Shown here: piece by piece, positions 1-33,782 of the stretch
How the letters are laid out: every line of letters starts with the position of its first letter
How positions within the stretch are numbered: the first letter of the stretch is position 1
Origin: an uncultured Bacilli bacterium
GTDB lineage: Bacteria > Bacillota_I > Bacilli_A > RF39 > UBA660
NCBI GenBank assembly: GCA_904374795.1
Contig: CAJFEV010000006.1
Coordinates: 1 to 33,782 of the forward strand
Length of the DNA: 33,782 nt
Reading direction: 5' to 3'
Position numbers and translations under genes: made by a program
Notes under the pieces: generated by a model
What the model saw: only the letters and a program-made list of their open reading frames with translations
Databases searched by the model: none
Told to the model about the DNA's origin: nothing

Positions 1-38
1 AGTGGTAAGTAATATATGAGTCTATTACTATTTATCAA

Positions 39-79
39 TTCGAATATCCGAATTTAAATTTTATATCAATTCGAATATC
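39..79. repeat. TTCGAATAT repeat, left copies
   Basis: The motif TTCGAATATCCGAA lies at 39-52 and continues as TTTAAATT to 60. A second partial copy, ATCAATTCGAATATC, at 65-79 repeats 34-48 exactly, so this is a tandem direct repeat 31 bp apart. The same element occurs in reverse orientation at 33691-33726. It lies just upstream of the tgt promoter. It could be a dispersed repeat or a protein-binding site; the sequence alone does not decide. Confidence 0.6.
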
Positions 80-110
80 GACTTTTTAATTAACAAAATA
101 AAAAGTTTAT

Positions 111-1580
<1,470 letters not shown>

Positions 1581-1602
1581 AAAAAGCAGCTTACTGCTTT
1601 TT
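1581..1602. terminator. bidirectional terminator
   Basis: AAAAAGCAG / CTGCTTTTT form a 9-bp stem with a CTTA loop. A T-rich tail on both strands serves the tgt operon and the convergent membrane-protein gene. Confidence 0.8.
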
Positions 1603-1966
1603 ATTTTTCTTTTCGATTAATTCCAATCATACTTCCTAAAGTACTAGATAAAATAAGAACAACATAGTAAATGAATCGTGATAAAGAAAATCCCGTTTGA
1701 TAAAATAATAAATTGATGATGACTAATAAAAAAATTAAAGAAACACCAATTTTCAAACCTTCTAAATATCCTTTAGCAGGAGCCTTTTTTCCAAAAGTAA
1801 AACCTATAAATGCAAAAATCAAAATCATCCCAACCATAATAATTATATCTGTACTTTTTGTGTACAAAATATCTCCTAAATTAAAACAAGCCAAAATTGC
1901 ACATAAAAGAAGAACCATACCCAAAAAAATACCAAGAGTTTTTCCATATTTTTTTAAAGTTTTCAT
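1601..1966 (-). CDS. TIGR04086/YrzE-type four-helix membrane protein
   Basis: A 121-residue, very hydrophobic protein with four predicted membrane helices (about 10-28, 38-57, 67-86 and 93-112) and basic ends. Helix spacing and the central 'GFTFGKKAPAKGYLEGLKIG' stretch fit the TIGR04086 family, whose Bacillus member YrzE is encoded beside tgt and yajC. That neighbourhood is partly preserved here, although this gene runs opposite to tgt. Its molecular role is not established. AGGTGA precedes the ATG, and it ends on the shared terminator with tgt's operon. It is divergent from the DUF421 gene. Confidence 0.7.
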   Translation of the reverse strand: MKTLKKYGKTLGIFLGMVLLLCAILACFNLGDILYTKSTDIIIMVGMILIFAFIGFTFGKKAPAKGYLEGLKIGVSLIFLLVIINLLFYQTGFSLSRFIYYVVLILSSTLGSMIGINRKEK

Positions 1967-2040
1967 TTAATCACCTAGTAAAGTATATACAAATGATTAA
2001 AATAATAGAATATATCCCATAATAAAAATAGGTGATAATT

Positions 2041-2688
2041 ATGTCTGAACTGCTAAATGTGATTTTTCGAACGATATTCTTCTATTTTTTTATAGTTTTG
2101 TTATACCGTTTAATGGGAAAAAGAGAAATAGGGCAATTAGGTATTATCGATTTGATCGTTTCTATACTGATTGCCGAATTGGTTGCAATCTCTATTGAAA
2201 ATACCGAGAAGAGTTTATTTCAAACAATTATACCATTAAGTTTATTAGGAATACTAGAAATTTTTCTTGCTTTTATTAGCATTAAATCAAGAACATTCCG
2301 AACTTTTTTTGGTGGCAAGCCTTCTTTGATCATATGCAATGGTAAAGTTAATTATAAGGAAATGGTCAAACAGCGATATAGCATGGATGATCTCCTTTTA
2401 AGTATGAGACAAAAAAGCATTCATGATTTAAGAGAAATAGAGTATGCTTTTCTAGAGCCAAACGGAAAACTGTCAATCTTTCCATATCGCCCTTTTAGAA
2501 TTCGTTCAAGTTATCCAATGCCTTTAATTTTAGATGGTGAAATAAACAAAAAAACACTGCAATTTATCCATAAAGACAAAATATGGTTAAAAGAAGAACT
2601 AGCAAAAAAAAATTTAGAAATCCAAAATATATTTTATGCTTTTTACAAAAACAAAAAAATTTATTTAATTAAAAAAAGTGAAGTATAA
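2041..2688 (+). CDS. DUF421/YetF-family membrane protein
   Basis: A 215-residue protein with three N-terminal membrane segments (about 5-25, 36-55 and 60-82) followed by a soluble alpha/beta DUF421 domain. The segment with GKREIGQLG between the first two helices, and the cytoplasmic part with MDDLLLSMRQKSI and EYAFLEPNGKLSI, are typical of YetF/YcaP/YrbG relatives. Some Bacillus members have been linked to spores, but no biochemical role is firm. I start at ATG 2041, which has AGGTG 6 nt upstream, rather than the in-frame GTG at 2032 that lies inside that ribosome binding site. Confidence 0.85.
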   Translation: MSELLNVIFRTIFFYFFIVLLYRLMGKREIGQLGIIDLIVSILIAELVAISIENTEKSLFQTIIPLSLLGILEIFLAFISIKSRTFRTFFGGKPSLIICNGKVNYKEMVKQRYSMDDLLLSMRQKSIHDLREIEYAFLEPNGKLSIFPYRPFRIRSSYPMPLILDGEINKKTLQFIHKDKIWLKEELAKKNLEIQNIFYAFYKNKKIYLIKKSEV

Positions 2689-3006
2689 AAAAACGTATAT
2701 ATACATTTCTTTTTTTAAAGCATTTTCAAGAAATCTGCTTGATTTTTCTAGAACAAAATTTCGAAAAAATATTTTTCTTAATTGCAAAAAACTTTGCAAT
2801 CTAAATTTCAGCTTTTTAAGTAAATATTAAAGTTTTTTTAAGAGAAAAGAGCTTAAAATAATAAAAATTCTAAAAAATTGCAAAAAGGGATAAATTTGTG
2901 TTAAAATAATAATATATAATTACAAGAGTTGGAAAACTTACATTTTAAAAGAAGAATTTTATTACATTAAGAAAAGAAATATTTATAGGTAGAAAAGAGC
3001 GGAGAT
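2689..3006. other. gene-free AT-rich stretch with hairpins and a promoter
   Basis: No coding region is seen. It holds a weak hairpin with a T-run (TCAAG/CTTGA, 2726-2747), possibly the DUF421 terminator. A perfect 8-bp hairpin, ATTGCAAA-AAAC-TTTGCAAT (2781-2800), lacks a T-run. The promoter of the following pseudogene lies at 2878-2907, and a leader of about 90 nt runs to 3006. Confidence 0.5.
2878..2907 (+). promoter_or_regulatory. extended -10 promoter of the surface-protein pseudogene
   Basis: TTGCAA (2878-2883), an 18-bp spacer and TGT-TAAAAT (2899-2907). A leader of roughly 90 nt follows before the ATG at 3007. Confidence 0.5.
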
Positions 3007-3969
3007 ATGGAGAAAACAAAAGAGAAAAAAGTAGTAGTAATTATCCTTATAGTCTTATTAGGTATATGCATAGGCGTAAGCTATGCTTACTGGCAACTAG
3101 TTTTAAGACAAAATAGTGAAAATAAAGTAGCGAGTAGTTGTATTAGCATTGAATTAATTGATGAATCAAATGCTATAAAAATGGAAGAAGCATATCCTTT
3201 AAGTGATGAAGAAGGAATGAAGACAACGCCATATACCTTTACGCTCAAAAATACCTGTGACACGTTCATAAGTTATGAGATTGTATTAGGAATGCTAGAT
3301 ACAACGACATTAAAAAGTGAGTATGTAGCAGCTGTATTAGATTATAATCAAATAAAAACATTAAACAATTATGAAGAAACCACACTAGAAGGCTATAAAG
3401 AAGGAAGAATATTACAAAAAGGAAGTCTTTCTCAAAAAGATGAAGTCACATACAACTTAAGATTATGGATGGATGAAGATACGCCATTATTAGATGAAAC
3501 AATGAACCAAGTATTTGAAAGTAAAATAGTAGTAATAGCAAGCATTAGTAATTATAGTCCAGTCGAACAAGGATTTACCACACTTGCCGATGCCATGATC
3601 GTAAATGAATATCAATCAACAAACCTAGAATCAGCAAAAGAAATAATTGCATCCAAGCAAAAACCGGATTTCACCAAATCCGCACCTATCATAATTTGGC
3701 AAGAGAACCATGAATTGAATCAAACAACGGTAACCTCAACCATGCCTCATCCAAACTTAGTAGGAAATGGAGAGGCTTATACAGCCAATTTAACTGCAGA
3801 AAACATCTTACCAACCATCGGAACAGGATATGCCTTTAACTCAGAAACAGGAAGATATAATTTAACAGGTTATGAGTATATAGATCCAACCACATTAAAT
3901 TATAGTAATGACTACTATTATTGCAGTTCTGATTTCTCTACCGATGAAAATGATTTAATAAATGTATAA
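3007..3969 (+). CDS. N-terminal fragment of TasA-like surface protein
   Basis: This 320-residue fragment keeps the signal/membrane segment, the TasA-like beta domain and part of the linker. It could still be made and exported as a truncated protein, because it has its own promoter, and GGAG lies just ahead of its ATG (spacing only 2 nt). It ends at the TAA at 3967, where the frame otherwise continues. Confidence 0.6.
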   Translation: MEKTKEKKVVVIILIVLLGICIGVSYAYWQLVLRQNSENKVASSCISIELIDESNAIKMEEAYPLSDEEGMKTTPYTFTLKNTCDTFISYEIVLGMLDTTTLKSEYVAAVLDYNQIKTLNNYEETTLEGYKEGRILQKGSLSQKDEVTYNLRLWMDEDTPLLDETMNQVFESKIVVIASISNYSPVEQGFTTLADAMIVNEYQSTNLESAKEIIASKQKPDFTKSAPIIIWQENHELNQTTVTSTMPHPNLVGNGEAYTANLTAENILPTIGTGYAFNSETGRYNLTGYEYIDPTTLNYSNDYYYCSSDFSTDENDLINV

Positions 3970-4143
3970 AGAGGTATAACAGATTGTACAACAATTTATA
4001 AGATAGAAAGTGCAACAAAAGAAGAAGGAACAAAACAAGGTAATGGAGGAACGGAAATAAAGACTCAAATTTATCACATACTAGGTTATAAATATGCTCA
4101 AATTCAAAACGAAAGTGACAAATCAGATAAAGGGTTATATACC

Positions 4144-4476
4144 ATGGAAGATGATTATGGAACAAGTTACTATTACCGAGGAAGTGTAGCCAATAACTAT
4201 GTCTTATTTGGAGGATATTATTGGAGAATCATACGGCTTAATGGCGATGGTTCGGTTAGGCTGTTGTACGCCGGAGAAACCTCTGATGCTGAAGGAAACA
4301 ATCTAAATATGAAATTAACAGATAGTAGCTTAGGATACACAAATCAAAAAACTTCATCATTTAATTCTAAAGAAAATAATCCCGGATATGTTGGATATAT
4401 GTACGGTAGTACATTAAACAGTAGTTATGAAGAACAAATGCAAACGAGAACGACTCAAATATCAAAAAATATTTAG
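4144..4476 (+). CDS. middle fragment of the surface-protein pseudogene
   Basis: The 110 residues from ATG 4144 are in the same frame as the upstream fragment, so this is not a separate gene. It contains the start of the C-terminal module (YYYRGSVANNYVLFGGYYWR). Its last ten residues are out-of-frame sequence created by the lost A near 4443. No ribosome binding site precedes the ATG. Confidence 0.35.
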   Translation: MEDDYGTSYYYRGSVANNYVLFGGYYWRIIRLNGDGSVRLLYAGETSDAEGNNLNMKLTDSSLGYTNQKTSSFNSKENNPGYVGYMYGSTLNSSYEEQMQTRTTQISKNI

Positions 4477-4592
4477 ACAGCTGGTATAAACAAAATATTT
4501 TAGATAAAGGATTAAGCGAATACATAGCAGATTCAGGATTTTGTAATGATCGAAGTTTATCTACAAGAAGTAATAATGGCGACGGAGCACAT

Positions 4593-5021
4593 GTGACAGG
4601 TGGCTATACATATTATGATGGTGCGGATAGATATAGCAATCACAAACCGAATTTAGTGTGTTCAAATTCAACAAACGATTTATTTACCACAAACACTGCT
4701 ACAATTGGAAATAAAGTTTTAATTTATCCAATTGGACTAATCACCGTAGATGAGTTAATGTTAGGGGGTCTTGCTGATGAATACATGAATAGATCATCTT
4801 ATACATACTCTTCTTATACTTATTGGACAATGACACCTAGACATTTCGGCGTTTCAGGAAATAAAGCAGATGAGTTTCACGTGAGCTCGTTAGGGTATAC
4901 TAGTAGTACAGGTGTTACAAATGGCAATGGCGTCCGTGGTGTTATCAATTTAAAAAGCAATGTAGAAATATCCGGCGGGATTGGAACTGCAAATAATCCA
5001 TTTGTAGTTAAAGTAGAATAA
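4593..5021 (+). CDS. C-terminal fragment of the surface-protein pseudogene
   Basis: The reading frame is open from about 4443, well upstream of the GTG at 4593, which confirms that this is the shifted continuation of the same gene. It holds FCNDRS, the YPIGLITVDELML stretch, YWTMTPRHF and a final RGVINLKSNVEISGG segment, the usual end of these modules. It has no start signal of its own. Confidence 0.35.
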   Translation: MTGGYTYYDGADRYSNHKPNLVCSNSTNDLFTTNTATIGNKVLIYPIGLITVDELMLGGLADEYMNRSSYTYSSYTYWTMTPRHFGVSGNKADEFHVSSLGYTSSTGVTNGNGVRGVINLKSNVEISGGIGTANNPFVVKVE

Positions 5022-5049
5022 AAAGGAAGATTTTTGCTTCCTTTTTTTT
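5021..5049 (+). terminator. terminator of the surface-protein gene
   Basis: AAAAGGAAG / CTTCCTTTT form a 9-bp stem with a 7-nt loop, followed by T's to 5049. It begins at the last base of the stop codon. Confidence 0.85.
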
Positions 5050-5112
5050 AATTCTAATAAATGAGTTATCTTAGTAATAAATTAAATAGTCTTTTTTAAT
5101 TTCATAGGTTTT

Positions 5113-5485
5113 TTAGAATAATTTTATCGGAATATTTATTTGCCAATTTAGAAATTCCTGTATATACGTGTTTTTAAAAAGTCCAAATAACGAAAATTGA
5201 ATATAAATACGTGGAGAATACTCTAAAATCTTTTTTTCTAATTTATCATTTTTAGTAGTTGGATCAGTTAAGACTTTTAAAAATTTAAAAGATATTGAAT
5301 TAAAAATTATCGACATTATTCGTTGACAGTCTGTAATAAACGATAGTTTTTCCTCTTCAGAAATTTCACCATTTTCACCATTTTCAATTGCTAGGCAGAA
5401 GAGCAATTTGCTTTTCTAATTCACCTGTATTTTGATAATGAACCTTTAATGCGGTGACAAGTTCTTCTTGGAAAATGTAGTCAAC
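5113..5485 (-). pseudogene. decayed regulator-like remnant (possibly TetR C-terminal part)
   Basis: Two reading frames on the minus strand join naturally. One runs from 5485 (VDYIFQEELVTALKVHYQNTG...) to a stop near 5390. The other runs from about 5400 to 5113 (...ISEEEKLSFITDCQRIMSII...YIQEFLNWQI). A one-base shift near 5395 separates them. The helical pattern, with a final 'GLFKNTYIQEFLNW', is like the ligand-binding half of TetR-family regulators, where a 'Gxxxxixewl' helix sits near the C-terminus. No helix-turn-helix half and no start signal remain upstream, because 5490 onward belongs to the next promoter. Family assignment is weak. Confidence 0.35.
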
Positions 5486-5547
5486 TTAAATCAAATTTCA
5501 CTTCTATGGATCGCTTTCTTTTTTCGACAAATTTTACCGTTCTTTTT

Positions 5548-5556
5548 TGATATGCT
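5548..5556 (+). promoter_or_regulatory. extended -10 promoter for the SPOR-radC-mreCD operon
   Basis: TGA-TATGCT is an extended -10 element without a good -35 at 17 bp. Expected transcription start is near 5563, which leaves almost no leader before the ATGs at 5561 and 5567. Confidence 0.4.
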
Positions 5557-5566
5557 GTTGATGGTG

Positions 5567-6004
5567 ATGAAAGTGAAAAAAAAGCTTCTTTTTATTTTAC
5601 TTGCTTTAATAACAGGAGCAATTTTAGCCTTTTTTACCTTATTCTATTTAGAGCCTAAAAAAGATTTAGAACAAGATATTCTTTTAAAAGTCTTACAAAC
5701 AGGGGTCTATTCATCTTATGAAAATGCACTATCAGCAAAAGACAAGTTTGAAAATGCAATTATTTATGAAGATGGAGGATTATATAGAGTTTTAGTGGGA
5801 GCAGCTACTACCGATGCTGGATTAGAAAAAATAGAAAACATCATGAAAAAAAAGAAAATCGCTTATTATAAAAAAGATTTAACAATTCCAAAAAAAGATC
5901 AAGATTTATTTTCAAAATACAATATGATGTTAGAAAAAACAAATGAAGAAAAATCAATTTTACTTTTAAATTCTAGAATTTTAGAAAAGATGGTGGAAAC
6001 ATGA
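5567..6004 (+). CDS. SPOR-like membrane-anchored protein
   Basis: A 145-residue protein with one N-terminal membrane helix (about 7-28) and an outside domain. The part reading LQTGVYSSYENALSAKDKF and GLYRVLVGAA, followed by a helix with 'IENIMKKKKIAYYKK', matches the SPOR fold (QxG..s..nA..l...l, then yRV.vG), which binds denuded septal glycan. I place the start at ATG 5567; ATG 5561 is equally possible. The upstream in-frame extension to 5468 precedes the promoter and is rejected. Its stop overlaps the radC ATG as ATGA, so it is the first gene of an operon with radC, mreC and mreD, which fits a division or elongation role. Confidence 0.7.
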   Translation: MKVKKKLLFILLALITGAILAFFTLFYLEPKKDLEQDILLKVLQTGVYSSYENALSAKDKFENAIIYEDGGLYRVLVGAATTDAGLEKIENIMKKKKIAYYKKDLTIPKKDQDLFSKYNMMLEKTNEEKSILLLNSRILEKMVET

Positions 6005-6690
6005 GCTATTTAATTAAAGATTTGCCCTTAAAAGAAAAGCCAAGAGAAAAAGCTAAAAAATATGGTATCACTTCTTTAAGTGAAATAGAATTATTAGCTA
6101 TCCTATTACGTACAGGTACAAAAAATGTTTCAGCAATTGATTTAGCGAGAAAACTTCTCTTGGAATATCAGGATCTAAAAGGATTACTCCATGCTAGAAT
6201 AAATAGTTTAAAAAAAATCCCAGGTATGGGGGAAGTGAAAGCCATTACTATATTATCTGCATTAGAGTTAGGAAAAAGATTACAAGAAAATGACTGCCAA
6301 GAAAAAATTCAAATTAAAGAAAGTAAAGATGTGTACACGTATTTTGCTTCTCTATTTCTTTATAGCGAACAAGAAAAATTTTATGTAATATTATTAGATT
6401 CGAAAAATTATGTTTTAAATAAAAAACTTTTATTTGTGGGAACAGCAAACCAAAGTTTAATTCATCCTAGAGATATCTTTAAAGAAGCAATTTTAAATAA
6501 TGCTGTAAAAATATTATGTATTCACAATCATCCAAGCGGTCGAGTAAATCCAAGTTTTGCCGATGAACAAGTAACAAAAAAAATCAAAAAAATTGGCGAT
6601 TTAATGGGGATAACTTTAGTTGATCATGTAATAATAGCTAAAGATAACTATTATAGTTTTCTAGAAAATAGAAAGGATTTGTGGGAATGA
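6001..6690 (+). CDS. radC: RadC family JAB/MPN-domain protein
   Basis: The 229-residue protein has an N-terminal helix-hairpin-helix region (IPGMGEVKAI, about 73-82) and a C-terminal JAMM metalloprotease-like domain. The metal ligands are H175 and H177 in HNHPSG and D188. The UPF0758/RadC family was named for DNA repair, but that role is disputed and the substrate is unknown. It overlaps its neighbours by ATGA at both ends. In Bacillus, radC precedes mreB-mreC-mreD; here it abuts mreC directly. Length and motifs are intact. Confidence 0.95.
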   Translation: MSYLIKDLPLKEKPREKAKKYGITSLSEIELLAILLRTGTKNVSAIDLARKLLLEYQDLKGLLHARINSLKKIPGMGEVKAITILSALELGKRLQENDCQEKIQIKESKDVYTYFASLFLYSEQEKFYVILLDSKNYVLNKKLLFVGTANQSLIHPRDIFKEAILNNAVKILCIHNHPSGRVNPSFADEQVTKKIKKIGDLMGITLVDHVIIAKDNYYSFLENRKDLWE

Positions 6691-7346
6691 AAAAAAGTAT
6701 AGGGTACATTGTTCTAGCAGGGATTTTGCTTTTCGTGTTTGTTTTTAAAGACGTATTTTGCTCTTATATAATTAAAAAGGATTTTAATTTAGAAAAAAAT
6801 ATTATATTAGATACAGATTATCAAAACTTGAAACAGGAATATGACGAGCTTCTAAAAGTCAATAATTTAAATTTACCCTTTGTAGTAGAAGGAGAAATAA
6901 GTAAAGTAATTTTACATGATCCATACATTTTTTTTGAAGAAATAACGATTTTAAAAGGAAGTAAACAAGGAATAAAAAAAGATGATGTTATTGTAAATGA
7001 ACTTGGGTATGTTGGAAAAGTTACAAACGTATTAGAAAACACAAGCCAAATTAAATTACTTACAAGTACGAATACATTATTATCGGTTAAAGTAAAAAAC
7101 TCTTATGGAATTCTAAAAAAAGAAGGCGAAAAACTAGTTATTAGCGATATTATAAGTAAAGAGACTATAGAAAAAGATACTGTTGTATATACATCAAGTT
7201 TTACCAATGTTCCAGGAGAAATACCGGTTGGAAAAGTTACTGAAGTTCTTTCGAACAACCTAGAACAAAAGATTGTTGTTGAACCATTTGTGGACTTTAA
7301 TAATTTAAATTATGTTGTTATTAGAAAGAGTGTTTCCTATGAATAA
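6687..7346 (+). CDS. mreC: rod shape-determining protein MreC
   Basis: Bitopic scaffold of the elongasome: one membrane helix (about 5-24), a short coiled coil (about 38-56) and two beta domains outside. Typical MreC sequence includes GSKQGIKKDDVIVNELGYVGKV, TSTNTLLSVKV and the C-terminal 'FTNVPGEIPVGKVTEV'. At 219 residues it is shorter than most MreC proteins. ATG 6687 is chosen because AAAGGA lies 9 nt upstream; the in-frame GTG at 6681 would be only 3 nt away. It shares ATGA with radC and overlaps mreD by 8 bp. Confidence 0.93.
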   Translation: MKKSIGYIVLAGILLFVFVFKDVFCSYIIKKDFNLEKNIILDTDYQNLKQEYDELLKVNNLNLPFVVEGEISKVILHDPYIFFEEITILKGSKQGIKKDDVIVNELGYVGKVTNVLENTSQIKLLTSTNTLLSVKVKNSYGILKKEGEKLVISDIISKETIEKDTVVYTSSFTNVPGEIPVGKVTEVLSNNLEQKIVVEPFVDFNNLNYVVIRKSVSYE

Positions 7347-7695
7347 TTTTTTTCCTCTATATTTTTATATATCCTATTTTACTTATTCGAAAGAAAAAGT
7401 TCTTCCATTTTTACTTTTTTCCTCCTTATTTTTAGATATCATTGTTTATCCCTATACCTTGATTCATACATTGCTAACCATAGTTATTTATCTTTTGAAT
7501 TTTTCTTGGCATATTCCTCATCGTTTAAAACTCTATGTAGGAAGAACAATTTTAAATACAGTAATGTATATAGGAGCACTGCAAGTGATTTATCTTCATT
7601 TTTCGCCCTCTCTTTTATTATCTAATATTTTTTGGAATATTTTAATTACATTCTTATATTTTAAAAAAAGAAGTTTTAATTTTTCAAAAAGATAG
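7339..7695 (+). CDS. mreD: MreD-like membrane protein
   Basis: A 118-residue, almost wholly hydrophobic protein with about four membrane helices, right after mreC and overlapping it. MreD proteins are poorly conserved, so the call rests on context, size and topology; 'FLLFSSLFLDIIVYPY' fits the first conserved membrane region. ATG 7339 has AGAAAGAG 8 nt upstream; the earlier in-frame TTG lies inside mreC and is rejected. MreD is shorter than the usual 160-170 residues. Its 3' end overlaps the convergent Crp/Fnr gene by 20 bp and no terminator is seen. Confidence 0.75.
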   Translation: MNNFFPLYFYISYFTYSKEKVLPFLLFSSLFLDIIVYPYTLIHTLLTIVIYLLNFSWHIPHRLKLYVGRTILNTVMYIGALQVIYLHFSPSLLLSNIFWNILITFLYFKKRSFNFSKR

Positions 7696-8458
7696 TTTTT
7701 CCTTGCTTTTTGATTTTTTTCTTTTTTTCTAATTCGTTTAGTTTTCGCATTAAACTACTTCTGTCAACCCCCAAATAATCGGCTAACTCTTTATAAGTAA
7801 TAGTTATTTCGAATTTTTTGCTTCCACATTTTTTACTTTCTATACGAAAATAAGTGAGAAGTTTATCTTCCATACTTTTTTTTTGTAAAATAGAAATTTT
7901 TTGATTTAAATAAGTCATATATTGTATAGATTTTTCTAAGAAAAAGTTTAAATATTTCGAATTTGTTCCTTGGGTAAAAAGTGTATAGTCTAAAAAATAG
8001 ATTTCAGCAGATGTATTGCAGACAAAAAACAAATCGTTTTCTTCATTATATATCCATAATTTTGAAAACATCTCATTTTTTATAAAATGATCGATATAAA
8101 TCAAATTTCCGTTAATATCAGATTTCATTAAAGAGACTTTTCCTTTTTTTATCAAAGCAATTTCTTTTTTATTATTTTGAAAAAGAGGAATAAATTCACC
8201 TTTGTTAAAAGAAACTGTAGCCAAATTCTTTAAAATTTCTTCTACCAACATATCCGTTTCCTTATTTTTCATCAAATCATCACATCTAACAAAATTATAA
8301 CAGATATAAAAGGCTGTTGCAATTGTCACACTATTACTTTTTGATTTACACTCTTTGACAAAGGTTGTCATATAGCAATAAAATTCTTTTTTCGATAAAA
8401 TCGTAACTTTTCCTACTGGAATTCTTTTTGTTTTTTTATTGTTGCATAAATCACACAT
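7676..8458 (-). CDS. Crp/Fnr-family transcriptional regulator
   Basis: The core is a cyclic-nucleotide-binding-like beta-roll (about 78-150, FNKGEFIPLFQ ... LIKKGKVSLMKSDINGN), a dimer helix and a C-terminal Crp-type winged helix (TYKELADYLGVDRSSLMRKL, about 220-239). The gene is divergent from nrdD by only 52 bp, so control of anaerobic nucleotide reduction is an attractive inference. The start is uncertain. The 260-residue form begins MCDLC and has an unusual 62-residue extension with six cysteines but no ribosome binding site. A shorter form could start at ATG 8272, just downstream of an excellent internal promoter (8294-8322). Residues of E. coli FNR's 4Cys cluster are not clearly matched. 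Confidence 0.8.
   Translation of the reverse strand: MCDLCNNKKTKRIPVGKVTILSKKEFYCYMTTFVKECKSKSNSVTIATAFYICYNFVRCDDLMKNKETDMLVEEILKNLATVSFNKGEFIPLFQNNKKEIALIKKGKVSLMKSDINGNLIYIDHFIKNEMFSKLWIYNEENDLFFVCNTSAEIYFLDYTLFTQGTNSKYLNFFLEKSIQYMTYLNQKISILQKKSMEDKLLTYFRIESKKCGSKKFEITITYKELADYLGVDRSSLMRKLNELEKKKKIKKQGKTIFLKN
8294..8322 (-). promoter_or_regulatory. possible internal promoter of the Crp/Fnr gene
   Basis: On the minus strand TTGCAA (8317-8322), a 17-bp spacer ending in TGT, and TATAAT (8294-8299). It lies inside the long reading frame, about 15 nt before an alternative ATG (8270-8272). Confidence 0.4.
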
Positions 8459-8474
8459 AGTAAAAATAATTATC

Positions 8475-8483
8475 TGCTATAAT
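8475..8483 (+). promoter_or_regulatory. nrdD extended -10 promoter
   Basis: TGC-TATAAT, with no good -35 at 17 bp. The ribosome binding site AGGAGG follows at about 8497. The missing -35 suits a promoter that needs an activator, possibly the divergent Crp/Fnr protein. Confidence 0.55.
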
Positions 8484-8510
8484 TCTGAGTAGGGTAGGAG
8501 GAGTATTTAT

Positions 8511-10658
8511 ATGAGTAAATTAAAAACAAAAATTAAAATAATTAAAAGAAATGGCAATAAGGAAGATTTTGATCCTGAGAAAATCAAAATAGCCATAAGA
8601 AAAAGTGCGGAAAGGGTAATGATAAAACTTACACCTGAAGCTGAAAACGAAGTTGTAAAGATTGTTTTAGATTATGTGGAAACTGGGACAGGTGACTTAG
8701 ATGTTGCTCAGATACATAATTGTGTAGAAGCTGCGTTAGAGCAAGTAAATCCATTGGTAGCTAAAAGTTATCGAGAATATCGAAATTATAAAAAAGATTT
8801 CGTTCATATTTTAGATAAGGTTTATCAAAAAGCACAGGCTATTAATTATATTGGCGATAAAGAAAACTCAAATACAGATAGTGCTTTAGTGGCAACACAA
8901 AGAAGCTTAACTTATGGAGCATTAAATAAAGAACTTTACAAAAAATTCTTTTTAACGAAAGAAGAAATCGAAGCATGCGAAGATGGATATATCTATGTGC
9001 ATGATATGAGTGCAAGAAGAGATACAATGAATTGCTGTCTATGCGATATTGGAGCAGTATTAAAAGATGGCTTTGAAATGGGAAATCTTTGGTATAATGA
9101 GCCAAAAACCTTAGAAACTGCATTTGGTGTAATGGGAGACGTAATTATTCATACCGCAGCGATGCAATACGGAGGTTTTACTGTCCCTGAAGTGGATACT
9201 ATTTTAGCTCCATATGCCAAGAAAAGCTATGATAAACATTTTAAAGAATATTTAGAAATTCGGGGTGAAACAAAAGATAAAGACGGAAAAGCTGATCAAT
9301 ATGCTTGGAAGAAAGTCATTCGTGAATGTGAACAGGGATATCAAGGAATCGAATATAAATTAAATACAATAGGCTCAGCTAGAGGGGATTATCCATTTGT
9401 AACATTTACTTTTGGAATTGAAGAAGATCCGTTTGGTCAGATGATTACTAAGACAATTTTAAATACCCACCGTAAGGGCCAAGGGAAACCAGGCTTTAGA
9501 AAGCCAACACTTTTCCCAAAATTAGTATTTCTATATGATAAAAATTTACATCAAAAAGGTGGAAAACTTGCTGAAAGTTTTGATACAGCTTTAAAGTGTA
9601 GTGCAAAAACAATGTATCCCGATTACTTATCTTTAACTGGTGAAGGATATGTACCTGAAATGTATAAAAAATATAAAAAAGTAGTAAGCCCAATGGGGTG
9701 CCGAGCATTTTTGTCTCCATGGTATGAAAGAGGCGGAATGCATCCAGCCGATAGTAAAGACAAACCAGTATTTATTGGCCGTTTCAATATTGGAGCAATC
9801 TCTTTAAATTTACCGATGATTTTAGCTAAAGCACGAGAAGAACAAAAAGATTTTCATGATGTGTTAGATTACTACTTAGAAATGATTCGCAAAATTCATT
9901 TAAGAACGTACCAATATCTTGGAAAAAGAAAAGCCAGTATTAATCCAATCGCTTTTTGTGAAGGGGGATTCTATGGAGGGCATCTAAAGCCAAATGAGGC
10001 GATTGAACCCGTACTTAAAAGTGCAACCGCATCTTTTGGAATTACCGCATTAAATGAATTACAAGAACTATATAATGGAAAATCTTTAGTAGAAGATGGT
10101 GAATTCGCATTAGAGACAATGAAATACATCAACCAAAAAATTAATGAATTTAAAGAAGAAGACGGACGGCTTTATGCAATATATGGAACTCCAGCAGAAA
10201 GCTTATGCGGATTACAAGTAGAACAATTTAGAAAAAAATATGGCGTTGTTGAAGGCGTTAGTTCAAGAGAATATGTTTCAAATAGTTTCCATTGTGGGGT
10301 ATGGGAAGATATAACAGGAATTCAAAAACAAGACTTAGAAGAAAGATTTTGGGATTTATTCCGCGGTGGAAGAATTCAATATGTTCGTTATAACCTAAAC
10401 TATAACGATAAAGCTATGCGAACCTATATTGAAAGAGCAATGGACAAAGGATTCTATGAAGGAGTAAATTTATCCTTATCATATTGTAATAAATGCGGTC
10501 ATGAAGAACTTGATATGGATGTTTGTCCAAAATGTGGAAGTGATGATTTAGTAAAAATTGACCGTATGAATGGATATTTGTCATATTCAAGAGTTCATGG
10601 TGACACAAGACTTAATCATGCAAAAATGGTTGAAATATCTGAAAGAAAATCGATGTAA
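8511..10658 (+). CDS. nrdD: anaerobic ribonucleoside-triphosphate reductase
   Basis: Class III reductase: makes dNTPs from NTPs with a glycyl radical, without oxygen. The 715-residue protein starts with an ATP-cone (about 5-95, IKRNGNKEDFDPEKI), the allosteric site. The catalytic barrel follows (MNCCLCDIGAVL, GGFTVPEVD, NPIAFCEGG). The C-terminus has the zinc site C659/C662/C672/C675 and the radical glycine G688 in RMNGYL. AGGAGG lies 8 nt before the ATG. nrdG follows after 9 bp. It points to strict or facultative anaerobic life. Confidence 0.97.
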   Translation: MSKLKTKIKIIKRNGNKEDFDPEKIKIAIRKSAERVMIKLTPEAENEVVKIVLDYVETGTGDLDVAQIHNCVEAALEQVNPLVAKSYREYRNYKKDFVHILDKVYQKAQAINYIGDKENSNTDSALVATQRSLTYGALNKELYKKFFLTKEEIEACEDGYIYVHDMSARRDTMNCCLCDIGAVLKDGFEMGNLWYNEPKTLETAFGVMGDVIIHTAAMQYGGFTVPEVDTILAPYAKKSYDKHFKEYLEIRGETKDKDGKADQYAWKKVIRECEQGYQGIEYKLNTIGSARGDYPFVTFTFGIEEDPFGQMITKTILNTHRKGQGKPGFRKPTLFPKLVFLYDKNLHQKGGKLAESFDTALKCSAKTMYPDYLSLTGEGYVPEMYKKYKKVVSPMGCRAFLSPWYERGGMHPADSKDKPVFIGRFNIGAISLNLPMILAKAREEQKDFHDVLDYYLEMIRKIHLRTYQYLGKRKASINPIAFCEGGFYGGHLKPNEAIEPVLKSATASFGITALNELQELYNGKSLVEDGEFALETMKYINQKINEFKEEDGRLYAIYGTPAESLCGLQVEQFRKKYGVVEGVSSREYVSNSFHCGVWEDITGIQKQDLEERFWDLFRGGRIQYVRYNLNYNDKAMRTYIERAMDKGFYEGVNLSLSYCNKCGHEELDMDVCPKCGSDDLVKIDRMNGYLSYSRVHGDTRLNHAKMVEISERKSM

Positions 10659-10667
10659 GGAGGCAAC

Positions 10668-11207
10668 ATGAAATATCATAATATTACAAAGGCAGATATG
10701 TTAAACGGGGAAGGATTGCGAGTAGTACTTTGGGTGAGTGGCTGCTCCCATGCCTGCCCTGGATGTCATAATCAAATTACATGGAACGCAAATAATGGAT
10801 TGCTTTTTGATGAAGATGCCAAAAAAGAAATCTTTGATGAACTAGAACATGATTGGTGCGCAGGTCTAACCTTATCTGGCGGCGATCCGCTATTTTCATT
10901 AAATCGAGAAACAATTGCCGAATTAATTAAAGAAGTAAAAGAAAAATATCCAACAAAAACCATTTGGTGTTATACAGGATATACATGGGAAGAGTTACAA
11001 AAAGAAAAGAAAAAAGATAAAAATATTGAAACGATTTTAAATAACATTGATGTTTTGCTAGACGGTCGTTTTATATTGCAACAAGCTGATGAAAAAATCC
11101 ATTACGTGGGTAGCTGCAATCAAAGAGTTATTGATGTACCAAAAACATTGAAAGAAAAAAAGGTAATTTTATATATAGATAATAGTAAGGAGGTAGAAGA
11201 GGAATGA
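10668..11207 (+). CDS. nrdG: anaerobic NrdD activating enzyme (radical SAM)
   Basis: Uses a [4Fe-4S] cluster and S-adenosylmethionine to put the radical on the NrdD glycine. The cluster motif is C26-x3-C30-x2-C33 (SGCSHACPGCHNQ), followed by the LSGGDPL glycine-rich SAM segment. It has 179 residues, slightly longer than many NrdG proteins because of the region after 'LDGRFILQQ'. AAGGAGG precedes its ATG. Its stop overlaps the dut-like ATG as ATGA, so the three genes are one transcript. Confidence 0.96.
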   Translation: MKYHNITKADMLNGEGLRVVLWVSGCSHACPGCHNQITWNANNGLLFDEDAKKEIFDELEHDWCAGLTLSGGDPLFSLNRETIAELIKEVKEKYPTKTIWCYTGYTWEELQKEKKKDKNIETILNNIDVLLDGRFILQQADEKIHYVGSCNQRVIDVPKTLKEKKVILYIDNSKEVEEE

Positions 11208-11665
11208 AAACACGCGGATTTGAAATAGTGAAAGGTTATGAAGATAAAGACATTCACATTCCTATACGAAAAACAAAATATGCAGCAGGCTATGATGTGG
11301 AAGCGGCTGAAGATACAACAATTCCAGTTTATACACCGGGAATGAAACCAACTTTAATTCCGACAGGTTTAAAGGCATACTGCGAACCGGATGAATTTAT
11401 AATGCTAGTGAATCGAAGCTCTGGTCCTAAAAAAGGATTTTTAATGGCAAATAGCATAGGAATAGTTGACCACGATTACTATGGCAATGAAGGAAATGAT
11501 GGGCATTTTTACTTTCAATACTTTAATTGCTCTGATCATGAAATAATAGTTCATAAAGGAGATATAATTGGCCAAGTGATTTTTCAAAAATATTTAACAA
11601 TAGACAATGATGTTGCATTAAATAATATAAGAAAAGGCGGCTTCGGAAGTACTGACAGCCAATAA
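11204..11665 (+). CDS. dut: trimeric dUTP diphosphatase-like protein
   Basis: Hydrolyses dUTP to dUMP, keeping uracil out of DNA and supplying dTMP synthesis. All five trimeric dUTPase motifs can be traced: AGYDVEAAED, NRSSGPKKGF, SIGIVDHDYYG, IGQVIFQKY and the C-terminal RKGGFGSTDS arm. At 153 residues it is like the YncF/YosS group of Bacillus, with a slightly divergent motif 3 (DHDYYG plus an insertion NEGNDGHF). Coupled by ATGA to nrdG, it completes a dNTP supply operon ending at a strong terminator. A dCTP deaminase-type relative is less likely. Confidence 0.88.
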   Translation: MKTRGFEIVKGYEDKDIHIPIRKTKYAAGYDVEAAEDTTIPVYTPGMKPTLIPTGLKAYCEPDEFIMLVNRSSGPKKGFLMANSIGIVDHDYYGNEGNDGHFYFQYFNCSDHEIIVHKGDIIGQVIFQKYLTIDNDVALNNIRKGGFGSTDSQ

Positions 11666-11668
11666 AGG

Positions 11669-11697
11669 AAAGAAGAGAATAAAATCTTCTTTTTTTT
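11669..11697 (+). terminator. terminator of nrdD-nrdG-dut
   Basis: AAAGAAGA / TCTTCTTT stem, 8-nt loop, then a T-run. Confidence 0.8.
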
Positions 11698-11722
11698 CAT
11701 ATACTTTTTTAGGTGAAAAAAT

Positions 11723-12331
11723 ATGAACGAATTAGAAATGGTAGAATTACGACACAAAAAAAGATTAGCAAAAGAATATTCAGATCAAGAAGATAAAAAA
11801 ATAAGTAAAATTTTTACCAAAATTCTTTTAAGTATCATTTTAGTTTTAAGCTGTACAATTTATGTGAAATTGAGCCCTGAAAATTTAGAATTTTTCAAAA
11901 CCCATGTATTAGAAAACAATTTAACTTTTACCAAAATCAATAATTGGTATCATGAAATATTCGGCTCATTTTTACCAAGTGTAAAAGAACCGGGTACTCA
12001 AACTGTAGCTGGAGAAACAAACCCTTTGATAAAAGAAAAATATTTAGATGGCTATAAAATTTCAACCAAAAAAGGAAATAGCGTTCTTTCCTTAGCAAGT
12101 GGTCTTTATGTATTCGTTGGAGAAAAAGAAGGGTATGGAAATGTTTTAATTATCCAAGGTGTAAATGGAGTAGATGTTTGGTATGGAAATCTAGAAAATA
12201 CCAATTTAAAACTTTATGACTATATTGAAACCAATACAATTCTTGGAACTGCAAAAGAAGATTATTACTATCTAGCTTTTGTCAAAGATGGAAATTTTAT
12301 AACCTATGAAGAATATCAAAGTCAAATGTAA
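11723..12331 (+). CDS. SpoIVFA-like protein with degenerate M23 domain
   Basis: In Bacillus, SpoIVFA tethers and inhibits the intramembrane protease SpoIVFB. This 202-residue protein has a basic cytoplasmic N-terminus, one membrane helix (about 34-52) and an outside LytM/M23-like domain (about 125-200) with 'GLYVFVGEKEGYGNVLIIQ' and 'YGNLENTNLKLYDYIETNTILGT'. The usual zinc-binding H-x-H has become YLAFV, so it should be inactive as a peptidase, as in SpoIVFA. The next gene is a SpoIVFB-type protease, overlapping by 26 bp, which is the strongest support. AGGTGA precedes the ATG. Confidence 0.75.
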   Translation: MNELEMVELRHKKRLAKEYSDQEDKKISKIFTKILLSIILVLSCTIYVKLSPENLEFFKTHVLENNLTFTKINNWYHEIFGSFLPSVKEPGTQTVAGETNPLIKEKYLDGYKISTKKGNSVLSLASGLYVFVGEKEGYGNVLIIQGVNGVDVWYGNLENTNLKLYDYIETNTILGTAKEDYYYLAFVKDGNFITYEEYQSQM

Positions 12332-13133
12332 AATAAATATTACAACTTACATATTTTTTCTCATCTCCTTTCTTTGTGGATATTTCAAAAATATTCTTTT
12401 CATTTTTTGTATTGTCTTTATTCACGAAATGGGACATGTTTTTTTAATAAAAATTTTCAAATATAAAATTGTCAAAGTAGAGTTCTATCCATTTGGAGGT
12501 ATAACAGAAGTAGATAAACCAATTAATTCATCTATTAATAAAGAATTGTTCATTTCTTTAGGAGGAATTTTTTTTCAGTTACTTTTCTATATCATAATTT
12601 TTTTATGTTTTAAAAAAAATGGGATTTCATTTGAAAATTATTCATTATTATCATTTTACAATAAGACAATTATGATTTTTAATCTATTACCAATGATTCC
12701 TTTAGATGGAAGTGTTTTTCTACATGCTTTTTTAGAAAAGCTTTTTCCCTATCAAAAATCTTTTCAAATCTATCAACTAGGTTCTTTATGTGTTTTACTT
12801 CTTTTTGTTTTATATAATATCTTTTTTAGTATTGACAATTACTTCATATGTATCGTTTTATTTATTCAATTGCTACTTGTTCAAAAAAGGAAAAAATACT
12901 ACGTTCACCGATTTTATTTAGAAAGATTTTTATATTCCTTTCCTTACAAAAAAATTCAAAATCAAAAAAATGAGGATATCTCTGTTCTAAAAAAAGAAAC
13001 ACGTCATTTTTTTTATGAAAAAACTCACTATATTACTGAAAAAGAAAAAATTATAGAATATTTTAAAAAGGGAAGAGAAAGTGAATTTTTGCCAAAGATA
13101 AAAAAACCAACAGATAAAAAGATTTTGAGATAG
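12306..13133 (+). CDS. SpoIVFB-like M50 site-2 protease
   Basis: Intramembrane zinc protease with about six membrane segments in the first 200 residues. HEMGH (about 40-44) supplies two histidines and the glutamate; LPMIPLDGS (about 121-129) supplies the aspartate of the N/P-x-x-D-G motif. SpoIVFB cleaves pro-sigma-K in sporulating Bacillus and normally carries a C-terminal CBS domain. Here the 275-residue protein ends in a basic tail of about 75 residues that does not look like a CBS domain. It starts inside the upstream gene, with a weak ribosome binding site, so translation is probably coupled. No terminator is clear. Confidence 0.85.
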   Translation: MKNIKVKCKINITTYIFFLISFLCGYFKNILFIFCIVFIHEMGHVFLIKIFKYKIVKVEFYPFGGITEVDKPINSSINKELFISLGGIFFQLLFYIIIFLCFKKNGISFENYSLLSFYNKTIMIFNLLPMIPLDGSVFLHAFLEKLFPYQKSFQIYQLGSLCVLLLFVLYNIFFSIDNYFICIVLFIQLLLVQKRKKYYVHRFYLERFLYSFPYKKIQNQKNEDISVLKKETRHFFYEKTHYITEKEKIIEYFKKGRESEFLPKIKKPTDKKILR

Positions 13134-13229
13134 ATTATTAAATAAAGCCAATAGGCAAGAAATCGAAAGTTTAAAATATTTCTTTTTTCAACGAAAATTC
13201 ATTTAGATTACGTTTATCCTGTCTTTACA

Positions 13230-13270
13230 TTGAAAAAAAATGAAAAGTACAGTATACTCTATATAGAGTA
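13230..13270 (+). promoter_or_regulatory. strong promoter overlapped by a 16-bp palindrome
   Basis: TTGAAA (13230-13235), 17-bp spacer and TATACT (13253-13258). The perfect palindrome TACTCTATATAGAGTA (13255-13270) covers the end of the -10 and the start region, the classic position of a repressor operator. GntR/YtrA and PadR-type repressors bind such AT-rich palindromes, but the protein is not identifiable here. Confidence 0.65.
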
Positions 13271-13329
13271 ATGAATTGTAAATCAATGTTTAGATATTTG
13301 ATAAGTACAAGTAAAAGGAGAATGAAAAT

Positions 13330-13374
13330 ATGAAAAAAATGATATGTATAGCCATTCTCACTAATCTGTCTTAA
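13330..13374 (+). CDS. 14-codon frame, gene remnant or leader peptide
   Basis: AAAGGAG (13314-13320) lies 9 nt before ATG 13330, which begins MKKMICIAILTNLS and then stops at TAA TAG. The basic start and hydrophobic core look like the beginning of a membrane or exported protein cut short. The in-frame continuation is closed again after a few codons. It could be a decayed gene's 5' end, a leader peptide, or a very short membrane peptide. A promoter and operator-like palindrome sit about 70 nt upstream. Confidence 0.35.
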   Translation: MKKMICIAILTNLS

Positions 13375-13497
13375 TAGATTTGCCTTTCTTTCATTGCCAA
13401 GTGATGTATCCTTATAGTGCTTTTTTAGATACAATCAACAATTAACGCATTTTCATATACTAATCTTATTAGATTCAATTCTTTGTAAAATTAGTGG

Positions 13498-13526
13498 TTG
13501 ACGTTTTTTAAAAAATATAGTAAACT
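13498..13526 (+). promoter_or_regulatory. tRNA-Ser promoter
   Basis: TTGACG (13498-13503), 17-bp spacer, TAAACT (13521-13526), 22 bp before the tRNA. Confidence 0.65.
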
Positions 13527-13548
13527 TAATAAGTAACCACTTGGTAAT

Positions 13549-13639
13549 GGAGTAGTACTCAAGAGGCTGAAGAGGCGCCCCTGCTAAGGGTGTAGGTCGG
13601 GAAACCGGCGCGAGAGTTCAAATCTCTCCTGCTCCGCCA
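13549..13639 (+). tRNA. tRNA-Ser (anticodon GCU)
   Basis: A 91-nt class II tRNA with a long variable arm (GTAGGTCGGGAAACCGGC region). The acceptor GGAGTAG pairs with CTGCTCC (one G-U). The anticodon loop CTGCTAA gives GCU for AGC/AGU codons. The TTCAAAT T-loop is present and CCA is encoded. Confidence 0.95.
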
Positions 13640-13702
13640 TATAGTTTATAATCCATTTAATGGTTTATATATAGAGTTTTTTTCAAAAAGTGAAAAAAAT
13701 AC

Positions 13703-13731
13703 TTGTCAAATGCATTATTATAAGGTAAAAT
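13703..13731 (+). promoter_or_regulatory. tRNA-Ile promoter
   Basis: TTGTCA (13703-13708), 17-bp spacer, TAAAAT (13726-13731), so the last three tRNAs need not depend on the tRNA-Ser promoter. Confidence 0.6.
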
Positions 13732-13752
13732 GTAATAGTCGATTGACAAAAT

Positions 13753-13829
<77 letters not shown>

Positions 13830-13841
13830 TTTTGTTTTTTT

Positions 13842-13918
13842 GGCCCGTTGGTGAAGTGGTTGAACACACATGCCTTTCACGCATGCATTCATGGGTTCAA
13901 ATCCCGTACGGGTCACCA
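13842..13918 (+). tRNA. tRNA-Glu (anticodon UUC)
   Basis: A 77-nt tRNA; acceptor GGCCCGT/ACGGGTC, loop CTTTCAC with UUC, T-loop TTCAAAT, encoded CCA. It lies 12 bp after tRNA-Ile. Confidence 0.95.
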
Positions 13919-13926
13919 AATTAAAA

Positions 13927-13949
13927 AAAATCCCCAGAAATGGGGTTTT
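13927..13949 (+). terminator. hairpin between tRNA-Glu and tRNA-Lys
   Basis: AAAATCCCCA and TGGGGTTTT form a stem closed by a GAAA loop, followed by a short T-run. It looks like a terminator, yet tRNA-Lys begins 8 nt later, so it may act as an attenuator or a processing signal. Confidence 0.6.
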
Positions 13950-13956
13950 AAAATAT

Positions 13957-14032
13957 GTCTCCATAGCTCAGTTGGTAGAGCAACTGACTCTTAATCAGTG
14001 GGTCCAGAGTTCGAGCCTCTGTGGGGACACCA
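13957..14032 (+). tRNA. tRNA-Lys (anticodon CUU)
   Basis: A 76-nt tRNA; acceptor GTCTCCA/TGGGGAC, anticodon stem ACTGA/TCAGT around loop CTCTTAA, giving CUU for AAG codons. T-loop TTCGAGC, encoded CCA. Confidence 0.94.
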
Positions 14033-14043
14033 TTGAAGTAAGT

Positions 14044-14074
14044 AACAAACCCTTTATTTATAAGGGTTTGTTTT
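14044..14074 (+). terminator. terminator of the tRNA cluster
   Basis: AACAAACCCTT / AAGGGTTTGTT, 11-bp stem with a 7-nt loop and T-run. Confidence 0.85.
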
Positions 14075-14170
14075 AATTTTTAAGTCTTTTCGAATTTTTA
14101 TAACTATGAATAAAATTAGGCTATTTTTTTAGCTACAACTAACATTTTTTTTGAAAGAATCATTTATGGT

Positions 14171-15352
14171 CTAATGATTTAGTTCTGTCGAAATCCTATT
14201 TAAAGTTTCTTGATAAGATGTTTTAGATAGATAACTTTGATCTAACAATTCCTCGTTCTCTAAATAAGTAAATTTAAATTTTAAAATCTTTTTGACTGAT
14301 TCATTAATTCGTTCTTCAGATAGATTTTCTTTCAATATTTCAATAGCTTTTTCCGGATTGCTTGGCATTAGTAAAAGATCAACACCAGCATTAACAGCCA
14401 TTGTATAAATTTCCTCTTCAGAATAATTATCAGTTAAAGCTTTCATGTTTAAAGCATCTGTAATTACTAGGCCGTTGTAATGAAGCTTATTTTTCAAAAT
14501 ATCTGTAATCATTATTTTAGATAAACTTGCTGGAGTTTCATCATTTGTTATATTTGGAAACGCGATATGACCTACCATAATAATTTTGGCGTTATTTTCT
14601 ATCGCGGCTTTAAAAGGAATAAGCTCAAAATCTTCTACTTCTTCTAAACTTTTATTAATAATGGGTAGGGAAGTATGGGAATCTGTGATAGTATCACCAT
14701 GGCCTGGAAAATGCTTATAAGTGGCAAGAACGTTTTCTTCTTCAATACCCCTCGCAAAATTCGTACACATGGATGAAACAAGAGTAGGGGTATTTCCAAA
14801 ACTTCTGTTTCCTATTCCCGTGTTTTGTTCACTTGTTACAATATCGCATACAGGGGCATAAACAACATTAATTCCTAAAGTTTTTACTTGTTTAGCTAAA
14901 ATTTTACCAACTTCATATGCTAGTGCAGAGTCTTTAGTATCCCCAATTTCACGCATGCTTGGCAAATAGGTAGGAGCAAGGTCTTCTAATAACTGTAGTC
15001 TTTGTACTCTACCACCTTCTTGATCTACAGAAACAATGAGAGGAATATCGTTTAAACTCTTGACTTTTTCAATGTAATTTTTTGTGTTTTCATAAGTAGT
15101 TATATTTTCTTGATTTAAGATAATTCCTCCTGGTTTGATTTTGTGAAACAGAGAAAGTACTTCTTCATCCACTTTAGAATGAGTTTCATATAAAATAAGC
15201 ATTTGCCCAATTTTTTCTTCAATAGTCATAGAAGAAAGAACTTGTGAAATTTTTTCTTCTAGAAAAGAGTTCGTTTTACTAATAGAATTGAATTGCAAGA
15301 AAAAAAGCAAGAATAAAGAGGCTAAACACAGTAAAATAAGTATTTTTTTCAT
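14171..15352 (-). CDS. nagZ: glycoside hydrolase family 3 beta-N-acetylglucosaminidase (NagZ-type)
   Basis: Removes N-acetylglucosamine from muropeptides or glycan strands during wall turnover. The 393-residue protein has one N-terminal hydrophobic segment (about 4-20), so it is anchored or secreted, then a GH3 barrel with GQMLILYETHS, VDQEGGRVQRL, the KHFPGHGDTITDSH loop (general acid/base His-Asp dyad of NagZ) and VITDALNMKAL with the catalytic Asp. I start at ATG 15352 because a promoter lies directly upstream; the in-frame ATG at 15421 falls in the preceding terminator. A downstream terminator is not obvious. Confidence 0.93.
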   Translation of the reverse strand: MKKILILLCLASLFLLFFLQFNSISKTNSFLEEKISQVLSSMTIEEKIGQMLILYETHSKVDEEVLSLFHKIKPGGIILNQENITTYENTKNYIEKVKSLNDIPLIVSVDQEGGRVQRLQLLEDLAPTYLPSMREIGDTKDSALAYEVGKILAKQVKTLGINVVYAPVCDIVTSEQNTGIGNRSFGNTPTLVSSMCTNFARGIEEENVLATYKHFPGHGDTITDSHTSLPIINKSLEEVEDFELIPFKAAIENNAKIIMVGHIAFPNITNDETPASLSKIMITDILKNKLHYNGLVITDALNMKALTDNYSEEEIYTMAVNAGVDLLLMPSNPEKAIEILKENLSEERINESVKKILKFKFTYLENEELLDQSYLSKTSYQETLNRISTELNH

Positions 15353-15370
15353 ATAGATCATCTCTACAAT

Positions 15371-15400
15371 AGTATAGCAAAAAAAGCGCTTAAAATACAA
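15371..15400 (-). promoter_or_regulatory. nagZ promoter
   Basis: Minus strand TTGTAT (15395-15400), 18-bp spacer, TATACT (15371-15376), about 20 nt before the start codon. Confidence 0.6.
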
Positions 15401-15427
15401 AAAAGAAGATGAATAACTCATCCTCTT
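15398..15427 (-). terminator. terminator of yidD/ZnuA-like operon
   Basis: Minus strand AAGAGGATGA and TCATCTTCTT pair over 10 bp (one G-U) around a 5-nt loop, then a T-run. It overlaps the ZnuA-like stop and separates it from nagZ. Confidence 0.7.
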
Positions 15428-16289
15428 AATAATTCGTTGCCGTTTTTAAATTGTTAATAAAATCTTCCATAATTGTAAAATAATTTTCATTACTTTCTCG
15501 ATCTTCCTCAGATAACGTATTCATCATATTTACAGGAATTGTCTTCGCATTCGTTTGCGTAGTAATTTCAGTAATTAGTTCATTTGTAGTTTCAGTACTT
15601 TTAATAAGTAAATATTGGTAAGTACCGGAATTAAAATTGTTTTTTAGAGTAGTCAGACTAGCGCTTCCGTTTTCATAATCTTCTAAAGAAATTACTTGAA
15701 ATCCATAATCTTCCAAAAATTTAAAAACATTGGATGAAGTAACAATAGTATTTTGATTTCTTTCACTTGCATCTTTAGCAATACTTCGGATATCCGCATC
15801 CATTATAGATAATTGCTCTTTTAAATCATCATACTTTGCATCGATTTCTTCATTAATGTACTTTGTTCCAATTTGTTCTTCTAAGTTATCTTTAATATTT
15901 GAAGCAAGCATTAGATAATTACTAGGATTTAACCATAATTCTTCTACGCCGTATTTATATTTCAATGAGTAAGCTGCATCGATAACTTTTAACTTTCGAT
16001 TACTATTTGAAAAATCTTTAGCAATTTCCTTTTCATCAGTTGTACCATTATAAATAAAAATCTCCGCCTTGCTATACGTGCTTTTTTGACTATCCGTAAG
16101 TTCATAGGTTGTGACATCTGTACCATTTGGATAAATAGATTGAATGGTGGAATGCTCCCCATATAAAGATTGAGCTAAATATTCAATAGGATAGGTTGTA
16201 GTATAAACATTAGCATTTTCCAAATTATTGCACCCACTTACAAGAAAACTTCCTATAAGTAATAGAAGAATTTTACCAATTTTTTTCAT
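15426..16289 (-). CDS. ZnuA/TroA-like substrate-binding lipoprotein lacking the histidine ligands
   Basis: A 287-residue lipoprotein with signal peptide and lipobox LVSGC (Cys20). The frame of a cluster A-I metal-binding protein is clear: TTTYPIEYLAQSLYG, NGTDVTTYELTDSQ, ELWLNPSNYLMLASNI, a long central helix, and VTSSNVFKFLEDYGF. In ZnuA/AdcA/TroA the metal sits on histidines at three of these places. Here they read Thr60, Glu117 and Ser185, and the mature protein has only one His (H46). Metal binding of the usual kind is therefore unlikely. No ABC permease or ATPase is nearby. It is coupled to yidD by an ATGA overlap. Confidence 0.85.
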   Translation of the reverse strand: MKKIGKILLLLIGSFLVSGCNNLENANVYTTTYPIEYLAQSLYGEHSTIQSIYPNGTDVTTYELTDSQKSTYSKAEIFIYNGTTDEKEIAKDFSNSNRKLKVIDAAYSLKYKYGVEELWLNPSNYLMLASNIKDNLEEQIGTKYINEEIDAKYDDLKEQLSIMDADIRSIAKDASERNQNTIVTSSNVFKFLEDYGFQVISLEDYENGSASLTTLKNNFNSGTYQYLLIKSTETTNELITEITTQTNAKTIPVNMMNTLSEEDRESNENYFTIMEDFINNLKTATNY

Positions 16290-16507
16290 TTTTCCAACTC
16301 CTTATTTAATGGTTGATACCCGTAAATTCCCCCTGGGCGACATTTGCTTATTCTTATTAATCCGAGTTTTAATCCTTTGAGTACTCCATAACACTCGATA
16401 GCTTCAATCATATACTCACTACAAGTGGGAATACATCGGCAAAAACTATGAGAAGATAAAGGCGTACATTGATATAAGCGAATAAAAAAAATAAAAATCT
16501 TTTTCAA
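16286..16507 (-). CDS. yidD: YidD membrane protein insertion efficiency factor
   Basis: A 73-residue protein with the family pattern: LYQCTPLS, CRCIPTCSEYMIEAI, GVLKGLKLGLIRISKCRPGG and a final GYQPL in place of GxDPVP. An amphipathic N-terminal helix places it at the membrane, where it assists YidC-dependent insertion. The start is TTG at 16505-16507, 6 nt after AGGTG. It usually sits between rnpA and yidC; here it heads a two-gene operon with a ZnuA-like lipoprotein and is divergent from rnc. Confidence 0.93.
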   Translation of the reverse strand: MKKIFIFFIRLYQCTPLSSHSFCRCIPTCSEYMIEAIECYGVLKGLKLGLIRISKCRPGGIYGYQPLNKELEK

Positions 16508-16524
16508 ATAATCACCTTATGAGT

Positions 16525-16553
16525 ATTGTACTACAAAAAAGTTTACTTGTAAA
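16525..16553 (-). promoter_or_regulatory. yidD promoter
   Basis: Minus strand TTTACA (16548-16553), 17-bp spacer, TACAAT (16525-16530). Its -35 overlaps that of the rnc promoter. Confidence 0.65.
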
Positions 16554-16576
16554 ACAACTTTTTCTTGTAGTATAAT
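16547..16576 (+). promoter_or_regulatory. rnc-smc-mur promoter
   Basis: TTGTAA (16547-16552), 18-bp spacer, TATAAT (16571-16576), about 25 nt before the rnc ATG. Confidence 0.65.
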
Positions 16577-16600
16577 GATTGTGTTGAAAGTAGGGTTATT

Positions 16601-17257
16601 ATGGACTTCAAAGAATTTTTTAAAAAATACAAAATAGAGTTGCAAAATCCAGAACTCATGCAAATTGCATTCACGCATAGTTCTTATTCTAACGAGCACC
16701 AAACAGATAACTATGAACGTTTAGAATTTTTAGGAGATGCTGTCTTAGAACTTATAACAAGTGAATATTTTTATTTACACACCAATTTAAAAGAAGGAGA
16801 TATGAGTAAAACGAGGGCATCTTTTGTTTGTGAGAATGCTTTAGCAACCTACGCTAAAAATATTGGCTTAGATAAATATATTTTAGTTGGTCACGGTCAA
16901 GAAGGAAAAGTAAATGATACAATTATCGCGGATGTTTTTGAAAGTGTTTTAGGCGCTATCTATCTAGATTGTGGTTTTCAAAAAGCAAAAGAATATGCGG
17001 ATGCAATTATTTTACCTTATATCAAAGAAGGAGCTCATTTTCTAGGAGATTATAAATCCCTTTTACAAGAAATGATACAAACAGATCGAAAAAGCTTAAG
17101 CTACGATTTGATCCGTGAAACAGGTCCAGCTCATGACAAAACCTTTACAGTAAATGTCATAATTGATGGTATAATATACGGAACGGGAACAGGAAAAAGC
17201 AAAAAAGAAGCGGCACAAAAAGCAGCATATGATGCATATCAGAAAAGAGCGAGGTAA
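16601..17257 (+). CDS. rnc: ribonuclease III
   Basis: Cuts double-stranded RNA, including rRNA precursors. The 218-residue protein has the catalytic domain with ERLEFLGDAVLEL (about 39-51) and DVFESVLGAIYLD (about 111-123), and a C-terminal dsRNA-binding domain (about 147-216) ending KSKKEAAQKAAYDAY. Size and motifs are normal. It begins a tight operon: smc starts 1 nt after its stop. An rnc-smc order is common in Bacillota, where ftsY often follows; here murD follows instead. Confidence 0.97.
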   Translation: MDFKEFFKKYKIELQNPELMQIAFTHSSYSNEHQTDNYERLEFLGDAVLELITSEYFYLHTNLKEGDMSKTRASFVCENALATYAKNIGLDKYILVGHGQEGKVNDTIIADVFESVLGAIYLDCGFQKAKEYADAIILPYIKEGAHFLGDYKSLLQEMIQTDRKSLSYDLIRETGPAHDKTFTVNVIIDGIIYGTGTGKSKKEAAQKAAYDAYQKRAR

Positions 17258-17258
17258 C

Positions 17259-20216
17259 ATGAAATTAAAAAGTATTAGAGCATATGGTTTTAAATCATTT
17301 GCCGATAAAATGGACATTGAATTTAAAACAAACATAACAGCAATTGTCGGACCTAACGGTTCAGGAAAAAGTAACATTGTAGACGCTGTTCGCTGGGTTT
17401 TAGGAGAACAGTCCGTTAAAAGTCTTCGTGGCTCATCTTCTATGAGCGACGTTATTTTTGCCGGTAGTCAAACAAGAGCCCCATTTAAAAGATGCGAGGT
17501 TGCCTTAACTTTTGATAATGAAACCCATTTTTTAAATACAGACTTAAAAGAAGTAGAATTAAAGAGAATTCTTTATTATACCGGCGAAAACGAATATTTC
17601 ATCAATAACGTAAAAGTACGTCTTAAAGATATCACCAATATTTTGCTGGATAGTGGAATTGGCTCAGATGCCTATAATATTATTAGTCAAGGAAATATCG
17701 AAGAAATTGTAAATTCAAAGCCAATCGATCGAAGAGTAATATTAGAAAGTGCCGCCCAAGTATTAAAATACAAAAATCGCAAAAGTGAAAGCTTACGAAA
17801 GTTAGAAAAAACCAAAGATAATCTAGAAAAAGTGGATTTAGTGATTAGAGAATTAGAAACAAGTGTATTACCTTTAAAAGAACAAAGTGAAGTAGCTAAA
17901 AAATATTTAGAATATGAGGGTGATTTAAAAAATCTAGAAATTTCTTTAACAGTTCATGATTTAAGCGAAATTCACGAAGAATATCAAAAAATCACTAAAA
18001 AAGTAGAAGAATTAGAAAAAGAAAAAGAAAGTTTATCTACAAAAAATACAAAAAAATCTTCAGAAATTGAAAAATTAGAAGCTGAGCTTTTAGATGTGGA
18101 AAATAAAATTGAAGATGCGAGCCAAAGACTCATTTCATTAAACGAAAGATTAGCTAAATTACAAAGTGAAAAAACATTAGTTATTGAACGCCAAAAATAT
18201 GAAGTAGCAAGCGAGAAAATTGATGAAAATTTACTAACTTTAAAAGAAGAAGAAAATTCTATTCAAAAAGAAATATCTTTATTAAAAGAGGAAATTCATA
18301 GTCTACAAGAAGAAAGAAAAAAAATCGATAAAGAAATATCCTCTGTAGATGAAAAAACAAGTTTATTTGGCATTCAATATGGTAAATTTCAAAAAGAAAA
18401 GGAAGATTTAACGAAAAAAGTTTTTGCTTTACAAAATGAAATTTCTATTTTAGAAAGTACCATTGAGAATGATCCCGGCCTTTCTTATGCTGTAAAAAAT
18501 ATTTTAAATCATCCACGACTAAAAGGCATTCATAATACCATTGGCAAATTAATAACGGTTGATGAAAAATATAGTACAGCTATTGATGTAGCTTTGGGGG
18601 CCTCAGCAAATTTTCTTGTAGTGGATAAAACAAAAAGTGCTGAAGAAGCGATTAAATTTTTAAAAGAAAATAAATTAGGAAGAGCAACTTTCTTTCCATT
18701 AGATGTAATCACATCTAGATATGTTCCACAAACAATTATTGAGCTTGTAAAAAAAGAAGAAGGCTTTATTGGTGTAGCTAGTGACCTAGTTCAAACAGAA
18801 AATATTTATCAAAATATTTTAGAAAATCAGTTAGGAAATGTTTTAGTTGTAAAAGACATGACCGCATTAGAGAGAATTGGTCGTCTTTTAAACTATAAAT
18901 ATCGCCTAGTTACTTTAGATGGAGAACTTAGTCATGCTGGTGGTTCTTTAACCGGTGGTTCTCTAAAGAAAAGTACAAGTATTTTGCAAATGAAAACGGA
19001 GGTCGAAAAAAAGAAAAAAGAACTTGAGAGTGCCCAAAATGCTTTGCAAAAATACGAAGAAAAAGATATAGAATATAAAGAAGAACAAACAGAAAATGAA
19101 GAAATTCAAAGAAAAAATTTCTTAAAGAAGCAAATGCTTACTGAAAATTTAACGTATAAAGAAAGAAATTTGACAGATTTAGTAGAAAAATTAGAGGAAG
19201 TCTCTAAACAAATAGCAGGAGCATCTTCTATGAAAAGTGGTAGTTTAGAAGAAAGTTTAGTAGGACTCATGAAAACAATTACCGAAGTGGAAGTCGATAA
19301 AGAAATTGTATCGAAAAAAATTCATGAATTAAAAACACAGAAAAGTGAAATTTCTTCTCAAATTGCAAGTATTGAATTAGAAAATAAGAAGTTTTCAAGT
19401 GGTTTATATCAAGTAGAACAAGCACTAAAAAATGAAAGTATTACTCTTGGTAAAATGGATACAAAAATGGATTATTTATTAAGTGTTTTAAGTGAAAATT
19501 ATCATTTGACTTATGAAAAAGCAAAGATGGACTATGTTTTAGAAATCGATCCTGAACTTGCCCGAATGAAAGTGAATTCTTTGCGAAAAGAAATGAAAGA
19601 TTTAGGTACCGTTAATTTAGGAAGTATTGAAGAATATGAAAGAGTAAATACTCGTTATGAATTCTTAAATTCCCAAAAAACAGATCTAACAACAGCTTGT
19701 GAGGATTTATTAAAAATAATTGCTGAAATGGATGAAATTATGGTGGAAAGATTAAAAGAAGCTTTTCTAAAAATTCAAAAAGAATTTTCAACAGTTTTCC
19801 ATCAAATGTTTAAAGGTGGAGTAGGAAAACTTGTATTAACGGATCCAGATAATATTCTAGAAACTGGAATCAACATTGTTGCAGAACCTCCAGGAAAAAA
19901 ATTAAATAATATCCAATTATTATCTGGTGGAGAAAAAACACTGACTGCCATTTCCTTATTATTTGCTATTTTAAATGTATATCCTGTACCATTTTGTATT
20001 TTAGATGAGGTAGAAGCTGCCTTAGACGAAGCAAACGTTGATACTTTTGGAAAATACTTGGTAAGTCAAAAAGAAAAAAGTGAATTTATTTTAATTACAC
20101 ATAAAAAAAGAACGATGGAATATGCCGACACCTTATATGGAATCACTATGCAAGAACAAGGAGTTTCCAAAGTTGTTAGTGTAAAATTAGAAGGAGAAAA
20201 AAAGGATGAAGCATAA
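17259..20216 (+). CDS. smc: chromosome condensation protein SMC, short-armed
   Basis: ATPase that extrudes and organises chromosomal DNA with ScpA/ScpB. Walker A is GPNGSGKSN (31-39); the hinge starts near residue 415 (GIHNTIGKLITVDEKYSTAIDVALG) and ends near 570; the signature LLSGGEKTLTA is near 887 and Walker B is CILDEVEAALDEANV. The coiled-coil arms between these parts are about 90-105 residues shorter per side than in B. subtilis Smc (total 985 against about 1186). I start at ATG 17259, preceded by GAGG, since the longer frame runs back into rnc. Its stop overlaps murD by 11 bp. Confidence 0.97.
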   Translation: MKLKSIRAYGFKSFADKMDIEFKTNITAIVGPNGSGKSNIVDAVRWVLGEQSVKSLRGSSSMSDVIFAGSQTRAPFKRCEVALTFDNETHFLNTDLKEVELKRILYYTGENEYFINNVKVRLKDITNILLDSGIGSDAYNIISQGNIEEIVNSKPIDRRVILESAAQVLKYKNRKSESLRKLEKTKDNLEKVDLVIRELETSVLPLKEQSEVAKKYLEYEGDLKNLEISLTVHDLSEIHEEYQKITKKVEELEKEKESLSTKNTKKSSEIEKLEAELLDVENKIEDASQRLISLNERLAKLQSEKTLVIERQKYEVASEKIDENLLTLKEEENSIQKEISLLKEEIHSLQEERKKIDKEISSVDEKTSLFGIQYGKFQKEKEDLTKKVFALQNEISILESTIENDPGLSYAVKNILNHPRLKGIHNTIGKLITVDEKYSTAIDVALGASANFLVVDKTKSAEEAIKFLKENKLGRATFFPLDVITSRYVPQTIIELVKKEEGFIGVASDLVQTENIYQNILENQLGNVLVVKDMTALERIGRLLNYKYRLVTLDGELSHAGGSLTGGSLKKSTSILQMKTEVEKKKKELESAQNALQKYEEKDIEYKEEQTENEEIQRKNFLKKQMLTENLTYKERNLTDLVEKLEEVSKQIAGASSMKSGSLEESLVGLMKTITEVEVDKEIVSKKIHELKTQKSEISSQIASIELENKKFSSGLYQVEQALKNESITLGKMDTKMDYLLSVLSENYHLTYEKAKMDYVLEIDPELARMKVNSLRKEMKDLGTVNLGSIEEYERVNTRYEFLNSQKTDLTTACEDLLKIIAEMDEIMVERLKEAFLKIQKEFSTVFHQMFKGGVGKLVLTDPDNILETGINIVAEPPGKKLNNIQLLSGGEKTLTAISLLFAILNVYPVPFCILDEVEAALDEANVDTFGKYLVSQKEKSEFILITHKKRTMEYADTLYGITMQEQGVSKVVSVKLEGEKKDEA

Positions 20217-21534
20217 AAAAGTATTTATTTTAGGAATGGCGCGAAGCGGTTTTGAAGCAGCCAAATTATTAGCTAAGGATCATGAAGTTCTCATAACCGA
20301 TATGAAAGAGCAAGATGAAAAACAAGTAGCTATTTTAAATGAACTAAACGTTAAAGTAGTTATTACGAAAGAACCACTTGAACTATTAGATAATTCCTAT
20401 GATTTACTTATAAAAAATCCTGGCATCAAAAAAGATCATCCGATTCTTATTAAAGCAAGAGAACTCCATATTCCAATTATTAACGAATTAGAGCTAGCGT
20501 ATCATTATTTGCCTCAAAAGGTTTTTCTTATTGGTGTTACAGGATCAAATGGTAAAACTACTACAACTACTTTGATTTATGAATTTTTGCAAGCGGCAAA
20601 TAAAAAGGTACATCTAGGTGGTAATATTGGAATTCCTTTCTCGCAATTTGTTTTAGATATAAAAGAAGGAGATTATGTTGTTTTAGAAGTGAGTGACCAC
20701 CAATTATGTGACGTCAAAGATTTTAAAACAAATGTAAGTGTATTAACAAATATTTATCCTGTTCATTTAGATTTTCATGATTCATTTGAACAGTACAAAG
20801 AAATGAAAAAAAGAATTTTTGCTCATCATACTAAAAAAGATCTAGCTATTATCAATAAAGATAATATAGAAGCGTTTACTTTGACAAAAGATATTTCAAG
20901 CACCAAAGAATATTTTAGCCGTATAGAAAAAGAAGAATGCTATTTAGAAAATGATGCTATATACTATCAAAAAGAAAAAATAATAGACACAAAAGATATT
21001 CTTTTAAAAGGAAATCACAATTATGAGAATATCATGGCAGCTATTTTAGCTGTCAAAGCCTGTGGTATTTCAAATGAAGCAATAAAAACTGTTTTAACAA
21101 CCTTTAAAGGTGTGGAACATCGAATCGAATTTGTAAGAAATATTAAGGGAGTTTCTTATTATAATGACAGTAAAGCAACCAATTGTGAATCAACAAAAAT
21201 TGCGTTAAAATCTTTTCAAAATCCAACACTTCTTATTTTAGGTGGCTTAGATCGAGGCCACTCCTTTGAAGATTTAACAGATGCGATGACCAATGTAAAA
21301 TATGTTGTTTGTTATGGTGAAACAAAAAATCGCATCAAAGAATATTGTGATTCTTTAAATATTTCCTGTGACATATTTGAAAACCTTCAACAAGCTACAC
21401 TTGCATGTTTTAAAAAATCACAAGCGAATGACGTCGTTTTACTAAGTCCAGCATGTGCTTCTTGGGATCAGTATGATTCATTTGAAACAAGAGGAGAAGA
21501 ATTCAAAAAAATCGTAAATAGTTTAGGGGAGTAA
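20206..21534 (+). CDS. murD: UDP-N-acetylmuramoyl-L-alanine--D-glutamate ligase
   Basis: Adds D-glutamate to UDP-MurNAc-L-Ala. The 442-residue protein has an N-terminal nucleotide-fold domain (ILGMARSGFEAAKLL), the ATP loop GVTGSNGKTTTTTL (about 110-122), the Mur core EVSDHQL and the C-terminal domain with EHRIEFV and YYNDSKATN. Motif spacing is normal. The start is inside the end of smc, with GGAG and AAGG runs upstream. Two bases separate it from murC. Confidence 0.97.
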   Translation: MKHKKVFILGMARSGFEAAKLLAKDHEVLITDMKEQDEKQVAILNELNVKVVITKEPLELLDNSYDLLIKNPGIKKDHPILIKARELHIPIINELELAYHYLPQKVFLIGVTGSNGKTTTTTLIYEFLQAANKKVHLGGNIGIPFSQFVLDIKEGDYVVLEVSDHQLCDVKDFKTNVSVLTNIYPVHLDFHDSFEQYKEMKKRIFAHHTKKDLAIINKDNIEAFTLTKDISSTKEYFSRIEKEECYLENDAIYYQKEKIIDTKDILLKGNHNYENIMAAILAVKACGISNEAIKTVLTTFKGVEHRIEFVRNIKGVSYYNDSKATNCESTKIALKSFQNPTLLILGGLDRGHSFEDLTDAMTNVKYVVCYGETKNRIKEYCDSLNISCDIFENLQQATLACFKKSQANDVVLLSPACASWDQYDSFETRGEEFKKIVNSLGE

Positions 21535-21536
21535 TC

Positions 21537-22898
21537 ATGAATAAAGAAAATAAACATATTTATATGATCGGCATTGGAGGCATCTCAATGTCAGGAATAG
21601 CTGAAATTTTAAAGTCATGGCACTATGAAGTGAGTGGTTCAGATAAAGTAGAATCTAGTCAAACAAAATATTTAGAAGAACACGGTATCAACGTTTATAT
21701 TGGTCAAAAAAAAGAAAATATTACCAAGGATATCGATTTAGTTGTTTATACCGCGGCTATTAAAGAGGATAATCCTGAACTCATTGCAGCAAAAAATTTA
21801 CAAATTCCTTGCATGGAACGTGGAGCTTTTTTAGGGGAAATTACCAAACTGTTTCCAAAAACTATAGGTATTGCTGGTACTCATGGAAAAACAACTACCA
21901 CAAGTATGGTTTCAAGTGTATTTCTCGCAGCAAATCTTGATCCGACAATTCAAGTTGGAGCAGTTCTAGAACTTTTGGGTTCTAATTATCGTGTAGGAAA
22001 AAGCCCTTATTTACTTATTGAAGCCTGCGAGTATAAAGATTCGTTTTTAAACTTTCACCAAGAAAGTGCGATTGTTTTAAATATTGATAATGATCATTTA
22101 GATTACTTTAAAAATATGGACAACATGGAAAAAAGTTATCAAGAATATGTCTCAAAATTACCAGCAAATGGTGTCCTTGTTTTAAATAAAGAAGATGAAA
22201 GATGTCAAAAATTAGCCGATTTTACCAAAGCTAAAGTAATCACAGTAGGAAAAACTAATGCAGACTGGACCTATGATAATGTTTCTTATGATGAAGAAGG
22301 GTACCCATCATTTGATGTATATTACCAAAATACATTTCAAAAGCGTCTTTTTCTTCGTGTAACAGGTGAATACAACATTTTAAATAGTTTAGCCTGTCTT
22401 GCACTTTGTAGTTTCTATGGTATCTCATTAGATATTATCCAAAAAGGTTTATCTTCTTTTACAGGCGCATCAAGAAGAATGGAATTTAAAGGAGAACTTA
22501 ACAGTGCAAAAGTTTATGATGACTATGCTCACCATCCAACTGAAGTAAAAGAGACAGCTAAAGGTATTTTAAAGAAAAATTTTCATGAATCATGGGTAGT
22601 ATTTGAATGCCATTCCTATAGTCGTTTTGTAACGTATTTAAAAGAATTCGCTGCATGCTTATCCTTATTTGATCATATTATTATAGCAGATATTTATGCA
22701 GCTCGAGAAACCAATAGCTTTCAGGCAAACGAAGAAGATTTGGTGCAACTTTTACAAGAAAATCAAAAAGATGCCATTCATTTGAGAGATTACGAAACCA
22801 TCAAAACATATTTAAAAAACAAAGTAAAAAAAGGGGATATAATCATTACAATGGGTGCTGGAAATATCACAAAACTAGCTGACATATTAGTAAAATAG
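21537..22898 (+). CDS. murC: UDP-N-acetylmuramate--L-alanine ligase
   Basis: Adds the first amino acid, L-alanine, to UDP-MurNAc. The 453-residue protein begins with the typical MIGIGGISMSGIA dinucleotide-like motif, has the ATP loop GIAGTHGKTTTTSM (about 110-122), EACEYKDSFL, and the C-terminal YDDYAHHPTEVK motif characteristic of MurC and Mpl. A cluster of smc-murD-murC-murE places three consecutive cytoplasmic ligases under one promoter region. AGGGGAG lies upstream of the ATG. Confidence 0.97.
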   Translation: MNKENKHIYMIGIGGISMSGIAEILKSWHYEVSGSDKVESSQTKYLEEHGINVYIGQKKENITKDIDLVVYTAAIKEDNPELIAAKNLQIPCMERGAFLGEITKLFPKTIGIAGTHGKTTTTSMVSSVFLAANLDPTIQVGAVLELLGSNYRVGKSPYLLIEACEYKDSFLNFHQESAIVLNIDNDHLDYFKNMDNMEKSYQEYVSKLPANGVLVLNKEDERCQKLADFTKAKVITVGKTNADWTYDNVSYDEEGYPSFDVYYQNTFQKRLFLRVTGEYNILNSLACLALCSFYGISLDIIQKGLSSFTGASRRMEFKGELNSAKVYDDYAHHPTEVKETAKGILKKNFHESWVVFECHSYSRFVTYLKEFAACLSLFDHIIIADIYAARETNSFQANEEDLVQLLQENQKDAIHLRDYETIKTYLKNKVKKGDIIITMGAGNITKLADILVK

Positions 22899-22913
22899 GA
22901 GGAGAAGAAAAAA

Positions 22914-24290
22914 ATGTTAAAATATGAAACAGATTCACGAAAAGTAAAACCAGGACAAACCTTTGTTGCTATTAAAGGACATACCGTTGATGGTCATGAT
23001 TATATTGAAAGTGCCATCAAAAATGGTGCCACAGCAATAATTGCTGAACGGCCAGTTGAAACAAGCGTTCCTGTAACAGTTGTTCAAGATTCAAGCAAAT
23101 ATTTAAAAGAACAATTAGTAAAAGAATATAGTCAATCCTTAAAAAAATTAAAAATCATTGGAGTAACAGGAACAAATGGAAAAACAACGACATGTTATTT
23201 AATTTATCAATTACTGAAATCTTTAGATGTAAAAGCAGCATATATGGGAACAATCGGCTTCTTCTTTGAAGAGGAAAAAATAGAATTACCCAATACAACA
23301 CCAGAAATTTTAACTATCTATAAACTATTTTTAGAAGCAATGGAAAAAGGGTGTACAACCATTGTAATGGAAGTAAGTAGTCACGCTCTTTCCTTAGAAA
23401 GAGTTGTCGGCTTAGAATTTCAAATTGGTGCATTTACAAATTTAACAGAGGATCATTTAGATTACCATAAAACAATGGAAGAATACTTACAGGCAAAATT
23501 AAAAATTTTAAATTATATGTCTTTAAACGGTGTATTTATTGTAAATCAAGATGATATAGCAAGCAAAAGATTTCAAGAAGCCTTTAAAAATACAAAAACT
23601 ATCGGAATGAAAGAAAGCAATTATTGGATAAAAGAATACACTTTTAATCCCGTAAAAACAACGATTTTATTGGAATATAACAATCAAGATTACACAATAG
23701 AAACAAATCTTACCGGAAAATTTAATGTATATAATTATTTAACTGCTTTAGCTATTCTTCATGAATATGGATTCTCAATCGAAGAAATTCTTTCCAAAAC
23801 AAATAAAATTTATCCTCCTAAGGGACGCTGTGAAACATACAAGGTAAAAGATGGTTATGCGGTAGTTGATTACGCGCATACTCCAGATGCCGTAGAAAAA
23901 GTAATAGATGCATATAAAGAGCTTAGTAAAGGAAAAATCATTACTTTAGTAGGTTGTGGAGGAGATAGGGACCCATTAAAAAGACCTATTATGGGACATA
24001 TTGCAACAGAAAAAAGTGATTGGGTAATTTTTACAAATGATAACCCACGAACGGAAGATCCAGAAAAGATCATGAAAGATATTTTACAAGGTGTTGAAAA
24101 AACAAACTACGAAGTAATTTTAGATCGCCACGAAGCAATAAAAAAAGCTTTAGACAAAATAAATAAAGAGGACATTGTTTTGCTTTTAGGAAAAGGGCAT
24201 GAAGATTATCAAATTTTAGGTCATGAAAAAGTTCATTTTGATGATAGTGAAGAAATAAAAAATTATATAAAAAAATGCGAAGAAAATTAA
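22914..24290 (+). CDS. murE: UDP-MurNAc-L-Ala-D-Glu--meso-2,6-diaminopimelate ligase
   Basis: Adds the third stem-peptide residue. The 458-residue protein has TDSRKVKPGQTFVAIKG at its start, the ATP loop GVTGTNGKTTT (about 82-92), and TNDNPRTEDP near 373-382. The DNPR motif is the known signature of meso-diaminopimelate-adding MurE; lysine-adding enzymes have a different residue at the Arg. AGGAGG lies about 12 nt before the ATG. The N-terminus is somewhat shorter than usual, but no better start is visible. Its last codons form half of the convergent terminator shared with def. Confidence 0.96.
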   Translation: MLKYETDSRKVKPGQTFVAIKGHTVDGHDYIESAIKNGATAIIAERPVETSVPVTVVQDSSKYLKEQLVKEYSQSLKKLKIIGVTGTNGKTTTCYLIYQLLKSLDVKAAYMGTIGFFFEEEKIELPNTTPEILTIYKLFLEAMEKGCTTIVMEVSSHALSLERVVGLEFQIGAFTNLTEDHLDYHKTMEEYLQAKLKILNYMSLNGVFIVNQDDIASKRFQEAFKNTKTIGMKESNYWIKEYTFNPVKTTILLEYNNQDYTIETNLTGKFNVYNYLTALAILHEYGFSIEEILSKTNKIYPPKGRCETYKVKDGYAVVDYAHTPDAVEKVIDAYKELSKGKIITLVGCGGDRDPLKRPIMGHIATEKSDWVIFTNDNPRTEDPEKIMKDILQGVEKTNYEVILDRHEAIKKALDKINKEDIVLLLGKGHEDYQILGHEKVHFDDSEEIKNYIKKCEEN

Positions 24291-24306
24291 ATTTCTCGCA
24301 TTTTTT
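24270..24306. terminator. bidirectional terminator inside the murE and def 3' ends
   Basis: AAAAAATGCGA (24270-24280) pairs with TCGCATTTTTT (24296-24306), extended by GAAA/TTTC with one bulge. It lies partly in coding sequence of both genes, whose stop codons overlap. Confidence 0.85.
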
Positions 24307-24838
24307 CTTGATCTTTATAAGGATTTTTTGGATCGATATGATCAATAAACAAAATTCCATTTAAGTGATCAATTTCATGTTGAAAAGCAATAGAAATATC
24401 TTCACGAACGCGAATTGTATATTTGTTACCATCCATATCATATGCTTCAACAGTAATTCGTGCATATCTTGGAACAATACCTTCTACTTCACGGTTAATA
24501 CTTAAACAACCTTCGCCTTCGCCAACATAAATTTGTTCTTCACTATAAGAAAGAATTTTTGGATTGATTACAATATAATTTTTGAATTTTTCTTTTTCCA
24601 CTTCTTCAACAATAACAAAAATTCGTTTTAAAACACCAATTTGAACTGCTGATAAGCCCATGCCAGCTCGCAAATCATATTTTTCTCGCTCTTCATCAAT
24701 TTGACTAAGAGTTAAATAATCAATCATATCTTGAATCATTTTTTTATCAGTTTCTTTTAATGGAAAAGAAACTTCCTTACTTTTTTCACGTAATCTTTTA
24801 TCCACTTCATCTAAAATGGTTATATTTGGTAACTTCAT
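24287..24838 (-). CDS. def: peptide deformylase
   Basis: Removes the N-formyl group from new proteins. The 183-residue metalloenzyme shows GMGLSAVQ (59-66; Ser where most have Ala), EGCLS with metal ligand C111, and QHEIDHLNG with H154, E155 and H158. Length matches the Gram-positive type 2 enzymes, including the insertion around 75-90. AGGGGTGA lies before the ATG and an extended -10 promoter lies at 24861-24869. Its 3' end overlaps murE by 4 bp. Confidence 0.96.
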   Translation of the reverse strand: MKLPNITILDEVDKRLREKSKEVSFPLKETDKKMIQDMIDYLTLSQIDEEREKYDLRAGMGLSAVQIGVLKRIFVIVEEVEKEKFKNYIVINPKILSYSEEQIYVGEGEGCLSINREVEGIVPRYARITVEAYDMDGNKYTIRVREDISIAFQHEIDHLNGILFIDHIDPKNPYKDQEKMREI

Positions 24839-24860
24839 AATTCACCCCTAAACATGGAAT

Positions 24861-24869
24861 ATTATAGCA
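24861..24869 (-). promoter_or_regulatory. def extended -10 promoter
   Basis: Minus strand TGC-TATAAT, about 22 nt before the def start; no convincing -35. Confidence 0.6.
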
Positions 24870-24938
24870 AACTTTTTAAAAAATAGAAAGAATTTATTTT
24901 TCAAGGAGAAATATAGTCATATTCACAAGGAGTTTTAC

Positions 24939-24969
24939 AAAAAAAGAAGAACTTTTAAAAGCCCTTCTA
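24939..24969 (-). terminator. terminator of the YjcZ-like gene
   Basis: Minus strand AGAAG and CTTCT flank an internal CTTTTAAAAG palindrome, followed by a T-run. Confidence 0.65.
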
Positions 24970-25152
24970 GTTATTATTGTTGTTCCATGTCCAACCTGCA
25001 CCAATGATAATTACTAATAAAATGAATAAAACGATCCAAATAGCAGCTCCTGCTCCGTAACCAGTAGTGTATCCAGCGTAACCTACGTTGCAACATGGTG
25101 TTTGGTATCCATAGTTTCCACCATAGTACCCATTATTTCCGTAATAATACAT
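24967..25152 (-). CDS. YjcZ-like Gly/Tyr-rich small membrane protein
   Basis: A 61-residue protein. The first half is Tyr, Gly and Asn-rich (YYYGNNGYYGGNYGY, with a CC pair at 19-20), and the second is a membrane helix AIWIVLFILLVIIIGAGW ending in an Asn run. This layout, with 'GaG.a.ivvLFILLiIiGa', is that of the YjcZ family, small proteins found in Bacillus spores. AGGAGG before the ATG is very strong, so it should be well translated. No clear sigma-A -35 lies upstream; TATAGT could be its -10. Low-complexity sequence limits certainty. Confidence 0.7.
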   Translation of the reverse strand: MYYYGNNGYYGGNYGYQTPCCNVGYAGYTTGYGAGAAIWIVLFILLVIIIGAGWTWNNNNN

Positions 25153-25446
25153 AATAGTTACCTCCTAATCTATCTACTATAGTTTATTTGTTTTTTGAAA
25201 ATTTGACATCAAAAATCGAGAAAATTAAGAAAAATATAAGGTTCATCTATATCGTAAATCTTAATTGAACAATTTTAATAAAAATGCTATTTTATAGAGA
25301 ATTCAATAAAAAATTCTCAGGCTATTTTCCAATAAAAAATGATGAAAAATGAAAATGCTTTATTAAAATTGTAAAATACAAAAGATTCTTTCTTTTTTTC
25401 ATTTCTAGTTTAAATGATTTATGATATGATTAGTATAGGTGATAAC
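25153..25446. other. gene-free leader region with possible structured element
   Basis: No gene is seen. A 14-bp inverted repeat, ACAATTTTAATAAA (25269-25282) and TTTATTAAAATTGT (25359-25372), encloses a 7-bp hairpin GAGAATT/AATTCTC (25297-25318) and a GCTATTTT direct repeat (25286-25293, 25321-25328). A TTGACA lies at 25203-25208 with only a poor -10 nearby. The ftsW-family promoter follows the element, so it is not part of that mRNA leader if that promoter is used. Confidence 0.45.
25422..25430 (+). promoter_or_regulatory. extended -10 promoter of the ftsW-family gene
   Basis: TGA-TATGAT, closely followed by AGGTGATAAC (25437-25446) and the ATG at 25447. The leader would be only about 10 nt. 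Confidence 0.5.
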
Positions 25447-26604
25447 ATGAAAGCCTTGTTTCAAAAAATGGATAAACCATTACTTTTTTTCATGGTTTTA
25501 TATACAATTTTAGGTTTAGTAATGATTTTAAGTGCTTCAAGTGTATCAGCCGTATTACGTTACGGTGTTTCACCATCTTATTTTTTTATAAGACAGTTAA
25601 TCTTTGTAAGTGCAGCATTCTTAGTTGGGTTTATTATAGTTCTTAGAATTCCTACTAAAAAATATCGATTCTTGGCGCCTTTATATTTACTGATTGTTTT
25701 TTCTTTATTATTCTTAGTTTTTGGTTATGGAATCGTTGGTGGTGGAGCCCAAAGTTGGCTAGATTTAGGATTTTTTAATTTGCAACCAACCGAATTTGCT
25801 AAAACTGCATTAATCCTTTATATGGCTGTTTTTTACGAAAAAAGTATTAAAAAGAAAAAGCCTTTTGTCTATAATTTTATCCCGATTATTTTTGCATTAA
25901 TAATTTTCTTCCTTGTAGCAATGCAACCGGATTTTGGTGGGGCGGTAATTATTGCAGGGATTGTTTTCTTTATATTTTTGGTTATTCCTTTTGAAAAAGA
26001 TAGCAAAGTGCAGATTATAAAATATTTAGGCTTTGCGGCAATTATAGGCGGGATTGTCCTTCTATATAGCGGCTCAGATCTCTTTAACAGTACGCAGTTG
26101 GCTAGATTAAAATTTCAAGAGCCTTGCCAAAGATATATGGAAGATACTGGGTATCAGGTATGTAATGGATTTATTGCTTTTCATAACGGAGGATTATTTG
26201 GCGTCGGATTAGGAAATTCAAGTCAAAAATATTTGTATTTACCAGAAGCGCATACCGACTTTATTTATCCAATATTAGTAGAAGAATTAGGCTTAATTGT
26301 AGGAATACTGGTATTGCTAGGATACGGGTATATGTTATATCGAATTTTAAAAATAGCAAAATCTGCTGATTGCATACGAAACGCCATAATTTGTTATGGA
26401 GCATTTATGTTGATATTATTACACTTATTAGTGAACTTTTTAGGAACATTGGCACTAATTCCATTAACCGGTGTACCTCTTCCATTTTTAAGCTATGGTG
26501 GAAGCTTTAATATGAATGTTATTTTAATTCTTTTTGTAGTCGAAAGAATCGCAATCGAAAATAAACAAAATCAAGAAAAAAGAGAATTAGCTTTATTAAA
26601 ATAA
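25447..26604 (+). CDS. FtsW/RodA/SpoVE-family peptidoglycan glycosyltransferase
   Basis: Polymerises lipid II into glycan strands with a class B penicillin-binding protein. The 386-codon gene encodes about ten membrane helices and the SEDS motifs GGGAQSWLDLG, LQPTEFAKTALIL, QPDFGGAVI, LPEAHTDFIYPILVEELG and PFLSYGGS. It cannot be told from sequence alone whether it serves division (FtsW), elongation (RodA) or spores (SpoVE). FtsW is favoured by 'LSASSVSA' near the start and by length. I start at 25447 after AGGTGA; the earlier in-frame ATG lies in the promoter. Confidence 0.93.
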   Translation: MKALFQKMDKPLLFFMVLYTILGLVMILSASSVSAVLRYGVSPSYFFIRQLIFVSAAFLVGFIIVLRIPTKKYRFLAPLYLLIVFSLLFLVFGYGIVGGGAQSWLDLGFFNLQPTEFAKTALILYMAVFYEKSIKKKKPFVYNFIPIIFALIIFFLVAMQPDFGGAVIIAGIVFFIFLVIPFEKDSKVQIIKYLGFAAIIGGIVLLYSGSDLFNSTQLARLKFQEPCQRYMEDTGYQVCNGFIAFHNGGLFGVGLGNSSQKYLYLPEAHTDFIYPILVEELGLIVGILVLLGYGYMLYRILKIAKSADCIRNAIICYGAFMLILLHLLVNFLGTLALIPLTGVPLPFLSYGGSFNMNVILILFVVERIAIENKQNQEKRELALLK

Positions 26605-26622
26605 AAAAATTCTCTTTTTTTG
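26576..26622 (+). terminator. terminator overlapping the end of the ftsW-family gene
   Basis: AAAAAAGAGAATT (26576-26588) pairs with AATTCTCTTTTTT (26608-26620). The left arm is coding sequence. Confidence 0.8.
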
Positions 26623-26701
26623 TGTAAAAAAAAAGGAAATTAAAGATTTTTTTTGAATGTATTAGTAGAAGAGATAAAAATCTTCTTAGAAAGGAGGAGC
26701 T

Positions 26702-27325
26702 ATGGAACAAATATTTAACTGGATTAAAGAGCAAAAAGTTCTTTGTGGATTTCTTTTTTTGATCATTCTTTGTGGTGTTTTTGCTAGTTTATATTTAGTT
26801 GAAGTAACAGCCGAAGAAGCTTACGTTTGTCCTAAAACAGAACCAACAGTAAGTGAAGAAGTAACAGACGAAATCATCGTAGATATTAAAGGCGCGGTCA
26901 AAAACCCAGGAATATATCGTGTCGAAAAAAACGCAATTGTTCAAGATATAATAACATTAGCTGGTGGATTAACTGCTGATGCAGATACATCAAATTTAAA
27001 CTTAAGCAAAAAAGTGACAGATGAAATGGTCATTACAGTATACACTCATGAAGAAGTAAAAGATTTGGAAAAACAAGATGCGATTGTTGAAACTGGAAAA
27101 GAAACGACAGAAAAAGAAGAAAATACACCAAGTGGGCTTGTATCAATTAATACAGCATCATTAGAAGAATTAATGACTTTACCAGGAATTGGTGAAGCAA
27201 AGGCAAAAAGTATTATTCAGTATCGTGAAAATTGTGGGAAATTCACAAAAAAAGAGGATCTATTAAATATTAGTGGTATCGGCGAGAAAGTCTATGCAGA
27301 ACTTGAAGCCTATATTACAATCTAA
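26702..27325 (+). CDS. comEA: competence protein ComEA
   Basis: Membrane-anchored DNA receptor for transformation. The 207-residue protein has one N-terminal membrane helix (about 14-33), an SLBB domain (about 58-118, IIVDIKGAVKNPGIYRV ... GGLTADAD) and a C-terminal helix-hairpin-helix DNA-binding domain (about 145-206, VSINTASLEELMTLPGIGEAKAKSII and ISGIGEKVYAEL). AAAGGAGGAG precedes the ATG. comEC starts within its last codons. Other uptake genes are not in this window. Confidence 0.95.
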   Translation: MEQIFNWIKEQKVLCGFLFLIILCGVFASLYLVEVTAEEAYVCPKTEPTVSEEVTDEIIVDIKGAVKNPGIYRVEKNAIVQDIITLAGGLTADADTSNLNLSKKVTDEMVITVYTHEEVKDLEKQDAIVETGKETTEKEENTPSGLVSINTASLEELMTLPGIGEAKAKSIIQYRENCGKFTKKEDLLNISGIGEKVYAELEAYITI

Positions 27326-29360
27326 TAAATTTTTAGTCATTCTTTTTGTTCTAACTTTTCTTTGGTGTTTCCTTTCATTTTCAATTTCTTCAAAAAGCAT
27401 TTTCTCTTCTGAACAGACTAAAATTGAAGGAAAAATATTCTCTTTTAAGGTGGATGGGAACTTTCTTTCAATTACTGTAGATGCCAAAGAAAAAATTCAA
27501 GCATTTTATTATTTCGATTCCTTAGAAGAAAAGACGAGGGTGGAAAGTACTTTAGGTTACGGGAAAAAGATAATTTTAGAAGGAACATTACAAAAGCCAT
27601 CCTCTTCTTCTATTCCTCATACCTTTGATTATAAAAAATATTTATCTTATCAAAAGATTTATTGGACAATGAGTGTTGATCGTTTAAGTATTTCTGATGG
27701 AGGAACAATATTCGAAAAAATAAAAACAAAGATATATCAATATATCTCGCAATTTCCTAATAAAGATTATTTATTAGCTTTATTACTTGGCAATACTTCG
27801 TATATGGATTTAACAGCAATTCAAGAAAATGGCATCAGTCATTTATTTGCAATATCCGGGATGCATATCTCTCTGTTTGCCGTTGTATTACAAAAAATAT
27901 TTAGAAAATTCGGGAAAAAAGGAGACATATTCATTTGCTTTTTCTTGCTTTTCTATGCTTTTTTAGTAGGATTCACGCCATCAGTCATGCGCAGTGTCTT
28001 ACTTTTTATCTTTTTGTTTTTAAATGATTTTTTTCATTTGAAATTATCAAAAATGCGTGTTTTTCTATGTACGTTCTCATTTTTGCTGATTGTAAATCCA
28101 TTTAACATAATGAACTTAGGCTTTCAATATTCCTTTTTAATATGCTTTACCTTCTTCTTTTTAAAACCAAGTAAAAACTATTGGGTAAACTTATTAAAAA
28201 CGAGTACTATAGCTTGTTTAGCAAGTATTCCTATCAGTGCGATTCATTTTTTTGAAATAAATTTTTTATCTATCATTTGGAATATATTTTTTGTGCCTTT
28301 TGTAACTTTTATTATGTATCCATTATGTTTTTTAGTAATGATATTTCCATTTGTTCAAGGACTACTAGAATTTAGCATTACCCTTTTTGAAGCGATGAAT
28401 ACGTGGTGTCAAAATATTACTCTAGGAGTAGTCGTAATTCCCTATATTTTACCAGGATTATGGATAATTTTTTATGTACTTCTTTTAAAATTTTTAAAGA
28501 AAAGCAAGAAGAAATATCTGCTTTTGGCTCTCATGTTTTTACTATGTGTAAAAGTAGGACCAAAAATAAATCCAAGTGCGTACATGTATTTTATAGATGT
28601 TGGTCAAGGGGATAGCAGCGTATTCATAAGTCCTTATCAAAAAGAGGTATTATTAATAGATACAGGTGGGAAAATAAACTATGCAACAGAAGAGTGGGAA
28701 AAAAGGAAAAATCAAGTGAAACTAAGTAATACAATTAAGACCTTTCTTTATTCGTTAGGAATATCAAAATTAGATTACTTAATTTTAACTCATGGAGATT
28801 ACGATCATATGGGCGAAGCAACAGAATTAGTAAAAAACTTTAAAATTCAAAACGTTTTATTTAACAAAGGAAAATATAATGCATTAGAAAAGGAATTGAT
28901 AAAAGAATTAGAAAAAAGAAAGATTCATTATACACAAGATGTTTCTAAAATTCCTTTAAAACAAAATATTTTTTATTTAGTAAACGCCAAAACATATAAT
29001 AATGAAAATGATAACTCAATTGTACTCTATACAAAGATAAATAATACTAAGTTTTTACTAATGGGAGATGCTGGGACAAGTGTAGAGGAAAACCTTTTAA
29101 AGAATATAAAATTTCAAAATATCGACTTTTTAAAAGTGGGACACCATGGAAGTGATAGCAGTACATCCGCATTTTTTGTAAATACAATAAAACCCATAAA
29201 TTCCATTATTTCAGTTGGAAAAAATAATCGTTATGGACATCCGACTTCTAAAGTTTTAGATAATTTAAAAAAGACGAAAATCTATAGAACAGACCGAGAT
29301 GGAACAATCAAGATAAAACTGGATAAAAGAAAAACAGTAATTCAAACCTATCCTTCATAA
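27294..29360 (+). CDS. comEC: DNA internalization channel ComEC
   Basis: Carries single-stranded DNA across the membrane. The roughly 688-residue protein has an N-terminal outside domain (OB-like), the Competence domain with many helices (GNTSYM, FAISGMHISLFA, GFTPSVMRSVLLF) and a C-terminal metallo-beta-lactamase domain (DVGQGDSS, LTHGDYDHMGEA, VGHHGSDSSTS). The metal-binding HxDxDH reads H-G-D-Y-D-H and is intact. I prefer ATG 27294 over GTG 27273; both are inside comEA. Overlap of 32 bp indicates coupled translation. Length is a little below B. subtilis ComEC. Confidence 0.94.
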   Translation: MQNLKPILQSNKFLVILFVLTFLWCFLSFSISSKSIFSSEQTKIEGKIFSFKVDGNFLSITVDAKEKIQAFYYFDSLEEKTRVESTLGYGKKIILEGTLQKPSSSSIPHTFDYKKYLSYQKIYWTMSVDRLSISDGGTIFEKIKTKIYQYISQFPNKDYLLALLLGNTSYMDLTAIQENGISHLFAISGMHISLFAVVLQKIFRKFGKKGDIFICFFLLFYAFLVGFTPSVMRSVLLFIFLFLNDFFHLKLSKMRVFLCTFSFLLIVNPFNIMNLGFQYSFLICFTFFFLKPSKNYWVNLLKTSTIACLASIPISAIHFFEINFLSIIWNIFFVPFVTFIMYPLCFLVMIFPFVQGLLEFSITLFEAMNTWCQNITLGVVVIPYILPGLWIIFYVLLLKFLKKSKKKYLLLALMFLLCVKVGPKINPSAYMYFIDVGQGDSSVFISPYQKEVLLIDTGGKINYATEEWEKRKNQVKLSNTIKTFLYSLGISKLDYLILTHGDYDHMGEATELVKNFKIQNVLFNKGKYNALEKELIKELEKRKIHYTQDVSKIPLKQNIFYLVNAKTYNNENDNSIVLYTKINNTKFLLMGDAGTSVEENLLKNIKFQNIDFLKVGHHGSDSSTSAFFVNTIKPINSIISVGKNNRYGHPTSKVLDNLKKTKIYRTDRDGTIKIKLDKRKTVIQTYPS

Positions 29361-29402
29361 AAAAAGAATGAGAAACATTTTTACCCTAAAACAAAAGAAC
29401 TA

Positions 29403-29411
29403 TGATAAAAT
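29403..29411 (+). promoter_or_regulatory. holA extended -10 promoter
   Basis: TGA-TAAAAT, 15 nt before the ATG; ribosome binding site GGTGGG between them. Confidence 0.45.
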
Positions 29412-29426
29412 AAAAACGGTGGGAAT

Positions 29427-30359
29427 ATGAACATTTATTTAGTAAAAAGTGATTCAAGAGTGCTAATTGAAGAAGAATTAAAAAAATTAATACCTAAAGA
29501 TCAGATTTCAATTAGTTATGTGTACGATAAAAACTTAGAAAATATTTTAGAAGAGGCATCTTATGTTTCTTTGTTTGATGAAAAAAAATATCTTATGGTA
29601 AAAAATGCAAATTTTTTTGGTAAAGAAAAATTGAGTGAAAAAGAAACCAAATTATTAAACGAATATTTAGAACATCCATATGCAAATACCATTTTATTTT
29701 TTATTACTTATGAAGAAATTGATAAAAGAAAAGGGTATACCAAAAAAATAATAGAAACATATTCATATAAAGAACTAAATGCGCCAAAAGGATATGAACT
29801 TACAAATGAAATAAAAAAAAGAACAAGCAATTATAAAATACCAGACAATGCGATTAAATATTTAATTGAAGCATCTTTAAACAATTTCGATTTAATTATG
29901 AATGAAATTTCAAAATTTTCTCTTTTATTTTCGAAAAACGATTCCATTTCTTTATATCAAATGAAAGAGATAGTAGCTCAAAACACAAATGAAAATCTTT
30001 TTAAATTTACAGATGCCGTGATAAATAAAAATATGAAAGAAACCTTCAAACTTTTAAATGATTTTCTCAATTTAAAAATGGATACCTTACAATTATCGAA
30101 TCTATTAATTCGAGAATTCCGTTTATTGTTCTATTATAAAATTTATGAAAAAAAACAATTTGCCAATAAAGAAATTGGAAAAAATTTAGGTTTACAAGAT
30201 TGGCAAGTAAACAAAATTATGAAAAATGCTGTGAACTTCCATGAGGATGATTTAAAAGCATCTTTACTTTCTTTGTCAAAAATGGATTATCAAATAAAAT
30301 CGGGTAATCAAGATAAAACTATGGCTTTATATAACTTTTTAATAGAATATTTTGCTTAA
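29427..30359 (+). CDS. holA: DNA polymerase III delta subunit
   Basis: Opens the sliding clamp as part of the clamp loader. The 310-residue protein shows the delta order: an N-terminal domain starting MNIYLVKSD and IEEELKKLI, a second domain with YLVEASLNNFDLIMNEISKF-like sequence (here YLIEASLNNFDLIMNEI), and a helical C-terminal collar domain with LLIREFRLLFYYKI and LGLQDWQVNKIM. Context comEC-holA is widely conserved in Bacillota, where rpsT often follows; here a strong terminator follows. Sequence identity in this family is low, but motif spacing and context agree. Confidence 0.93.
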   Translation: MNIYLVKSDSRVLIEEELKKLIPKDQISISYVYDKNLENILEEASYVSLFDEKKYLMVKNANFFGKEKLSEKETKLLNEYLEHPYANTILFFITYEEIDKRKGYTKKIIETYSYKELNAPKGYELTNEIKKRTSNYKIPDNAIKYLIEASLNNFDLIMNEISKFSLLFSKNDSISLYQMKEIVAQNTNENLFKFTDAVINKNMKETFKLLNDFLNLKMDTLQLSNLLIREFRLLFYYKIYEKKQFANKEIGKNLGLQDWQVNKIMKNAVNFHEDDLKASLLSLSKMDYQIKSGNQDKTMALYNFLIEYFA

Positions 30360-30382
30360 ATTCACAAGATAATTTTAATATA

Positions 30383-30419
30383 AAAAAGAACAAACACTTT
30401 TTTTGCGTTTGTTCTTTTT
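30383..30419. terminator. bidirectional terminator between holA and rnhC
   Basis: AAAAAGAACAAAC / GTTTGTTCTTTTT, a 13-bp stem with an 11-nt loop. The rnhC stop lies within its edge. Confidence 0.88.
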
Positions 30420-31350
30420 ATAAATACATTTTTAATTTTTCAGTATTTTTAAAATTTAACTTAGCAATGTCATTTAATTTTTCTTCGCCATATTTTTGTA
30501 CAATTTCAGCTGCTAATTTATCTACATCTTCGCCAGCTCCCTTTAAAATAGGAGTGTGTATTTCATCAGAAATCTCATTCATTTTTAAAAGAAAAATATA
30601 ACGACTAATGCAACTTGAAACAGCAACGGATGCGCATTTACTTTCTGCTTTAGTTGTAAAATCAATATCCGTAACCTTTTCGTGTGCTTCTTTAATATGC
30701 TCAAAATATTTAGCAGGATATACAAACTGATCTACCACAATCTTATCGTATTCAGGTTGTCTTTTCTTCATTTCTACCAAAACCTTATTATGTAAAATAG
30801 CTTTGATTTTATTCATATTATAACCCATTTTTTGATATTTATTATATTCTTTATTTGTTAAAATAAAAGTACAATGAGGGATTTCTTTAATAAGAGTAGG
30901 TGCGATACTAATAATCTTCTCATCAGTTAAAACTTTAGAATCACGAACTCCCAATTCTTCAACAAAATCAATCTTTTCCTTAGAAACATAAGAAGCAGTT
31001 ACGACAATCGGGCCAAAATAATCGCCCGTACCAACTTCATCTGAACCAATTGTACTTTGTTTATACATTTTTGTTCTTTCCTTTTTCTCTTTTTCACGTT
31101 TCTTTTCAGCCTCATAAATATTAATACTTTTACCGGTTAGCTTTTTCTCCATTTCTGACCACATCTTTGCATCTATATCCGCACTTATTCCTTGAAACAT
31201 AACTTTACCAGATTCATAAAGCGTTACAATGGTATCTGCATCCATAGCTTGAAACACAGCATAAGGAGGTGTTTTTTCTCGCCGTAAAGGTTCATAATAC
31301 TTGACCATTTTTTCTTTTAACTTGTCACTTACTTTAAATACTATTGTCAT
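30418..31350 (-). CDS. rnhC: ribonuclease HIII
   Basis: Cuts RNA in RNA/DNA hybrids. The 310-residue protein has the N-terminal TBP-like DUF3378 domain that separates RNase HIII from HII (about 1-80), a charged linker and the RNase H core with D104-E105 in GSDEVGTGDYFGP, the Asp of VRDSKVL and the Asp of IVVDQF. GGTGGTGAAG lies before the ATG and a promoter is at 31368-31396. In Bacillus, rnhC is next to zapA and cvpA-like genes; here cvpA is one gene away on the other strand. Confidence 0.95.
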   Translation of the reverse strand: MTIVFKVSDKLKEKMVKYYEPLRREKTPPYAVFQAMDADTIVTLYESGKVMFQGISADIDAKMWSEMEKKLTGKSINIYEAEKKREKEKKERTKMYKQSTIGSDEVGTGDYFGPIVVTASYVSKEKIDFVEELGVRDSKVLTDEKIISIAPTLIKEIPHCTFILTNKEYNKYQKMGYNMNKIKAILHNKVLVEMKKRQPEYDKIVVDQFVYPAKYFEHIKEAHEKVTDIDFTTKAESKCASVAVSSCISRYIFLLKMNEISDEIHTPILKGAGEDVDKLAAEIVQKYGEEKLNDIAKLNFKNTEKLKMYL

Positions 31351-31367
31351 TATTCTTCACCACCTTC

Positions 31368-31396
31368 ATTTTACTAAATTTTTTCATATTTGTCTA
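31368..31396 (-). promoter_or_regulatory. rnhC promoter
   Basis: Minus strand TAGACA (31391-31396), 17-bp spacer, TAAAAT (31368-31373). Confidence 0.6.
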
Positions 31397-31402
31397 TTTT
31401 CA

Positions 31403-31436
31403 TATGCATTGGTTTTACTCGTTTTAAAGATGCATA
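31403..31436. repeat. TATGCAT/ATGCATA inverted repeat
   Basis: TATGCAT (31403-31409) and ATGCATA (31430-31436), separated by 20 bp, directly upstream of the rnhC -35. No T-run follows on either strand. It might be a binding site or the stem of a weak hairpin after the upstream gene. Confidence 0.3.
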
Positions 31437-31437
31437 A

Positions 31438-31866
31438 TTATCCTCTAAAAAAGTAATTGGACATTTTTGCAAAAGAATCATGAGCATACTTTTTCACTTC
31501 TTTTTTGAAAGGATCAGGTAAGGTCTGAGCAAATTCATAAATCATTTCGATGTAATCTTTTGGCGTAAAATCCTGTTTAGATAAACGTTTTTGAAATTCA
31601 GATTCCTCATAATCTTCAGTAATTTTAAATGCTTTGAAAAGAATAGGATTTGTAAACTTAGCAATAAAATGATAATCACTTAAATTATTTTCAGTAGCTA
31701 TAAGTGGTGAGGAATAAAAATGACGAGAAAAAGACTTATGAAAAAAACTTTCTTTACCTAATTCTGCTAGCATTTCTTTGATATTTTCTAAATCATTCTT
31801 ATAAAAAGGGCTTTTCTTGTCTAAGGCTTTTTTTCTTTTTTTGATTTCTTCATAATTCCAACTCAT
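31438..31866 (-). CDS. unknown soluble alpha-helical protein
   Basis: I do not recognise the family. The 142-residue protein (from ATG 31866, which has GGTGAATTTT upstream) has no signal or membrane helix. It is rich in charged and aromatic residues, with likely helices at about 2-20, 24-36 and 90-125. 'FSRHFYSSPLIATENNLSDYHFIAKFTNPILF' near the middle is the most distinctive part. The longer in-frame start at 31926 lies upstream of the putative promoter (31883-31914) and is rejected. It stands alone between rnhC and the divergent cvpA. Confidence 0.7.
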   Translation of the reverse strand: MSWNYEEIKKRKKALDKKSPFYKNDLENIKEMLAELGKESFFHKSFSRHFYSSPLIATENNLSDYHFIAKFTNPILFKAFKITEDYEESEFQKRLSKQDFTPKDYIEMIYEFAQTLPDPFKKEVKKYAHDSFAKMSNYFFRG

Positions 31867-31882
31867 AAAATTCACCATACGA

Positions 31883-31914
31883 TTTATAACAAAAGTATTC
31901 TTATGAATTGTCAA
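31883..31914 (-). promoter_or_regulatory. possible promoter of the unknown gene
   Basis: Minus strand TTGACA (31909-31914), 20-bp spacer and TGT-TATAAA (31883-31891). The spacer is long, but the -10 is extended. Confidence 0.35.
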
Positions 31915-31920
31915 AAATTT

Positions 31921-31949
31921 TTGCATTTTCTTAACGAATCGATTATACT
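31921..31949 (+). promoter_or_regulatory. cvpA-trxA promoter
   Basis: TTGCAT (31921-31926), 17-bp spacer, TATACT (31944-31949), then AGGAGG at 31962-31967. Confidence 0.65.
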
Positions 31950-31974
31950 ATTTAGTAGAGTAGGAGGAAAAAAG

Positions 31975-32682
31975 ATGTCTTTGATGATTGATATAATCAT
32001 AATACTAATTTTACTTGCCGGTGCGATTGCTGGTTTTAAAAGAGGAGTTATTAAAAGTGCTACCATGTTTATTGGGGCAATCCTTGTGATTATATTGGCC
32101 TTTAGTCTGAAAAATCCAGTCTCAAAAATTTTATATTCATTTTTACCGTTCTTTAATTTTGCTGGGGATTTTACTGGATTGACTACATTAAATATAATCA
32201 TTTACGAAGCAATAGCGTTTGTATTAGTTTATGTGGTTTTAATGGCAATTTTACAAATCATTGTTAAAATTACAGGTTTATTTGAACACATTTTGAATTT
32301 TACTATAATATTAGGAATTCCATCAAAACTATTAGGTGCGGTTTTCGGATTTTTTGAGGCATACTTATTTGCTTTTGTTGCTTTATTTTTACTAAATCAA
32401 ATTCCAGCAACCAATGCATTTGTAAGTGAAAGCACATTTGCTTCAAAAATTACAAGTTCAAGTCCAATTCTATCAAACGTAACGAGTAGTTACTATGATG
32501 CATTTGAAGAAATTTTAAGTATTAAAGATCAGAATATGGCTGATAAAGAAGAATACAATCGAAAGTGTTTGGACATTTTATTAAAATATGGTATTGTAGA
32601 TATAAATTCTGCTGAGGATTTACTTGAAAGTGGTAAATTGGTAATTCCTGATGCAGATAGTATATTAGATAAATATAGATAG
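31975..32682 (+). CDS. cvpA: CvpA-family membrane protein
   Basis: CvpA-type proteins (named for colicin V production) have four membrane helices; Bacillus YshB is a member. The 235-residue protein begins MIDIIIILILLAGAIAGFKRGVIKS, the typical first helix and GxkrGxi motif, with further helices at about 25-45, 65-90 and 110-135. It has a longer soluble C-terminal tail of about 85 residues than the minimal family. Start ATG 31975 follows AGGAGG by 7 nt; the earlier in-frame start lies before the promoter. trxA follows after 13 bp. Confidence 0.88.
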   Translation: MSLMIDIIIILILLAGAIAGFKRGVIKSATMFIGAILVIILAFSLKNPVSKILYSFLPFFNFAGDFTGLTTLNIIIYEAIAFVLVYVVLMAILQIIVKITGLFEHILNFTIILGIPSKLLGAVFGFFEAYLFAFVALFLLNQIPATNAFVSESTFASKITSSSPILSNVTSSYYDAFEEILSIKDQNMADKEEYNRKCLDILLKYGIVDINSAEDLLESGKLVIPDADSILDKYR

Positions 32683-32695
32683 GAGAAAAGAGAAT

Positions 32696-32986
32696 ATGAT
32701 AAAATATTTAAAAGATGAAAATTTTGAAGAAGAAATAAAAAATGGAAAAGTTTTAGTAGATTTTTATGCTGACTGGTGTGGCCCTTGTAAAGCCCTAGGC
32801 GAAATTTTAGAAACAGTAGATAACATAAATATCTTAAAAATCAATGTGGATGAACATCAAGATTTAGCGATTCAATTCGGCGTTATGTCTATTCCAACAA
32901 TTCTTTTATTTGAAGACGGAAAGCAAAAAAAGAAAAATATCGGTTTAATGAATAAAGAGGATCTAGAACATTGGATTGAAGATTAA
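32696..32986 (+). CDS. trxA: thioredoxin-like protein
   Basis: Small dithiol oxidoreductase. The 96-residue protein has the active site W-C28-G-P-C31-K, VDFYADWCGPC before it and the cis-proline loop SIPTILLF. At 96 residues it is slightly shorter than standard thioredoxin (about 105), missing a few residues of the first helix. AGGAG precedes the ATG and a good terminator follows. Co-transcription with cvpA is likely. Partners such as thioredoxin reductase are not in the window. Confidence 0.92.
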   Translation: MIKYLKDENFEEEIKNGKVLVDFYADWCGPCKALGEILETVDNINILKINVDEHQDLAIQFGVMSIPTILLFEDGKQKKKNIGLMNKEDLEHWIED

Positions 32987-33001
32987 ATTTTAAGGTTTGT
33001 C

Positions 33002-33032
33002 AAAAGCGGTCATAGATTTCTATGCCGCTTTT
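33002..33032 (+). terminator. terminator of cvpA-trxA
   Basis: AAAAGCGG and CCGCTTTT plus an inner CATAG/CTATG stem with ATTT loop; one bulged T at 33010. Confidence 0.85.
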
Positions 33033-33062
33033 ACTATTTGTCTTGAAAACAGAGAAAAAATT

Positions 33063-33090
33063 TTGACAAATGATCTTTTTTTGATAAAAT
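33063..33090 (+). promoter_or_regulatory. promoter placing transcription start at the ATG
   Basis: TTGACA (33063-33068), a 16-bp spacer and TGA-TAAAAT (-10 at 33085-33090). The expected start, 7 nt further, is 33097, the first base of the start codon. Confidence 0.65.
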
Positions 33091-33096
33091 ACTTAC

Positions 33097-33564
33097 ATGG
33101 AGATATTTAGTCAAAAAGAATTTAATCTTAAACAAGTAGAATATTTTGAATTGTTCAATCAAAATATGATTGAAGAAGAACAAATCACTTATGAAAAACC
33201 CAAGTTTGGCGAGATATGGATTTGTAAAATTCCAGTTCTAATAGTAGGGGAGGAAGTATTTTTCAAAACAATGAAACGTCCCGTTTTAATAATTGATGAT
33301 ACTCATGAAAACTTTATGAAAAATGATACCAAAAATTATTATGGACTAAAAATAACTTCTCAAAAAGATTCTTATCAAAGAATAAAAATTGAAAATTTAA
33401 CAAATACAGGCTTATATAAAGAATCTTTTATCCGCATTGAACTTCCCATAAAAATTGAACAAGAACAGTTCTTATATCGAATAGGTATTTATGATAAAGA
33501 AAAAGTAGAGAAAATTAAAAAGAAAATTTTAAAAAAACTAAAAGAGGATTCTTGGACTGAATAA
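33097..33564 (+). CDS. orphan MazF/PemK-like protein, probably leaderless
   Basis: A 155-residue protein. After about 38 residues it follows the MazF/PemK beta-barrel pattern: KPKFGEIWICKIP, the KRPVLIIDD strand, 'YYGLKITSQ', then GLYKESFIRIELPIKIE and YRIGIYDKEKVEKI, which correspond to the usual 'GdIw', 'RPvlVis', 'plTs', 'gL.kpS.v' and 'iG.l..e.l..i' elements. MazF proteins are RNA endonucleases paired with an antitoxin. No antitoxin gene is next to it: upstream is the trxA terminator, downstream a truncated frame. No ribosome binding site is present. Assignment is by pattern only. Confidence 0.6.
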   Translation: MEIFSQKEFNLKQVEYFELFNQNMIEEEQITYEKPKFGEIWICKIPVLIVGEEVFFKTMKRPVLIIDDTHENFMKNDTKNYYGLKITSQKDSYQRIKIENLTNTGLYKESFIRIELPIKIEQEQFLYRIGIYDKEKVEKIKKKILKKLKEDSWTE

Positions 33565-33589
33565 ATTTCTAAATGAATAAGTAAAGAAA

Positions 33590-33697
33590 GTGGATGAGTT
33601 AAATGAACGATATTCAAAAATTTTACAGTTTTATGTATTAGGAAATAAATTAAAAACAACGATTTTAAATAATTATAAAATTTATAGGTTAATTTAA
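33590..33697 (+). pseudogene. truncated 35-codon frame, possible HD-domain protein N-terminus
   Basis: From GTG 33590 the frame reads VDELNERYSKILQFYVLGNKLKTTI and so on, ending TAA at 33695-33697. 'FYVLGNKLKTTI' resembles the first helix of small HD-domain hydrolases, which normally continue with a long histidine-rich core that is missing. The stop falls within the 22-bp terminal repeat. Start signal is weak. It may be an interrupted gene end or a chance frame. Confidence 0.3.
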
Positions 33698-33726
33698 GTT
33701 CGGATATTCGAAATAGATATTCGAAT
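33691..33726. repeat. TTCGAATAT repeat, right copies in inverted orientation
   Basis: 33691-33712 is the reverse complement of 39-60 with one mismatch in 22. A half copy, GATATTCGAAT (33716-33726), matches the reverse of 38-48. Confidence 0.6.
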
Positions 33727-33730
33727 TTTG

Positions 33731-33764
33731 AAAAATAGGCAGATAAATACAATGCCTATTTTTT
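33731..33764. terminator. terminator-like hairpin
   Basis: AAAAATAGGC / GCCTATTTTT, 10-bp stem with a 13-nt loop and T-run on both strands; just after the right repeat. Confidence 0.7.
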
Positions 33765-33782
33765 AATGAGAATAAAATTCAT

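Follow-up and report, generated by a model that had tools for sequence, protein, structure and literature searches.

We analysed a stretch of 33,782 nucleotides (hereafter the window) from an uncultured Bacilli bacterium, corresponding to the whole of contig C6 in a 1.3-Mb, 96-contig assembly rated 89% complete. Near its end, downstream of a thioredoxin gene, the window carries an ORF with the following features, all on the forward strand:

32696–32986, + strand: thioredoxin gene (trxA), upstream of the ORF (Pfam Thioredoxin, 5e-26)
33002–33032, + strand: hairpin between trxA and the promoter, likely a terminator (−15.5 kcal/mol; z of the stretch −4.4)
33063–33068, + strand: −35 hexamer TTGACA
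33082–33090, + strand: extended −10 element, TGA followed by TAAAAT (33085–33090), one mismatch from TATAAT
33097, + strand: predicted transcription start, placed by the −10 spacing at the first base of the ATG
33097–33564, + strand: MazF/PemK-like ORF of 155 aa, stop codon included (PF02452, PHROG 1936, modelled MazF fold)
33097–33201, + strand: N-terminal extension, residues 1–35, found only in the one-gene clade and with an antitoxin-like start
33277–33279, + strand: codon of Arg61, aligned with EndoA R25 in the profile alignment
33355–33357, + strand: codon of Thr87, aligned with EndoA T48 in the profile alignment

The initial annotation of this DNA had proposed a MazF/PemK-like protein and suggested a structure prediction and an inspection of the active-site Arg and Thr/Ser as checks, and the proposal stood. 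Because sequence match, fold and candidate active-site residues agree, we regard the product as MazF-like, with a predicted RNase activity. At the sequence level, Pfam PemK_toxin (PF02452) matched residues 37–145 with 29.9 bits against a cutoff of 23.1, PHROG 1936 (“MazF-like growth inhibitor”) matched at 4.7e-8, and PF02452 was recovered at E 0.01 or better for 13 of the 16 rows of our toxin alignment (A1); L013 fell under the Pfam cutoff and L018 gave no match. A PDB search with the single protein gave nothing but ribosomal L38, at E 0.25 or worse, which amounts to no match; for a profile of 21 relatives, the best solved relative was the Bacillus subtilis EndoA/MazF toxin, at only E 0.16. 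The fold was assessed on an AlphaFold2 model built from seven alignment rows (pLDDT 78.6, pTM 0.70), an earlier 5-row model with a pLDDT of 39.3 having been set aside. With this model, Foldseek reached a best E of 9.5e-6, and its first 50 matches were MazF/PemK-type proteins or complexes thereof; structural alignment with VIA-align gave Z scores up to 12.6 against MazF-type structures over residues 34–150, these alignments covering residues 30–152 only, so that most of the extension lies outside the fold comparison. Arg61 and Thr87 were invariant in 21 of 21 relatives, and the Arg and Thr that they match in EndoA are catalytic in the MazF active site. Searches of the window protein against NCBIfam and phage records gave no match, nor did PADLOC, nor a search of plasmid records with the toxin of G288.

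Next, we evaluated the distribution of the gene across 36 genomes of the genus (our own included, as G000). It was present in 15 and missing from 21: fourteen genomes hold a one-gene form (15 genes, which are related and do not represent 15 independent events) and one, G018, holds a two-gene form. All 15 one-gene reading frames were open, and dN was well below dS for the toxin core in five of five pairs. Wider searches, in samples that overlap, drew matches from 17 of 291 genomes at family level and from 25 of 385 at order level, and these added relatives that lack the N-terminal extension. One congener, G004, carries two one-gene copies on one contig (L004, G004:C26; 1103–1567 and 3001–3468) with a 419-aa ORF between them, both with the leaderless layout described below. 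MazF-like relatives (37–38% identity), lacking the extension and any antitoxin-profile match, occur on viral IMG/VR contigs (L088, L089, L090), one of which (L089) has a terminase-like ORF nearby, as judged by eye.

In 19 genomes, a ~65-aa ORF of one family directly precedes the toxin, or pieces of it (G018, G059, G101, G123, G137, G197, G275, G288, G293, G326, G335, G352, G383, G399, G427, G444, G446, G455, and G485); G018 is the sole congener among them. This set leaves out toxin-profile matches outside the one-gene clade that had no antitoxin and were fragments or distant (L002/L058, L051/L080, L052, L053, L081, L082, L085, L086, and L087), together with L054–L056, which had no toxin-profile match, and the three viral loci. 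The small ORF is a candidate antitoxin, with a Shine–Dalgarno (SD) sequence ahead of it in 15 of 17 distinct sequences, the two exceptions (L067, L079) being near-identical to each other. The antitoxin ORF is itself broken in G383 and G197; G275, G293, and G326 have an intact antitoxin and a broken toxin frame, as would be expected if the toxin were costly. Pfam placed the candidate antitoxin in no family that we could adopt: member 1 of its alignment (A2) had two matches, both far below cutoff, and eight A2 members together drew 11 families, the commonest four (HTH_3 among them) each occurring in two members and the best-scoring (DUF2960, E 0.0003) in one member only. Homology to a PDB “CAP repeat” chain (E 8.5e-8) was likewise not accepted, the match consisting of five repeats of ≤12.3 bits each, and antitoxin matches in G138 (not recovered in three forward frames) and G040 (weak, in the tail of a 381-residue frame) were discarded.

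No ORF of the antitoxin family adjoins the window toxin, i.e., the separate antitoxin gene beside the toxin that marks a type II system was not found there. The antitoxin profile had no match anywhere in the window's own genome, an 89%-complete assembly in which antitoxins of other families would escape this profile, and of the 36 genus genomes only the two-gene G018 gave one. A class-level sample of 395 genomes yielded matches in four, each of them a member of the same taxonomic family. The toxin thus remains the orphan that it was first taken for. In a tree of 28 toxins (rooted by midpoint only), a branch supported at 100/100 separated the one-gene form from all the others, and we infer that the two-gene form is ancestral because it is the more widely spread.

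We then examined how the one-gene toxin may be expressed. In the window, a 16-nt spacer separates the −35 from the −10 hexamer, and six bases (33091–33096) separate the latter from the ATG. This is the best promoter match of the surrounding 1.1-kb region (11 of 12 positions), an AT-rich region in which promoter-like sites are not above chance (6 found, 6.9 expected from shuffles), and the promoter is credible because its position is conserved among homologues, not because of the single site. Specifically, a hexamer one mismatch from TATAAT lies 6–8 nt before the ATG in all 15 one-gene homologues (6 nt in eight genes, 7 nt in six, and 8 nt in one), while each of the other 3-nt distance bins out to 80 nt held at most two of the 15 genes, and mononucleotide shuffles placed a mean of 1.5 of 15 at the −10 distance, with a maximum of 7 in 2000. 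The upstream sequences at −60 to −17 have diverged among these genes (median ungapped identity 0.39); TG precedes the −10 in 11 of the 15, and TTGACA is perfect only in G000, G015, and G014, with 2–3 mismatches in 11 of 15. None of the 15 starts, the window's own included, has an SD. The claims made earlier for this promoter, i.e., TTGACA and TAAAAT spaced by 16 nt with the expected start site on the ATG at 33097 and no ribosome binding site, are hence borne out in position, and the −10 placement and the lack of an SD extend to all 15 one-gene genes. By sequence criteria (a −10 at start-site distance and no SD), the mRNA would be leaderless, with a predicted 5′ end at 33097.

Such starts are rare in this genome. 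Within a 430-kb own-genome sample (the window and 20 further stretches), a crude ORF caller gave 382 ORFs of 90 aa or more. An SD was present at one or another candidate start of 298 of them; in SD genes, TANAAT hexamers peaked ~18–26 nt from the start, with none at 3–10 nt. A TANAAT 5–8 nt upstream was found for six candidate ATGs, three of them on genes without an SD: the MazF-like gene, an HD-like gene (L038:1242–1688, minus strand), and L035:12395–13228 (minus strand). The last was not counted as leaderless-type, its hexamer overlapping another in-frame ATG 9 nt upstream, and since it was discounted from the three, leaderless-type starts numbered 2 of 382 ORFs, the MazF-like gene included. 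Elsewhere in the genus loci, the layout recurred in 5 of 116 further ORFs, to which orthologues of the HD-like gene contributed three; these counts, too, depend on the crude ORF calling. That second leaderless-type gene (on G000:C19) matches Pfam HD_4 at E 0.0056, below the cutoff; when set beside its seven closest homologues (L095–L101), TATAAT was seen to end 6 nt short of the ATG in four genes, namely the G000 copy, L097, L098, and L099.

The one-gene clade further differs from its two-gene relatives by a ~35-aa N-terminal extension, which is absent from the two-gene toxin of alignment A1. In an hhalign comparison, extension residues 3–24 paired with antitoxin residues 1–22 (score 16.4, P 0.0028, probability 11%). 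None of 300 column shuffles of the extension scored at or above this level; with a first set of eight antitoxins, 1 of 400 extension shuffles and 0 of 400 antitoxin shuffles reached the score; and among 42 control windows from nine other families none did so, the maximum being 13.7. Column rotations are no control here because the matching segment stays intact. With HMMER, the antitoxin profile matched none of the one-gene proteins at E 0.5. The extension is short and poorly conserved, and selection on it is weak (of five pairs, four have dN < dS and in the fifth the two are about equal); its modelled helix has low confidence (pLDDT about 40–56 over residues 1–30), so binding in cis is not seen in the model. 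Overall, the extension is probably, not certainly, antitoxin-derived.

Beyond the initial annotation, the locus thus has a related two-gene system, an antitoxin-like N-terminal extension, and a conserved promoter layout. We tentatively favor, at something short of even confidence, the view that a toxin–antitoxin pair collapsed into one leaderless MazF-fold toxin, which its own N-terminal segment possibly restrains. The ancestor would have been a two-gene operon, with a toxin of MazF type directly behind an SD-led antitoxin ORF of ~65 aa. One lineage would have lost the separate antitoxin, its toxin would have gained a ~35-aa N-terminal segment, probably from the antitoxin N-terminus, and the promoter would have become fixed so that transcription starts at the toxin AUG. 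Predicted to be an endoribonuclease with a MazF fold, the product would be made from a leaderless mRNA, would be restrained by its own N-terminal segment and perhaps also by modest leaderless translation, and may serve to slow growth by RNA cutting. Likeness in sequence and fold, the invariant Arg and Thr, the missing antitoxin ORF, and the single clade are observed, as are the conserved −10/ATG spacing without SD and the resemblance between extension and antitoxin; the actual 5′ end, the RNase activity, the restraint in cis, the order of events, and the growth-slowing role are what we infer from them. An elaboration strikes us as improbable: the conserved leaderless mRNA of such a self-restrained MazF would stay translatable when SD-led initiation fails, whether under stress or through toxin-damaged anti-SD, and the single gene would act as a switch through its cis-antitoxin combined with its promoter position.

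Among the alternatives, it is rather unlikely that the gene is a domesticated solitary MazF whose extension has nothing to do with any antitoxin, and whose restraint comes from low leaderless expression or from a protein not linked to it, as has been proposed for MazF-mx of Myxococcus xanthus. The shortness and poor conservation of the extension and its weak HMMER match to the antitoxin would fit that account, and MazF-mx is a known solitary toxin, whose control by MrpC is disputed (PMC4803016); however, none of the 300 shuffles or 42 control windows scores as high as the extension/antitoxin pairing, in which both ends are in register. We give little chance to the idea that had accompanied the first description of the locus, namely a self-reinforcing loop in which the toxin damages SD-led initiation (e.g., by cutting off the anti-SD) but leaves its own leaderless mRNA open to translation. 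A leaderless layout in 15 of 15 homologues within an SD-using genome is consistent with such a loop, as are the Mycobacterium tuberculosis toxin MazF-mt11, which removes the anti-SD of 16S rRNA (PMC12274833), and the mostly leaderless toxin–antitoxin pairs of that species (32 of 37; PMC3898074). Yet the E. coli model linking MazF to leaderless mRNAs proved irreproducible in other laboratories, as stated in a review (PMC9031893), and the link drawn earlier is unsupported on this ground as well as by motif usage: in a count of 15 motifs over the 15 one-gene ORFs against 500 synonymous-codon shuffles (z uncorrected for multiple tests), the known MazF motifs were not clearly depleted (ACA, z −1.1; TACA, −1.4; TACAT, −1.3), on which basis we rejected self-protection of the toxin mRNA. 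The same count gave z −2.4 for AAT and an excess of TCCT (2.8), TTCCT (2.6), and TTT (3.2).

The gene might also not be leaderless in the cell, i.e., transcription would start elsewhere or translation at an internal codon, and the promoter resemblance would be incidental. Promoter-like sites are indeed as frequent in shuffles of this AT-rich region, but a 6–8 nt spacing fixed in 15 of 15 genes despite diverged flanks, the hairpin separating trxA from the MazF-like gene, and an extension whose frame stays open, four of five pairs having dN < dS, make this quite unlikely. Less plausible still is an inactive or decaying toxin remnant: the patchy spread (present in 15 of the 36 genomes of the genus) and the second, decayed copy that the same genome carries would suit it, whereas the low dN of the toxin domain in every pair, the invariant Arg61 and Thr87, and the open frames of all one-gene ORFs speak against it.

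Known systems offer precedents by analogy for each part of the favored collapse of a pair into one gene: EzeT for an N-terminal antitoxin domain, MazF-mx for a solitary MazF, and M. tuberculosis for leaderless toxin–antitoxin transcripts. B. subtilis MazF/EndoA (PDB 4mdx, 4me7; PF02452) has the same toxin domain and fold and the aligned Arg and Thr, at ~20% identity; unlike it, the window gene has no separate antitoxin, carries the ~35-aa extension, and has the leaderless layout. Another comparison is the two-gene form itself (G018, G288, and others), in which the same toxin family has no extension and the ~65-aa antitoxin ORF ahead. E. coli EzeT resembles the arrangement proposed here in the idea of an antitoxin segment in cis at the N-terminus, but is a zeta kinase rather than a MazF RNase, with a larger antitoxin domain (the first 83 residues were removed in the test described; PMC4826407 and PMC4803016). 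MazF-mx similarly lacks a linked antitoxin, and its description in the portion of PMC4803016 at hand includes neither an antitoxin-like extension nor a leaderless layout. In M. tuberculosis, leaderless mRNAs are common (a quarter of genes; PMC3898074), whereas in the genome studied here predicted leaderless starts are few and the toxin has no partner gene beside it. The proteins of PHROG 1936 share the toxin domain family but are phage proteins, and the viral relatives found had no extension. Among the open-licence papers listed by literature searches, no title or opening of an abstract described a leaderless one-gene MazF with an antitoxin-like extension.

One bacterial family here holds a two-gene form alongside an antitoxin-less single clade with a fixed, predicted leaderless start, so that tolerance of a lone toxin and the use of leaderless mRNA in an SD-using genome become testable on one small gene, with the two-gene cousins as controls.

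The surroundings of the gene vary, neighbors differing among the 15 one-gene loci. As judged by eye, a thioredoxin-like ORF lies upstream in 10 of the 15 (in one case with an ORF between), and an rpsB-like ORF is next downstream in 7 of the 15 (L008, L009, L011, L012, L016, L017, and L018). The hairpin at 33002–33032 was not listed by a consensus terminator scan; a hairpin of ≤−6.9 kcal/mol occurs within 100 nt upstream in 13 of the 15 loci (a raw count, uncorrected for chance), and these hairpins often have a T run and touch the promoter. Elsewhere in the window's own genome, L002 (G000:C26) carries pieces of a decayed second toxin copy (91% and 84% identity) before a whole HD-type ORF; in the window it is the toxin that is retained, and of the HD ORF just a short initial part is left (window segments 33331–33428, 33530–33666, and 33590–33697). 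For the toxin/HD pair, this looks like reciprocal decay after duplication. Near the contig end, at 33690–33770, two strong adjacent hairpins (−24.7 kcal/mol, z −6.55) are possibly terminators.
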